This document shows positions 1-64,000 of a DNA stretch of 64,000 bases, in pieces. The stretch is from Microbacterium sp. zg-B96 (GTDB lineage: Bacteria > Actinomycetota > Actinomycetes > Actinomycetales > Microbacteriaceae). Each line of letters begins with the position of its first letter. Position 1 is the stretch's first letter. The notes beneath the pieces were generated by a model. The model worked only from the letters and a program-made list of their open reading frames with translations, had not been told where the DNA came from and did no database searches. The stretch covers positions 434,001-498,000 of the forward strand of contig NZ_CP126738.1 in the NCBI RefSeq assembly GCF_030246865.1, given 5' to 3'. The translations under genes and the position numbers were made by a program.

Positions 1-488
1 ATGGAGAAGAACCACAGCGGCACCATCGCGGGGAAGTTGAACGGGCTGATGATCCCGACGACCCCGAGCGACTGCCGCAGCGTATACACGTCGACGCCGC
101 TGGAGGCGTTCTCCGAATAGGCGCCCTTGGTGAGGTGCCCCAGCCCGCATGCGAACTCCACCACCTCCATGCCGCGGGCGATCTCGCCGTGCGCGTCGGA
201 GAGCACCTTGCCGTGCTCGGCGGTGAGGATGTGCGCCAGCTCGTCCTTGCGGGCGTGCAGCAGCTCACGGAACGCGAACATCACCGCGGTGCGCTTGGCT
301 ATGGACGAGTCGCGCCAGTCCTGCCACGCGTCGGCGGCGACGGTGACGGCCACGTCGACGTCGGCGGCGGTGGCCAGGCGCACTTCTTTCTGCACCGTGC
401 CCAGCGCGGGGTTGTAGACGGGGCCGGTGCGCGTCGACGCGCCCGCCCACGAGGTGCCGCGGACCCAGTGGTCGAGGATGTCGTTCAC
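1..488 (-). CDS. mmsA: CoA-acylating methylmalonate/malonate-semialdehyde dehydrogenase, partial
   Basis: This is the N-terminal third (about 162 residues) of an aldehyde dehydrogenase; the rest lies beyond the window edge. The visible protein begins VNDILDHWVRG and contains the family segments YNPALGTV, TAEHGKVLSDAHGEI and GVVGIISPFNFPAMVPLW, typical of MmsA/IolA enzymes. These convert malonate or methylmalonate semialdehyde plus CoA to acetyl- or propionyl-CoA with NAD. The GTG start at 488 follows a strong GGAGGGAAGGG ribosome site. It is the last visible gene of the leftward pyrimidine/beta-alanine operon, where it would handle the semialdehyde made by the upstream aminotransferase. That substrate is inferred from context; valine or inositol breakdown are family alternatives. 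Confidence 0.88.
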   Translation of the reverse strand, partial: MNDILDHWVRGTSWAGASTRTGPVYNPALGTVQKEVRLATAADVDVAVTVAADAWQDWRDSSIAKRTAVMFAFRELLHARKDELAHILTAEHGKVLSDAHGEIARGMEVVEFACGLGHLTKGAYSENASSGVDVYTLRQSLGVVGIISPFNFPAMVPLWFFS

Positions 489-546
489 GTCGTTGTGTCC
501 CTTCCCTCCGGATGCCGCGGGTCGCGGCATCCGTGTCATGAAACCG

Positions 547-1872
547 TCAGAGCAGGGAGCCGAAGACGGTGTCGTAGATGTCGATGGCCTCGGCGACCTC
601 GGCGTCGGTCACGACGCACGGCGGGACGACGTGGATGCGGTTCTCCGCCGTGAACGGCAGCAGGCCCGCGGCGATCAGGCCCTGTTTGAGGGCGCCGATC
701 GTCGCCGCCGGGAGCGGCTCACGCGTGGTGCGGTCGGCGACGAGCTCCAGCGCCCAGAACACCCCTTCGCCGCGCACTTCGCCGATAGCCTCGTGCCGGT
801 CGGCGAGCCCGGCCAGCGCCGGTCCCAGCACGTCCTCGCCGATCCGCCGGGCGTTGTCGACGATGCCCTCGGACGCCATCGCATCGAGCGTGGCGACGAT
901 GGATGCCGCGGCCAGCGGATGCCCGGAGTAGGTCAGGCCCCCGGGGAAGACCCGCTCGTCGAACGTCGCGGCGATCTCGTCCGAGATGATGACCCCGCCG
1001 ACGGGCACGTAGCCGGAATTGACCCCCTTCGCGAAGGCGATGAGGTCGGGGCGGGTGTCGTGCCCCTCGAACGCGAACCACTTGCCGGTGCGGCCGAAGC
1101 CCGACATCACCTCATCGAGGATGAGGAGGATGCCGTACCGGTCGCAGATCTCCCGCACCCCGGCGAGGTAGCCGGGCGGCTGCACCAGGATGCCGGCGGT
1201 CCCCGGCAGCGACTCCAGCAGGATCGCCGCGATACCCGAAGGGCCCTCGGCCTGCACCACCCGCTCCAGGTGGTGAAGGGCCCGCGCCGACTCTTCTTCC
1301 GGCGTCGTCGCCCAGAACTCGGAGCGGTACAGGTAGGGCCCGAAGAAGTGCACGTGGCCGCGCGCGAACTCGTTGGGGATACGACGCCAGTCCCCGGTCG
1401 CGACGATCGCCGCCCCGGTGTTGCCGTGGTACGAGCGGTAGCGGGAGAGCACCTTGTCGCGTCCGGTGTGGAGCCTGGCGAGGCGGATCGCGTTCTCGAT
1501 GGCATCGGCGCCGCCGTTGGTGAAGAACACCTTGCTCATGCCCTCCGGTGCGTGCGCGACGATGCGGGCGGCGGCCTCGCCCCGAGTGAGGTTCGCGGTG
1601 GAGGGGGCGATCGTCACCAGCCGGCTCGCCTGCTCGCGGATCGCCTCGATGACGGCCGGATGCTGGTGGCCGATGTTGACGTTGACCATCTGGCTCGAGA
1701 AGTCCAGGTAGCTGTGGCCGGAGTGGTCCCAGACACGGCTGCCCTGCCCTCCGGCGACGACGACGGGGGACGGCGCGGCCTGGGCGGACCAGGAGTGGAA
1801 GACGTGCGCCCGGTCCAGTGCCAGTGCGCGTTCGTCTCGGGGGTCGGTCATCTCTGCCCTTTCTTGGGTCAT
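547..1872 (-). CDS. Class III omega-aminotransferase (beta-alanine type)
   Basis: PLP-dependent class III transaminase of 441 residues, a usual length for the family. The cofactor lysine is K282 in FAKGVNSGYVPVGG, and the PLP-ring aspartate is D253 in ILDEVMSGFGRTG. SYHGNTGAA (about 147-155) is also conserved. The first ATG overlaps the stop of the preceding oxidoreductase gene in an ATGA arrangement; an internal ATG at 1851 follows a better AAAGGG site and may be the true start. Sitting between beta-ureidopropionase/dihydropyrimidinase and mmsA, it most plausibly moves the amino group of beta-alanine (or 3-aminoisobutyrate) to an oxoacid, giving malonate semialdehyde. The enzyme class is clear; the substrate is inferred from context. 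Confidence 0.9.
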   Translation of the reverse strand: MTQERAEMTDPRDERALALDRAHVFHSWSAQAAPSPVVVAGGQGSRVWDHSGHSYLDFSSQMVNVNIGHQHPAVIEAIREQASRLVTIAPSTANLTRGEAAARIVAHAPEGMSKVFFTNGGADAIENAIRLARLHTGRDKVLSRYRSYHGNTGAAIVATGDWRRIPNEFARGHVHFFGPYLYRSEFWATTPEEESARALHHLERVVQAEGPSGIAAILLESLPGTAGILVQPPGYLAGVREICDRYGILLILDEVMSGFGRTGKWFAFEGHDTRPDLIAFAKGVNSGYVPVGGVIISDEIAATFDERVFPGGLTYSGHPLAAASIVATLDAMASEGIVDNARRIGEDVLGPALAGLADRHEAIGEVRGEGVFWALELVADRTTREPLPAATIGALKQGLIAAGLLPFTAENRIHVVPPCVVTDAEVAEAIDIYDTVFGSLL

Positions 1873-2885
1873 CGTTTCGCCGTGATGTGCGGGGAAAGGG
1901 CCGGGATGACGGTCTCGCCGTACACCCGCAGCGTCTCTTCCTTGTTGTCGTGCTGCAGGTAGCCGGCGAACTGGGTGACCCCGATCGCGCGCAGCTGCTC
2001 GAGCCGGGCGATGTGGTCGCCTGCGGTACCGAGGATGCAGAACCGGTCGATGATCGCGTCGGGAACGAAGTCGACGTGGTCGTTGCCTGCTCTGCCGTGG
2101 GTGTTGTAGTCGTAGCCGGCGCGGCCGGAGACGTAGTCGGTGAGCGCTTGGGGCACGTCGCCGTGGTGGCCGTACTTCGCCACGATGTCGGCGACGTGGT
2201 TGCCGACCATCCCGCCGAACCAGCGGCACTGGTCTCGCATGTGGGCGGCGTCGTCGCCGATGTACATGGGCGCGGCGACGCAGAAGGCGATCGATTCGGG
2301 GTCGCGGCCGGCCGCCGCGGCGGCATCCTTGACCGTCTTGATCATCCACGCGGCGATGTCCACGTCCGCCAGCTGCAGGATGAAGCCGTCGCCGACCTCG
2401 CCGGCGAGCTTGAGCGCGAGGGGACCGTACGCGGCGACCCAGACGTCCAGGCGCGACCCGCGGCTCCACGGGAACTGCAGCGTGGCGCCGTGGTACTGCA
2501 CCGGCCGGGAGTTGGCCAGCTCCCGGATGACGTGAATCGATTCGCGCAGCTCGGCGATCGAGACCGGTTTGCCGTTCGTGACCCGCACCGCGGAGTCGCC
2601 GCGGCCGATGCCGCAGATGGTGCGGTTGCCGTACATCTCGTTGAGGGTGGCGAACACCGATGCCGTGACGGTCCAGTCGCGCGTGGCGGGGTTCGTGACG
2701 AACGGGCCGACCGTCACCCGGTGGGTGGCGGCGAGGATCGCGGAGTGGATCACGTACGGCTCTTCCCACAGCAGATGCGAGTCGAACGTCCAGACGTGAC
2801 TGAAGCCGTGCGCTTCGGCGAGCTGGGCCAGCTGCACCGTGCGGGCGGCGGGCGGGTTGGTCTGCAGGACGACACCGAAGTCCAT
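1869..2885 (-). CDS. LLM-class flavin/F420-type oxidoreductase in the pyrimidine operon
   Basis: A 338-residue luciferase-like TIM-barrel oxidoreductase. It opens MDFGVVLQTNPPAARTVQLA and contains HVWTFDSHLLWEEPYV, YGNRTICGIGRGDSAVR and DVWVAAYGPLALKLAGEVGDG, all typical of the Mer/LLM superfamily. It resembles the CPS_4043 family (TIGR03842), named F420-dependent by homology but of unknown reaction; its cofactor (F420 or FMN) cannot be decided here. The ATG at 2885 follows AGGGAG. The gene starts 8 bases after the dihydropyrimidinase stop and overlaps the aminotransferase start by 4 bases, so it is a full operon member. A redox step on a pyrimidine or on an aldehyde intermediate is a reasonable guess, not established. 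Confidence 0.85.
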   Translation of the reverse strand: MDFGVVLQTNPPAARTVQLAQLAEAHGFSHVWTFDSHLLWEEPYVIHSAILAATHRVTVGPFVTNPATRDWTVTASVFATLNEMYGNRTICGIGRGDSAVRVTNGKPVSIAELRESIHVIRELANSRPVQYHGATLQFPWSRGSRLDVWVAAYGPLALKLAGEVGDGFILQLADVDIAAWMIKTVKDAAAAAGRDPESIAFCVAAPMYIGDDAAHMRDQCRWFGGMVGNHVADIVAKYGHHGDVPQALTDYVSGRAGYDYNTHGRAGNDHVDFVPDAIIDRFCILGTAGDHIARLEQLRAIGVTQFAGYLQHDNKEETLRVYGETVIPALSPHITAKR

Positions 2886-2893
2886 GGCGCTCC

Positions 2894-4330
2894 CTAGCTG
2901 AGGTACTGGCTCAGGCCGCGGCGCACGAACCGGCCGTCGCCTTTGGTGCCGAGGTAGCGGCCGTCGTCGACGATGACCTTGCCGCGGGACAGCACGGTGT
3001 CCACGTGCCCGTCGACCTCGAACCCCTCCCACGCGGAGTAATCCATGTTCATGTGGTGGGTCTTGCCGTACCCGATGGAGGTGTGCCCGTTCGGGTCGTA
3101 GATCACGATGTCGCCGTCGGCGCCGGGCTGGATGACGCCTTTCCTGCCGTACATGCCGAACATGCGGGCCGGCGTCGTGGAGGTCAGCTCCACCCACCGC
3201 TCGAGCGTGAGCTTGCCCGTCACGACGCCCTGGTACATCAGATCCATGCGGTGCTCGATGGAGCCGATGCCGTTGGGGATCGCCCGGAAGTCGTCCCGGC
3301 CCAGCTCCTTCTGCCCCTTCATGCAGAACGGGCAGTGATCGGTGGAGACCATCTGCAGGTCGTTGGTGCGCAGCGCCTGCCACATGTGGTCCTGATGTCC
3401 CTCGGCCCGCGAGCGCAGCGGCGTGGAGCACACCCACTTGGCGCCCTCGAACTGGCCCCACTCCCGGCTGAACGCGCCCAGCTGCTCCTCCAGCGACAGG
3501 TACAGGTACTGCGGGCAGGTCTCGCCGAAGACGTTCCAGCCCTGATCGCGCGCCCACGCGAGCTGCTGCACGGCCTGCTTGGCCGACACGTGCACGACGT
3601 ACAGCGGGGCGCCGGTGACGTTCGCCAGCATGATCGCGCGGTGTGTGGCCTCCTCCTCCAGCTGCCACGCACGGGCGATGCCGTGGTAGTACGGCGCCTT
3701 CTTGCCGGCATCCGCCAGCTGCGCCGCCAGCACATCGATCGCCGGGCCGTTCTCGGCGTGCATCATCGTGAGCATCCCGGTGGCGGCGGAGCTCTGCATG
3801 GCCTGCAGCACCTGGCCGTCGTCGGAGTAGAACACCCCCGGGTAGGCCATGAACAGCTTGAAGCTCGTGATGCCTTCGTCCACGAGCTTCGGCAGGGCGA
3901 TGAGGGACTGCTCGTCCACCCCGCCGATGATCTGGTGGAAGCCGTAGTCGATCGCGCACTGCCCGTCGGCCAGCTCATGCCAATGCGCCAGTCCGTCCTC
4001 GACGCGCTCGCCGGTGCGCTGCACGGCGAAGTCGACGATCGTCGTCGTCCCGCCCCACGCTGCGGCGCGGGTGCCGGTCTCGAAGGTGTCGCTGGCGGCG
4101 GTGCCGCCGAACGGCAGCTGCATGTGCGTATGAGCGTCGATTCCGCCGGGGATGACGTACTTGCCGGTGGCGTCGATGACGGTGTCGACGGATGCCGCGA
4201 TGTCGGTGCCGAGCAGGGCCGAACCGGGCGCGAGCACCGCGACGATGGTCTCGCCGTCGATGAGCACGTCGGCGGAAGCCCGGCCGGTGGCCGAGACGAC
4301 GGTGCCACCGCGGATCAGGGTGGTGGCCAT
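2894..4330 (-). CDS. hydA: Dihydropyrimidinase / D-hydantoinase
   Basis: A 478-residue amidohydrolase-superfamily enzyme that opens the dihydrouracil or dihydrothymine ring to N-carbamoyl-beta-amino acids. All binuclear metal ligands are visible: H67 and H69 in DAHTH, the carboxylated K158 in SFKLFMAYPG, H191 in MMHAENG, H247 in YVVHVSA and D331 in STDHCPF. Length and motif order match bacterial dihydropyrimidinases rather than dihydroorotase or allantoinase. A GTG two codons upstream (4336) overlaps the stop of the preceding nitrilase-like gene in a GTGA arrangement; the ATG at 4330 was preferred. No strong ribosome site is present, so translational coupling is likely. Hydantoins are a possible alternative substrate. 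Confidence 0.93.
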   Translation of the reverse strand: MATTLIRGGTVVSATGRASADVLIDGETIVAVLAPGSALLGTDIAASVDTVIDATGKYVIPGGIDAHTHMQLPFGGTAASDTFETGTRAAAWGGTTTIVDFAVQRTGERVEDGLAHWHELADGQCAIDYGFHQIIGGVDEQSLIALPKLVDEGITSFKLFMAYPGVFYSDDGQVLQAMQSSAATGMLTMMHAENGPAIDVLAAQLADAGKKAPYYHGIARAWQLEEEATHRAIMLANVTGAPLYVVHVSAKQAVQQLAWARDQGWNVFGETCPQYLYLSLEEQLGAFSREWGQFEGAKWVCSTPLRSRAEGHQDHMWQALRTNDLQMVSTDHCPFCMKGQKELGRDDFRAIPNGIGSIEHRMDLMYQGVVTGKLTLERWVELTSTTPARMFGMYGRKGVIQPGADGDIVIYDPNGHTSIGYGKTHHMNMDYSAWEGFEVDGHVDTVLSRGKVIVDDGRYLGTKGDGRFVRRGLSQYLS

Positions 4331-4332
4331 GA

Positions 4333-5181
4333 TCACGGCGCCGTGAGGTCGGCGTAGGTGTCGGGGCGGCGGTCCCGGTAGAACTGCCAGTCGTCGCGCA
4401 TGGCCTGCACCAGGTCCAGGTCGAGGTCGCGCACCAGGATCTCCTCTCGATCGGCGGACCCGAGCGCCCCGACGTAGTTGCCCCGGGGGTCGACGACCTG
4501 GCTGGTGCCGTAGAAGGTCACCGCCTCCTCGCCGTACTCGTTGTCCTCCCGCCCCACCCGGTTGGGTGCGAGCACGAAGTAGCCGTTGGCGACGGCCGCC
4601 GCCGGCTGCTCGATCTCCCACAGCCGGTTGGACAGGCCGGGTTTGGTGGCGTTCGGGTTGAAGACCATGTGCGCGCCGTTCAGGCCCAGCGCCCGCCACC
4701 CCTCGGGGAAGTGCCGGTCGTAGCAGATGTACATCCCGATGCGCCCGACGGCGGTCTCGAAGACCGGATAGCCGAGGTTGCCCGGGCGGAAGTAGAACTT
4801 CTCCCAGAACTTCTCCACGTGCGGGATGTGGTTCTTGCGGTATTTGCCGAGCACCGTGCCGTCGGCATCCACGAGAACGGAGGTGTTGAAGTACACCCCG
4901 GTCTGCTGCTCCTCGTAGATGGGCAGCACCGTGACCACCCCCAGTTCTTTCGCCAGCGCGGCGAACCGCTGCACGACGGGACCGTCGGCCGGTTCGGCGT
5001 AGCGGTAGTACTTCTTGTCCTGGGTGATGCCGAAGTAGGGACCGTAGAACAGCTCCTGGAAGCAGAGCACCTGCGCCCCCTGCGCCGCGGCATCCCGTGC
5101 GAACTGCTCATGCTTGTCGAGCATCGAAGCCTTGTCGCCCGTCCACGTGGTCTGCGTGATCGCTGCGCGTACCGTCGTCAT
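4333..5181 (-). CDS. Beta-ureidopropionase-like carbon-nitrogen hydrolase
   Basis: Nitrilase-superfamily amidase of 282 residues with the complete Glu-Lys-Cys triad: E43 in CFQELFYGPYF, K116 in KYRKNHIPH and C153 in YICYDRHFPEGW. The NHIPHVEKFWEKFYFRPGN stretch is characteristic of the N-carbamoyl-beta-alanine / N-carbamoylputrescine branch. Next to dihydropyrimidinase it would hydrolyse N-carbamoyl-beta-alanine to beta-alanine, CO2 and ammonia. The ATG at 5181 was chosen because a GGAGG lies seven bases before it; a further ATG at 5193 would put that GGAGG inside the gene. It is the first gene of the leftward operon. No regulator gene is next to it, and no convincing promoter was recognised in the 129-base divergent gap to the histidine kinase. 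Confidence 0.9.
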   Translation of the reverse strand: MTTVRAAITQTTWTGDKASMLDKHEQFARDAAAQGAQVLCFQELFYGPYFGITQDKKYYRYAEPADGPVVQRFAALAKELGVVTVLPIYEEQQTGVYFNTSVLVDADGTVLGKYRKNHIPHVEKFWEKFYFRPGNLGYPVFETAVGRIGMYICYDRHFPEGWRALGLNGAHMVFNPNATKPGLSNRLWEIEQPAAAVANGYFVLAPNRVGREDNEYGEEAVTFYGTSQVVDPRGNYVGALGSADREEILVRDLDLDLVQAMRDDWQFYRDRRPDTYADLTAP

Positions 5182-5298
5182 CGTCGCCTCCATGGCTGTT
5201 GTGACGTGAGCGTAAGTGCTGGTCCCCGAATGCGGTAGAGGTGATTTTCCCGGGGCGGATACATCTCACGGCGGATGCCGCGGCATCCACCGGTCCCG

Positions 5299-5304
5299 TA
5301 GCGT
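5299..5304 (+). promoter_or_regulatory. -10 box of a probably leaderless histidine kinase transcript
   Basis: TAGCGT ends six bases before the GTG start at 5311, so transcription would begin at or next to the start codon. The same TANNNT-N6 arrangement precedes several other genes in the window. Just upstream, 5273-5288 is a perfect 16-bp palindrome built from two inverted GGATGCC words. No clear -35 hexamer was found. Confidence 0.5.
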
Positions 5305-5310
5305 CGAGGG

Positions 5311-6468
5311 GTGTTCCGCGAGTTGAAGCCCTACCAGATCGTCGTCGACGTCGTCGTGGCGGTCCTGTTCGCGATGGTCGCGCTGCCCGCGGAGATGGTC
5401 GCCGGCCAGAATTCCAGCTTCGGGTACAACGATCTCTCCGCGGCGCTGGTGGTGCTGGCGATGACGTCGGCCCTGGCGGTGCGGCGCTTCTCGCCCCCGC
5501 TGGCACTGGGCCTGGCCTGGTCCGGCGCCATCGTGCAGATGGCGTTCACGCGCGGTCCCGGCTTCGCCGACGTCGCGATCTTCGCGGTGCTGTATGCCAC
5601 CGCCGCGTACGGCACCCGGCGGGTGTTCTGGGCGGGCTTCGCCTCGGTCATCGTCGGCGCCGTCGTGATCGCGTGGTACCTCATCCTGCCCGCGGCGGAC
5701 TTCGCCGGCGCCATCAGCACGGGAGTCGCGGTGCTGATCGCCGCGCTGTTCGGGCTGGGACTGTCGTGGACGACCGGTGCCCTCGTGCGCACCGCCATCC
5801 GCGCCCGCGAGAACCGCAAGGCTCAGGTGGCCGCCGAGGCGGAGACGGTCACGGAGCAGGAGCGGGTGCGCATCGCCCGCGACATGCACGACGTCGTGGC
5901 GCATTCGCTCGCGGTCGTGATCGCCCAGGCCGACGGCGCCCGGTATGCCGCGGCGGCGAACCCGCAGGCGGCGACGACCGCGCTGGGCACCATCTCCACG
6001 ACCGCGCGGTCGGCGCTGTCGGACGTGCGACTGCTGCTGACGCAGCTGCGCCACAGCCAGGGTGAGGGGCCGCAGCCCACGATCGCCGACCTCGAGGAGC
6101 TGTACGCGCAGGTGCGCGCCGCGGGCGTCGACCTGCGGGTCACGGTGCATCCGATGCCGCCGGGCGAGCCGCCGGCAGCCGTGCAACTGGCGGTGTACCG
6201 CATCCTGCAGGAGGCGCTCACCAACGCGATGCGCCACGGCGGCCGCGGTCCCGTGCAGGTGTGGCTGGCGTGGCATCCCGGCCGGGTGACGCTGTCGGTC
6301 GGAAATCCACTGCCCGAGGGCGCCTCGCCGTCGGAGAGCGCCGGGCGAGGGCATGGCCTCATCGGCATGCGCGAGCGCGCGCAGCTCGTCGGCGGGCACT
6401 TGGATGCCACGGCGGAAGGGCGCGCCTTCGTCGTGCGGGCGACCCTCCCGATCGGGGCGGCAGCATGA
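5311..6468 (+). CDS. NarL-family sensor histidine kinase
   Basis: A 385-residue membrane histidine kinase. The first ~155 residues are hydrophobic with about four or five membrane segments. A HisKA_3 dimerisation domain follows with phospho-acceptor H193 in RDMHDVVAHSL, then an ATPase domain with the N-box EALTNAMRHG and the G-box GHGLIGMRERA. There is no large extracellular domain, so the signal may be sensed in or at the membrane. The GTG start lies six bases after a -10 box, suggesting a leaderless message. The stop overlaps the response regulator start (ATGA), forming a standard two-component pair. A bacitracin-type or cell-envelope stress system is typical of such loci next to ABC exporters, but the signal is unknown. 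Confidence 0.92.
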   Translation: MFRELKPYQIVVDVVVAVLFAMVALPAEMVAGQNSSFGYNDLSAALVVLAMTSALAVRRFSPPLALGLAWSGAIVQMAFTRGPGFADVAIFAVLYATAAYGTRRVFWAGFASVIVGAVVIAWYLILPAADFAGAISTGVAVLIAALFGLGLSWTTGALVRTAIRARENRKAQVAAEAETVTEQERVRIARDMHDVVAHSLAVVIAQADGARYAAAANPQAATTALGTISTTARSALSDVRLLLTQLRHSQGEGPQPTIADLEELYAQVRAAGVDLRVTVHPMPPGEPPAAVQLAVYRILQEALTNAMRHGGRGPVQVWLAWHPGRVTLSVGNPLPEGASPSESAGRGHGLIGMRERAQLVGGHLDATAEGRAFVVRATLPIGAAA

Positions 6469-7124
6469 GCGCCGGGGTGATCCGCGTGGTCCTGGTGGAC
6501 GACCAGGCGCTGTTCCGCGCCGGCATCCGCATGCTGGTCGACTCCCAGCCGGACCTGCAGGTCGTGGGTGAGGCCTCCGACGGCCGGGAGGCGCTCGCTG
6601 TCGTCCGCAGCACCCGGCCGGACATCGTGCTGATGGACATCCGGATGCCGGTGATGGACGGCCTCACCGCGACCGCCGAGCTGCTGGCCGACCCGGTGCT
6701 TGACGGCGCCGCCCCGCGCATCGTCATGCTCACCACGTTCGACCTTGACGAGGCCGCCGCCCGCGCGATTCGGCAGGGGGCCAGCGGATTCCTGCTGAAG
6801 GATGCCGAGCCGGAATTCTTGCTCGGCGCGATCCGTACGGTGCACGCCGGCTCCGCCGTCATCGCGGCGGCGGCCACCCGCGCCCTGTTCACCCAGTTCG
6901 CCGAGCCCGCCCGCCCCGTGCCGCCGCAGTTCGGCGCGCTCACCGACCGGGAGCGGGAGATCTTCGCGCTCGCCGCGCGGGGGCTCAGCAACGCCGAGAT
7001 CGCGGCGCGGGAGTTCCTCTCCGAGGCGACGGTGAAGACGCACATCAGCCGCATCCTGGCCAAGCTGGGCCTGCGCGATCGGGTGCAACTGGTCGTGTTC
7101 GCCTTCCAACACGGCCTGGTCTGA
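6465..7124 (+). CDS. NarL/LuxR-family response regulator
   Basis: A 219-residue two-component regulator. The receiver domain (about 6-125) has acidic pocket residues D12 and D13, phospho-acceptor D58 in [13 protein letters not shown], the TT of MLTTFD and the conserved lysine in [11 protein letters not shown]-terminal LuxR helix-turn-helix begins at [20 protein letters not shown] and includes [20 protein letters not shown]. It overlaps the kinase gene by four bases, so the two are co-translated. It probably activates or represses the ABC exporter genes starting 95 bases downstream. That gap contains several GATCC/GCGG-rich words but no repeat clear enough to name as its binding site. Confidence 0.93.
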
Positions 7125-7206
7125 CCCGCGGGCACGCCGCGGAGATCATCCTTGCGATGTAGGCGGATGCCACTGCGGGCCGATGCGGCCGCGGGGGAGC
7201 GATCCG

Positions 7207-7212
7207 TAGCTT
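7207..7212 (+). promoter_or_regulatory. -10 box before the ABC exporter operon
   Basis: TAGCTT lies seven bases before the ATG at 7220, again predicting a leaderless or nearly leaderless transcript. No -35 consensus is visible at the usual distance, in keeping with a promoter that needs the neighbouring response regulator; that dependence is inference. Confidence 0.45.
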
Positions 7213-7219
7213 CGGTGGC

Positions 7220-8023
7220 ATGCAGATCACGACCACCGAGTTGGGGCTCGCCGCCCGCGTGCAGCACCTCACCAAGACCTTCGGCGTCGGGGGCAACGCC
7301 GTGCGCGCCCTCGACGACGTGACCGTCGGCATCCGCCGCGGCGAGTTCACCGCGATCATGGGGCCTTCCGGATCGGGAAAGTCCACCCTGATGCACGTCA
7401 TGGCGGGACTGGATGCCGCCACGAGCGGCCGTGCCTGGATCGGCGACACCGAGATCACCGGGCTGTCCGACCTCGAGCTGACGCTCTTGCGTCGCCGCCG
7501 CGTCGGGTTCGTCTTCCAGGGGTTCAACCTCGTGCCGACGCTGGACGCGATCGGCAACATCCTGCTGCCGTTCGATCTGGACGGCCGTCGTCCCAGCGCG
7601 ATCGAGCGCGCCCGCGTCGACGGGCTCATCGAGACGCTCGGGCTCGGCGCCCGGCTCGGGCACCGCCCGCACGAACTCTCCGGCGGACAGCAGCAGCGCG
7701 TCGCGATCGCCCGGGCGCTGGCTACCGGCCCCGACCTGGTGTTCGCCGACGAGCCGACGGGCAACCTCGATTCCCGCAGCGGCCGGGAGGTGCTGAGCCT
7801 GCTGGCGTCGGCATCCCGCGACCGGGGGCAGTCGATCGCGATGGTCACGCACGATCCGGTGGCCGCCGCCCACGCCGACCGGGTGATCTACCTCGCCGAC
7901 GGCCGCGTCGTCGCCGACAAGCCGCGCCAGAGCGCCGAGGAGATCTCGGCGTTCATGCTCGACGCTGAGATCGGTGCGGCGTTGGGTGGCACCGCGCTGG
8001 ACAGCGACGGGGTGCGGGCATGA
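7220..8023 (+). CDS. ABC transporter ATP-binding protein (MacB/LolD-like)
   Basis: A 267-residue ABC ATPase with Walker [10 protein letters not shown] (48-56), Q-loop in [14 protein letters not shown], signature [15 protein letters not shown], Walker [13 protein letters not shown] and switch histidine MVTHDP. The [16 protein letters not shown] and [12 protein letters not shown] segments place it in the MacB/LolD/FtsE-like group that works with FtsX-type permeases. Its stop overlaps the permease start (ATGA). Encoded directly after a two-component system, the pair likely forms a regulated exporter or mechanotransmission complex, as in BceAB-type peptide-antibiotic resistance modules. The substrate cannot be read from sequence. 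Confidence 0.93.
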
Positions 8024-9492
8024 CCGCCGTCGTCGCCGGTACCGCGGTCGCCGGCGGTGCGGGGCCGCGGGGCGCGGCATCCACTCGCCTGGCGTGGCTG
8101 CGCGAACGGGGGATGGGGGCGACCGTGCTGGTGTCGGCGATCTCCGCCGCGTTCGGGGTGGTGCTGTTGACGGCGACCGGGTACCTCGCGGCGGTGCTGC
8201 ACGCGGATCCGTTCTACGGCGGCAGCGAGACCCTCACGCTGGTCGTGGGGATCCTCAGCATCGTGCTGGTGGCCGTGTCCGTGTACGTCGGCGCGCTGGT
8301 CACCGCCAACACGTTCGCGACGATCGTCGCGGGGCGCACCCGGCAGATCGCCCTGCTGCGGCTGATCGGGGCATCGGCGTCGTCGCAGCGCGCGCAGGTG
8401 GCGGGGCAGGGGCTCGCCGTCGGCGGGATCGGGGCGTTCCTGGGCCTGGTGGGCGGCACGGTCGCGTGCGTCGTCGCGATGCCGGCGCTCGATCGTCTCA
8501 GCGGGGTCGACACCGGGTACGTCGTGGCGGGCCCCCCGCTGCTCGTGCCGGCGATCGCCGTCGCGCTGACGACGTGGGCGGCGGCCTGGGCCGGGTCCCG
8601 GCGGGTGCTGGCGGTGACGCCGCTGCAGGCGCTGGGAGGGTCGGTGGAGGCCACGCGCGAGCAACTCGCCCACCGACCGCAGCGCAACCGCTGGGCGCTG
8701 GCGCTGCTCGGGCTCGGGGTGCTGCTGCTGGCCGGGGGGATCCTGGTGGGGCTCATCACCCCGCTGGGTGTCGTGGTCGCGTTCTTCGGCGGACTGTTCT
8801 CGTTCACCGGACTGACCCTCGCCGCGCCCGTGGTCATGCCGCCGCTGCTACGGCTGACCGGACGCGCGTTCGGCGGATCAGCCCCGGCGCGGCTGGCCGC
8901 CGAGAATGCGCTGCGCTACCCGGAGCGCTCCAGCCGCATGGCGATGGGGGTCGTCATGGGAGTCGCGCTGGTGACGATGTTCGCCGTTGCGACGGAGTCG
9001 GTGAAGGCGCTGCTGGCGCGGTCCTCCGGCGGGGAGGTGCATGCGAGCATCTCGCAGACACTTGACTCGTTCGCCGCGGTCATGATGGTGCTCGTCGGTG
9101 TGAGCGCCGTGATCGCCGCGGTGGGACTGGTCAACCTGCTGACGATCGGGGTGGTGCAGCGGCGCCGGGAACTCGGGCTGCTGCGCGCGCTGGGATCTAC
9201 CGGCAGGCAGGTGCGGCTCATGGTGCTGCTGGAGGCGGTGCACGTGACGGTGACGGCGCTCGCGTTCGGCCTGGGGCTCGGGGTGCTGTACGGCTGGGCG
9301 GCGGCGCAGTCGCAGCTGGGCTCGGTGCAGACCCCGCCCGACTGGATCTCGCCGACCTTCGTCGCACCAGCGGTGCCGTGGCTCGCGGTGGTCGTGGTGG
9401 TCGTCGCGACGACCGTGCTCACGCTCGTGGCCGCCGTGGTGCCCACCCGGCTCGCGACCCGGGTGACCCCCGTCGCCGCCCTCGCCGAGTAG
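8020..9492 (+). CDS. FtsX-like ABC transporter permease
   Basis: A 490-residue integral membrane protein with about eight to ten hydrophobic segments and two FtsX-like modules. One lies in the N-terminal half, where the cytoplasmic loop reads TRQIALLRLIGASASSQRAQV. The other is C-terminal and carries the equivalent loop RRRELGLLRALGSTGRQVRLM. These coupling-helix sequences are diagnostic of MacB-type permeases. No large periplasm-like domain is evident, unlike classical MacB. It overlaps the ATPase gene by four bases and completes the exporter. A role in expelling antimicrobial peptides or remodelling the envelope under control of the upstream two-component system is plausible but unproven. 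Confidence 0.9.
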   Translation: MTAVVAGTAVAGGAGPRGAASTRLAWLRERGMGATVLVSAISAAFGVVLLTATGYLAAVLHADPFYGGSETLTLVVGILSIVLVAVSVYVGALVTANTFATIVAGRTRQIALLRLIGASASSQRAQVAGQGLAVGGIGAFLGLVGGTVACVVAMPALDRLSGVDTGYVVAGPPLLVPAIAVALTTWAAAWAGSRRVLAVTPLQALGGSVEATREQLAHRPQRNRWALALLGLGVLLLAGGILVGLITPLGVVVAFFGGLFSFTGLTLAAPVVMPPLLRLTGRAFGGSAPARLAAENALRYPERSSRMAMGVVMGVALVTMFAVATESVKALLARSSGGEVHASISQTLDSFAAVMMVLVGVSAVIAAVGLVNLLTIGVVQRRRELGLLRALGSTGRQVRLMVLLEAVHVTVTALAFGLGLGVLYGWAAAQSQLGSVQTPPDWISPTFVAPAVPWLAVVVVVVATTVLTLVAAVVPTRLATRVTPVAALAE

Positions 9493-9500
9493 GCCCCGGG

Positions 9501-10013
9501 TCAGGGCACGGGCGCGGCGGGCGGCTCGGGGTCGAACGCCCACGTGCGGGCGAGGGTGCGCAGCCGTGTGGCCCGCCACTGCCACACGCCCCACAGCACC
9601 GGCCACAGCGCCGGGGCCGCGGCGCCGCCGATCACGAGCCGCTCTCGCCACAGCGTGCGGCCGGGGTCGCCGGGCGCGGGCGAGACCGCCATCTGGTGAT
9701 CCCACACGTCCAGGGCCGCCAGCGGCCCGGTCAGCGGGATGCCGCTGTCGCGCATCACCCGTACCTCGCCTTCGGACGACTCCACGCGGCGGTCGCTCAC
9801 ATGGATGAGCTGCTGCCCCAGCTGCACACCGGCGGTGCGCAGCCGCACCGGGATGTCCGCTCCGGACTCCAGCCGGGTCGGCAGCCCGGCGGCATCCATC
9901 GGGGCCATCTCCACCAGCGGACCGTACAGCTCGGCGACGGCACGGGGGGAGTGCAGGGCGCGCCACGCGGCATCCGCGTCGCAATCCAGAACCAACTTCA
10001 GCAGAATCCGCAT
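9501..10013 (-). CDS. SRPBCC-like hypothetical protein
   Basis: A 170-residue soluble protein with no signal peptide or clear membrane helix. It begins MRILLKLVLDCDADAAWRALHSPRAVAELYGPLV, a pattern like START/SRPBCC lipid-pocket proteins (substrate-entry motif xADAAWxxLxxPxAVAxxYxP). The middle contains GVQLGQQLIHVSDRRV and SGIPLTGPLAALDVWDHQM. It lies convergent with the ABC permease (8 bases between stops) and divergent from the GH3 gene, sharing a 65-base promoter gap. No function can be assigned; the SRPBCC call is from overall pattern only and is uncertain. Confidence 0.7.
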   Translation of the reverse strand: MRILLKLVLDCDADAAWRALHSPRAVAELYGPLVEMAPMDAAGLPTRLESGADIPVRLRTAGVQLGQQLIHVSDRRVESSEGEVRVMRDSGIPLTGPLAALDVWDHQMAVSPAPGDPGRTLWRERLVIGGAAAPALWPVLWGVWQWRATRLRTLARTWAFDPEPPAAPVP

Positions 10014-10033
10014 GCGAGCAGTCTCGCATCCGG

Positions 10034-10052
10034 TAGCTTGGGAGCGCTCCCA
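10034..10052 (+). promoter_or_regulatory. CebR-type LacI-family operator with -10 box before the GH3 gene
   Basis: TAGCTT at 10034-10039 is a -10 candidate. It runs into TGGGAGCGCTCCCA at 10039-10052, a perfect 14-bp palindrome identical to the CebR/BglR operator described in actinomycetes. Binding there would block initiation of the GH3 gene 27 bases downstream. No LacI-family regulator is encoded nearby, so it would act in trans and probably responds to cello-oligosaccharides or another beta-glucoside. Confidence 0.8.
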
Positions 10053-10078
10053 CGTCGCGCTCACCCCCGAGGACACTG

Positions 10079-12556
10079 ATGACCACGAACCCCGCCACCG
10101 AGACCGGGGACCGCTCGCACGTGCGCCCACCCGTCGAGTCGGTCGCGCAGATCTCCGCGCTGCTGCTGGACACCGACCCGACGCTGGACCCGGCACTGGC
10201 CCGCACGGCGCGGCAGGCCGCGGCCGAGGGTGCGGTGCTGCTGCGCAACGACGGCACCCTGCCGCTGGGCACCGACGCCGGCGTCGCGGTGTTCGGGCGC
10301 GTGCAGATCGACTGGTTCGCCGTCGGCTACGGCTCCGGCGGCGACGTGAAGGTCCCCTACGTCTGGAACCTGCTGGCGGGTCTCCGCGACGCGGGCGTGC
10401 AGGTCGACGAGGAAGTCGCCCAGGTGTACACGACGTGGACGGCCGAGAACCGCCCGTCATACGAGGGCACGTGGGGGCAGTGGCCGCACCACTTCCCGGA
10501 GATGCCGATCGACCCGGCCCTCGTCACGGCCGCCGCCACCCGCGCCGAGACCGCCGTCGTGGTCATCGGCCGCGCCGCCGGCGAAGCGCGCGAGAGCGTG
10601 CTGGAGCCGGGCAGCTTCTACCTCACCGACGACGAGCGGATGCTGCTCGACCACGTCACCACCGCCTTCGCGCGCACCGTCGTGGTGCTTGACGCCGGCA
10701 ACGTCATGGACCTGTCGTGGCTGGGCGACTACGGCGACCGCATCGGCGCCGTGCTCTACGCCTGGCAGGGCGGCATGGAGGGCGCCCGCGCTGTGGCTGC
10801 GGTGCTCGCCGGCGAGATCGCCCCCAGCGGCAAGCTCACCGACACGATCGCGCACACCTATTCCGATTACCCGAGCGCCGCCAACTTCGGCCACTCCGAT
10901 TTCAACGTCTACGCCGAGGACGTCTTCGTCGGCTACCGCTACTTCGAGACCTTCGCGCCCGACCGGGTGCAATTCCCCTTCGGCTTCGGACTCGGGTACG
11001 CCGCCTTCGCGTTGACGGTGATCGAAGCGACGGCGGAAGCGACGACGGATGCCGGGCTCGTGCGCGTCACCGTCGAGGTGCGCAACACCGACGCCGCGCA
11101 CAGCGGCAAGGAGACGGTGCAGGCGTACCTCGCCGCGCCCGACGGCCGCCTCGGCAAGCCCGCCCGCGCTCTCGCCGCGTTCGCGAAGACGGGCCTGCTC
11201 GCACCGGGTGAATCCGAGCGGCTGACCCTGGAGTTCCGCCTCGCCGACCTCGCGTCCTACGACGATTCCGGTGTCACCGGGCACCGCAGCGCCTTCGTGC
11301 TCGAGCCCGGGGACTACGCCGTCCTGGTGGGCACCGACGTGCGCTCGGCATCCGTCGCGCTGACCGTGCCCGTCGCCGAGTTGCAGGTCGTCCGCCAGGT
11401 CGCCGAGGCCGCCGCCGCCCGCACGCCGTTCCAGCGGATGACGCTGGCCCGGGACGACTCCGGCGCCGCCGTCGTGGCGTGGGAGGACGTGCCGCTGGCC
11501 ACCGTCGACCGCCGCGAACGCATCCTGTCGGCGCTGCCGGCCGAGATCCCGGCGACCGGCGACCGGGGGATCACCCTGGATGCCGTCGCTGCCGGCCGCG
11601 CGACGCTGGACGGCTTCATCGCGCAGCTGTCGGCGGAGGAGCTGTCACTGCTGGCCCGCGGCGACGTCACGATGCACAGCCCGCTGGGCGCACCGGGCAA
11701 CGCCGGGGTGCTCGGTGGCGTCGCGGAGTCACTCCGCGCCAAGGGCGTCCCGCCGATCACCACGACCGACGGTCCCAGCGGCCTGCGACTGTCGGCATAC
11801 GCCTCGCTGCTGCCGTCGGGCACGGCCCTCGCGTCGACGTGGAACCCCGCCCTCGTGCGGGAACTGGCGGCCCTGCACGGCCAGGAGATGCTGCGCAAGG
11901 GGTCGGACGTGCTGCTCAGCCCCGGCATGAACATCCACCGCGATCCGCTCTGCGGCCGCAACTTCGAATACTTCTCGGAGGACCCGCTCGTCACCGGGCG
12001 CTTCGGCGCCGCGATCGTGCAGGGCGTGCAGTCGGCGGGGGTGTCGGCGTGTCCCAAGCACTTCGCCGCGAACAACCAGGAGACCAACCGCACCCGCAAT
12101 GACTCCCGCGTCTCGGAGCGGGCGCTGCGGGAGATCTACCTGCGCGGCTTCGAGCTGTGCGTCGCCGAGGCGCAGCCGCGCACGATCATGACCTCCTACA
12201 ACCAGATCAACGGCGTGTGGGCGCATTACCACTACGACCTCGTGACGGCGATCCTCCGCGAGGAGTGGGGCTACACCGGTTGCGTCATCACCGACTGGTG
12301 GATGGAGGATGCCGCCGACCCCGATTTCCCCGACCTCACCGACAACGCCTACCGCGTGCGCGCCCAGGTCGACGTGCTCATGCCCGGCGGGGTCAAGACC
12401 TCCCAGGGCCCGCAGGCCTGCGCCGACGAGACGATCCTGCAGTCGCTGGCCCGTCCCGACGGGATCACGATCGCCGAGCTGCAGCGCGGCGCGCGCAACG
12501 TCCTCAGCCTGGCGCTGGCCCTCGCGCCCGTGCTGGCCCGCCGCACCGACGCGTAG
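10079..12556 (+). CDS. Beta-glucosidase-like glycoside hydrolase family 3, permuted domain order
   Basis: An 825-residue GH3 enzyme whose domains run in reverse of the common order. The GH3 C-terminal-type domain comes first (about 45-300, with AAEGAVLLRNDGTLPL and FPFGFGLGYAAF near its end). A fibronectin-III-like domain follows (about 310-415, YLAAPDGRLGKPARAL), and the (beta/alpha)8 barrel is last (about 500-805, with TTDGPSGLR, RDPLCGRNFEYFSEDP, CPKHFAANNQETNR). The catalytic aspartate is D739 in VITDWWM. This permuted layout is known from Ruminococcus albus-type beta-glucosidases. There is no signal peptide, so it should hydrolyse imported oligosaccharides in the cytoplasm. The upstream CebR-type operator supports beta-glucosides as substrate; xylosides or glucuronides are not excluded. 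Confidence 0.93.
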   Translation: MTTNPATETGDRSHVRPPVESVAQISALLLDTDPTLDPALARTARQAAAEGAVLLRNDGTLPLGTDAGVAVFGRVQIDWFAVGYGSGGDVKVPYVWNLLAGLRDAGVQVDEEVAQVYTTWTAENRPSYEGTWGQWPHHFPEMPIDPALVTAAATRAETAVVVIGRAAGEARESVLEPGSFYLTDDERMLLDHVTTAFARTVVVLDAGNVMDLSWLGDYGDRIGAVLYAWQGGMEGARAVAAVLAGEIAPSGKLTDTIAHTYSDYPSAANFGHSDFNVYAEDVFVGYRYFETFAPDRVQFPFGFGLGYAAFALTVIEATAEATTDAGLVRVTVEVRNTDAAHSGKETVQAYLAAPDGRLGKPARALAAFAKTGLLAPGESERLTLEFRLADLASYDDSGVTGHRSAFVLEPGDYAVLVGTDVRSASVALTVPVAELQVVRQVAEAAAARTPFQRMTLARDDSGAAVVAWEDVPLATVDRRERILSALPAEIPATGDRGITLDAVAAGRATLDGFIAQLSAEELSLLARGDVTMHSPLGAPGNAGVLGGVAESLRAKGVPPITTTDGPSGLRLSAYASLLPSGTALASTWNPALVRELAALHGQEMLRKGSDVLLSPGMNIHRDPLCGRNFEYFSEDPLVTGRFGAAIVQGVQSAGVSACPKHFAANNQETNRTRNDSRVSERALREIYLRGFELCVAEAQPRTIMTSYNQINGVWAHYHYDLVTAILREEWGYTGCVITDWWMEDAADPDFPDLTDNAYRVRAQVDVLMPGGVKTSQGPQACADETILQSLARPDGITIAELQRGARNVLSLALALAPVLARRTDA

Positions 12557-12565
12557 CCTGGGAGG

Positions 12566-13204
12566 ATGCCCCACCCGTTCGACCAGTCCCGGTACCAGGT
12601 GCGCTTCGAGCGCGGCGCGGAAGGGCTCGATCGCCTCGCGCCGGCCGACGTCGTCGTGGTGGTCGATGTGCTGCGGTTCTCCACGACGGTGACGGATGCC
12701 ACCGCATCCGGGGCCTCGTTCGCACTCGACGACGCGGCGCACGCGGTGTCGATCAACGGCGCGGCGGTGGCAGCGCACGCGGCGGCATCCGGGGCGGTCG
12801 TGCTGCTCGGGTGCCTGCGCAACGCGGCGGCCGTGGCCGACGCGATCCTCGCCGAGCAGCACCGTCGCGCCGCGCGCACGAGCATCGCCGTCATCTCGGC
12901 GGGGGAGCTGGACTCGCGTGGGGACGGCGCCGGACTTCGGGTGGCTGTGGAGGACGACCTGGGAGCCGGCGCGGTCATCGACGCGCTGGCCGACCGCGGC
13001 ATCGACCACACGTCTCCCGAAGCCGCCGCGGTGTGCGAGGCGCTGCGGGGGCTCCGTCCCGCGGTGCGGCACCTGCTCACCGCCGCCGGGTCGGGGCAGG
13101 AGCTGCTGGAGCGGGGCCTGGCCGAGGAAGTGCGCGCGGCCGCCGAGATCGACGCCACCGACGCTGTGCCGGTGCTACGCGATGGGGTCTTCGAGCGGTA
13201 CTGA
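12566..13204 (+). CDS. ComB-like 2-phosphosulfolactate phosphatase family protein
   Basis: A 212-residue protein of the ComB family. The N-terminal VVVVVDVLRFSTTVTDA and the later VLLGCLRNAAAVADAI match the family's DVLRxSTT and CLRNA-type motifs. ComB removes phosphate from 2-phosphosulfolactate in coenzyme M synthesis, but actinobacteria that keep an isolated family member lack that pathway, so the natural substrate here is unknown. The gene starts nine bases after the GH3 stop; the -10-like TAGCCT at 12554-12559 contains that stop codon and lies six bases before this ATG. A separate leaderless transcript is therefore possible in addition to read-through. Confidence 0.82.
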   Translation: MPHPFDQSRYQVRFERGAEGLDRLAPADVVVVVDVLRFSTTVTDATASGASFALDDAAHAVSINGAAVAAHAAASGAVVLLGCLRNAAAVADAILAEQHRRAARTSIAVISAGELDSRGDGAGLRVAVEDDLGAGAVIDALADRGIDHTSPEAAAVCEALRGLRPAVRHLLTAAGSGQELLERGLAEEVRAAAEIDATDAVPVLRDGVFERY

Positions 13205-13248
13205 GCCCGGGCGTGTGCTCCGCCCCCCGGTGCGTCAGCGCGGCCGGG

Positions 13249-13737
13249 TCAGCGCGGCAGCTGCGCGGCCAGCCGGGTCGCCGGGGTGATCTCGCGGCGC
13301 TGCCACTGGAACAGGAACCTGGTGTCGAACGTCGGCGCGCACCGGGCACACGACACGGCGCGTGTGACGCGTCGATGCCGGTAGGCCACGTGCCCCGCAG
13401 GGCAGCGGCCGACCCACGGCGCCAGCTCGTTCGCCGGCTCGCCGTGGTGGGTCACCCCGCCGGTGTAGCCGATCCCCTGCGCGGTGCGACGCCACGTCGG
13501 GCCGTGGCCCGCCCGCGCGCCGGCCAGTGCGTGCGCCACTTCGTGCAGCAGCGTCTGCCGATTGGCCTCGTCGTCGTCGCGGGCGGAGAGGTAGCGCGAG
13601 ACGCTGATGCGTTTATCGCGGTAATTGCACAGCCCCGCTCGTCGCTTGGCGTGGTCGAAGGCGAACGACCACGAGTCATCGAGGTGGGCGGCGATGAGTT
13701 CCTGCGCCATCCGGCGCACGTCTTGCGGTTCGGACAT
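13249..13737 (-). CDS. SprT-like zinc metallopeptidase domain protein
   Basis: A 162-residue protein with the SprT-like HExxH site H65-E66-VA-H69 in LLHEVAHALAG and a further candidate ligand H78 in GHGPTW. A C-terminal zinc-ribbon-like set follows: C112-PAG-H116 and C130-AR-C133. The fold is related to the protease domain of SprT/Spartan proteins; bacterial members are mostly uncharacterised, and DNA-protein crosslink repair is only a family-level suggestion. On the minus strand a TAGTCT -10 candidate (13744-13749) stands six bases before the ATG, suggesting leaderless expression. It is convergent with the ComB-like gene. Confidence 0.85.
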   Translation of the reverse strand: MSEPQDVRRMAQELIAAHLDDSWSFAFDHAKRRAGLCNYRDKRISVSRYLSARDDDEANRQTLLHEVAHALAGARAGHGPTWRRTAQGIGYTGGVTHHGEPANELAPWVGRCPAGHVAYRHRRVTRAVSCARCAPTFDTRFLFQWQRREITPATRLAAQLPR

Positions 13738-13766
13738 GACCGGAGACTAGAACAAACCTACGACAC

Positions 13767-14294
13767 TCAGACTGCGACGGATGTGCGACCGCGGCGACGC
13801 TCTGCGGCATCGATCGCCAGCAGCGCCGATTCCAGCTGGTCGTCCGGCGCCCCGGCCTCCTGGCGCAGGAACAGCGACCTCTTGAAGTCCGCGCGCGCCG
13901 AGACGAAGTCGCCCGTGTCGTAGTGCACCTTGCCGCGGTGCTGGTAGGCGAACGCTCCTACCCCCGCCCAGCCCTGGCCGTCGGCCTCTTCCGCGCAGGT
14001 CGTCAGTTCCTGCTCGGCGGCGGCGTAGGCGCCGCGGAACTGCATGATCGTGGCGTGCAGCACGCGGGCGCGCAGCAGGTCCTTGCGGGTGCCGGCCATG
14101 CGCGCGAGGCGCACCGACTGCTCCGAGATCATCAGGGCGTCATCCAGCCGGCCGAGTACCTTCAGCAGCCACACGCGCTCCAGCAGAGCCGCCAGGCTCC
14201 GCTGCTCGCCGATCTCGTCGAGACGCTCCTGGCAGCGCTCCAGATCCACCTGCTCGCGCAGGGTATCCGGGTCATACCCGAGGATGTAGCTCAC
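13767..14294 (-). CDS. TPR-like helical-repeat protein
   Basis: A 175-residue protein predicted to be all-helical. It begins VSYILGYDPDTLREQVDL and contains paired helices such as LAALLERVWLLKVLGRLDDALMIS, the middle repeat ATIMQFRGAYAAAEQELTTCAEE and YQHRGKVHYDTGDFVSARADFK, which follow the tetratricopeptide pattern (about four repeats). The GTG at 14294 is chosen because GGAGGGAG sits nine bases upstream. No catalytic residues are apparent; TPR proteins usually act as protein-interaction scaffolds. It lies 29 bases downstream of the SprT-like gene in chromosome order, but that gene is transcribed away from it, so an operon in the order TPR then SprT-like is possible. Function unknown. Confidence 0.82.
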   Translation of the reverse strand: MSYILGYDPDTLREQVDLERCQERLDEIGEQRSLAALLERVWLLKVLGRLDDALMISEQSVRLARMAGTRKDLLRARVLHATIMQFRGAYAAAEQELTTCAEEADGQGWAGVGAFAYQHRGKVHYDTGDFVSARADFKRSLFLRQEAGAPDDQLESALLAIDAAERRRGRTSVAV

Positions 14295-14428
14295 GATCGA
14301 CTCCCTCCATGCGCGGCTCGCTTGTCCAGTGTCACCCGGCGAAGCGCGAGTGGTCCGAGGGCACGCCGGGACCCCGGCATCCGACGTCCAAGTCCGTGCC
14401 CCGCGCACCACTTCTTCGGGGTTGTGCA

Positions 14429-14483
14429 GTTCTTCGGACCCGATCGACCGAAACCCTCCGAAGAACCGGATTTCTCCGAAATC
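14429..14483. repeat. Inverted repeats with TTCTTCGG words between the TPR and methyltransferase-like genes
   Basis: GTTCTTCGGA (14429-14438) and TCCGAAGAAC (14457-14466) form a perfect 10-bp inverted repeat around an 18-base loop. Immediately after, GATTTC-TCC-GAAATC (14469-14483) is a second small hairpin, and another CTTCTTCGGG stands at 14411. The position is after the stop of the minus-strand spermidine-synthase-like gene and upstream of the TPR gene. It could stop transcription of the former, although no T-tract follows, or bind a regulator of the latter. Confidence 0.55.
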
Positions 14484-14500
14484 GTGGCGGGCCGCCCGCC

Positions 14501-15364
14501 TCAGCGCTCGAACACGGATGCCGCGGGCTTGGGCGACGGCGTCGAATCGGCATCGGTGGCCACCCGGGCGCCCCGGACGAACTCGTCCAGCTCCGCACCC
14601 TGCGCGACCTTGGCGGGGTGGGGGCCGGATGCCATGAGTCTCGGCAGCCACTCGGTCGGAAGGGGCGACGAGGATGCCGCGATGACGAGGTTGCCGAACC
14701 GGCGGCCCTTGAACAGCTGCACCTCGGCGAGCACGATGACGTGCCCGAACACCTCGCGCACCGTCGCCACCTGGCGCCGGGCGAACGCCAGACCGGATCC
14801 GTCGGCGACGTTGACCAGCAGCACGCCGTCGGGCGCGAGCACACGGGCCGCCGCCCGGTAGAACTCGACCGTCGTGAGGTGGGCGGGCGTCTGCGAGCCC
14901 GCGAACACGTCGGACACCAGCAGGTCCGCGTTGCCGATGAGTGCCGGGGGGAGCCGGTCGAGCCCGGCACGGGCGTCGCCGATGCGCATCCGCACTTGGG
15001 CGCCGCGCGGCAGCGGCAGGTTCTCGCGCACCAGGTCCACCAGGGCCTGCTCGAGCTCGATGACCTGCTGGCGCGAACCGGGCCGGGTCGCCTCGATGTA
15101 GCGGGGGAGGGTCAGCGCCCCGGCGCCGAGGTGCACGGCCGACAGGGGCTGCCCCGGCATCCGCAGTCGGTCGATCACCGCGCCCATCCGGGCGACGTAT
15201 TCGAAATGCAGGTGCGTGGGGTCGTCCAGGTCCACGTGCGACTGCGGTGTGCCGTCGACGTCGAGTTCGAACCCCGAGACGAAGCGCGACGGCACGATGC
15301 GCGCGATCGTGCCGTCGGACAGGCGCGCCTGCGGTGCCGGTTCTTCGATGTCTGCGCGCGCCAT
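14501..15364 (-). CDS. Spermidine synthase-like SAM-dependent enzyme
   Basis: A 287-residue protein of the polyamine-synthase-like methyltransferase fold. SAM-site elements are LSAVHLGAGALTLPRYIEA (motif I, with the acidic QQVIELEQALVDL after it) and RMRIGDARAGLDRL; the catalytic-loop region is ADLLVSDVFAGSQTPAHLTT. The VSDVF motif replaces the DxTDP-like motif of true spermidine synthases, so aminopropyl transfer to putrescine is doubtful; many actinobacterial members are annotated 'fused MFS/spermidine synthase' with no proven role. Start at ATG 15364; a GTG at 15373 is a possible alternative. Monocistronic, leftward, and divergent from the peptide transporter. Confidence 0.85.
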   Translation of the reverse strand: MARADIEEPAPQARLSDGTIARIVPSRFVSGFELDVDGTPQSHVDLDDPTHLHFEYVARMGAVIDRLRMPGQPLSAVHLGAGALTLPRYIEATRPGSRQQVIELEQALVDLVRENLPLPRGAQVRMRIGDARAGLDRLPPALIGNADLLVSDVFAGSQTPAHLTTVEFYRAAARVLAPDGVLLVNVADGSGLAFARRQVATVREVFGHVIVLAEVQLFKGRRFGNLVIAASSSPLPTEWLPRLMASGPHPAKVAQGAELDEFVRGARVATDADSTPSPKPAASVFER

Positions 15365-15514
15365 GGCATCCACGCTACCTGCGCAGTCGAAACAGGATCG
15401 AGATAAAGGCGTAATCAACCGGTCTGCCCCGCAACGGTAGCGTCGAGGAAATCACTCGCTGTGAAGTCGCTGAGCGGCCCGACAGCGTTCCTCTCATTGG
15501 AAGGTGCACGACCC

Positions 15515-17188
15515 ATGCTCCATTCACGTATCCGGCGGGGGGCCTTCACGGCAGCCGCGGGTGTGGCCTTGGCCGCGCTCGTGCTGTCGGGCTGCTCCAG
15601 CCAGCGCGGTGGCACCGGCGACGCGACCGGCGACGCCGATGTCGACGGCACGTTCGTCTTCGCAGCCTCCTCGGACCCCGGCAGCCTCGACCCCGCCTTC
15701 GCGCAGGACGGCGAGAGCTTCCGCGTCTCACGTCAGATCTTCGAGGGCCTCGTGGGCACCGAGCCCGGCACCGCCGACCCGGCCCCGCTCCTGGCGGAGT
15801 CGTGGGAGTCGGCCGAGGACGGCCTGAGCCACACCTTCACGCTGAAGGAGGGTGTCACCTTCCACGACGGCACCGACTTCAACGCCGAGGCCGTCTGCGC
15901 CAACTTCGACCGCTGGTACAACTGGGAGGGCCTGGCCGCCAGCGAGGCGCTCGGCTACTACTACTACAAGCTGTTCCGCGGCTACGCCTCGAATCCCGAC
16001 GAAGCCGTCTACAAGTCCTGCACCCCCGACGGCGAGACGACCGTGACGGTCGAGCTGAACCAGCCGTTCGCCGGGTTCATCCCCGCCCTCTCGCTGCCGT
16101 CGTTCGCGATGCAGAGCCCGACCGCGATGGCCGAGTTCGAGGCCGACAACGTGGGCGGCACGGCCGAAGCCCCGACGCTGTCGGAGTACGCGACGGGGAA
16201 CCCCGCCGGCACCGGTCCCTACGTCTTCGAGGAGTGGGCGCCGGGCGAGCAGATCACCCTGACGGCCAACCCCGACTACTGGGGCGAGGCGGGCCAGATC
16301 GACGAGATCATCTTCCGCGTGATCGACGACCCGACCGCACGCCGCCAGGCGCTGGAATCGGGCTCGATCGACGGCTACGACCTCGTCGGTCCCGCCGACA
16401 CCGCCGCCCTCGAGGAGGACGGCTTCACGATGGTGTCGCGTCCGCCGTTCACGATCCTGTACCTCGCGTTCAACCAGGCCGTTCCCGAGCTGCAGGACCC
16501 GCTCGTGCGCGAAGCGCTGTCGTACGCGATCGACAAGGATGCTCTCATCTCGCAGGTGCTGCCGGAGGGCACCGAGAAGGCGACGCAGTTCATGCCTGAG
16601 ACCGTCAACGGCTGGAACCCCGACGTCACCACGTACGAGTACGACCCGGCCAAGGCCGAGGAACTGCTGGCGGAGGCCGGCTACACCGAGGCCAACCCGC
16701 TGACGCTGACGTTCAACTACCCCGTCAACGTGTCGCGCCCCTACATGCCGGACCCGGAGCAGATCTTCACGGTGCTGTCCACGCAGCTCGGTGAGGTCGG
16801 GGTCGTGACCAACCCGGTGTCCAACGAGTGGGTCGACTATCTCGACCTCACCAGCGGCACCCCTGACCACGGCATCCACCTGCTCGGCTGGACCGGTGAC
16901 TACAACGACACCGACAACTTCCTCGGTGTCTTCTTCGGCGGACCGTCCATGGAATGGGGCTTCGACAACCCGGAGCTGTTCACGGCCCTCACCGAAGCTC
17001 GCGGCATCGCCGATCTCGAGGAGCAGTCGGAGCTGTACCAGGACATCAATGAGATGGTCGCGACGTTCATCCCGGGCGTCCCGCTGGCCCACCCGGCGCC
17101 GACCCTCGCGTTCGACCCGCGGGTGGAGAGCTACCCGGCCAGCCCGGTCAACGACGAGGTCTTCACCGACATCGTGCTGACCGAGTAA
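15515..17188 (+). CDS. Peptide ABC transporter substrate-binding lipoprotein
   Basis: A 557-residue family-5 solute-binding lipoprotein. A signal peptide (RIRRGAFTAAAGVALAALV) ends in the lipobox LSGC with lipidated C27. The mature protein contains FAASSDPGSLDPAFAQDGES, FEGLVGTEPGTADPAPLLAESW, VTFHDGTDFNAEAV and DPLVREALSYAIDKDALI, standard for DppA/OppA-type proteins. It captures oligopeptides or similar solutes outside the membrane for the permeases encoded next. The ATG at 15515 after GGAAGG is chosen because it starts directly before the signal peptide; an in-frame GTG at 15461 would add 18 residues. A -10-like TAGCGT lies at 15438-15443. Confidence 0.93.
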   Translation: MLHSRIRRGAFTAAAGVALAALVLSGCSSQRGGTGDATGDADVDGTFVFAASSDPGSLDPAFAQDGESFRVSRQIFEGLVGTEPGTADPAPLLAESWESAEDGLSHTFTLKEGVTFHDGTDFNAEAVCANFDRWYNWEGLAASEALGYYYYKLFRGYASNPDEAVYKSCTPDGETTVTVELNQPFAGFIPALSLPSFAMQSPTAMAEFEADNVGGTAEAPTLSEYATGNPAGTGPYVFEEWAPGEQITLTANPDYWGEAGQIDEIIFRVIDDPTARRQALESGSIDGYDLVGPADTAALEEDGFTMVSRPPFTILYLAFNQAVPELQDPLVREALSYAIDKDALISQVLPEGTEKATQFMPETVNGWNPDVTTYEYDPAKAEELLAEAGYTEANPLTLTFNYPVNVSRPYMPDPEQIFTVLSTQLGEVGVVTNPVSNEWVDYLDLTSGTPDHGIHLLGWTGDYNDTDNFLGVFFGGPSMEWGFDNPELFTALTEARGIADLEEQSELYQDINEMVATFIPGVPLAHPAPTLAFDPRVESYPASPVNDEVFTDIVLTE

Positions 17189-17207
17189 GCGCTGCCCCTG
17201 CCGTAAG

Positions 17208-17248
17208 GTGCGGTGCGGGACGAGGTGACTCCTCGGCCCGCACCGCAC
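17208..17248 (+). repeat. Perfect intercistronic hairpin between binding-protein and permease genes
   Basis: GTGCGGTGCGGG (17208-17219) pairs perfectly with CCCGCACCGCAC (17237-17248). Inside, CGAGG (17221-17225) pairs with CCTCG (17231-17235) around a TGACT loop, so the message folds into one long stem. It starts 20 bases after the binding-protein stop. Such hairpins typically protect the upstream mRNA and reduce downstream expression, which suits the need for excess binding protein. It buries an in-frame GTG at 17213, supporting a later start for the permease. Confidence 0.85.
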
Positions 17249-17272
17249 ACCCGACGACGAGAGACTCCCGCA

Positions 17273-18277
17273 TTGCTGCGCACTATCGGCAAGAGGCTGC
17301 TGCTTCTTATCCCCACCCTGTTCGGGTTGAGCCTGCTGTTGTTCTTCTGGGTGCGAGCGCTCCCGGGTGGGCCGGCCGTCGCCCTCCTCGGTGAGCGGGC
17401 CACCCCCGAGGCGGTCGCCCGCATCAACGAGCTCTACGGCTTCAACGAGCCCATCGTGGTGCAGTACGTCACTTGGATGGGGCGGCTGCTCTCGGGTGAC
17501 TTCGGCGTCTCACTGCAGACGTCGCGCCCCGTCACCGAGGAGTTCCTGCGCCGCTTCCCCGCGACGATCGAGCTGTCGCTGCTGGCGCTGATCATCGCGG
17601 TGGGAGTCGGCATTCCGCTGGGCTACTGGGCGGCCCGCCGCCACGGCAAGCTCACCGACCACGCCGCGGTCGTGTTCAGCCTCGTCGGCATCACGATCCC
17701 GGTGTTCTTCCTGGCGTTCATCCTCAAATACATCTTCGCGGTGCAGCTGGGGTGGCTCCCCAGCGACGGCCGACAGAACCCCCGCATCGACGCGACGCAC
17801 TACACCGGCTTCTATGTCCTCGACGGCGTACTCACCGGAGAGTGGGATGCCGCGTGGGACGCCTTCCTGCACCTGCTGCTGCCCGCGCTGGCACTGGCGA
17901 CGATTCCGCTGGCCATCATCGTGCGCATCACCCGGGCCTCGGTGCTGGAGGTGCAGAACGCCGACTACGTGCGCACCGGCGCCGCCAAGGGCATCTCCCG
18001 GAGCACCCTGCGCGACCGGTTCATCCTGCGCAACGCGATGCTGCCGGTGATCACGACGGTCGGCCTGCAGGCGGGTCTGCTGCTGTCGGGGGCGATCCTC
18101 ACCGAGACGGTGTTCGCCTTCCCCGGCATCGGCTCTTTCCTCGCCGGTGCCATCTTCAGCAAGGACTACCCGGTGCTGCAGGGCTTCATCATCTTCATCG
18201 CGATCGTCTACGCCCTGATCAACCTGTTCGTCGACGTCTCCTACAGCGTCATCGACCCGAGAGTGAGGGTCTCATGA
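17273..18277 (+). CDS. Peptide ABC transporter permease (DppB-type)
   Basis: A 334-residue inner-membrane permease with about six helices, beginning LLRTIGKRLLLLIPTLFGLSLLL. It carries the TP_PG N-terminal motif FWVRALPGGPAVALLGERATPE and, near the C-terminus, the EAA-type loop DYVRTGAAKGISRSTLRDRFILRNAML. The TTG at 17273 is preferred because the alternative GTG at 17213 lies inside a stable hairpin and would add 20 polar residues before helix one. It overlaps the next permease gene by four bases (ATGA). With that protein it forms the channel for the lipoprotein's substrate. Confidence 0.9.
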   Translation: MLRTIGKRLLLLIPTLFGLSLLLFFWVRALPGGPAVALLGERATPEAVARINELYGFNEPIVVQYVTWMGRLLSGDFGVSLQTSRPVTEEFLRRFPATIELSLLALIIAVGVGIPLGYWAARRHGKLTDHAAVVFSLVGITIPVFFLAFILKYIFAVQLGWLPSDGRQNPRIDATHYTGFYVLDGVLTGEWDAAWDAFLHLLLPALALATIPLAIIVRITRASVLEVQNADYVRTGAAKGISRSTLRDRFILRNAMLPVITTVGLQAGLLLSGAILTETVFAFPGIGSFLAGAIFSKDYPVLQGFIIFIAIVYALINLFVDVSYSVIDPRVRVS

Positions 18278-19236
18278 GCTCCAGCATCCTCCCTCCCGCC
18301 CCCAGCGGCGGCCCCGTCGACGACACCGCCGTGGTCGACCGGGAGCTGCTCGCCGCCCAGACCCAGGGCGGCGGCTTCTGGCGTGACGTGTTCCGCCGGC
18401 TGCGCCACAACCCCACGGCATGGGTGGGTGCGGCGATCATCTTCGCGTTCGTCATGGTCGCCGTCTTCGCCCCGTGGCTGGCGCCCTACCCGGAGACGGC
18501 GCTGCCGGGCGCGAGGTACATCACACCCACGTACATCCCCGGGCCCGGGGAGCTGCCGCAGTTCCCGCTGGGACTGGACCGCTTCGGCGGGGACGTGCTG
18601 TCCAAGCTCATCTGGGGCGCGCAGGCGTCGCTCATGATCGGCATCGTCTCCACGGTGTTCGGCCTGGCAGGTGGCGCCGTGCTGGGACTGCTGGCCGGCA
18701 CGTTCGGCGGCTGGGTCGACAACCTCGTGATGCGATTCGTCGACATCCTGCTGTCGGTGCCGAGCCTGCTGCTGGCGGTGTCGATCGCCGCGGTGCTCGG
18801 GCAATCGCAGATGGCGGTGATGATCGCCGTCGGCGCGTCACAGGTGCCGATCTTCGCGCGCCTGCTGCGCGCATCGATGCTGCAGCAGAGATCGAGCGAC
18901 TACGTGCTGTCGGCGCAGACCCTGGGCCTGGGCCGCGGCCGCATCACGATGAGCCACGTCCTGCCCAACAGCGTCGGGCCGGTCATCGTGCAGGGCACGC
19001 TGACGCTGGCCACGGCCGTCATCGATGCCGCGGCGCTGTCGTTCCTGGGCCTCGGTGGTGGACGCCCCGAGACGGCGGAGTGGGGCCGCATGCTCACCTA
19101 CGCGCAGTCGGAGCTGGCGATCGCGCCGTGGCTGGCGTTCCTCCCCGGCATCTGCATCGCCATCACGGCACTGGGCTTCACCCTGCTGGGGGAGTCGCTG
19201 CGCGAGGCGATGGACCCGCGCACCCGAAGCCGCTGA
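18274..19236 (+). CDS. Peptide ABC transporter permease (DppC-type)
   Basis: A 320-residue permease with about six membrane helices after a ~50-residue cytoplasmic N-terminus. Characteristic DppC features are the first helix AWVGAAIIFAFVMVAVFAPWLAP, the LGLDRFGGDVLSKLIWGAQASL segment and the ATPase-contacting loop DYVLSAQTLGLGRGRITMSHVLPN. It is translationally coupled to the DppB-type gene and ends 24 bases from the convergent ATPase gene, so the complete transporter is encoded by two facing transcription units. Confidence 0.92.
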   Translation: MSSSILPPAPSGGPVDDTAVVDRELLAAQTQGGGFWRDVFRRLRHNPTAWVGAAIIFAFVMVAVFAPWLAPYPETALPGARYITPTYIPGPGELPQFPLGLDRFGGDVLSKLIWGAQASLMIGIVSTVFGLAGGAVLGLLAGTFGGWVDNLVMRFVDILLSVPSLLLAVSIAAVLGQSQMAVMIAVGASQVPIFARLLRASMLQQRSSDYVLSAQTLGLGRGRITMSHVLPNSVGPVIVQGTLTLATAVIDAAALSFLGLGGGRPETAEWGRMLTYAQSELAIAPWLAFLPGICIAITALGFTLLGESLREAMDPRTRSR

Positions 19237-19260
19237 CCCGCGGCATCCGCTCGCGGGGGT

Positions 19261-21030
19261 CTAGACCGCGATGTCGAGCTCGTTGCCCGGGATGGATGCC
19301 AGCAGTTTGCGGGTGTACGGGTGGCGGGCGTTGGTGAAGATCTCCTCGGAGCTGGCCGCCTCCACAAGTTCACCGGCCCGCATGACGCAGACGTAGTCGC
19401 TGATCAGCCGCACAACGGCGAGGTCGTGCGAGATGAACAGGTAGCTCTGGCCGTACTCGCGCTGAAGATCGCCCAGCAGGGTCAGGATCTGCGCCTGCAC
19501 CAGCACGTCCAGGGCCGAGACCGGCTCGTCGCAGACGATGAGGTCCGGCGACAGTGCCAGTGCCCGCGCGATGGCGACGCGCTGCCGCTGACCGCCCGAC
19601 AGCTCCGACGGATAGCGGCGCAGCATCGACTGCGGCAGGGCGACATCGTCCATCAGCTGGCGCACGCGCGCGGCGCGCTCTTTGCCGGAGCCCCGTTTGT
19701 AGAACGTCAGCGGCTCTTCGATGATCCGCTCGATCGTGAACATCGGGTTCAGCGACGAGTAGGGGTCCTGGAAGATCGGCTGCACCTTCTGCCGGAAGCT
19801 GCGCAGCTCCCGCCCCTTCAGCGAGGCGACGTCCTGCCCGTCGAAGCGGATGGACCCCTTCGTCGGCTCGACGACCTTCAGGATCATGCGCGCCGTCGTG
19901 GTCTTGCCCGACCCCGACTCGCCCACGATCGCCACCGTCTCGCCGCGCGGGATCGCGAAGGACACATCGTCGACGGCCGCGAAGTCGTCCTTCGTGCCCC
20001 GCACCTTGTAGAGCTTGGTCAGCCCCTCCACCTCGAGGATGTTGTCGACGGATGCCGCGGCCGGCGTCGCCGCCGGGGCCGGGGTGCGCGGCGTCGTGGT
20101 CGCGGGGGCGTCGGCTGCGGGGGTCGCGGTCGCCGTCGCGGGGGTCAGTGGTGTCGGACCCGATGCGGGCGCCGGGCCTGCGGCATCCGCGTGCCGGAAG
20201 ACCTCGGGGCGCAACCGCACGGCCGACACCGAGGGAGCCGCGGCGATGAGCGCCTTGGTGTAGTCGGCCTGCGGGTCCTCGAGGATCTGCCGGGCGGTGC
20301 CGTGCTCGACGACGCGGCCGCGGTGCATGACGATCACGTGCGAGGCGCGCTCGGCGGCCAGGCCCAGGTCGTGGGTGATGAGCATGAGGGCGGTGCCCAG
20401 CTCCGCGGTCATGCGGCCGAGCTGGTCGAGGATCGTCTTCTGGACGGTGACGTCCAGGGCGCTGGTGGGTTCGTCGGCGATCAGCAGCCGGGGGTTGCAG
20501 GCCAGCCCGATCGCGATCAGGGCGCGCTGGCGCATGCCGCCGGAGAACTCGTGCGGGTACTGCTTGGCCCGCCGGGCGGCGTCGGGCAGGCCCGCCGCGG
20601 CGAGGGTCTCGACGACCTTCTTGTCCACGTTGGCGCGGTTGGCCATGCCGTGGGCGAGCAGGGTCTCGGCGATCTGCGTGCCGATCTTCGACACCGGGTT
20701 GAGGTTGGACATCGGATCTTGCGGCACCAGGCCGATGGACTTGCCGCGGATCTTGCGCATCACCGACTCCGAGGCGCCGACCAGTTCCTGGCCGGCAAGG
20801 CTGATGCTGCCCTCGGCGATGCGGCCGTTGCCGGCCAGCAGCCCGATCACGGCCATCGCCGTCGTCGACTTTCCCGAACCCGATTCGCCGACGATCGCGA
20901 GGGTGTCCCCGGCGGCCAGGTCGAAGCTGATGTTCTCGACGGCGCGCACGGGGCCGTCCATCGTGCCGAACTCGACGGCGAGATCGCGGACCTGCAGCAG
21001 CGGCGCGGCATCCTGAAGCATGCGGTCCAT
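19261..21030 (-). CDS. Fused DppD-DppF-type peptide ABC transporter ATPase
   Basis: A two-domain ATPase of about 589 residues. Domain 1 (about 1-255) has Walker A GESGSGKSTTAM, signature EFSGGMRQRALIAIGLA and Walker B LLIADEPTSALD. A flexible Pro/Ala/Thr linker follows. Domain 2 (about 325-589) has GESGSGKTTTAR, signature [17 protein letters not shown], Walker B LIVCDEPVSALD and the ARHPYTRKLLASIPG tail typical of DppF. Fusing the two ATPases fixes a 1:1 ratio. The gene faces the binding-protein and permease genes, so it must be expressed separately. ATG 21030 is used; ATG 21021 (AGGA eight bases upstream) and GTG 21057 are alternatives. Confidence 0.92.
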   Translation of the reverse strand: MDRMLQDAAPLLQVRDLAVEFGTMDGPVRAVENISFDLAAGDTLAIVGESGSGKSTTAMAVIGLLAGNGRIAEGSISLAGQELVGASESVMRKIRGKSIGLVPQDPMSNLNPVSKIGTQIAETLLAHGMANRANVDKKVVETLAAAGLPDAARRAKQYPHEFSGGMRQRALIAIGLACNPRLLIADEPTSALDVTVQKTILDQLGRMTAELGTALMLITHDLGLAAERASHVIVMHRGRVVEHGTARQILEDPQADYTKALIAAAPSVSAVRLRPEVFRHADAAGPAPASGPTPLTPATATATPAADAPATTTPRTPAPAATPAAASVDNILEVEGLTKLYKVRGTKDDFAAVDDVSFAIPRGETVAIVGESGSGKTTTARMILKVVEPTKGSIRFDGQDVASLKGRELRSFRQKVQPIFQDPYSSLNPMFTIERIIEEPLTFYKRGSGKERAARVRQLMDDVALPQSMLRRYPSELSGGQRQRVAIARALALSPDLIVCDEPVSALDVLVQAQILTLLGDLQREYGQSYLFISHDLAVVRLISDYVCVMRAGELVEAASSEEIFTNARHPYTRKLLASIPGNELDIAV

Positions 21031-21099
21031 CCTGCCCTGCCACAGCAGCGGGTGCACGGATGCGGCGGCAGCCTTTACGCAGTCGTAACGCGCCGCCGC

Positions 21100-21175
21100 C
21101 CGTCGGAATTCAGGCTGAGGAGCGCCGAACCGCCCGTGGGAGCCGGATTCCGCCGCTCAGCCTGAATTCCGACGG
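21100..21175. repeat. Long palindromic element with perfect 20-bp arms in a divergent promoter region
   Basis: The arms at 21100-21119 (reading CCGTCGGAATTCAGGCTGAG) and 21156-21175 are exact reverse complements around a 36-base centre. The centre contains GAGCCGGATTCCGCC, a degenerate inverted version of the arm, so each half looks internally repeated. It stands between two genes transcribed away from each other, so it is not an ordinary terminator. It may be a dispersed palindromic repeat or an operator. Confidence 0.8.
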
Positions 21176-21197
21176 CTCATCGGCCGGGAGGGCGGGC

Positions 21198-21203
21198 TAC
21201 CGT
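21198..21203 (+). promoter_or_regulatory. -10 box of a probably leaderless pxpA transcript
   Basis: TACCGT ends six bases before the ATG at 21210 and there is no good ribosome site between them, in keeping with the leaderless promoters seen elsewhere in this window. Confidence 0.45.
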
Positions 21204-21209
21204 GGTCGC

Positions 21210-21965
21210 ATGCGCGCGATCGACCTCAACGCCGACCTCGGCGAGACGGTCGACGGCGTGCCCACCGCCGACGACACGGCCCTGTTCGCCGTGATCACCA
21301 GCGCTAGCGTCGCGTGCGGCGGTCACGCCGGCGATGCCGCCTCGATGCGCGCCGCCGCCGCCGCCGCCGCGGCCGGTGCCGTCGCGGTGGGCGCCCACCC
21401 GTCCTTCCCCGACCCCGCGAACTTCGGCCGCGTGCACCTGAGCGTCGACCCGGTGCTGCTGCGGGCGCAGGTCACCGGGCAGCTGGACGCCCTGGCGGCG
21501 GCGGGCGCCGACATCCGGTACGTCAAGCCGCACGGGGCCCTGTACCACGCGGTGTCCGCCGACGCCGCGGCGGCCGCGGCGGTTGCGGCATCCGTGGCCG
21601 ACCTGTCCGCTCGGCTCGGCCGCGCAGTCCCGGTGCTCGGGCTCGACGGCGAGATCGTCGCGGCCGTCGCTGCGGCGGGGCTGGGATTCGTGCGCGAGGC
21701 GTTCCTCGACCGCGCCTACCTCCCCGACGGCACCCTCGTGGCGCGCGGCGTGCCGGGTGCGGTCCTGCACGACGCCGGCGAGGTCGCCGACCGGGCGGTG
21801 CGCCTCGCCGTCGACGGGGTCGTGGTGGCGGTGGACGGTGCGCTGGTGCAGACGGATGCCGCGTCGTTGTGCGTCCACGGCGACTCGCCGGGAGCGGTGG
21901 CCATGGCCCGCGCGGTGCGGGCGGCGCTGGTGGCGGCGGGGGTCACGGTGCGGGCGCCGTGGTGA
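21210..21965 (+). CDS. pxpA: 5-oxoprolinase subunit A (LamB/YcsF family)
   Basis: A 251-residue cytoplasmic protein with every family landmark: AIDLNADLGE at the N-terminus, VACGGHAGD, GAHPSFPDPANFGR, YVKPHGALYH and a terminal LCVHGDSPGAV. PxpA works with PxpB and PxpC in ATP-dependent opening of 5-oxoproline (pyroglutamate) to glutamate, a damage-repair and salvage reaction. Its stop overlaps the GTG of the PxpBC fusion (GTGA). The start is set by the DLNADLGE motif, which begins at residue 5 here as in the family. The neighbouring peptide importer could supply pyroglutamyl peptides, but that link is only positional. Confidence 0.93.
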   Translation: MRAIDLNADLGETVDGVPTADDTALFAVITSASVACGGHAGDAASMRAAAAAAAAGAVAVGAHPSFPDPANFGRVHLSVDPVLLRAQVTGQLDALAAAGADIRYVKPHGALYHAVSADAAAAAAVAASVADLSARLGRAVPVLGLDGEIVAAVAAAGLGFVREAFLDRAYLPDGTLVARGVPGAVLHDAGEVADRAVRLAVDGVVVAVDGALVQTDAASLCVHGDSPGAVAMARAVRAALVAAGVTVRAPW

Positions 21966-23554
21966 CCGAGCCCGGCCCGCGGATCCTGCCGTTCGGCGCG
22001 GGCGCGGTGCTGGCCGAAGTGGCAACGCTCGCCGCCGCGCGGGACCTGCATGCCCGGCTGCAGGCGTCGCGCCCGGCGGGCGTGGTCGACCTCGTGCCGG
22101 CGGCGCGCACGGTGCTCGTGCGCCTGGACCCCGCCGTGCTGTCGGTCGCGGCCGCGCGCACCTGGATCGCCCACGCGCCGGATGCCCCTGCCGCGCGGAC
22201 GGACGCCGGCGAGGTCGTGATCCCGATCTCCTACGACGGCCCGGACCTCGCCGAGACGGCGGAGCTGCTCGGCATCACGGCCGAGGAGTTGGTGCGACGC
22301 CACCGCGACGCGGTGTGGACGGTCGCGTTCACCGGCTTCGCGCCCGGGTTCGGGTACCTCGTCAGCGACGACTGGCCGTTCGACGTGCCGCGGCTGGCCG
22401 CCCCGCGCACCAGGGTGCCCGCCGGGAGCGTCGGGCTGGCGGCCGGGTTCACCGGGGCCTACCCGCGAGCCACGCCCGGCGGCTGGCGGCTCATCGGCCG
22501 CACCGACGCCGTGCTGTTCGACCCCGCCGCCGCCTCCCCGGCCCTGCTCGCCCCCGGCATCCGCGTCCGCTTCGTCCCCGCCCCCGTCCCCGCCGCCGCC
22601 CCCGAACCCGTGAGACCACAGCTGATCGCCGAGACGGTGGGAACCACCCAGGGTCTCGGCCACCAGGTGTGGTCTCACGGGGAGGGGGCGGCCGCGGTCG
22701 AAGTCGTCGCGCCGGGGCCCCTGGCGACCGTGCAGGACCTGGGCCGGGCGGGGCACGCGGCGGAGGGCCTCGCGCGGTCGGGGGCGCTCGATCGCGGAGC
22801 GCTGCGCACCGCCAACCGGCTCCTGGGCAACGCCGAGCACGCCGCGGCGATCGAGGTGACGATGGGCGGATGCCTCCTGCGTGCGGCCCGTGACCTCGTC
22901 GCCGTCGTCACCGGCGCGTGGGGCCTGATCACCGTCGATGGGCACGCGGTCGACCCGTATACGGCGTTCTCGTGGCCGGCGGGGGCGACGCTCGAGCTGG
23001 ACCGGTTCGCCCACGGCGTCCGCGCCTACCTCGCCGTGCGGGGCGGGTTCGACGGCCCGTCGGTCGCCGGCTCCCGGGCGACGGACGTGCTCGCCGGGCT
23101 CGGCCCGCCGCCGCTGCGACCCGGCGACGCGCTGCACCGTGCGGGCATGACCGCCGGCGGCATCCCCACGCTCGACCTGCATCCGTGGAGCCCGCCGCCC
23201 GCCGCCGAACTCGAGCTCGACCTGGCGCCCGGTCCGCGGGACGACTGGTTCGCGGCATCCGCCCACGACGCGCTGTTCACCGCCACCTGGATCGTCACCG
23301 GCGACGCCGACCGCGTCGGCGTGCGGCTGGACGGCCCGCCGTTGCCGCAGGTGAAGACAGGCGAGCTGCCCAGCGAAGGCATGGTGCCCGGCGCCCTGCA
23401 GGTGCCGCCGAGCGGGCGTCCCACGATCCTCTGCGCCGACGGCCCGGTCACCGGCGGGTACCCGGTGATCGCGGTGGCGACCGATGCCGCGCTCGATGCC
23501 CTGGCACAGGCCCGCCCCGGCATGCGGGTGCGGTTCCGCCACGCCCGCCGCTGA
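21962..23554 (+). CDS. pxpBC: Fused 5-oxoprolinase subunits B and C
   Basis: A 530-residue fusion. Residues ~1-205 match PxpB/KipI (GPRILPFGAGAVLAEV, then VAFTGFAPGFGYLV and RVPAGSVGLAAGFTGAYPRATPGGW). Residues ~235-530 match PxpC/KipA (VVAPGPLATVQDLGRAGH, GALDRGALRTANRLLGN, ending GGYPVIAVA). Together with PxpA it forms the ATP-dependent 5-oxoprolinase; such fusions are common in actinobacteria. The GTG start overlaps the pxpA stop. The interdomain linker (residues ~216-240) is encoded by a 75-base near-palindrome described separately, so that peptide is probably a tolerated insertion rather than part of either domain. Confidence 0.92.
   Translation: MTEPGPRILPFGAGAVLAEVATLAAARDLHARLQASRPAGVVDLVPAARTVLVRLDPAVLSVAAARTWIAHAPDAPAARTDAGEVVIPISYDGPDLAETAELLGITAEELVRRHRDAVWTVAFTGFAPGFGYLVSDDWPFDVPRLAAPRTRVPAGSVGLAAGFTGAYPRATPGGWRLIGRTDAVLFDPAAASPALLAPGIRVRFVPAPVPAAAPEPVRPQLIAETVGTTQGLGHQVWSHGEGAAAVEVVAPGPLATVQDLGRAGHAAEGLARSGALDRGALRTANRLLGNAEHAAAIEVTMGGCLLRAARDLVAVVTGAWGLITVDGHAVDPYTAFSWPAGATLELDRFAHGVRAYLAVRGGFDGPSVAGSRATDVLAGLGPPPLRPGDALHRAGMTAGGIPTLDLHPWSPPPAAELELDLAPGPRDDWFAASAHDALFTATWIVTGDADRVGVRLDGPPLPQVKTGELPSEGMVPGALQVPPSGRPTILCADGPVTGGYPVIAVATDAALDALAQARPGMRVRFRHARR
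22607..22681. repeat. 75-bp nested palindrome encoding an in-frame 25-codon insert in pxpBC
   Basis: CCCGTGAGACCACA (22607-22620) pairs perfectly with TGTGGTCTCACGGG (22668-22681). Inside, GCCGAGAC (22628-22635) pairs with GTCTCGGC (22653-22660), and GGTGG-GAA-CCACC (22636-22648) forms the tip. The element begins on a codon boundary and is 75 bases long, so it keeps the frame and supplies the linker between the PxpB and PxpC domains. Its TGAGA..CCAC arms recall the elements at 62191 and 63346. Confidence 0.85.
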
Positions 23555-23559
23555 CCCAT

Positions 23560-23710
23560 CTCCCCGGCACAGGCGAACTCCCCGGCACAGGCCATTTCCC
23601 GCCGGATCCTCCTCCCTCGGTGAGTTCGCCTACGTCAGCGAGATTCCGGATGCCGTCCCCCCGGCACCCGCCCATCTCCCCAGGACAGGCCCGCCCCGGA
23701 ATAGGGGGAA
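23560..23710. repeat. Cluster of short direct and inverted repeats upstream of rpoB
   Basis: CTCCCCGGCACAGGC occurs at 23560-23574 and again at 23578-23592 (18-base period), with a degenerate copy at 23676-23690. AGGCGAACTC (23571-23580) is the reverse complement of GAGTTCGCCT (23622-23631), and CATTTCCC (23593-23600) of GGGAAATG (23706-23713). The cluster fills the space between the pxpBC stop and the rpoB promoter and holds no gene. It may end pxpBC transcription through structure, but no T-rich terminator is seen. Confidence 0.6.
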
Positions 23711-23767
23711 ATGAGGGGGATGACGCGCGGTTATACCGCAGCATCCGCACCTCGTCAAGAATCCGGC

Positions 23768-23796
23768 TGGACATGGCGCGTCGCGCGGCATATAGT
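23768..23796 (+). promoter_or_regulatory. rpoB promoter
   Basis: TGGACA (23768-23773), a 17-base spacer and TATAGT (23791-23796) make a good housekeeping-sigma promoter on the correct strand. Transcription would start near 23803, leaving a leader of about 158 bases before the rpoB start at 23961. The leader shows no gene and no recognised riboswitch; it contains a CATCGCGG..CCGGGG-rich stretch of uncertain structure. Confidence 0.75.
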
Positions 23797-23960
23797 TGTT
23801 CTTTGCGCTCCCTTCCCCTTGCCCTCATATGGTGGTCGGCTATGCCTGCGTCCCCCGCTTCATCGCGGTGTGCGGTCGTCAGGCTCCGGGGATCAAGAGG
23901 GAGCACTCCACCTGACGACAAGGAAAACGAGCCCTGCCCGGGCCCACGGAGGTAATCCCC

Positions 23961-27461
<3,501 letters not shown>

Positions 27462-27525
27462 TCCGGCCGATCGCGATATGCCGCAACGCGGCTAACCGAA
27501 AATTTTTTGAGACACAGGAGAACTA

Positions 27526-31401
<3,876 letters not shown>

Positions 31402-31422
31402 TCGGGGACTGACCCCGATAAT

Positions 31423-31458
31423 CCGAAGCGCCCCCGGTTCACGCCGGGGGCGCTTCGG
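31423..31458 (+). terminator. Rho-independent-type terminator of rpoBC
   Basis: CCGAAGCGCCCCCGG (31423-31437) pairs perfectly over 15 bp with 31444-31458 around a 6-base loop, 21 bases after the rpoC stop. A preceding 7-bp hairpin (31401-31419) overlaps the last base of the stop codon. There is no real T-tract, which is common for actinobacterial terminators. Confidence 0.8.
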
Positions 31459-31520
31459 CGTTCCGCGCGCCGCCGCACACTGCGGGCCGCCACGACCTAC
31501 CGTGGTGGGGGAGGTGGCGC

Positions 31521-32093
31521 ATGGCCAGAAGCGGTGAGCGAAGCCCGTGGCTCGCGTGGACGGTCGGCATCCTGTCCGCCGGTGTCGTGGCGGGACTGGT
31601 GTGGCTGGCGATCCCGGGGCTGCCGGTGGTCGTGGGTCTCGCCGGAGATTCGCAGAACGGTTCCGCCGACGATGCCACTCCCGCGGCGTGCCGGACGCTC
31701 TACACCGATGCGCTGTGGGCGGGGTTGTCGTGGGAAGCCGGCTCGCAGCTGACGCAGGACCAGTCGCCGCCCGCCACCGCGGCGACGGTGCTCGTGGACT
31801 CCGTCGCCCCGCAGGTGCGTTTCACCTGCACCTGGACCTCCGATCTCGGCACGATCGTCACGACGCTCGCCGATGCCGGGCCGGATGCCGGCGCGATCGC
31901 CCAGTCGGCCCTGCCCGGCCTCGGGTTCGGCTGCGGCCCCGTGTCGGACACCCGCATACGCTGCACCAAGTCCGAGGGCGACGTGCTGGAGACGCTCGAG
32001 CTGGGCGACGGGCTGTGGCTGTCGACGGTCGAAACGGCGTGGCATCCGGAGCGCTACTCCTCGCGCGTGGCCGAGACGGTGTGGAACGGCTGA
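31521..32093 (+). CDS. Membrane-anchored hypothetical protein with four conserved cysteines
   Basis: A 190-residue protein. After a short basic N-terminus comes one hydrophobic segment (WLAWTVGILSAGVVAGLVWLAI), so it is a membrane-anchored or secreted protein with its C-terminal ~145 residues outside. Four cysteines lie in AACRTLY, FTCTW, GFGCGP and IRCTK and could form two disulfides. It resembles the product of the convergent neighbour (32095-32697) in these cysteine blocks and in the C-terminal pattern YxxxVxxxVW. GGAGG precedes the ATG, and a TACCGT -10-like box lies at 31498-31503. No known family was recognised. Confidence 0.75.
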   Translation: MARSGERSPWLAWTVGILSAGVVAGLVWLAIPGLPVVVGLAGDSQNGSADDATPAACRTLYTDALWAGLSWEAGSQLTQDQSPPATAATVLVDSVAPQVRFTCTWTSDLGTIVTTLADAGPDAGAIAQSALPGLGFGCGPVSDTRIRCTKSEGDVLETLELGDGLWLSTVETAWHPERYSSRVAETVWNG

Positions 32094-32094
32094 G

Positions 32095-32697
32095 TCAGTC
32101 GAACACCGCCGCCACGACCGCCGCGGTGAAGCCGGTGGGGGCGAGGTTGGAGTACTGCGTGTCGATGAGCACACCCGCGCGGTAGTACAGCGTGCGCCCG
32201 TCGGTGACCGGGTGGGTCTCGTTCGGCCAGCTCTTCTCGCACCGCACGCCCTCGTCGGGTCGGTAGCACTGGAAGCCCTCATCGGCGACGAGGGCGTTCA
32301 GCGCATCCATCGTGGGGTTCTCCTCGACCGCTGAGATCGCGGTGCGGAGGTTGGTCGTGACGGCATCGGGTGCGCCCCAGACGCACACCAGGGAGCCGTC
32401 GAGCTGGGTGCCTGACGGACCGAACGCGGGGTCGTTCAGCGGTGTGGCGCCCAGCTGGGCCAGGACCGCGCCGGAGACGATGGCGCGGCAGTCGCGCGGC
32501 AGGTCCGCCGCGCCGGGCAGGGGAGTGGCCGCGGCGGTGGGGGTGCTCGTGGCGGCGGGGGGCGGCGGGGTGGCGATGACGGTGGATGCCGCCGGCTCCG
32601 CGTCGCCCGCGCAGCCACCCAGCAGGGCCGCCGCAGCGATGATCGTCGCCGCGATCCATGCCCGATCCGCGTGAATCCTGCCCCACCGACTGTCCAT
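32095..32697 (-). CDS. Hypothetical lipoprotein, distant relative of its convergent neighbour
   Basis: A 200-residue lipoprotein precursor. The signal peptide AWIAATIIAAAALLGGC ends in a lipobox (C at residue 29). A Pro/Thr/Ala-rich spacer follows, then a ~140-residue domain with cysteines in DCRAIV, LVCVW, GFQCYRP and VRCEK. This order and spacing parallels the 31521-32093 product, so the two are probably divergent paralogues encoded tail-to-tail with one base between the stops. The domain is unrecognised. ATG 32697 is used as start. Confidence 0.75.
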   Translation of the reverse strand: MDSRWGRIHADRAWIAATIIAAAALLGGCAGDAEPAASTVIATPPPPAATSTPTAAATPLPGAADLPRDCRAIVSGAVLAQLGATPLNDPAFGPSGTQLDGSLVCVWGAPDAVTTNLRTAISAVEENPTMDALNALVADEGFQCYRPDEGVRCEKSWPNETHPVTDGRTLYYRAGVLIDTQYSNLAPTGFTAAVVAAVFD

Positions 32698-32828
32698 GCC
32701 GCCACGATAGGCGCACCCGAGTCAGGAACGGAGTGCGACACACGACGGCACGCCTGCGCTGGTGCGCGCCCCGCCCGGGTTACCCTCGGCACTGCGGTGG
32801 CGTGCGCCCCGCGGGAGGAGTGCATCCC

Positions 32829-33869
32829 ATGACCGACCCCAAGCCGTATGGCGAGCCGGTGGAAGAACCCACATCGGTGGACGACGTGGTCGGCCGCGCC
32901 CACGAGGGTCTGGCCGATGCCGAGGCCGCCGGGCGTGACGCGGTAGCCGACGGCTACCCGACCGAGCCCGCCGCGACCGACACCGCCGCCGAGCCTGCGC
33001 CCGCCGTGGCCGCCGACCCGCTGTCGCCGGACTACGAGCCCTCAGACGACGACTACGCTGCCGCCGGGTACGACCCGGCACGGCCGGAGGCCCCGGTGCG
33101 CGACATGACCGATGCGCAGCCCGCCAGCGTGTCCGGTTACGACGCCGCGTCGAGCCCGGCGTACGCCGTCTCCGACGACCGCGCCGACGCCCCCGCGGCG
33201 AACGAGCACGAGGCCCCCGCGGCCGTTGCGTACGAGCCGCCGGTGGCACCGGCGTATGAGCCCGTGCTCACCCCCAGCGAGCCGCTGGCCGGCTCCAACC
33301 CGCAGCCGATCTTCGTGCAGGCACCCGAGGCTCCCCGCCCCCGCGGCAACCGCGGCGCAGCAGGCGCCATCGGCCTGATCGCCGCGCTCGCATTCGGCGT
33401 GCTGTACCTGGCCGCGTGGCTGGGCTTCGGTGCCATTCGCGGCGACGTCACCGTCGAGAACGTCCTCGAGGTCACCCTCGGCATCCTCGGCACGTGGGCA
33501 CTGTGGGTTCCGGTCGTCGTGTTCTTCTTCGCTTTCTGGCTGCTGGGCTGTCTGATCAACCGGGGCCGTTGGGGCCTCTGGGTGATCTTCGGACTGCTCG
33601 TGGGCATCGCGTCCTACGGTGGCCACCTGCTCGGCCAGCTCTTCCAGGCCCCGTTCTGGCTGCTGAGCGCGAGCGAGGGCGCAGCACTCGTTGAGGGTCA
33701 GCTGCTGGTGCCGCTGGCGATCACGGCATTCATCCTGGGCCGCGAGCTGACGATCTGGTTCGGCGCGTGGGTCGCCGCGCGCGGCCGTCGCGTCACCGAG
33801 CTGAACAACGAGGCGCAGCGCGAGTACGAGCGCACCCTCGAGGCCGGCCCGCAGCTGTACCGCCAGTGA
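32829..33869 (+). CDS. Acidic Pro/Ala-rich multi-pass membrane protein, unknown function
   Basis: A 346-residue protein. Residues 1-170 are acidic and rich in Ala, Pro, Glu and Tyr (many xYExP and YDxA units), probably disordered and cytoplasmic. Residues ~175-325 contain four hydrophobic segments (AIGLIAALAFGVLYLAAWLGFG, ALWVPVVVFFFAFWLLGC, GLWVIFGLLVGIASYGG, LLVPLAITAFILG). A basic C-terminal tail follows. The ATG at 32829 follows GGGAGGAG; a TACCCT -10 candidate is further upstream. The stop overlaps the start of the next membrane protein gene (TGATG), so they form an operon. No family recognised. Confidence 0.82.
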   Translation: MTDPKPYGEPVEEPTSVDDVVGRAHEGLADAEAAGRDAVADGYPTEPAATDTAAEPAPAVAADPLSPDYEPSDDDYAAAGYDPARPEAPVRDMTDAQPASVSGYDAASSPAYAVSDDRADAPAANEHEAPAAVAYEPPVAPAYEPVLTPSEPLAGSNPQPIFVQAPEAPRPRGNRGAAGAIGLIAALAFGVLYLAAWLGFGAIRGDVTVENVLEVTLGILGTWALWVPVVVFFFAFWLLGCLINRGRWGLWVIFGLLVGIASYGGHLLGQLFQAPFWLLSASEGAALVEGQLLVPLAITAFILGRELTIWFGAWVAARGRRVTELNNEAQREYERTLEAGPQLYRQ

Positions 33870-34339
33870 TGCCCGAGCGCGAAGGGGTGCAGCCGGCAGC
33901 GGCGCTCGCCTTCGCGCTCATCGGCTACATCGCGCTGGCGATCTGCGGGCTCGGCGTGACCAGTCTGGTCAGCGGGCGTGAGGTCATCGACGCCCCCGGA
34001 GCCGGTCAGGTACCGGGCATCGCGGGCATGGCGCTGTCGGTGATCGCGGTGGCCGTTGTGCTGTGGGTCATGCTGCGGGCGCCGCGGCCGTCGTACAGCG
34101 CGGCGCTGGTGGCGGCGCTGGCCGCCTTCCTCGGCTACCTCGCCGGGCTGTGCGTCGGGGTCGTCATCGCCGGAGTCGACGTCGGGCTGCTCGGGGGAGC
34201 GGTCTCCAGCTTCGTGCTGTCGTGGTTCTCGGTCGTGCTGGCGGTGGCCGGGGCGGTGGCCGGGTGGAGCGCCGTGGCACTTGTGCGCACCCGTTCCCAG
34301 CGGCCGCGGTGGCCCTGGGAGAGCGACGAAGACGAGTGA
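33869..34339 (+). CDS. Four-helix membrane hypothetical protein
   Basis: A 156-residue protein with four predicted membrane helices (AAALAFALIGYIALAICGLGV, GIAGMALSVIAVAVVLWVML, YSAALVAALAAFLGYLAGLCV, SSFVLSWFSVVLAVAGAVAGW) and a short charged tail RTRSQRPRWPWESDEDE. It is translationally coupled to the preceding gene by a TGATG overlap. Function unknown; the two proteins may form one membrane complex. Confidence 0.8.
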   Translation: MPEREGVQPAAALAFALIGYIALAICGLGVTSLVSGREVIDAPGAGQVPGIAGMALSVIAVAVVLWVMLRAPRPSYSAALVAALAAFLGYLAGLCVGVVIAGVDVGLLGGAVSSFVLSWFSVVLAVAGAVAGWSAVALVRTRSQRPRWPWESDEDE

Positions 34340-34394
34340 TCGGCGACCCTGCGGCGGGGCGCGCTGTGCGCGAGGCCCCTTCGCAGGCGAGAAT

Positions 34395-35063
34395 GTGACC
34401 GTGGAGCGCTCGCTCGAGACTCAGGTCAGCCAGGCCGTCGACGCCTGGCTGCGCTGGCTGCCGCGCTGGGAGCCGGCAACGCACCGCGGCCGCATCGCCC
34501 CGTGCCGGCGGTGCTTCGGCTCGCCGGTGCTCTCCGCCGCCGGACTCGGCTCCGACGTGCCCCACGGCGTGCAGCATGGCCTTTCCACCCGGATCAAGAC
34601 GATCGTCGACCACGCCGTGGCGGTCTACACCGCCCAGAACCTCCCGATGCTGCAGGCCGAGCTCGATCAGCAGGCGGCGCGCAACCGTGCGCGCAGTTAC
34701 CGGCCCGCAGAGGATCTGGAGCCGGAGTTCGAGGGCCTTCCGCTGGACCCCGAACCGCAGCCGGGCGCACCCTTCCTCTTCACGATCGCCGGACTCGCGC
34801 AGGAGGCGGATGCCGACGTGCCCGACCTGCCGCCGCTGGGGCCGGAGGCCAAGGCCGCCCTTCGCCAGGAGGTCGGGCTCGCCGACGACTACGCGAACAT
34901 GATCGGCCGCGAGATCTGCGCGATCCTGTTGCGCCACCGCCTGCGCATCCAGGCCGGCGTCACCCAGTACGTCGAACCCCAGATCGCCGCGATGCTGGAC
35001 GAGCTCACGCGCTCGCTGGACGCGCCGTTCGGGCCCGGCCTGGACACCACGGACCCGGCGTGA
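34395..35063 (+). CDS. Hypothetical protein with CxxC motif
   Basis: A 222-residue soluble protein with no signal or membrane segment. It contains a CRRC motif (PCRRCFGSPV), an acidic middle (AEDLEPEFEGLPLDPEPQPG) and a helical C-terminus (YANMIGREICAILLRHRLRIQAGV, YVEPQIAAMLDELTRSLD). GTG 34395 is used (AGGCGAGA upstream); GTG 34401 is equally possible. It lies 55 bases after the membrane protein gene on the same strand. I do not recognise the family. Confidence 0.72.
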   Translation: MTVERSLETQVSQAVDAWLRWLPRWEPATHRGRIAPCRRCFGSPVLSAAGLGSDVPHGVQHGLSTRIKTIVDHAVAVYTAQNLPMLQAELDQQAARNRARSYRPAEDLEPEFEGLPLDPEPQPGAPFLFTIAGLAQEADADVPDLPPLGPEAKAALRQEVGLADDYANMIGREICAILLRHRLRIQAGVTQYVEPQIAAMLDELTRSLDAPFGPGLDTTDPA

Positions 35064-35183
35064 CAGGTCCGGCTCACGTCGCAGCGTCCGTGGGCTCTAG
35101 GGTGGAGGCATCTTGCATCGCGGTGTGTGCCGCACGGCTCGTCGGGGAGGAGGCTGGGGCGGTGCTTCCTGCCCTTGATCATC

Positions 35184-36881
35184 GTGTCCGATAGCCTCTC
35201 CACCCCCACCCTCGTGCTGATCACGCTGATCGGTGTCATCCCGGCGCTCGCGATCTACGTCTGGACGGCCCTGGCGCTGTCTGCGGTGTTCGGCAAGATC
35301 GGCCAGGAGCCGTGGCGCGCCTGGGTGCCGATCGTCAACCAGGTCACGCTCGTGATGGTCGGGGGCATGTCGGGATGGTGGTTCCTGCTGATCCTCATCC
35401 CGGGCCTGGGGGCGCTGGCGTTCTGGGTCATCACGATCGTGGCGGTGCACCGCATCAACCGGGGCTTCGGCCTGGGCGGCGGGATGACCGCGCTTGCGGC
35501 GCTGCTGTTCCCGGTGTGGGCCAGCGTCGTCGGATTCGGTGAGCCCCGCTGGCGCGCCGCGGATGCCGTGACCGCCTCGGGCCCCGCCTACGCGCGCAGC
35601 GAGCACGTGCGCACCCTCGACCCCGCGCTGGGCGGCCTGCCGGCCACCGCGGAGCTGACGGTGCCGCCCCGGCCGCCGCTGCCCGCCCCCGCGTACCCGC
35701 CGCCGCCGCTGCCCCCCAGGGTCCCCGCCATGGCACCGATGCCGGAGCACGCGGCATCCGCCGCGGCCCCTGCCATGCCGGCGGCCCCCGCTGCGCCGGC
35801 CGCCCGACCGGCCGTGCTCGAACCCGGTGTCACAGCCACTCCGGCCGTGCCCGCCGAGGCTGCGCCGGCCCGCGCGCAGCAGCCCGCCGCGCGGTCGACC
35901 GCGTCGTCCGCCTGGGCACCGCCGCCTCCGCCCGCCCCGCCGAGCCCCACCGCGCCTGTGCCGACCGCCGCCGATGCGGTGTTCGCGCCGCCCACCGCGG
36001 GCCCGGACGCCCAGCCGGCATCCGGCCCCGTGCCGTGGAAGCCGGCGGCCGACGCCACCGCGCGACCCGCCCTCGCCGATGAGGGATTCGACGCACGCTG
36101 GGCCAGCGGCCTGGACGAGGTGTCTGCCATCTCGCAGCCGCCGCAGGGCGCGCCGGTCGCCGCGCGCCCCGTGGCGACGGGCCTGCCCGCCCTCGCCGGA
36201 GACGGTGCCACCGGTCCCGAGCGCGGTCGCACCGGCGAGGCCGCCCCCAGTGCGGCGATCGCGCCGCCGGTGCTGGCCGAACCCGCGCACCCGGTGCCGC
36301 TGCGCACCGCCCCGGTCGACATCGACCCGTCATTGCCCGCCGTCACCCGCGCGCCGGCGGGAGCGCCACGTGCCGCGAGGGCGGTGGACCCCGAGTTCCC
36401 CCTCGACACGGCGGACGAAGTCTCCGCGGTCGCCGGCGCACCGGTGGCGGGGGCCCCTCGTTCGGCGCTCAGTGCCGTCGCCGGGACCGACGCCACGTCT
36501 GTCGACGAGGGTTTCCCCGACCAGACCGTCGTCGCCCGTCGCCGCCGGGTGATGTGGACGCTGCAGCCGGCATCCGGTGCCCCGATCGACCTGACCGCCG
36601 ATGTCGTCATCCTCGGGCGTCAGCCGGCATCCGACCCCGCCTACCGCACGGCTCAGCTGGTGGCCATCGCCGATGACACGCGCACCGTGTCCAAGACGCA
36701 CGCCCGCCTCGAACTGCGCGGTGACCGGTGGATCGTCACCGACCTCGGCTCCACCAACGGTGTGATGCTGCCCACGCTCATGGGCACCGAGATCGAGGCG
36801 GATCCGGGTGCGGAACTGGCACCGGGGGAGCGGTTCCTGCTCGGCGACGTCGCGTTCCGGCTGGTGCGCGTCGAGGGGTGA
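35184..36881 (+). CDS. Membrane protein with C-terminal FHA domain
   Basis: A protein of about 565 residues. The N-terminal ~120 residues hold three hydrophobic segments with the DUF5684-like pattern VFGKIGQEPWRAWVPIVNQV...INRGFGLGGGMTALAALLFPVW. About 300 residues of Pro/Ala-rich low-complexity sequence follow. The C-terminal ~100 residues form an FHA domain (VILGRQPASDPAYRTAQLVA, VSKTHARLELRGDRWIVTDLGSTNGV), which binds phosphothreonine and suggests input from a Ser/Thr kinase. The start is uncertain: GTG 35184 places the first helix near the N-terminus, but TTG 35175 and GTG 35127 are in frame, and GGAGGAGG lies farther upstream. It is the last gene before the str operon promoter. Confidence 0.8.
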   Translation: MSDSLSTPTLVLITLIGVIPALAIYVWTALALSAVFGKIGQEPWRAWVPIVNQVTLVMVGGMSGWWFLLILIPGLGALAFWVITIVAVHRINRGFGLGGGMTALAALLFPVWASVVGFGEPRWRAADAVTASGPAYARSEHVRTLDPALGGLPATAELTVPPRPPLPAPAYPPPPLPPRVPAMAPMPEHAASAAAPAMPAAPAAPAARPAVLEPGVTATPAVPAEAAPARAQQPAARSTASSAWAPPPPPAPPSPTAPVPTAADAVFAPPTAGPDAQPASGPVPWKPAADATARPALADEGFDARWASGLDEVSAISQPPQGAPVAARPVATGLPALAGDGATGPERGRTGEAAPSAAIAPPVLAEPAHPVPLRTAPVDIDPSLPAVTRAPAGAPRAARAVDPEFPLDTADEVSAVAGAPVAGAPRSALSAVAGTDATSVDEGFPDQTVVARRRRVMWTLQPASGAPIDLTADVVILGRQPASDPAYRTAQLVAIADDTRTVSKTHARLELRGDRWIVTDLGSTNGVMLPTLMGTEIEADPGAELAPGERFLLGDVAFRLVRVEG

Positions 36882-36893
36882 CCTGCCCCTCGT

Positions 36894-36922
36894 TTGACCA
36901 CCACACCGCTCGCGCGTATCAT
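36894..36922 (+). promoter_or_regulatory. str operon (rpsL) promoter
   Basis: TTGACC (36894-36899), a 17-base spacer and TATCAT (36917-36922) form a near-consensus promoter 13 bases after the FHA gene stop. Transcription starting near 36929 leaves a leader of about 195 bases before rpsL. That stretch has no gene; it includes GCGCATTGCGCGCC and several short self-complementary words but no recognised riboswitch. Confidence 0.8.
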
Positions 36923-37124
36923 TGACCGGGTGTGCGCATTGCGCGCCCTGTGTCGTGCCATGGCGCGGGACGGGTGCGGGAAGCGCCGCATCTGAGGGAT
37001 CGGCCTGCGAACAGGCCACCCCCACGGCATATCCACTCACAAACGCCCGGCCACTTCGCGCCGCGCCGGTGGATCTGTGGTGAAACCACTTCGCTGTCAC
37101 CGTGCAGCACAACAAGGAGAGAAC

Positions 37125-37493
37125 GTGCCAACCATTCAGCAGTTGGTTCGCAAGGGGCGCTCGCCGAAGGTCACCAAGACCAAGGCACCCGCGCTGAAGG
37201 CGAACCCGCAGCAGGCCGGGGTCTGCACCCGCGTCTACACGACCACGCCCAAGAAGCCGAACTCGGCTATGCGCAAGGTCGCTCGTGTCAAGCTTCGCAA
37301 CGGCACCGAGGTCACCGCTTACATCCCCGGCGAGGGCCACAACCTGCAGGAGCACTCGCTCGTGCTCGTGCGCGGCGGTCGTGTCAAGGACCTCCCGGGT
37401 GTGCGTTACAAGATCGTCCGCGGCGCCCTGGACACCCAGGCCGTCAAGAACCGTAAGCAGGCTCGTAGCCGCTACGGCGCAAAGAAGGGTTGA
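37125..37493 (+). CDS. rpsL: 30S ribosomal protein S12
   Basis: S12 of 122 residues, full length, located at the decoding centre. The invariant [17 protein letters not shown] contains lysines at 43-44 (wild-type streptomycin-sensitive form), and [18 protein letters not shown] carries the second streptomycin-linked loop. GTG 37125 after AAGGAGAG is the start. First gene of the str operon; rpsG follows five bases later. Confidence 0.98.
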
Positions 37494-37498
37494 GTTAG

Positions 37499-37969
37499 AT
37501 GCCTCGCAAGGGACCCGCCCCGAAACGCCCCGTCGTCAACGACCCGGTCTACGGCGCACCTATCGTCAGCCAGCTGGTGAACAAGATCCTCGTCGACGGC
37601 AAGAAGTCGATCGCCGAGTCGATCGTCTACACCGCCCTGCGCGGCGTGGAAGCCAAGAACGGCCAGGACGCTGTCGTCACCCTCAAGAAGGCGCTCGACA
37701 ACGTGCGCCCCACCCTTGAGGTCAAGAGCCGCCGCGTCGGTGGCTCGACCTACCAGGTGCCGGTCGAGGTCAAGCCTCACCGCGCCAACACGCTTGCCCT
37801 GCGCTGGCTCGTCAGCTACGCGAAGGGTCGTCGTGAGAAGACGATGACCGAGCGCCTCCAGAACGAAATCCTGGATGCCTCGAACGGCCTGGGTGCCGCG
37901 GTCAAGCGCCGCGAAGACACTCACAAGATGGCCGAGTCGAACCGCGCCTTCGCCCACTACCGCTGGTAA
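37499..37969 (+). CDS. rpsG: 30S ribosomal protein S7
   Basis: S7 of 156 residues, the usual length. It begins [18 protein letters not shown] and contains [26 protein letters not shown]; it organises the head of the 30S subunit by binding the 3' domain of 16S rRNA. Start ATG 37499 lies five bases after rpsL. A 101-base gap with a strong hairpin separates it from fusA. Confidence 0.98.
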
Positions 37970-37979
37970 ACCCTCGACT

Positions 37980-38016
37980 GGCTCGGGGACCGGCCGCAAG
38001 GTCCGGTCCCCGAGCC
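37980..38016 (+). repeat. Strong intercistronic hairpin between rpsG and fusA
   Basis: GGCTCGGGGACCGG (37980-37993) pairs perfectly with CCGGTCCCCGAGCC (38003-38016). The loop continues as CC-GCAA-GG, giving a GNRA tetraloop with one bulged T. No T-tract follows and fusA belongs to the same operon, so it is more likely an RNA-processing, attenuation or mRNA-stability element than a terminator. Confidence 0.8.
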
Positions 38017-38070
38017 GCGTCGGAGGGCACCGCCCCCGCGACATCCGTCACTACACGTAAGGAATACCCC

Positions 38071-40185
38071 GTGGCACAAGACGTGCTCACCGACCTCAAC
38101 AAGGTCCGCAACATCGGCATCATGGCCCACATCGATGCCGGCAAGACGACGACGACCGAGCGCATCCTCTTCTACACGGGCGTCAACCACAAGCTCGGTG
38201 AGACGCACGACGGCGCCTCGACCACCGACTGGATGGAGCAGGAGAAGGAACGCGGCATCACGATCACGTCGGCCGCCGTCACCTGCTTCTGGAACAACAA
38301 CCAGGTCAACATCATCGACACGCCCGGCCACGTCGACTTCACGGTCGAGGTCGAGCGCTCGCTGCGCGTCCTCGACGGCGCCGTTGCCGTCTTCGACGGC
38401 AAGGAGGGCGTCGAGCCCCAGTCGGAGACCGTCTGGCGTCAGGCCGACAAGTACGAAGTGCCCCGCATCTGCTTCGTCAACAAGATGGACAAGCTCGGCG
38501 CTGACTTCTACTTCACCGTCGACACCATCATCAAGCGCCTCGGTGCCAAGCCCCTCGTGCTGCAGTTGCCGATCGGTGCCGAGAACGACTTCGTCGGCGT
38601 CATCGACCTGGTCGAGATGCGCGCACTCGTGTGGCCCGGTGACTCCAAGGGTGACGTGACCATGGGCGCCAAGTACGAGGTGCAGGACATTCCCGCCGAC
38701 CTCGCCGAGCGTGCCGCCGAGTACCGCGAGAAGCTGCTCGAGACGGTCGCCGAGACCGACGAGGTCCTGCTGGAGAAGCACTTCAGCGGCGAGGGCCTCA
38801 CGGTCGCCGAGGTCAAGGCCGCCATCCGCAAGCTCACCGTCAACGGCGAGCTGTACCCCGTGCTGTGCGGTTCGGCGTTCAAGAACCGCGGCGTGCAGCC
38901 CATGCTCGACGCGGTCGTGGACTACCTCCCCTCGCCCCTGGACGTGCCGGCCATCGAGGCCCACGACCCCAAGGACGAAGAGAAGATCATCGTGCGTCAC
39001 CCCGACGCGAACGATCCGTTCGCGGCGCTGGCGTTCAAGGTCGCCGTGCACCCGTTCTTCGGCCGCCTCACCTACATCCGCGTCTACTCCGGTCACCTGG
39101 AGTCCGGCGCACAGGTGGTCAACTCCACCAAGGGCAAGAAGGAGCGCATCGGGAAGATCTTCCAGATGCACGCCAACAAGGAGAACCCGGTCGACTCGGT
39201 CACCGCGGGCAACATCTACGCCGTGATCGGCCTGAAGGACACCACCACCGGTGACACCCTGGCCGACCCGCAGCAGCCCGTCGTGCTGGAGTCGATGACC
39301 TTCCCCGAGCCCGTCATCGAGGTCGCCATCGAGCCGAAGACCAAGGCCGACCAGGAGAAGCTGGGTCTTGCGATCCAGAAGCTCGCCGAAGAGGACCCGA
39401 CCTTCCGCACCGAGCTCAACCAGGAGACCGGTCAGACGGTCATCAAGGGCATGGGCGAGCTGCACCTGGACATCCTCGTGGACCGCATGAAGCGCGAATT
39501 CCGCGTCGAGGCGAACGTCGGCAAGCCCCAGGTCGCGTACCGCGAGACCATCCGCAAGGCGGTCGAGCGTCACGACTACACGCACAAGAAGCAGACCGGT
39601 GGTTCGGGTCAGTTCGCGAAGATCCAGTTCGCGATCGAGCCGCTGGACCTGTCGGGCGATAAGACGTACGAGTTCGAGAACAAGGTCACCGGTGGCCGCA
39701 TCCCGCGCGAGTACATCGAGCCGACCAACCAGGGCTTCCAGGACGCGATGAACGTCGGTGTCCTGGCCGGCTACCCCATCGTGGGTGTCAAGGCGATCCT
39801 TCTCGATGGCGCCTCGCACGACGTCGACTCCTCGGAGATGGCGTTCAAGATCGCCGGCTCCATGGGCTTCAAGGAGGCTCTCCGCAAGGCGAGCCCCGTC
39901 ATCCTCGAGCCGCTCATGTCGGTCGAGGTGCGCACGCCCGAGGAGTACATGGGCGATGTCATCGGTGACCTGAACTCCCGTCGCGGCCAGATCCAGTCGA
40001 TGGAGGATGCCGCCGGCGTCAAGGTCGTGCGGGCGCTGGTGCCGCTGTCCGAGATGTTCGGCTACATCGGTGACCTGCGCTCGAAGACTTCGGGCCGCGC
40101 CGTCTACTCGATGGAGTTCGACAGCTACTCCGAGGTTCCTCGCGCAGTGGCCGACGAAATCGTCCAGAAGAACAAGGGCGAATAA
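38071..40185 (+). CDS. fusA: Elongation factor G
   Basis: EF-G of 704 residues, full length, driving ribosomal translocation and recycling. The GTPase P-loop is AHIDAGKTT (19-27), with the switch-[11 protein letters not shown] and base-specific NKMDK. Domains II-V follow in the usual order (e.g. [15 protein letters not shown]-terminal [21 protein letters not shown]). GTG 38071 after TAAGGAAT is the start. It lies downstream of rpsG after a hairpin and upstream of tuf after another structured gap. Confidence 0.98.
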
Positions 40186-40191
40186 CCCTGG

Positions 40192-40231
40192 TGCCGGGGG
40201 CTCGCCTCACCTTCGCGGTGAGCTCCCGGCA
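40192..40231 (+). repeat. Hairpin between fusA and tuf
   Basis: TGCCGGG (40192-40198) pairs with CCCGGCA (40225-40231), and CTCACC-TTCGC-GGTGAG (40206-40222) forms the apical stem; the two are joined by an asymmetric bulge. There is no T-tract. A TAGACT -10-like box is at 40261-40266 but has no matching -35, so a separate tuf promoter is possible but unproven. Confidence 0.65.
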
Positions 40232-40338
40232 TCCACCCAACTGAATATCGACCTGTCTACTAGACTGAACCAATCCCCGTAGAGCCCCGGTCGCAATCCA
40301 GCGCCCGTGCACTACACGACTGTCCTGAGGAGGACCCA

Positions 40339-41532
40339 GTGGCTAAGGCCAAGTTCGAGCGGACCAAGCCGCACGTCAACATCGGAACCATCGGTCACGT
40401 TGACCACGGCAAGACCACGCTCACCGCGGCGATCTCCAAGGTGCTCGCCGACAAGTACCCGTCGGCCACCAACGTGCAGCGCGACTTCGCGTCGATCGAC
40501 TCGGCCCCCGAGGAGCGTCAGCGCGGCATCACCATCAACATCTCGCACGTTGAGTACGAGACCCCCAAGCGTCACTACGCGCACGTCGATGCGCCCGGTC
40601 ACGCCGACTACATCAAGAACATGATCACCGGTGCCGCTCAGATGGACGGCGCGATCCTCGTGGTCGCCGCCACCGACGGCCCGATGGCTCAGACGCGTGA
40701 GCACGTGCTGCTCGCCAAGCAGGTCGGCGTGCCGTACCTGATGGTCGCGCTGAACAAGTCGGACATGGTCGACGACGAGGAGATCCTGGAGCTCGTCGAG
40801 CTCGAGGTGCGCGAGCTTCTCTCCTCGCAGGACTTCGACGGCGACAACGCCCCCGTCATCCGCGTCTCGGGCCTGAAGGCCCTTGAGGGTGACGAGAAGT
40901 GGGTTCAGTCGATCGTCGAGCTCATGGAAGCCGTCGACGAGTCGATCCCCGACCCGGTGCGTGACAAGGACAAGCCGTTCCTCATGCCCGTCGAGGACGT
41001 CTTCACCATCACCGGTCGTGGCACGGTCGTCACCGGCCGCGCCGAGCGTGGCACGCTGGCCATCAACTCCGAGGTCGAGATCGTGGGTCTGCGCCCGACG
41101 CAGAAGACGATCGTCACCGGTATCGAGATGTTCCACAAGCAGCTCGACGAGGCATGGGCCGGCGAGAACTGTGGTCTGCTCCTGCGCGGCACCAAGCGTG
41201 ACGACGTCGAGCGTGGCCAGGTCATCGTGAAGCCGGGTTCGGTTACGCCGCACACCGACTTCCAGGGCACCGCGTACATCCTGTCGAAGGAAGAGGGCGG
41301 CCGTCACAACCCCTTCTACACGAACTACCGCCCGCAGTTCTACTTCCGCACCACGGACGTCACCGGCGTCATCTCGCTGCCCGAGGGCACCGAGATGGTC
41401 ATGCCCGGCGACACCACGGACATGACGGTCGAGCTGATCCAGCCGATCGCCATGGAAGAGGGCCTCGGCTTTGCAATCCGTGAGGGTGGCCGCACCGTCG
41501 GCGCCGGCACGGTGACCAAGATCATCAAGTAA
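40339..41532 (+). CDS. tuf: Elongation factor Tu
   Basis: EF-Tu of 397 residues. P-loop GHVDHGKT (19-26), switch [14 protein letters not shown] and [10 protein letters not shown] are intact; domain III ends [14 protein letters not shown]. It brings aminoacyl-tRNA to the ribosome. GTG 40339 follows GAGGAGG. It ends the str cluster, as shown by the strong terminator 20 bases after its stop. In related genomes rpsJ normally follows soon after; here 7.5 kb intervenes. Confidence 0.98.
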
Positions 41533-41551
41533 CTCTTCGAGTTCCTTCACG

Positions 41552-41579
41552 AAACCCCCCGGAGCGATCCGGGGGGTTT
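41552..41579 (+). terminator. tuf terminator (first copy of a duplicated 42-bp segment)
   Basis: AAACCCCCCGGA (41552-41563) pairs perfectly with TCCGGGGGGTTT (41568-41579) around GCGA, ending in TTTT: a textbook intrinsic terminator. The 42 bases 41550-41591 recur with two differences at 48090-48131, after the surface-protein gene. Confidence 0.93.
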
Positions 41580-41629
41580 TGTGCGTCCGGGCGCTTTCGT
41601 GCACGTGTCGACGGGTGCCGCAAGCCCCC

Positions 41630-41658
41630 TTGACGGGTCCATGGGCGGTTTGTAGCTT
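41630..41658 (+). promoter_or_regulatory. Promoter of the surface-protein gene
   Basis: TTGACG (41630-41635), a 17-base spacer and TAGCTT (41653-41658) stand downstream of the tuf terminator. The expected transcript start near 41665 gives a leader of ~50 bases to GTG 41715 or ~110 to ATG 41775. The gene is therefore transcribed independently of the translation genes around it. Confidence 0.75.
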
Positions 41659-41774
41659 GTCCATGAGCTCGCGCTGCAGGCGGCCCTGGGGGGCCACATG
41701 CCGCAGAGGAACGCGTGTCTTGGGAGTCCGCTTCGGGGCTGCCCGCACGTCGACGAAAGCGACGAGGGTCTGGG

Positions 41775-44700
41775 ATGAGCGGTATTCGGAGTGCGCGGAA
41801 TCAACGGCGGGCAGAGCGACCAGGGTCGCTGCAGCGGCGGGGGCGGCGCCGCACAGGCATCGCGCTGATCGCGTTGCTGGTTGCAGGCCTCACCTTCGCG
41901 AACACCGCACCGGGCACCGCTCTGGCCGCTGTCGTGCCCCCGACCCCGCCGGTACCGGCGGAGTCGCCCGCGCCCGAGCCGCCGGCCCCGGAGGCTCCTG
42001 CCCCTGCTCCCGCGCCTGAGCAGCCGGCGCCCGAGCCGCCCCCGACCGAGGCGCCCCTGCCCGCCGAGCCCGAGGCGACCGAGCCACCCGCCACGGACCC
42101 GCCGGCAACCGCCGAGGAGCCGGCTCCGCTTGTGGACGATCCCGGAATCGTGACGCCGCTGGCTGCCGTCAGCGACTGTGTGGGGGGAAACACCGTCTGC
42201 GGCACGCTGAACATCGTGAACGTCGTGCAGGGCGGCTCGGCGACTCCGGCCGACTGGGCGCTGCGCGCCAACATCGTCGGCTCCGAGGACTGGTACGACT
42301 TCACCAGCGGGCAGTCGCGCCGCGTCGCCAAGCCCGGCTCCTACACACTGGAGGCGATCGGGACACCCGGGGTCACCGACAACTACACCACGACGCTCAG
42401 CTGCTTCCTCAACGACACCAGCGGGACCACCCGCCTGCAGTTCACCGAGGCCGAGGCCCTCGTGCAGTTCATCGGCACCGGGAACTCATCGTTGGTCGCC
42501 TCCTGCACCTTCACGCACACCTACACCGCGCCGGGCACCCTCGTGCTGAGCAAGGGCGGCGAGCGCACCGGCGCCCAGAGCGTCGCGCCGCTGGCGGGCG
42601 CCACGTTCGCGGTCTACAGCGGCGGCACGGCGACGCAGCCAGACACCAGCCCCGCAAACCTGGTCGGCACGTGCGTGACCGAGGAGAACGGTCTCTGCGA
42701 GGTGACGGTGCCCTCCGGTGCGCAGTACTGGGTCATCGAGACGGCGGCGCCGGCCGGGTACCGGATCATCGACAGTTTCGACGTCGGCACATCGACGACG
42801 GTCACCCAGCAGCCGTACCGGCTGCGCACCGACGTGATCCCGGCCGGCGAGCGGGTGAGCTACCCCGCGCAGACCGGCGGCAACACCAACCTGCAGGCGC
42901 GGGGCAGCCAGTGGGCCAACGCCGCGATCAACCCGACGCTGGCACAGACCTGCGGGCTGCGCGTAGGGCTGCTGGTAGACCTCTCCAACTCCCTGCAAAG
43001 CTCGCAGCAGGACCTGCGCAACGCGGCGGCGGGCTTCGTCGACGTCCTGGAGGGGACTCCCTCCTCCATCGGCATCTGGACCTTCGCCGGCGGTGCGCCG
43101 GCGGCGGGCAGCGCGAACACCACCCTGCCGCTCACGCCGGTGTCCACCGCCGCAGGGGCTGCCACGGTGCGCGCCAAGGCGAACAGCCTGACCGTGGTCA
43201 ACACGGGCGGGTGGGAGCAGGGCACGAACTGGGACCAGGGGCTCTGGCAGGTCGCGGGGGCCAGCACAGCCGACACGCTGGACGTGCTGCTCGTCCTCAC
43301 CGACGGCAGCCCCACCTACTACGGCCCTCCCGGAACCGGCTCCGGCGGCGCGCCGTCGGGCCCCGGCAACCGCACCCGCTTCGTCGAGATGGAAAACGCC
43401 GTCGCCTCGGCCAACGCGCTCAAGATCGAACGCGGCACCACTGTCGTGGGCGTGGGCATCGGACCGGCCTCGGCCGGTGAGGAGCAGAACCTGCAGGCGA
43501 TCTCCGGGCCCACCATCGGTCAGGACTACTTCCTCGTCGACGGCTACGAGGATCTGCAGGCGTTTCTCGAGGAGCGGGCGCTGGGCGAGTGCGCCGGCAC
43601 CGTCAACGTCACCAAACTCGTGATTCCGGCGGAGGGCGAGATCGCCGACGCGGTCCCCTCACCGGGGTGGACCTTCGACGCGGCGACCGATACCGAGGGA
43701 GTCACGCTCGATCCGGTATCCGCTGTGACCAACGAGACCGGTGCGGTCAGCTTCGCCGCCAACGACATCCCCGCCGGCGGCACGGCTGACGTCACCGTCA
43801 CCGAGACGCAGCAACCGGGGTTCGAGCTCGTCCAACAGGACGGCGTCAACGCCGCCTGTACGGACACCGCAGGGACAGCTGTGCCCGTCACCGACGCCGG
43901 CGAGTTCGGGTTCACGACCACGGCGCAGCAGGGCGACATCGTCACCTGCACGGTGTACAACCGAGCACCGGAACCCACGGTGTCGCTGCGCGTGGATAAA
44001 GCGTGGGTCATCGACGGCGTCCCCTATGAGGACGGCACGCAGCCGGTGGGTAACGCCGACCTGACCCTCGACGGTGAGCCGCGCACGTTCGGCACCACCT
44101 ACCCGCAGTACACCGTGGGGGACACCGTCGCCATCGGCGAAGAGGTGAGTGACCTGCCCTCCGGTTGCACCTACGAGTCGACGGGCGCCGGCGCTCACGT
44201 CATCACCCCCGACGACCCGAACGTGGTGACCGTGACGAACACCGTCACGTGCGTCACGTCGCTCACGCTGGTGAAGTCCATCGCGAACGGCGACGCGACC
44301 GTCGGCGACTTCACGCTCACCGCGTCGCCGATCGGCGGCACCGGTGTCGAGGGCCCGTCGGGCGTGAGCGGGACGACCGCGCCGGTGACCCCGGGCGTGC
44401 GGTACCTGCTCACCGAGACCGGGCCGGCCACGTATGTGCAGACCGTCGAGGAGGGGGTCACGCTGATCGACGGGGCCACCGGCAGCTGGGACTGCGTCGT
44501 CGACGGCGTCGGCGACTACGACGGCGCGGACGGCGGCGTCACCGTGTCGCTCGGGCAGGAGGTCACCTGCACGGCGACCAACCAGACCGCCACGATCGTG
44601 CTGCTCAAGCAGGTGATCAACGACGAGGGCGGAACCCTCACCGAGGATGCCTGGGACCTGACCGCCGACCCCGGCGGGGCGGTGCCCGGCCTGACGCCCA

Positions 44701-47700
44701 CCACCGTCACCGGCGCCCCGAGCGCGACCGCGGACAACACCTTCGCCGTCAGGCCCGGCCAGAGCTACACGCTCTCCGAAGCCGGGGGCGGCCCCGGGTA
44801 CCGCCAGTTCGCCCTGGAGCAGCTGGTCGCGGGGGCGTGGGTCATCGTGGATCCCACGGTCACCGTGCCCGCGCTCGGCACGAACACCTACCGCTTCGTC
44901 AACGTCGACGTCGCACCCACCCTCACCCTCGTCAAGACGGTGACCACTGACGACGGCGGCACCGCCGCCGAAACCGACTGGACGCTGTCGGCGACCAGCC
45001 CGGGCGAACCTGAGGTGACCGGCGTCACCGGCACGGAAGCGGTCACCGCGGTGCCCGTCTTCGGCGGGGTCCCGTACACCCTCGCCGAGGACGGACCCGA
45101 TGGCTACACGTGGGAGTCGCTCACGTGCGACAACGGCGCCGACGTCTCACCGGCCAGCCCCACCCTGACCCTCGAGGTGGGCCAGGCCGTCACCTGCACC
45201 TTCGTCAACGACGACGTGCCCGGCTCGCTCACCCTGCTCAAGGACGTCGACAACACCCTGGGCGGCAGCGCCGAACCGGCCGACTGGGACCAGCGGCTCA
45301 CGGCCCAGCCCGCCACGGGCGAGGCGATCGCCTTCGACCACGCCCAGACCCAGACCGTGCCTGCCGGCAGCTACACGCTGGCCGAGGTCGACCAGATCGC
45401 CGACTACGCGTGGACGGCGCTGTCGTGCGACACGGGCGGGGTGAGCCTCGACTCACCGGTGGTCACGGTCGCCAACGGCCAGGCCGTCACCTGCACGTTC
45501 ATCAACGCTTCGATCGCCCCGACGCTCACGCTCGTGAAGAACGTCGACAACCAGGGCGGCGTCGGCTCGGCCACGCCCGAGCAATGGACCCTCAACGCCG
45601 TCGCCGGGGACAGCGATCCCCTGCTGTCGGGCGAAGGCACGCGCACCGGAGAGACCACCGCCGCCCTCTCGGGGCAGGTGGCCGCCGATGTCGACTACAC
45701 GCTGTCGGAGACGTTCGGACCATCCGGATACACCGCGGGCGACTGGGCCTGCGTCGAGACCGAAGGCGGCGCCGCCTATCCGCTCGTCTCGGCCGGAGTC
45801 GTGCGGCTCAGCCTCGGCGTCGACGTCACGTGCGAGATCGTCAACACGGCGATCCGGGCGGAGGGGACGATCGACAAGCAGGTGACGGACGGTTCGCCGG
45901 TGCAGAACGCCGACGGCACGTGGACCATCTCCTACGACATCGTCGTCACCAACAACTCCGACACCTCGACGTTCATCTACAGCCTCGCCGACGAGCTGCA
46001 GTACGGCGACGGGATCACGCCGACCGCGGCCAGCTGGACCGGGCCCGACGGCACGTCCGGCACGTTCACCCTGCCGGCCGGCACCGCCACCCTCGCCACC
46101 GACGCCGCGCTGCCGACCAGCGGCGACCCGCAGGCGCGGGCGACGCACACCTACACGGTGACGGTCACGGCCGAGATCGCCGACGGCACCCAGGACGGCG
46201 ACGAGTGGCGATGCGACACCGCCCCCGGTGTACCCACGGCGGGCGGCTTCCTCAACGCGGCGACGCTGTCGGCGACCGGCGAGGACGACCAGACCGTGTT
46301 CGGCTGCGCCGAGCCGGCGTTCCCGACCCTGGTGAAGACGGGCGTCGACCCGGCCACCCAGAACCCCGACGCCTCGTGGAACGTCTCGTACACCCTCACG
46401 CTCACGAACCCCGGTGCGGTGGCGGTGCAGGCGGAGCTGACCGACACGCTCCCGGCCGTGCCCGACGGGTGGATCCTCGCCGACGGGGCCTGGACGATCG
46501 CAGCCGAGGGCGACACCCCCGCCCCCGCCGCCTCGACAGCGGCACCGGGCGAGACGGCGGACGTGTGGACCGGACAACTGGAGCCGGCGGCGGTCTTCAC
46601 GTACACCGTCAGCGGGGTGCTGACCCCGACCAACGACGCGGCGGACCCGGGGGAGTGTGCGACGGGCGGTGGCATCGTCAATACGGCGGGCGTCACCTCC
46701 GGCGAGATCGTGGTGGATGCCGAGGGCTGCGTGACGGTGCAGATCGCCGGCGTGACCGTCGACAAGGGCGACGGCGCGGCGCAGCAGCTGCCCGACGGGA
46801 CCTGGCAGATCGATTACGTCGTGACCGTGGCCAACACCAGCGACGAGGTCGCCACGACGCACACACTCACCGACGCGCCGGCGCTGGGCGAGGGGATCAA
46901 CCTGATCTCGGCAACGTGGGTCGGCGGCGCTCCGGCGCCGAACAGCCCGCTCGCGGCCGGGGCGACGGCCCAGTACACCCACCGAGTCGTGGCATCCATC
47001 GACCCCGCCGTGGAGGAGCCGTCGCTGGAGTGTGAGCCCGGCGAGGGTGGAGCCTTCTTCAACACCGTGGCGATCGCCTTCCCCGGCGGCACCGATGCCG
47101 ACGACGGCTGCGCGGAGCCCGGCGGCCCCACGGTCACCAAGACCGCCGAGGCTGCCACGCCGCTCGGTGCGGGCGTCTGGGCCGTGTCCTACGCCGTGAC
47201 GGTGTCCAACACCAGCGGCGTCACCGTCGCATACACGCTCGAGGATCGCCCCGACGAGCTCACCGGCGGGATCACCCTCGTGACGCCGTGGGCGGTGACC
47301 GGCCCCGTGATCGACCCGGCAGGCGCGGGCACCGCCACTCTCACCCCCGACTGGGACGGCGTACAGCAGCCGACGGTCGCGACCGGCCTGCTTCCCGACG
47401 GTGCGACCCACACCTACACCGTGACCGGACAGGTGAGCGTCGTCGGCGCCGACCCCGACGCGCTCACCTGCGGGGAGACGTCGGCGGACGGTGGCGTCTG
47501 GAACACCGCGAGGGTGGACAACGGCGCGTTCGAGGCGACGGATGAGGACTGCAGCGGACTGGTCGTGGTGCCGGTACAGCTGGAGAAGTCCGACGGCACG
47601 GTGAGTGAACTCGGCCAGGGCCGGTGGCGCATCGACTACGTCGTGACGGTCACCAACCCCGGGCTGCAGCCGACGACCTACACCCTCACCGACGCTCCCG

Positions 47701-48083
47701 ACTTCGACACCGCGTTCACGATCCTCGCGCAGGGCTGGGTAGGGTCCCCGAGCGTCGCCGACGTGGAGATTCCGGCGGGAGGCGTGGACACCTACACCTA
47801 CCGGGTGGATGCCGCGTCGACGCAGAGCCCGCTGCCCGGCACCGCGCTGGTGTGCACTGAGGACGGCGGCGGGTTCTTCAACACCGCCGCCGCAACGCAC
47901 CCCGGCGGCGTGGCCGTCGACAGCGGCTGCGCGGTCCCCGTCCCGCCGGCGCCGGCACCCGCACCCGGGCTCGCCGGCACGGGCGGCACCCTGCCGATCG
48001 CGGCGACCTGGCTCGGGGGGACGACGCTCATCGGGGGCATCTTGCTGCTGATGATGCTCCGCCGGAGGCACCATCGGGCGTAG
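41775..48083 (+). CDS. Giant LAxTG-anchored surface protein with VWA, SpaA/CnaB-like and DUF11-like repeats
   Basis: About 2,102 residues. A signal peptide (RRTGIALIALLVAGLTF, ending ALA near 51) precedes a Pro/Glu-rich stalk (53-130). Then come a CnaB-like unit (~145-250), a SpaA-like domain (~255-345, LVLSKGG...APAGYRI) and a VWA domain (~395-600) with MIDAS D402-L-S-N-S. Seven CnaB-like units start near 610, 736, 830, 940, 1050, 1152 and 1251 (L(T/V)L(V/L)K...YxLxE...VTCTFxN). Five DUF11-like repeats start near 1363, 1517, 1659, 1784 and 1933. The C-terminus has LAGTG (2066-2070), a hydrophobic helix and RRRHHRA, a class E sortase signal. It is probably an isopeptide-stiffened wall adhesin. 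ATG 41775 follows GAGGG; GTG 41715 after AGAGGAA is a real alternative. It sits between tuf and rpsJ, an unusual place. Confidence 0.92.
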   Translation: MSGIRSARNQRRAERPGSLQRRGRRRTGIALIALLVAGLTFANTAPGTALAAVVPPTPPVPAESPAPEPPAPEAPAPAPAPEQPAPEPPPTEAPLPAEPEATEPPATDPPATAEEPAPLVDDPGIVTPLAAVSDCVGGNTVCGTLNIVNVVQGGSATPADWALRANIVGSEDWYDFTSGQSRRVAKPGSYTLEAIGTPGVTDNYTTTLSCFLNDTSGTTRLQFTEAEALVQFIGTGNSSLVASCTFTHTYTAPGTLVLSKGGERTGAQSVAPLAGATFAVYSGGTATQPDTSPANLVGTCVTEENGLCEVTVPSGAQYWVIETAAPAGYRIIDSFDVGTSTTVTQQPYRLRTDVIPAGERVSYPAQTGGNTNLQARGSQWANAAINPTLAQTCGLRVGLLVDLSNSLQSSQQDLRNAAAGFVDVLEGTPSSIGIWTFAGGAPAAGSANTTLPLTPVSTAAGAATVRAKANSLTVVNTGGWEQGTNWDQGLWQVAGASTADTLDVLLVLTDGSPTYYGPPGTGSGGAPSGPGNRTRFVEMENAVASANALKIERGTTVVGVGIGPASAGEEQNLQAISGPTIGQDYFLVDGYEDLQAFLEERALGECAGTVNVTKLVIPAEGEIADAVPSPGWTFDAATDTEGVTLDPVSAVTNETGAVSFAANDIPAGGTADVTVTETQQPGFELVQQDGVNAACTDTAGTAVPVTDAGEFGFTTTAQQGDIVTCTVYNRAPEPTVSLRVDKAWVIDGVPYEDGTQPVGNADLTLDGEPRTFGTTYPQYTVGDTVAIGEEVSDLPSGCTYESTGAGAHVITPDDPNVVTVTNTVTCVTSLTLVKSIANGDATVGDFTLTASPIGGTGVEGPSGVSGTTAPVTPGVRYLLTETGPATYVQTVEEGVTLIDGATGSWDCVVDGVGDYDGADGGVTVSLGQEVTCTATNQTATIVLLKQVINDEGGTLTEDAWDLTADPGGAVPGLTPTTVTGAPSATADNTFAVRPGQSYTLSEAGGGPGYRQFALEQLVAGAWVIVDPTVTVPALGTNTYRFVNVDVAPTLTLVKTVTTDDGGTAAETDWTLSATSPGEPEVTGVTGTEAVTAVPVFGGVPYTLAEDGPDGYTWESLTCDNGADVSPASPTLTLEVGQAVTCTFVNDDVPGSLTLLKDVDNTLGGSAEPADWDQRLTAQPATGEAIAFDHAQTQTVPAGSYTLAEVDQIADYAWTALSCDTGGVSLDSPVVTVANGQAVTCTFINASIAPTLTLVKNVDNQGGVGSATPEQWTLNAVAGDSDPLLSGEGTRTGETTAALSGQVAADVDYTLSETFGPSGYTAGDWACVETEGGAAYPLVSAGVVRLSLGVDVTCEIVNTAIRAEGTIDKQVTDGSPVQNADGTWTISYDIVVTNNSDTSTFIYSLADELQYGDGITPTAASWTGPDGTSGTFTLPAGTATLATDAALPTSGDPQARATHTYTVTVTAEIADGTQDGDEWRCDTAPGVPTAGGFLNAATLSATGEDDQTVFGCAEPAFPTLVKTGVDPATQNPDASWNVSYTLTLTNPGAVAVQAELTDTLPAVPDGWILADGAWTIAAEGDTPAPAASTAAPGETADVWTGQLEPAAVFTYTVSGVLTPTNDAADPGECATGGGIVNTAGVTSGEIVVDAEGCVTVQIAGVTVDKGDGAAQQLPDGTWQIDYVVTVANTSDEVATTHTLTDAPALGEGINLISATWVGGAPAPNSPLAAGATAQYTHRVVASIDPAVEEPSLECEPGEGGAFFNTVAIAFPGGTDADDGCAEPGGPTVTKTAEAATPLGAGVWAVSYAVTVSNTSGVTVAYTLEDRPDELTGGITLVTPWAVTGPVIDPAGAGTATLTPDWDGVQQPTVATGLLPDGATHTYTVTGQVSVVGADPDALTCGETSADGGVWNTARVDNGAFEATDEDCSGLVVVPVQLEKSDGTVSELGQGRWRIDYVVTVTNPGLQPTTYTLTDAPDFDTAFTILAQGWVGSPSVADVEIPAGGVDTYTYRVDAASTQSPLPGTALVCTEDGGGFFNTAAATHPGGVAVDSGCAVPVPPAPAPAPGLAGTGGTLPIAATWLGGTTLIGGILLLMMLRRRHHRA

Positions 48084-48091
48084 GGGTGACC

Positions 48092-48119
48092 GAAACCCCC
48101 CGGAGGGATCCGGGGGGTT
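48092..48119 (+). terminator. Terminator of the surface-protein gene (second copy)
   Basis: AAACCCCCCGGA (48092-48103) pairs with TCCGGGGGGTTT (48108-48119) around GGGA, nine bases after the stop codon. The surrounding 42 bases (48090-48131) match 41550-41591 at 40 positions, including ten bases beyond the hairpin that terminator function would not require. Confidence 0.93.
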
Positions 48120-48168
48120 TCGTGCGTCCGGGGCGCGGCATCCGCTGGCCGAAAGGCACCGGCTCGGG

Positions 48169-48251
48169 TGAGGAGATCTGCCGAGGTGAGGATGTCAGGG
48201 CCGGACCGGGGCCGCATCCGGGCGGATCTCCTCATCCCGGCGCTGACATCC
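48169..48251. repeat. Interleaved inverted repeats upstream of the Rv0909-like gene
   Basis: TGAGGAGATC (48169-48178) is the reverse complement of 48225-48234, and GGATGTCAG (48190-48198) of 48243-48251. The two pairs interleave (A-B-A'-B'), so they cannot both form as nested hairpins; they could form a pseudoknot in RNA or alternative structures, or be protein-binding half-sites. Confidence 0.5.
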
Positions 48252-48308
48252 GGCCACCACCGCGGCATGCTGGAACCAAGCGGACGGTCCGCGGAGGAGG
48301 AGAGCGAC

Positions 48309-48578
48309 ATGGGCGTTGACGACGTGGTGAACAAGGGCAAGGAATTCCTCGAGCAGAACCGGGAGAAGATCGAGCGGGCCCTGCGCTCGGACAAGGCGGA
48401 GGAAGTCAGCGACAAGGTGCTGCAGGCGGCGACCGAGTTCGTCAAGAAGATCGCGCCGGACTCCGCCGGCGAGAAGATCGACAAGGTCCGCGAGAAGGTG
48501 GACGGGGCCCTCGGTAAGAACAAGCCCGACGCCACCGGCGACGACGACACCCCCGCCGGTCCGGTCGGCGGCGCGTAG
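48309..48578 (+). CDS. Rv0909/MT0933-like small antitoxin-family protein
   Basis: An 89-residue, highly charged helical protein (VDDVVNKGKEFLEQNREKIE, then VSDKVLQAATEFVKKIAPDS) with an Asp/Pro/Gly tail. The pattern matches the MT0933 antitoxin-like family of mycobacteria and other actinobacteria, whose members often occur without a toxin partner, as here: neither flank encodes a toxin-like protein. ATG 48309 follows GGAGGAGG. It may simply be a stress-related coiled-coil protein. It lies between the surface-protein gene and the S10 operon promoter. Confidence 0.75.
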   Translation: MGVDDVVNKGKEFLEQNREKIERALRSDKAEEVSDKVLQAATEFVKKIAPDSAGEKIDKVREKVDGALGKNKPDATGDDDTPAGPVGGA

Positions 48579-48642
48579 GGGACAAGCGGCACCAGCTGCC
48601 GCCTCGACGACGCGAGACCGACCCGCGACGGCATCCATCCCG

Positions 48643-48685
48643 CGACACGCCCGAGTTTGCGACACGCCCGGGCGGCACGTACACT
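48643..48685 (+). promoter_or_regulatory. S10 operon (rpsJ) promoter with tandem CGACACGCCCGRG motifs
   Basis: TTGCGA (48657-48662), a 17-base spacer and TACACT (48680-48685) form the promoter. CGACACGCCCGAG lies at 48643-48655, one base before the -35, and a second copy ending GGG at 48660-48672 overlaps it. The same 13-mer abuts the -35 of the infA promoter at 63520-63532, so it is likely a regulatory site shared by ribosomal operons. Confidence 0.72.
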
Positions 48686-48691
48686 AGTGAA

Positions 48692-49008
48692 GTTCCACAT
48701 TCCGGTGGCCGCTGAGCGTGCCCCGGATCACTGTCACGGCAGTGCATAGGCGGCGCGAAATGCGCAGGGTCCTAGGCCGCGGGCAGCAGAACACCACATC
48801 CCACACACCCGACCCGGCAACGGGTCACCGCCATGCGCGCGGGTCGTGGGGGAGCCGGATGCCTTCGGGTGTGCGGTTTGACATGAGAACAGCGGTGCAG
48901 CATCCCCCGCCCCGGCGGTGGAGAAGTGCCAGGCGCTCCAGCGCCACCGTGCGTCCAATGCGCTCACGACCTGTGAGACGTAAGACGCGGATAGAGAGTG
49001 AGCAGACA
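48692..49008 (+). other. Long 5' leader of the S10 operon
   Basis: From the predicted transcript start to rpsJ there are about 317 bases with no convincing gene. Short self-complementary words occur (CACTGTCACGGCAGTG at 48729-48744, CCCGACCCGGCAACGGGTC near 48810), so the leader may fold. An autogenous ribosomal-protein control element would be in the right place, but I see no match to the enterobacterial S10 leader. Confidence 0.45.
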
Positions 49009-49317
49009 ATGGCGGGACAGAAAATCCGCATTCGCCTGAAGTCGTATGACCACGAGGTCATCGACACGTCGGCGCGCAAGATCGTCGACACCGTGACCCG
49101 TGCGGGCGCGACGGTTGTGGGCCCCGTGCCCCTGCCGACCGAGAAGAACGTCGTGTGCGTCATCCGGTCGCCCCACAAGTACAAGGACAGCCGCGAGCAC
49201 TTCGAGATGCGCACCCACAAGCGCTTGATCGACATCATCGACCCGACGCCCAAGGCCGTCGACTCGCTGATGCGTCTCGACTTGCCGGCCGACGTCAACA
49301 TCGAGATCAAGCTCTGA
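49009..49317 (+). CDS. rpsJ: 30S ribosomal protein S10
   Basis: S10 of 102 residues, standard length, with [20 protein letters not shown] at the N-terminus and [25 protein letters not shown] at the C-terminus. It is part of the 30S head and also NusE, the NusB partner in rRNA antitermination. First gene of the S10 operon; ATG 49009 follows GAGTGAG. rplC starts eight bases after its stop. Confidence 0.98.
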
Positions 49318-49325
49318 GGTTCGAC

Positions 49326-49985
49326 ATGGCTGACATCAACAACAAGATTTCGAAGGGTCTCCTGGGCACGAAGCTCGGCATGACCCAGGTTTGGGATGAG
49401 AACGGCAAGCTCGTTCCCGTCACCGTCATCGAGGTTGCACCCAACGTGGTCACCCAGGTGCGTACGCCCGAGAAGGACGGCTACAAGGCCGTTCAGATCG
49501 CGTACGGCCAGATCGACCCCCGCAAGGTCAACCAGCCCCTCACGGCCCACTTCGAGGCCGCAGGCGTGACCCCCCGTCGCCACCTCACCGAGGTGCGCAC
49601 CGCTGACGCTGCTGACTACTCACTCGGTCAGGAACTCACGGTGGATGCCACGTTCGAGGCCGGCCAGCTGGTCGACGTCGTCGGCACCAGCAAGGGCAAG
49701 GGCACCGCGGGTGTCATGAAGCGTCACAACTTCAAGGGCGTCTCGGCTTCGCACGGTTCGCACCGTAACCACCGCAAGCCCGGCTCGATCGGCGCATCGT
49801 CGACCCCGAGCCGCGTCTTCAAGGGCATGCGCATGGCCGGCCGTATGGGTGGCGAGCGCGTGACCGTCCTCAACCTCAAGGTGCACGCCGTCGACGCCGA
49901 GAAGGGTCTGCTGCTCGTCAAGGGCGCTGTCCCCGGCGCGCGCGGCCGCATCGTCTACGTCCGCAACGCAGTGAAGGGTGCCTGA
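49326..49985 (+). CDS. rplC: 50S ribosomal protein L3
   Basis: L3 of 219 residues, beginning with a short extension before [26 protein letters not shown]. The central loop [39 protein letters not shown] approaches the peptidyl-transferase centre. It is an early 23S rRNA-binding protein. ATG 49326 follows GAGG. Two bases separate its stop from rplD. Confidence 0.98.
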
Positions 49986-49987
49986 AC

Positions 49988-50650
49988 ATGGCTGACTCGA
50001 CTCTCGCGCTCGACGTTCGCACTGCCGATGGCAAGAAGGCCGGCTCCGTGGAGCTGCCCGCCGCGCTGTTCGACGTCAAGACGAACATCCCCCTGATCCA
50101 CCAGGTCGTCGTCGCGCAGCTTGCCGCCGCACGCCAGGGCACTCACTCGACCAAGCGTCGCGGTGAGGTCTCCGGTGCCGGCCGCAAGCCCTTCAAGCAG
50201 AAGGGCACCGGTAACGCCCGTCAGGGCTCGATCCGCGCGCCCCAGATGAAGGGTGGTGGCATTGTCCACGGCCCGAAGCCGCGTGACTACTCGCAGCGCA
50301 CCCCCAAGAAGATGATCGCCGCCGCCCTGCTGGGCGCGCTCAGCGACCGTGCTCGCGGGGAACGTCTGCACATCGTCGAGTCCTTCGCGATCGACGGCGC
50401 CCCCTCGACGAAGGCCGCAGCTGCGGTGCTCGCCGAGTTCGCCTCCGCGAAGCGGGTTCTCGTGGTCATCGACCGCAACGACGAGATCAGCGTCAAGAGC
50501 CTGCGCAACCTCGAGGTCGTGCACGTGCTGACCTTCGACCAGCTGAACGCCTACGACGTGATCGTCTCCGACGACATCGTCTTCACCAAGGCCGCCTACG
50601 ACGCGTTCGTCGCGTCGAAGACGGCCAACACCGAGGAGGTCTCGGCATGA
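49988..50650 (+). CDS. rplD: 50S ribosomal protein L4
   Basis: L4 of 220 residues with the tunnel-lining loop [20 protein letters not shown] and the typical C-terminal alpha/beta domain. Residues in that loop are unmodified relative to macrolide-sensitive forms as far as can be judged by eye. In enterobacteria L4 represses its own operon; no equivalent leader is evident here. Overlaps rplW by four bases. Confidence 0.97.
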
Positions 50651-50958
50651 CCACCGCGCACATCGCACTGAACAAGGACCCGCGCGACGTCATCCTCAAG
50701 CCGGTCGTTTCCGAGAAGAGCTACGGGCTCATCGACGAGGGTAAGTACACCTTCCTCGTGGATCCCCGCGCCTCCAAGACCGAGATCAAGCTCGCCATCG
50801 AGAAGATCTTCGACGTCAAGGTGGCCTCGGTGAACACGCTCAACCGCCCCGGCAAGGCACGTCGCACCCGCTTCGGGATGGGCAAGCGCAAGGACACCAA
50901 GCGCGCCATCGTGACGCTCAAGTCGGGAACCATCGACATCTTCACGGCAGTCGGCTGA
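50647..50958 (+). CDS. rplW: 50S ribosomal protein L23
   Basis: L23 of 103 residues ([23 protein letters not shown]), located at the polypeptide exit where trigger factor and SRP dock. ATG overlaps the rplD stop (ATGA), indicating coupled translation. A 25-base gap precedes rplB. Confidence 0.97.
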
Positions 50959-50983
50959 CGGTCGGGACAGAGGACTAGAGAAC

Positions 50984-51823
50984 ATGGCTATTCGCAAGTA
51001 CAAGCCCACGACCCCGGGTCGCCGCGGCTCGTCGGTGGCCGACTTCGCCGAGATCACCCGATCGACGCCTGAGAAGTCGCTCCTCCGCCCGCTCTCCAAG
51101 ACCGGTGGTCGCAACAACCAGGGACGCATCACCACGCGTCACATCGGTGGTGGCCACAAGCGTCAGTACCGCGTCATCGACTTCCGTCGTCATGACAAGG
51201 ACGGCATCAACGCCAAGGTCGCTCACATCGAGTACGACCCCAACCGCACCGCACGCATCGCGCTGCTGCACTACTTCGACGGCGAGAAGCGATACATCAT
51301 CGCGCCGAACAAGCTGGCACAGGGCGACATCGTGGAGTCGGGTTCCGGCGCTGACATCAAGCCGGGCAACAACCTGCCGCTGCGCAACATCCCCACCGGT
51401 ACCGTGATCCACGCGATCGAACTCCGCCCCGGCGGCGGTGCCAAGATCGCCCGCTCGGCCGGCGCCTCTGTGCGTCTGGTCGCAAAGGACGGCCCGTACG
51501 CGCAGCTTCGTCTGCCCTCGGGTGAGATCCGCAACGTCGACGCGCGCTGCCGTGCAACCATCGGCGAGGTCGGCAACGCCGAGCAGTCGAACATCAACTG
51601 GGGCAAGGCCGGTCGTAACCGCTGGAAGGGCATCCGCCCGACCGTCCGCGGTGTCGCGATGAACCCGGTCGACCACCCCCACGGTGGTGGCGAGGGCAAG
51701 ACGTCCGGTGGTCGTCACCCGGTCAGCCCCTGGGGCCAGGCTGAGGGTCGCACCCGTCACGCCAACAAGGAAAGCGACAAGTACATCGTCCGTCGTCGCA
51801 ACGCCGGCAAGAAGCGCAAGTAG
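50984..51823 (+). CDS. rplB: 50S ribosomal protein L2
   Basis: L2 of 279 residues, near the peptidyl-transferase centre and subunit interface. The conserved histidine block [20 protein letters not shown] and the C-terminal [20 protein letters not shown] are present, as is the N-terminal [22 protein letters not shown] 50984 follows AGAGGACTAGAG. Confidence 0.98.
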
Positions 51824-51835
51824 GAGTAGAGGAAG

Positions 51836-52117
51836 ATGCCTCGCAGCCTTAAGAAGGGCCCCTTCGTCGACGAGCACCTGCTTCGCAAGGTCGTCTCGCA
51901 GAACGAAGCCGGTTCCAAGAACGTCATCAAGACCTGGTCGCGCCGTTCGATGATCATCCCCGCAATGCTGGGACACACCATCGCCGTGCACGACGGTCGC
52001 AAGCACATCCCTGTGTTCGTGACCGAAACCATGGTCGGCCACAAGCTGGGCGAGTTTGCGCCCACCCGCACCTTCCGCGGCCACGAGAAGGACGACAAGA
52101 AGGGCCGCCGCCGCTAA
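51836..52117 (+). CDS. rpsS: 30S ribosomal protein S19
   Basis: S19 of 93 residues, complete ([15 protein letters not shown] at the start; [20 protein letters not shown] later). It binds the 30S head with S13. ATG 51836 follows GTAGAGGAAG, 12 bases after rplB. Confidence 0.97.
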
Positions 52118-52143
52118 CGCGGTGGCGCAGAGAGGAGAGAGAG

Positions 52144-52542
52144 ATGGTGGATTCCATCGCCCGCGTGCGACACATCCGCGTGACCCCTCAGAAGGCTCGT
52201 CGTGTCGTCGCTCTCATCAAGGGCAAGCAGGCTCAGGAGGCCTTGGCCATCCTGAAGTTCGCGCCGCAGAGTGCTTCCGAGCCGATTTACAAGCTCGTCG
52301 CCTCGGCTATGGCGAACGCTCGCGTCGCTGCCGACAAGGACGGCGAGTACCTGGACGAGCAGGACCTGTACGTGAAGAACGCGTACGTCGACGAGGGCAC
52401 GACGCTGAAGCGTTTCCGCCCCCGTGCACAGGGTCGCGCGTTCCAGATCAAGAAGCGGACCAGCCACATCACTGTGGAGCTGGCGACCCCCGAGGTCCAG
52501 GCCGCTGCCCCCGCCACGACTAGCAAGAAGGCGAGCAAGTAA
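52144..52542 (+). CDS. rplV: 50S ribosomal protein L22
   Basis: L22 of 132 residues. The core contains [18 protein letters not shown] and the tunnel hairpin ending [25 protein letters not shown] short Ala/Thr/Lys tail ([13 protein letters not shown]) extends beyond the usual ~110-residue core. ATG follows GAGAGGAGAGAG. Its stop overlaps the rpsC start by one base (TAATG). Confidence 0.97.
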
Positions 52543-53302
52543 TGGGACAGAAAGTTCACCCGTACGGCTTCCGCCTCGGCATCACCACCGATCACGTCTC
52601 GCGGTGGTTCTCCGACTCGACCAAGCCGGGCCAGCGCTACGCCGACTACGTCGCGGAGGACATCAAGATCCGTCGTCTGCTGACCACGTCGCTCGACCGC
52701 GCCGGCGTCAGCAACATCGAGATCGAGCGCACCCGTGACCGTGTGCGTGTGGACATCCACACCGCCCGCCCGGGTATCGTGATCGGCCGCCGCGGCGCCG
52801 AGGCTGAGCGCATTCGCTCGGACCTCGAAAAGCTCACCGGCAAGCAGATCCAGCTGAACATCCTCGAGGTCAAGAACCCCGAGGCTGACGCTCAGCTGGT
52901 CGCGCAGGGCATCGCCGAGCAGCTCTCCGCCCGCGTGGCTTTCCGCCGCGCGATGCGTAAGGGTCTGCAGGGCGCTCAGCGCGCCGGTGCCAAGGGCATC
53001 CGCATCCAGGTCTCCGGCCGCCTCGGCGGCGCCGAGATGAGCCGTTCGGAGTTCTACCGCGAGGGTCGTGTGCCGCTGCACACGCTGCGCGCGAACATCG
53101 ACTACGGCTTCTACGAGGCAAAGACCACCTTCGGCCGCATCGGCGTGAAGGTCTGGATCTACAAGGGTGATCTCACCAACAAGGAGCTCGCCCGCGAGCA
53201 GGCCAACGCTCCGAAGGCAGCCCGTGGCCGTGACGACCGTGGCGGCGACCGCCGCCGTGGTCCGCGCAACGACGCCCCCGTCGCAGAAGGAGCATCGGCG
53301 TA

Positions 53303-53303
<1 letters not shown>
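52542..53303 (+). CDS. rpsC: 30S ribosomal protein S3
   Basis: S3 of 253 residues with the KH domain ([20 protein letters not shown]) and the mRNA-entry domain ([22 protein letters not shown]). The C-terminus carries a charged Arg/Asp-rich tail ([19 protein letters not shown]) common in actinobacteria. It has one-base overlaps with both rplV and rplP. Confidence 0.97.
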
Positions 53304-53721
<418 letters not shown>

Positions 53722-53722
<1 letters not shown>

Positions 53723-54036
53723 TGGCTGTCGGCACCAAGACGCTCGCACCAAGCGAGCTCGATACGTTCGAAGACCAGCGCCTCGTGGAGGAGCTGCGCA
53801 AGGCCAAGGAAGAGCTGTTCAACCTGCGCTTCCAGTCGGCCACCGGCCAGCTCGACAGCCACGGTCGCATCCGTGCCGTCAAGCGTGACATTGCGCGGCT
53901 GTACACCGTGATCCGCGAGCGCGAGCTGGGCATCCGTGCCACGCCCGCGCCCGTAGAGACCGCGACCAAGGCGAAGAAGACCAAGGCCAAGAAGGCGGAT
54001 GCCGCTGACGAGGCCGTGAAGGAAGAGGCCGAGTGA
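53722..54036 (+). CDS. rpmC: 50S ribosomal protein L29 with Lys/Ala-rich tail
   Basis: L29 of 104 residues. The canonical helical-hairpin core ([24 protein letters not shown], then [21 protein letters not shown]) ends near residue 75. A ~28-residue tail rich in Lys, Ala and acidic residues ([20 protein letters not shown]) extends it. The next protein, S17, carries a similar extension at its N-terminus. L29 lies at the tunnel exit. One-base overlap with rpsQ. Confidence 0.96.
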
Positions 54037-54404
54037 TGGCTGAGACCACCGAGAAGAAGGCTCCTGCCAAGAAGGCAGCCCCCAAGACCACGGCCGCACC
54101 GGTCGAGGCCAAGGGCCACGAGTCGTCCGAGCACGATGTCCGCGACGTCAACGCGCGCGGATATCGCAAGTCCCGCCGCGGCTACGTGGTCAGCGACAAG
54201 ATGGACAAGACGATCGTCGTCGAGGTTGAGGACCGCGTTAAGCACCCCCTCTACGGCAAGGTCATCCGTCGCACCTCCAAGGTCAAGGCGCACGACGAGG
54301 GCAACACGGCCGGTATCGGCGACCTCGTGCTCATCAACGAGACCCGCCCGCTGAGCGCCACCAAGCGCTGGCGCCTGGTCGAGATCCTCGAGAAGGCCAA
54401 GTAA
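54036..54404 (+). CDS. rpsQ: 30S ribosomal protein S17 with N-terminal extension
   Basis: S17 of 122 residues. The OB-fold core starts at [20 protein letters not shown] and includes [19 protein letters not shown]. About 42 residues rich in Lys/Ala/Pro ([20 protein letters not shown]) precede it. ATG 54036 overlaps the rpmC stop; a GTG one codon earlier (54033) is possible. A 34-base gap leads to rplN. Confidence 0.96.
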
Positions 54405-54438
54405 GGCTTCGGCCTGCTTGGAATCCAAGGAGTAAGAA

Positions 54439-54807
54439 GTGATTCAGAACGAATCCCGACTCAAGGTTGCCGACAACACCGGTGCCAAAGAGTTGCTCAC
54501 CATCCGTGTGCTCGGCGGCTCCGCCCGCCGGTACGCCGGTGTGGGCGACATCATCGTGGCAACGGTGAAGGATGCCATCCCCGGCGGCAACGTCAAAAAG
54601 GGCGATGTGGTCAAGGCCGTCATCGTGCGCACCGTCAAGGAGACCCGTCGTCCCGACGGCTCGTACATCAAGTTCGACGAGAACGCCGCCGTGATCCTGA
54701 AGAACGATGGGGAGCCCCGCGGCACCCGCATCTTCGGGCCGGTCGGTCGTGAGCTTCGCGACAAGAAGTTCATGAAGATCGTCTCGCTGGCCCCGGAGGT
54801 TATTTGA
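54439..54807 (+). CDS. rplN: 50S ribosomal protein L14
   Basis: L14 of 122 residues, the standard length ([39 protein letters not shown]). It sits at the intersubunit face and is a docking site for silencing factor RsfS. GTG 54439 after AAGGAGTAAGA is the start. It opens the spc-type part of the cluster. Confidence 0.97.
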
Positions 54808-54809
54808 TC

Positions 54810-55151
54810 ATGGCGAAGATCAAGAAGGGCGACCTGGTTCAGGTCATCACGGGCGCCGACAACGGTAAGCAGGGCAAGGTCCTCGAGGTCCTCGTCGAGC
54901 GCAACCGCGTCGTCGTCGAAGGCGTGAACTACGTCACCAAGCACACCCGTGTGGGTCAGACCCAGCGCGGCACCAAGACGGGTGGCATCGAGACCCTCGA
55001 AGCCCCCCTCCACATCTCCAACGTCGCCCTGGTCGACCCCGAGACGAAGAAGCCGACCCGTATCGGCCGCCGCGTCGAGGAGCAGACCAAGAACGGCGTC
55101 AAGCGCACGGTCCGCGTGCGCTTCGCGAAGAAGTCAGGCAAGGACCTCTGA
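54810..55151 (+). CDS. rplX: 50S ribosomal protein L24
   Basis: L24 of 113 residues with the KOW motif [20 protein letters not shown] and [20 protein letters not shown]. It starts 50S assembly by binding the 5' end of 23S rRNA. ATG 54810, two bases after rplN and after GGAGG; an in-frame TTG at 54804 is less likely. Confidence 0.97.
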
Positions 55152-55153
55152 GA

Positions 55154-55744
55154 ATGAGCACTGCACCTGCCGCGGTGGCTGGCAAGATCCAGCCCCGCCT
55201 GAAGCAGAAGTACAAGAACGAGATCCAGAAGGCGATGCAGGAAGAGTTCGGCTACGCGAACGTCATGCAGATCCCTCGGATCGTCAAGGTCGTCGTCAAC
55301 ACCGGTGTCGGTGAGGCTGCGCGTGACAGCAAGGTGATCGATGGTGCGGTCGACGACCTCACCAAGATCACCGGCCAGAAGCCGGTTGTCACCAAGGCTC
55401 GCAAGTCCATCGCGCAGTTCAAGCTGCGCGAGGGTCAGGCCATCGGTGCGCACGTCACCCTTCGCGGTGACCGTGCGTGGGAGTTCCTGGACCGCCTCGT
55501 GAACCTCGCGCTGCCGCGCATCCGCGACTTCCGCGGACTGTCGCCCAAGCAGTTCGATGGTCACGGCAACTACACCTTCGGCTTGCAGGAGCAGTCGGTG
55601 TTCCACGAGATCAACCAGGACAAGATCGATCGCGTTCGCGGCTTCGACATCACTGTCGTCACCACGGCGGCCACCGACGCGGAAGGTCGCTCGCTGCTTC
55701 GTCAGCTGGGCTTCCCCTTCCGTGCCGACGACGCCCAGGCGTAA
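55154..55744 (+). CDS. rplE: 50S ribosomal protein L5
   Basis: L5 of 196 residues ([62 protein letters not shown]). It binds 5S rRNA and forms bridge B1b. It has a short N-terminal extension. The next expected gene, rpsN, is absent: 136 bases with a hairpin lead directly to rpsH. Confidence 0.97.
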
Positions 55745-55759
55745 TCCGATAGACTGTGG

Positions 55760-55795
55760 CGTTTGGTCCCGGACCCTGCGGTCCGGGACCAAACG
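55760..55795 (+). repeat. Perfect 16-bp hairpin between rplE and rpsH, where rpsN would be expected
   Basis: CGTTTGGTCCCGGACC (55760-55775) pairs perfectly with 55780-55795 around CTGC, 15 bases after the rplE stop. The 136-base gap is too short for the 61-residue zinc-type S14 and has no remnant of its CxxC motifs. No T-tract follows, and downstream genes would still need transcription, so attenuation, RNA processing or a secondary promoter for rpsH-rplO is likely. Confidence 0.85.
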
Positions 55796-55880
55796 TCCGT
55801 ACAACTGAATACTGCGAAATCATCGCAGGTCGGCTGTCGCGTAACGGCATCCGAAACCTCGTGAACGAAGGAACAAACAC

Positions 55881-56279
55881 ATGACAATGACAGACCCGGT
55901 CGCAGACATGCTGACCCGTCTGCGCAACGCGAACTCGGCCCACCACGATTCCGTGTCGCTGCCGAGCTCCAAGCTCAAGACTCACATCGCCGAGATCCTC
56001 CAGCAGGAGGGCTACATCGCCGGCTGGGAGGTCACTGACGCCCGCGTCGGCCAGACCCTCACGCTGACCCTGAAGTACGGCCCGAACCGCGAGCGGTCGA
56101 TCGCCGGCATCAAGCGCGTGTCGAAGCCGGGTCTCCGCGTCTACGCACGCTCCACCGAGATCCCCACCGTGCTCGGCGGCCTTGGCGTAGCAATCCTGTC
56201 CACCTCCTCTGGCCTCCTCACGGACCGCCAGGCCGAGTCGAAGGGCGTCGGTGGGGAAGTCCTCGCCTACGTGTGGTGA
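55881..56279 (+). CDS. rpsH: 30S ribosomal protein S8
   Basis: S8 of 132 residues ([22 protein letters not shown]; the C-terminal [20 protein letters not shown]). It binds the central domain of 16S rRNA and, in enterobacteria, represses the spc operon. ATG 55881 follows GAAGGAAC. It begins a tightly packed run to rplO. Confidence 0.97.
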
Positions 56280-56284
56280 TCTGA

Positions 56285-56821
56285 ATGTCCCGCATCGGTC
56301 GTCTTCCCATCGACATCCCCGCCGACGTTACCGTCGAGGTCTCCGGCCAGGATGTCTCCGTCAAGGGCCCCAAGGGTGAGCTCAACCTCACCGTTTCGCG
56401 CCCCATCGAGGTCGCGGTCACGGAGGGCCAGGTTCTGGTCTCCCGTCCCGACGACGAGCGCGAGTCGCGGTCGCTTCACGGCCTGACCCGCACGCTCATC
56501 CACAACAACATCATCGGCGTCACCCAGGGCTACACCAAGGGCCTTGAGGTCGTCGGCACCGGTTACCGCGTCGCACAGAAGGGCGGCTCGGTCGAGTTCG
56601 CCCTCGGCTTCTCGCACCCCGTGCTGGTCGAACCGCCGGCAGGCATCACGTTCACGGTCGAAGGCAACAACAAGGTCACCGTGAGCGGCATCGACAAGCA
56701 GGCCGTCGGTGAGGCTGCCGCCAACATCCGCAAGATCCGCAAGCCCGAGCCCTATAAGGGCAAGGGTGTGCGCTACGCCGGCGAGGTCGTTCGGCGCAAG
56801 GCCGGAAAGGCTGGTAAGTAA
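56285..56821 (+). CDS. rplF: 50S ribosomal protein L6
   Basis: L6 of 178 residues, two tandem alpha/beta domains ([39 protein letters not shown]; the C-terminal [22 protein letters not shown]). It is near the GTPase centre of the 50S subunit. Gaps of five and two bases to its neighbours. Confidence 0.97.
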
Positions 56822-56823
56822 CC

Positions 56824-57183
56824 ATGGCTGTGACTTCCAAGTCCGTCGCACGTGCGCGTCGTCACGCGCGCCTGCGCAAGAAGGTCGTCGGCACCGAAGC
56901 GCGTCCGCGCCTCGTCGTCACCCGTTCGGCCCGCCACGTCTTCGTCCAGCTGGTCGACGACAGCAAGGGTCACACCGTGGCGTCGGCATCGACGCTCGAG
57001 ACTGACCTGCGTACCTTCGACGGTGACAAGACTGCCAAGGCCCGCAAGGTCGGCGAGCTCGTCGCCGAGCGTGCGAAGGCCGCCGGCGTCGTCGACGTCG
57101 TGTTCGACCGTGGTGGCAACCGCTACGCGGGTCGTGTGGCCGCGATCGCCGAAGGCGCCCGCGAGGGAGGCCTGAACCTGTGA
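56824..57183 (+). CDS. rplR: 50S ribosomal protein L18
   Basis: L18 of 119 residues ([53 protein letters not shown]). It binds 5S rRNA with L5. Its stop overlaps the GTG of rpsE. Confidence 0.97.
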
Positions 57184-57884
57184 GCGAGAACAAGGAGAAC
57201 GAAGTGACCGAAACCGCTCCGGCTGCGGCTACGGCCGAGGCCGCTACAGCGGCGCCCGAGACGGCGGCTGCCGAGCGCGAGCCGCGTCGCGGCGGTCGCG
57301 AGCGCAACCCCAACCGGGAGCGCAACTCGCGTGACCGCAACGAGAGCCAGTTCCTCGAGCGCGTCGTCACGATCAACCGTGTGTCCAAGGTCGTCAAGGG
57401 TGGTCGCCGCTTCAGCTTCACCGCCCTCGTGGTCGTGGGCGACGGCAACGGTCTGGTCGGCGTCGGATACGGCAAGGCCCGCGAGGTGCCCCTGGCCATT
57501 TCCAAGGGTGTTGAAGAGGCCAAGCGCAACTTCTTCCGCGTGCCCCGTGTCGGCTCGACCATCCCGCACCCGGTGCAGGGTGAGGCCGCTGCCGGTGTTG
57601 TGCTGCTGCGTCCGGCTGCTGCCGGTACCGGTGTCATCGCCGGTGGTCCGGTGCGTGCCGTGCTCGAATGCGCCGGCATCCACGACGTGCTCTCGAAGTC
57701 GCTCGGTTCGTCGAACACGATCAACATCGTGCACGCGACCGTCGCGGCTCTGAAGAGCCTTGAGGAGCCGCGTGCGGTTGCCGCACGCCGTGGCCTGGAC
57801 TTCGATCAGGTTGCTCCCGCCCGTCTCATCCGCGCCGAGGCAGCTGCTGCCGAGGCCGCGCGCGAGAAGAAGGTTGGTGCCTGA
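57180..57884 (+). CDS. rpsE: 30S ribosomal protein S5 with long N-terminal extension
   Basis: S5 of 234 residues, longer than the usual ~165. The core starts at [23 protein letters not shown] and continues with [22 protein letters not shown]. The first ~58 residues are Ala/Glu-rich and then Arg/Asn-rich ([17 protein letters not shown]). S5 guards decoding accuracy at the mRNA entry. GTG 57180 overlaps the rplR stop; an in-frame GTG at 57204 could give a shorter form. One-base overlap with rpmD. Confidence 0.96.
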
Positions 57885-58069
57885 TGGCTGCCCGTCTGAA
57901 GGTCACGCAGACCAAGTCCAAAGTGAGCGAGAAGCAGAACCAGCGCGACACGCTGCGCAGCCTCGGTCTCAAGCGGATCGGCGACACTGTCGTCCGTCCG
58001 GACGACGCGCAGACGCGCGGCTACGTCAAGACCGTCGCCCACCTCGTGAAGGTTGAGGAGATCGACTAA
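57884..58069 (+). CDS. rpmD: 50S ribosomal protein L30
   Basis: L30 of 61 residues, full length ([29 protein letters not shown] at the end). Encoded between rpsE and rplO with one-base overlaps on both sides, the standard arrangement. Confidence 0.96.
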
Positions 58070-58623
58070 TGGCTGAACAGGCCAAGAAGAAGGACGAGGC
58101 CGCTCAGGCCGCGCCCAAGAAGGCTGCCGCTAAGAAGCCGGCCGCTGCCAAGGCTGCACCGAAGACGGATGCTCCGGCGTCCCGTCCCGGCGTGCTGAAG
58201 GTGCACCACCTGCGTCCGGTCCCCGGATCCAACACCGCCAAGACTCGCGTCGGCCGTGGTGAAGGCTCCAAGGGTAAGACCGCGGGTCGAGGCACCAAGG
58301 GCACGAAGGCGCGTTACAGCGTTCGGGTCGGCTTCGAGGGCGGTCAGATGCCGCTGCACATGCGTACGCCGAAGCTGCGCGGGTTCAAGAACCCGTTCCG
58401 CGTCGAGTACCAGGTGGTCAACCTCGACAAGCTCGCCGAGCTGTACCCCAACGGTGGCGACGTCACCGTGAGCGACCTGGTCGCCAAGGGTGCCGTGCGC
58501 AAGAACGAGAAGGTCAAGGTGCTGGGCACCGGCGACATCTCCGTCAAGCTCACCGTGGCCGTCGACAAGGTCTCCGGCTCTGCTGAGCAGAAGATCGTCG
58601 CAGCTGGCGGCACTATCAAGTAA
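58069..58623 (+). CDS. rplO: 50S ribosomal protein L15 with Lys/Ala-rich N-terminus
   Basis: L15 of 184 residues. The conserved core starts at [33 protein letters not shown] and includes [20 protein letters not shown]. About 42 residues of Lys/Ala/Pro-rich sequence precede it, making it longer than the typical ~147. It is followed by a structured 101-base gap and secY. Confidence 0.97.
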
Positions 58624-58630
58624 TCGCGTG

Positions 58631-58661
58631 ACAGGGGTCGGAGCAAGTCTCCGGCCCCTGT
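58631..58661 (+). repeat. Hairpin between rplO and secY
   Basis: ACAGGGGTCGGAG (58631-58643) pairs with CTCCGGCCCCTGT (58649-58661) around CAAGT, with one G-T wobble. It lies seven bases after the rplO stop and lacks a T-tract. It resembles in placement the hairpins in the rpsG-fusA and rplE-rpsH gaps. Confidence 0.75.
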
Positions 58662-58724
58662 TGCCGTACGCTGGTTGATGCCGCGCCCGCGGGGTGACCG
58701 GCAATCCCCTTGGAGGAATCCGAC

Positions 58725-60050
58725 TTGTTCAGCGCCATTGCGCGGGTCTTCCGCACACCCGACCTGCGGCGGAAGATCGGCTTCACGCTCGCGATCATCG
58801 CCATCTACCGCCTCGGCGCGCACGTGCCGACGCCCTTCGTCGACTTCCCCAACGTGCAGTCGTGTCTCGCGCAGTCGGGCGGCACCGAGGGCCTGATGTC
58901 CCTGGTGAACCTGTTCTCCGGTGGGGCGCTGCTGCAGCTGTCGATCTTCGCGCTCGGTGTGATGCCCTACATCACGGCCACCATCATCGTGCAGCTGCTG
59001 CGCGTGGTGATCCCGCACTTCGAGACCCTCTACAAGGAGGGCCAGGCCGGCCAGGGCAAGCTCACGCAGTACACGCGCTACCTCACCATCGCGCTGGCGC
59101 TGCTGCAGTCGACCACCCTCATCACGGTGGCCCGCAGCGGTCAGCTGTTCGGCGTCACCGGCGTCGCGGAGTGCAACCAGCTGCTCACCAACGACGCGTG
59201 GTGGGCCCAGCTGCTCATGATCATCACGCTGACCGCCGGCACCGGCCTCATCATGTGGTTCGCCGAGCTCATCACCGAGCGTGGCGTCGGCAACGGCATG
59301 TCGATCCTCATCTTCACCTCGATCGCGGCGACCTTCCCCTCGGCCATGTGGTCGATCTGGCAGGCCCGCGGCTTCGAGATCTTCCTCATGGTGCTCGCCG
59401 TCGGCGTGCTCACCGTCGGCCTCGTCGTGTTCGTCGAACAGTCCCAGCGCCGCATCCCGGTGCAGTACGCCAAGCGCATGGTGGGACGCCGCACCTACGG
59501 CGGCACCAACACCTACATCCCGATCAAGGTGAACATGGCCGGCGTCGTGCCCGTCATCTTCGCCTCGTCGCTGCTGTACATCCCCGCGCTGATCGCACAG
59601 TTCAACCAGAACCCGGATGCCGAAGGCAACGTGCCCGGCTGGGTCGCGTGGATCCAGCAGTACTTCACCACCGGTGACAACCCGCTGTACATGCTGGTGT
59701 ACTTCCTGCTCATCGTCGGATTCACCTACTTCTACGTCGCGATTACGTTCAACCCGGTCGACGTCGCGGACAACATGAAGAAGTACGGCGGGTTCATCCC
59801 CGGCATCCGTGCCGGCCGGCCCACCGCCGAGTACCTGGACTACGTGCTCACCCGCATCACGCTTCCCGGCTCGATCTACCTGGGTCTCATCGCCCTGATC
59901 CCGCTGATCGCCCTGGCCACGGTCGGTGCGAACCAGAACTTCCCGTTCGGTGGGGCATCCATCCTCATCATCGTCGGCGTGGGTCTGGAGACGGTGAAGC
60001 AGATCGACGCGCAGCTGCAGCAGCGCCACTACGAAGGACTCCTCCGATGA
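58725..60050 (+). CDS. secY: Preprotein translocase subunit SecY
   Basis: SecY of 441 residues with ten membrane helices, the protein-conducting channel of the Sec system. Landmarks include IAIYRLGAHVPTPFVD, the LFSGGALLQLSIFALGVMPYITA plug region and GTNTYIPIKVNMAGVVPVIFA. TTG 58725 is the start, as GGAGGAATCCGAC directly precedes it. It overlaps adk by four bases. Confidence 0.97.
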   Translation: MFSAIARVFRTPDLRRKIGFTLAIIAIYRLGAHVPTPFVDFPNVQSCLAQSGGTEGLMSLVNLFSGGALLQLSIFALGVMPYITATIIVQLLRVVIPHFETLYKEGQAGQGKLTQYTRYLTIALALLQSTTLITVARSGQLFGVTGVAECNQLLTNDAWWAQLLMIITLTAGTGLIMWFAELITERGVGNGMSILIFTSIAATFPSAMWSIWQARGFEIFLMVLAVGVLTVGLVVFVEQSQRRIPVQYAKRMVGRRTYGGTNTYIPIKVNMAGVVPVIFASSLLYIPALIAQFNQNPDAEGNVPGWVAWIQQYFTTGDNPLYMLVYFLLIVGFTYFYVAITFNPVDVADNMKKYGGFIPGIRAGRPTAEYLDYVLTRITLPGSIYLGLIALIPLIALATVGANQNFPFGGASILIIVGVGLETVKQIDAQLQQRHYEGLLR

Positions 60051-60637
60051 CCACCCCTCGTCTCCTCATCGTCGGGCCGCAGGGCTCGGGCAAGGGCACG
60101 CAGGGCGTGCGCATCGCCGAAGCGTTCGGCATCCCCGTCATCTCCACCGGCGACGTGTTCCGCGCCGCCGTGAAGGACGGCACCGAGCTCGGAAAGCAGG
60201 TGCAGGCGATCATCGATGCCGGTGACCTGGTACCCGACGAGCTGACCAGCGCGATCGTGCGCGAGCGGCTGGCGCAGGCGGATGCCGCGGGCGGGTTCCT
60301 CCTCGACGGGTATCCCCGCAACCTCGGTCAGGTCGCCGACCTCGATGCCTTCCTGGCCGCGCGCGGCGAGGAGCTCACCGGCGTCATCGAGCTGAGCGTC
60401 CCGCGGGACGAGAGCATGACGCGGCTGACGCGTCGCGCGCACGAGCAGGGCCGGGCCGACGACACCGAAGAGGCCATCGCCAAGCGGTTGTCGATCTACG
60501 AGCGCGAGACCGCGCCCATCCTCGACGTCTACCGCGAGCGCGGCATCGTCGACACGATCGACGGCGTCGGCACGCTCGATGACATCACCGAGCGGGTCAC
60601 CGCGGCACTGGCCGCGCGCGACCTCGTCGGCGCCTGA
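60047..60637 (+). CDS. adk: Adenylate kinase
   Basis: Adenylate kinase of 196 residues, interconverting ATP plus AMP and two ADP. P-loop GPQGSGKGTQ (10-19), AMP-binding STGDVFRAAV and FLLDGYPRN are intact. The lid is the short type without zinc cysteines (RRAHEQGRADDTEEAIAKRL), normal for actinobacteria. Coupled to secY (ATGA) and four bases before map. Confidence 0.97.
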   Translation: MTTPRLLIVGPQGSGKGTQGVRIAEAFGIPVISTGDVFRAAVKDGTELGKQVQAIIDAGDLVPDELTSAIVRERLAQADAAGGFLLDGYPRNLGQVADLDAFLAARGEELTGVIELSVPRDESMTRLTRRAHEQGRADDTEEAIAKRLSIYERETAPILDVYRERGIVDTIDGVGTLDDITERVTAALAARDLVGA

Positions 60638-60641
60638 CGAC

Positions 60642-61472
60642 GTGCTGCGCCGCTCGATCTACAAGACCCCCGCACAGCTGCGGGCCATGGTTGAACCCGG
60701 CCTCATCACCGCCGCGGCCCTGGACGCCGTCCGTGCGCTCGTGGCACCCGGCGTGACGACGTTGGAACTGGATGCCGCGGCATCCGAGGTCATCCGTGCA
60801 CGCGGCGCGGTGTCGAACTTCCAGCTGGTGCGCGGCTACCGCCACACCGTCTGCACGTCGGTGAACGAGCAGGTGGTGCATGGGATCCCGAGTGACCGCG
60901 TGCTGCAACCGGGCGACATCGTCTCGATCGACGCCGGCGCGCAGTACCAGGGCTGGAACGGCGACTCGGCGATCACGATCGTCGTGCCCGATCCGTCGCG
61001 GCCCGAGCTGGTGGCCGAGCGCGAGCGGCTGTCCCAGGTGACCGAGGGGTCGCTGTGGGCCGGCATCGCCGCACTGGCGAACGCGCGGCACATCGCCGAG
61101 GTCGGCGACGCCGTGCAGGGGTACATCGAATCGTCGGGGGAGACCTACGGGATCCTCCGCGACTACGTGGGCCACGGCATCGGACGCAAGATGCACGAGG
61201 CGCCGTCGGTGTTCAACTACCGCACGGCCGACCTCGGCGCCGAGGTCCGCCCTGGCCTGTGCCTGGCGATCGAGCCGATGGTCGTCGCCGGCAGCGAAGA
61301 GACTCTCGTCGAGGACGACGACTGGACGGTCTCTACCATCGACGGCTCAGTCGGCTCCCACTGGGAGCACAGCGTCGCGGTGCATGATGGCGGTATCTGG
61401 GTGCTCACCGCGCCCGATGGCGGAGCTGCGGGTCTGGCGCCGTTCGGCGTTGTCCCGCGCAGGATCGAATAG
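60642..61472 (+). CDS. map: Type I methionine aminopeptidase
   Basis: A 276-residue metallopeptidase that removes initiator methionine. All five metal ligands are in their motifs: VSIDAGAQYQGWNGDSA (two Asp), GHGIGRKMHE (His), CLAIEPM (Glu) and WEHSVAVHD (Glu). There is no N-terminal zinc-finger extension. GTG 60642 is used, four bases after adk. The C-terminus runs ~20 residues past the catalytic core. Confidence 0.96.
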   Translation: MLRRSIYKTPAQLRAMVEPGLITAAALDAVRALVAPGVTTLELDAAASEVIRARGAVSNFQLVRGYRHTVCTSVNEQVVHGIPSDRVLQPGDIVSIDAGAQYQGWNGDSAITIVVPDPSRPELVAERERLSQVTEGSLWAGIAALANARHIAEVGDAVQGYIESSGETYGILRDYVGHGIGRKMHEAPSVFNYRTADLGAEVRPGLCLAIEPMVVAGSEETLVEDDDWTVSTIDGSVGSHWEHSVAVHDGGIWVLTAPDGGAAGLAPFGVVPRRIE

Positions 61473-61483
61473 GGGACAACTTC

Positions 61484-62161
61484 GTGGCATCGGCAGGGAA
61501 CAAGACCAACTGGTTCGCGGTATGGGTCAGCGCCGCGGTCGTCGTCGTGCTGGTCGGCGTCGGAGCGCTGGTGTGGTGGATGAACAGTGCCGCCTCGCCC
61601 GAGGCATCCGCCCCCACGGGGTCCTCGATCGAAGCCGAGACCGGCGCGATCGTCGTCGGTGACGGCGCGGACGAGGTCGAGCTGTGGATGGACTTCTACT
61701 GCCCTCACTGCCAGGACTTCGAGGATGCGTACGGATCCACGATCAGCGAGCTCGTGGATTCGAACGCCATCACCCTGCGGGTGCAGCCGGTGGCGCTGGC
61801 CTCGCTCAACGCGGCATCCGGCACCGAGTTCTCGGCCCGCTCGGCCAGCGCGATGTACTGCGTCGCCGAGACCAGCGGGCAGGCGGCGTACGACTTCATG
61901 ACCGCCGTCTTCGCCACGCACCCGACCGGGCAGGGCCTGACCGACGACGAGCTCGCGCAAATCGCGGCGGATGCCGGTGCCCCCGACGCCGCCGAGTGCA
62001 TCGCCGACGAGACGTACGCGGACTTCGTGCTGTCGCAGGCGCAGGAGCTGCCGGAGAGCCCCGAGGGCTCCGCCGGCACCCCGACGCTGCTGGTGAACGG
62101 CGAGTACGTGACGATCACCGGCGATGTGACCGCCGACCTGACGTCCCGCCTGGGGATGTAA
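61484..62161 (+). CDS. Membrane-anchored DsbA-like thioredoxin-fold protein
   Basis: A 225-residue protein with one N-terminal membrane helix (FAVWVSAAVVVVLVGVGALVWW). A thioredoxin-like domain with active site C73-P-H-C76 (MDFYCPHCQDFEDAYG) and a cis-proline in GTPTLLVNGEY follows. It should act outside the membrane as a disulfide oxidase or isomerase. A second cysteine pair (MYCVAE, AECIAD) may be structural. GTG 61484 starts 11 bases after map and may be co-transcribed. Its stop is 30 bases before a palindromic element. Confidence 0.9.
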   Translation: MASAGNKTNWFAVWVSAAVVVVLVGVGALVWWMNSAASPEASAPTGSSIEAETGAIVVGDGADEVELWMDFYCPHCQDFEDAYGSTISELVDSNAITLRVQPVALASLNAASGTEFSARSASAMYCVAETSGQAAYDFMTAVFATHPTGQGLTDDELAQIAADAGAPDAAECIADETYADFVLSQAQELPESPEGSAGTPTLLVNGEYVTITGDVTADLTSRLGM

Positions 62162-62190
62162 CGCCCGCGCTTCCGCGCCCGCGCCCGCGC

Positions 62191-62257
62191 TGAGAAACCA
62201 CTTCTCGGATGAGACACCACGCACCGCGTGGTTTCTCGACCGAGAGGTGGTTTCTCA
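62191..62257. repeat. 67-bp palindromic element, copy 1
   Basis: TGAGAAACCACTTCTCGG (62191-62208) pairs with 62240-62257 with one mismatch. Inside, GAGACACCACGC (62211-62222) pairs with GCGTGGTTTCTC (62226-62237) with one mismatch around ACC. Each half repeats the word GAGAMACCAC. Its last three bases are the stop codon of the neighbouring minus-strand gene. It aligns base for base with the element at 63346-63412 (about 80% identity). Confidence 0.9.
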
Positions 62258-63223
62258 CTTCGGCAACGACCGCGGGTTGTGTCGCAGCGTCGCCAGCAGG
62301 GCACGCTGCGGGGGCCGCACGCGCGGCACGCCGGCGCGGCCGAGTCGCTCGTCCAACGGGGCGACGCGCATCGCCGTGGCCCAATCCCACCGGGTGAACT
62401 CGCGCACCTGGCGGCGGAGGCGATCTTCCCTCTGCTTCTCGTTCACGATTCGTGCCACGGTGTCCGCGGCATCGGTGCCGACGTACTTGCCGTAACCGTC
62501 TGACTCGCCGATCACGCTCGCGCGACGCCAGAAAAAGTCGGCCCGGTCGACGAAGCCCTCGGCGACGAACTCGACTTGCAGTTCGGGGCCCTCGTACCCG
62601 AGCCAGACGATGACCGCGTGGCTGACTGTCTCGCCCACGGACTCCGACCGCGGATCCACCAGCTCCAGCAGCAGTGCCACGCGGGCGCTGCCACGCCGGT
62701 TCACCTGCGAGCCGGCGATCTCACGCAGCAGGTCGACGGATGCCGCATCGGGCCGGCTCGCCGACACCACGGCATCCGCGACAGCAAGTCCGAACGCCGG
62801 GGGCAGCACCCGCATGAGGTCGACGGCGGTGGCAGCCGGCGCCGTCATCAGCATGCCGCCGCGCAGCTCGACGGGCTTGGCATCGGCGCTGGTGTGTACG
62901 CAGACGTCGCCGAAGCGGCGGGAGCTGGTGCGCTCCGGGTCGTAGACGTGAATGTCGCGGGGCTCCCCGAAGACGGGGAGGCCCATCGCCGCGGCGGCGG
63001 ACTCGAGGGCGAGGATCGCGTCGGGATGCTTGAGGTGAAACGCATGGACCCGCGCTCGATACCGCTCCCACGGTTGGAGCCTGACCCATTGGTCCCGGGG
63101 CGCGTAAACGCCCGGACGCACCCTGATCACGGCCGCGCCCGCGCGGACGCGCAGCCCGGCGTGCGCGGCGTCGCCCTGCAGCGTGAGCATGACGGGGGCG
63201 GGCGCGATCTGCAGCGATTTCAT
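62255..63223 (-). CDS. AbiEi-antitoxin-like / DUF559 nuclease-like protein
   Basis: A 322-residue protein. The N-terminal half resembles AbiEi-type antitoxin-domain proteins (VIRVRPGVYAPRDQW; HPDAILALESAAAAMGLPVFG; TAPAATAVDLMRVL). The C-terminal third resembles Vsr/DUF559 PD-(D/E)XK nucleases: SESVGETVSHAV with E199, RADFFWR with D229, and VIGESDGYGKY with E240, D242 and K246. Such genes occur as many orphan paralogues in Microbacteriaceae; neither antitoxin nor nuclease activity is established, and no toxin partner is nearby. ATG 63223 is the start. It is flanked by two related palindromes, the downstream one providing its stop codon, and it is inserted between the map/dsbA-like genes and infA. 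Confidence 0.8.
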   Translation of the reverse strand: MKSLQIAPAPVMLTLQGDAAHAGLRVRAGAAVIRVRPGVYAPRDQWVRLQPWERYRARVHAFHLKHPDAILALESAAAAMGLPVFGEPRDIHVYDPERTSSRRFGDVCVHTSADAKPVELRGGMLMTAPAATAVDLMRVLPPAFGLAVADAVVSASRPDAASVDLLREIAGSQVNRRGSARVALLLELVDPRSESVGETVSHAVIVWLGYEGPELQVEFVAEGFVDRADFFWRRASVIGESDGYGKYVGTDAADTVARIVNEKQREDRLRRQVREFTRWDWATAMRVAPLDERLGRAGVPRVRPPQRALLATLRHNPRSLPK

Positions 63224-63345
63224 GTCCCCAGCGTGCGCACGCGCGGCATCCGGCGTCGGCGCCCGCATCCCGATCCGGGGACAGCACCGCCCATCCGCGC
63301 CCTGTGGAGGAAGCGCCGCGCGCACGGGCCCGACGTCGACGCCGC

Positions 63346-63412
63346 TGAAAAACCACGTTTCGGATGAGAAACACCGCGATGCATGGTTTCTCGCCCGAGA
63401 AGTGGTTTCTCG
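63346..63412. repeat. 67-bp palindromic element, copy 2
   Basis: Left arm 63346-63363 (TGAAAAACCACGTTTCGG) faces right arm 63395-63412 (CCGAGAAGTGGTTTCTCG) with a few mismatches. The inner pair is GAGAAACACCGC (63366-63377) and GCATGGTTTCTC (63381-63392). It has the same length, orientation and layout as copy 1 and lies 122 bases upstream of the nuclease-like gene's start. Confidence 0.87.
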
Positions 63413-63421
63413 GGGGAGAGG

Positions 63422-63500
63422 GCGGCGCGATAGCCGCGGGGCCCGGGCAGCCGGGGGCGGCGCGATAGCGGCGGGGCCCGGGCAGCCGGGTGCGGCGCGA
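63422..63500. repeat. 35-bp tandem repeat upstream of infA
   Basis: Units at 63422-63456 and 63457-63491 differ at two positions (both begin GCGGCGCGATAGC and contain GGGGCCCGGGCAGCCGGG). A third unit begins at 63492 (GCGGCGCGA) and diverges into the CGACACGCCCGA motif. The sequence is almost pure G+C and lies directly upstream of the infA promoter. Confidence 0.8.
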
Positions 63501-63561
63501 CACGCCCGACGCGGCGCGTCGACACGCCCGAGTTGCCGCACGCGGTACTACCACGTATGCT
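63498..63561 (+). promoter_or_regulatory. infA promoter with upstream CGACACGCCCGAG motifs
   Basis: TTGCCG (63533-63538), a 17-base spacer and TATGCT (63556-63561) form the promoter, giving a leader of about 87 bases to infA. CGACACGCCCGAG at 63520-63532 abuts the -35, and a 12-base copy lies at 63498-63509. The same motif abuts the rpsJ promoter's -35. Confidence 0.72.
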
Positions 63562-63654
63562 TGACGTTTGGTGCGTTGCGCCTATTTTGGCGTGTCGCCG
63601 CACCGAATCCCATCCACCGCAGACCGACCGGTCCGCATAACTGTAAGCGAGCGT

Positions 63655-63876
63655 ATGGCGAAGAAAGACGGTGTCATCGAGATCGAGGGTGTGATCTCCG
63701 AGGCTCTCCCGAACGCGATGTTCCGCGTCGAGCTGAGCAACGGACACAAAGTGCTCGCAACCATCTCGGGCAAGATGCGGCAGAACTACATCCGCATCAT
63801 CCCCGAGGACCGCGTTGTCGTTGAGCTCAGCCCTTATGACCTCACGCGCGGCCGCATCGTCTACCGCTACCGCTAG
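63655..63876 (+). CDS. infA: Translation initiation factor IF-1
   Basis: IF-1 of 73 residues, full length OB-fold ([25 protein letters not shown]-type segment [33 protein letters not shown] at the end). It binds the 30S A site during initiation. ATG 63655 lies after GCGAGCG, a weak ribosome site. It opens the alpha-operon part of the cluster, followed by rpmJ. Confidence 0.97.
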
Positions 63877-63947
63877 ACCGGTCGAGAAGTAACGCCCCAG
63901 GTCGCTCGCGCGATCCTGCCCGGCGAAGACAGCGAATAGGAAGCATC

Positions 63948-64000
63948 ATGAAGGTCAAGCCCTCCGTCAAGCCCATCTGCGATCACTGCAAGATCATCCG
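63948..64000 (+). CDS. rpmJ: 50S ribosomal protein L36, partial
   Basis: The first 17 codons of L36 (MKVKPSVKPICDHCKII) are visible before the window ends. The CDHC pair is the first half of the zinc-binding set of the cysteine-containing form. ATG 63948 follows AGGAAG, 71 bases after infA. rpsM, rpsK, rpoA and rplQ would be expected next. Confidence 0.95.
   Translation, partial: MKVKPSVKPICDHCKII

Follow-up and report, generated by a model that had tools for sequence, protein, structure and literature searches.

The 64,000-nucleotide stretch of the Microbacterium sp. zg-B96 chromosome analysed here (the window) contains a gene of 322 codons, coding on the minus strand from 63223 to 62258, which lies between two 67-bp palindromes (Table 1). 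By Pfam, it lies next to a DSBA/Thioredoxin_4 gene (61484-62161), which follows a Peptidase_M24 gene (map), and its opposite neighbour is the gene for IF-1 (infA, 63655-63876), in agreement with an earlier note on this DNA that had placed it between translation genes. The note had also read the 3' palindrome as the source of the stop codon, and the TGA at 62255-62257 lies inside that element. Its description of two elements of the same length and ~80% identity was borne out (54 of 67 positions agree, 81%), but not its claim of a shared orientation, direct and inverted comparison both scoring 54/67. Each element forms a nested hairpin, with energies, when folded as RNA, of -50.1 kcal/mol for the element at 62191 and -30.3 kcal/mol for that at 63346. 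The former comprises units at 62192-62201 and 62211-62220, and inverted ones at 62228-62237 and 62247-62256, 19 bp apart within each arm. Scanning the window for palindromes with 30-bp arms, loops of 1-7 and at least 24/30 complementary bases yielded two, at 62193-62255 (family 1) and 22612-22676 (family 2); the element at 63346 is weaker, with 22/30 arm bases complementary, and falls under this threshold. A 35-bp GC-rich unit, tandemly duplicated with 97% identity (63420-63489), directly adjoins the upstream palindrome.

Table 1. Features of the window and the basis or context of each assignment
Feature	Position	Strand	Remarks
Family-1 palindrome, 3' end of gene	62191..62257	.	Holds the stop codon; 1 of 13 genome copies found
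AbiEi-like + Vsr-like (PD-(D/E)XK fold) protein gene, 322 aa	62255..63223	-	ORF, homologs, predicted structure, conserved acids
Family-1 palindrome between gene and infA	63346..63412	.	122 bp upstream of the gene's ATG
Solitary family-2 palindrome	22612..22676	.	G000:C1:456612-456676, copy L200; family flanking the paralog at 1970662-1971591

Family 1 was found at 13 places in the window genome (3.41 Mb, one contig), 75% to 100% identical by best strand to the first element (62191), which served as the query, and a covariance model built from the 13 copies returned 26 matches, corresponding to the 13 places on both strands. In each arm of these elements, the decamer GAGAAACCAC or a close variant of it occurs twice, at a spacing of 19 bp. 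A genome search with the literal pattern GAGAAACCAC-N-GTGGTTTCTC, the check put forward in the earlier note, gave 0 matches with up to 3 mismatches allowed, because spacers separate the units. Two of the 13 copies flank the gene and 11 lie far from it. A protein search (E <= 0.01) identified four homologs in this genome, counting the gene itself. The best paralog (1970662-1971591, 41% identical) is also enclosed by two palindromes, of a different sequence, which represent family 2; full-length copies of this family, with 82-97% identity to the query by best strand, occupy at least 25 places, in addition to one partial copy (a lower bound, as 40 of 53 candidates were scored), and 23 of the 25 places found are far from the gene. 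The different palindromes at two paralogs of one genome show that the association is with the gene and not with the genome alone. The other two homologs, at 781692-782609 and 3303327-3304301, have no palindrome at >=24/30; they may have lost theirs or have another role.

The conserved core of family 2, as seen in 20 fetched copies, spans ~73 bp from CCGT to AGCG and ends sharply, and two mismatched positions at its foot give it a direction. According to a simple gene caller, 5 of the 13 family-1 copies lie between convergent genes, as do 10 of 20 family-2 copies (20 out of at least 25, two of the 20 being those that flank the gene), family-2 copies being found mostly at the 3' ends of genes and not at promoters. 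Tolerated insertions would be expected in such places, but so would terminators, and hence the placement does not decide the function. GTAG or CTAC occurs within 10 nt of either end in none of the 13 family-1 copies and in one of the 20 family-2 copies, where it is not at the foot. An Rfam search at E <= 5 returned five matches, all of them to families of miRNA or snoRNA and under the gathering scores, which we judged to be due to chance. The family-2 copies (L186-L205) have C-rich left flanks and G-rich right flanks, with mean skews of -0.43 and +0.38, whatever the orientation of the genes. Insertion into the loop of a GC hairpin was considered and rejected: the flank pairs of the same copy are no more complementary than swapped pairs, so that composition explains the pattern.

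Structure prediction for the window protein yielded an AbiEi-like fold for residues 11-190 and a Vsr-like nuclease fold for the C-terminal residues 193-301, supporting both of the domains claimed for the gene in the earlier note, which had named failure of the nuclease motifs in structure prediction as grounds for abandoning its reading. Nuclease-type acids are conserved in 127-129 of 132 homologs; by fold and conserved acids, the protein is a putative nuclease. Profile searches returned few matches. Pfam gave a single match for the window protein, under its cut-off; among 24 members of the family, there was no DUF559 or Vsr match at E <= 0.01 (we take DUF559 to be a label for the Vsr / I-Bth0305I / NGO0050 nuclease group), and the matches found were to AbiEi_1 in two members, AbiEi_4 in one and Abhydrolase_8 in one. 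NCBIfam gave no match for 7 members. The translated matched stretches of eight homologs (L142, L152, L154, L211, L212, L218, L221 and L272) contain a stop, and some genes of the family may therefore be decaying.

To follow the pairing through the genus, we used the best 80 of 536 candidate stretches from genomes of named species, 74 of these 80 loci belonging to Microbacterium. Beside the gene, taken as 400 bp on its 5' side and 300 bp on its 3' side, palindromes with at least 21/30 complementary bases occur at 2.39 per kb, compared with 0.129 per kb elsewhere in the same loci, and those with at least 24/30 at 1.02 versus 0.014 per kb. Palindromes were found on both sides in 45 of the 80 loci, and in 44 of these 45 the two resemble each other (score of 40 or more), versus 214 of 1980 pairs crossed between different loci (218 of 1980 when scored in the same way). 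The remaining 35 loci lack a palindrome on one or both sides, several of them because the contig ends there. The similarity of the elements rises with that of the proteins (rho 0.44 over 44 loci, with 0 of 2000 permutations as high), a correlation to which shared descent contributes; co-occurrence and co-divergence are partly to be expected from it. The best internal repeat offset within the arms is exactly 19 nt in 41 of the 45 pairs and the sequences of the units differ between loci, so that what is kept within the genus is the spacing, which would be expected of a protein reading a pair of sites separated by about two helical turns.

A homolog at E <= 1e-20 is present in 87 of 99 genomes of the genus, and family-1-like palindromes in at least 56 of the 99 (under stricter filters, with 52 candidates scored per genome). 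Among the genomes with a close homolog (E <= 1e-110), 36 of 44 gave two or more palindrome matches, versus 16 of 55 among those without one (Fisher P = 2e-7). Seven genomes with a close gene have no family-1-like match, and two of the seven, G006 and G007, have palindromes of other sequence at the gene. Conversely, five or more matches occur without a close gene in eight genomes (G029, G030, G040, G045, G048, G054, G065 and G076); in G040 and G045, close genes are present but split or partial. G076 and G048, which have no close homolog, contain 21 and 36 family-1-like matches, respectively (both strands counted), possibly orphan palindrome populations that persisted after loss of the gene.

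The association extends beyond the genus. Of 149 genomes at the order level, 106 have a homolog at E <= 1e-20; at the phylum level, 27 of 149 do. Among 30 loci at the order level, 24 lie outside the genus, and 12 of these have a matching pair and 12 none; the phylum level contributed 27 further loci, of which 4 were too short, with a matching pair in 9 of the 23 examined (one being the window itself) and, among those outside the order, in 7 of 20, the other 13 having none. Of the related loci examined, about half or less have palindromes on both sides. Palindromes beside the gene number 42 in 30 kb in the order loci and 31 in 23 kb in the phylum loci, versus 3 in 59 kb and 2 in 46 kb elsewhere. 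Outside the genus, 20 of 22 loci with palindromes on both sides have matching ones, versus none of 462 crossed pairs, and the best arm repeat offset is 19 in 9 of 20 cases and 20 in 2 of 20.

Specificity was assessed by joining ten mutually unlike gene-flanking palindromes and searching them in their ten source genomes, which represent nine genera (E <= 1e-8). All of the at least 130 matches fell on the genome's own element and none on that of another, some reaching from a few to 28 bases into the neighbouring element of the joined query. The match counts are lower bounds, 40 first-look candidates having been scored in each of six of the ten genomes. These matches represent at least 98 distinct places, between at least 2 and at least 26 per genome; 81 of the 98 are away from the gene, with at least one away in every genome (among the matches listed, 17 of 19 in G229, 24 of 26 in G149, 1 of 2 in G215 and 1 of 3 in G154). 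The earlier note would have given up its proposal had the palindromes been unlinked to this gene family, and the link held once each gene was compared with its own palindrome. We regard the pairing of the gene with a palindrome family as close to certain, and the note's view of an undescribed element-enzyme system gains from a pairing that holds in many genera, with each of ten genomes matching its own element. In the open-access literature, we found no work on a pairing of AbiEi-Vsr genes with palindromes, most subscription papers being outside the scope of the search.

Both junctions around dsbA could be measured in 27 loci. The unit lies between dsbA and infA in 7 of them, with a map-dsbA gap of -2 to 23 bp except for one of 805, and between map and dsbA, in either orientation, in the other 20, with a dsbA-infA gap of 138-219 bp; each junction is accordingly filled in some species and closed in others. 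A single fixed locus was rejected: 29 distinct immediate-neighbour contexts occur among 82 rows (the best 80 of 536 loci, the window and the paralog), with three regions dominating. Overall, the gene is confined within the genus to a small number of chromosomal neighbourhoods, in the manner of a resident gene that makes local moves. Palindromes like the gene's own were found elsewhere within 10 kb in 18 of 133 cases (70 loci). The suggestion of a small mobile cassette was therefore only partly right: with most palindrome copies far from the gene and the gene confined to few neighbourhoods, the system looks more like a repeat scattered over the genome, accompanied by a gene that stays resident. 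Visual inspection of the flanks of family-1 and family-2 copies revealed no evident target-site duplication, and one orthologous junction of a solitary family-1 copy showed no clean empty site. Genome G040 contains palindrome doublets (L292-L297) with 163-429 nt between the copies. A composite transposon was rejected for these, as the six middles share no homology beyond short low-complexity stretches. In two of the six doublets read (L292 and L294), the duplication takes in flanking DNA as well as the palindrome, which gives them the appearance of local tandem duplications and suggests breakage and repair at the palindrome.

The closest counterpart among known systems is the REPtron. As portrayed in the accessible portions of two papers (PMC8266576, PMC6006769), this is a TnpA-REP (RAYT) gene with cognate flanking REP palindromes that are also dispersed in intergenic DNA; a genome may hold several gene types, each with its own palindrome, the palindromes survive loss of the gene, and the gene is mostly resident. 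To the extent of that portrayal, the system described here is similar in all these respects: a chromosomal gene is flanked by cognate palindromes that are dispersed genome-wide, several gene types coexist in one genome with a palindrome each, palindromes can persist without the gene, and the gene mostly stays in place. It differs in the enzyme, which is AbiEi + Vsr-like here and HUH/Y1 in the REPtron; PF01797 (Y1 transposase) had no match in the window genome, the control search matching 5 of 14 named genomes, including E. coli. The elements, too, are unlike REPs, with ~65 bp, four units and, in most genus cases, 19-nt spacing; families 1 and 2 have no GTAG at the foot, and their 13 and at least 25 copies compare with the hundreds of REPs that the same portions of the literature give for E. 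coli. By its anatomy, the system would work like a REPtron without being one, as the defining features, the Y1/HUH enzyme and the GTAG foot, fail. The formal similarity to REP/RAYT with another enzyme class, which the earlier note had proposed, is thus upheld by matching pairs in many genera, by ten genomes that match only their own element and by the predicted AbiEi-like and Vsr-like folds.

Other relatives share parts of the system. IS200/IS605 elements have palindromes at both ends, as here, but the window genome has no Y1 transposase and the gene is not present in many near-identical copies. The first ~180 residues share their fold with the AbiEi antitoxin of the AbiE type IV toxin-antitoxin system (6y8q), unlike which the protein carries a nuclease-fold domain and has no AbiEii nucleotidyltransferase toxin gene adjoining it at the window locus. 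Residues 193-301 share fold and conserved acids with the Vsr / I-Bth0305I / NGO0050 nucleases, from which the protein differs in being joined to an AbiEi-like domain, in its pairing with a palindrome family and in the lack of a DUF559 or Vsr Pfam match in the 24 members.

The reading we lean towards, with some reserve, is that of an element-enzyme pair, the counterpart of the REPtron in architecture with a different enzyme, in which cutting would spread the cognate palindrome. The protein likely recognises its cognate palindrome, and it probably nicks it and so spreads it. The AbiEi-like N-terminal part would bind the repeated units, and the Vsr-like C-terminal part would cut or nick the palindrome, extruded as a cruciform or, when the DNA replicates, exposed as a single-stranded hairpin. 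The cut product would then be repaired or re-inserted, and the palindrome thereby copied locally and to new intergenic sites, while the gene itself would mostly stay in place, with occasional local moves. Weighing against this reading are the many homologs that have no palindrome pair, the wider set in which 19 nt is the best spacing in 9 of 20 cases, the genomes with many palindromes and no close gene or with a close gene and no family-1-like match, and the lack of an evident target-site duplication.

A DNA-binding regulator or chromosome organiser, with the flanking palindromes as operators or anchor sites and the dispersed copies as further sites spread by another route, is a rather unlikely alternative, albeit one that several features would suit. 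AbiEi proteins bind inverted repeats at their own promoter; the protein has the AbiEi-like fold, the distance from the upstream element to the matched stretch is 82-319 bp in the 45 loci with a pair, and repeated units at 19-nt spacing resemble binding sites. The matching copy on the 3' side and the conserved nuclease-type acids would, however, go unexplained, as would whole 65-bp elements at 25 or more sites of one genome, with 82-97% identity to the query, mostly at gene 3' ends and not at promoters. We consider it improbable that the gene is a defence or toxin-antitoxin module, whose nuclease would attack invading DNA and whose palindromes would mark or sense something. The predicted nuclease fold would fit, and one AbiEi profile from a defence library matches 23 of 24 aligned members, the sole sign of a link to defence, but the neighbours at the window locus are a DSBA-like gene and infA with no toxin partner adjoining, the gene keeps to few neighbourhoods in the genus, one of them map/infA, and lineage-specific dispersed palindromes are unexpected of a defence gene. 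It is still harder to believe that the gene is cargo or a bystander in palindromic elements moved in trans by a different transposase: the unit sits at different junctions in related species and, among 58 scored pairs, 30 are direct, 11 inverted and 17 without an orientation decided by score, as such elements might have it, but the sequence of the palindrome tracks the gene from genus to genus, the paralogs within one genome differ in their palindromes, and Y1, the transposase class searched, is absent from the window genome. Least credible, and disfavoured, is that ordinary transcription terminators or 3'-end hairpins flank the gene by chance, because, although a stop codon is found within 100 nt of 16 of the 20 family-2 copies examined (simple gene caller) and all 13 family-1 copies fold very stably into one hairpin, terminators would not have a single 65-bp sequence throughout a genome, changing from genus to genus and agreeing with the pair around the gene, nor be 18 to 71 times denser beside the gene than elsewhere in the same loci.

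Returning to the element-enzyme pair, we see as evenly poised the wider proposition that Actinomycetota harbour a widespread, undescribed class of self-spreading ~65-bp palindromes, maintained and copied by a dedicated AbiEi-Vsr nuclease that reads a 19-bp-spaced double site; such a class would have an evolutionary origin separate from that of REP/RAYT and represent the first case of a PD-(D/E)XK-fold enzyme driving a system of this kind, the enzyme and its site co-diverging from species to species. If true, this would account for a class of palindromes dispersed through genomes of a large bacterial phylum and would allow the spread of REP-like repeats to be studied in a second, unrelated system. 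Since each gene would be accompanied by the sequence that it recognises, natural enzyme-site pairs are available in many genomes, making the recognition code testable, and these pairs could yield new sequence- or structure-specific nucleases. Finally, some of the AbiEi-like 'orphan antitoxins' of actinobacteria would gain a candidate role other than toxin-antitoxin.
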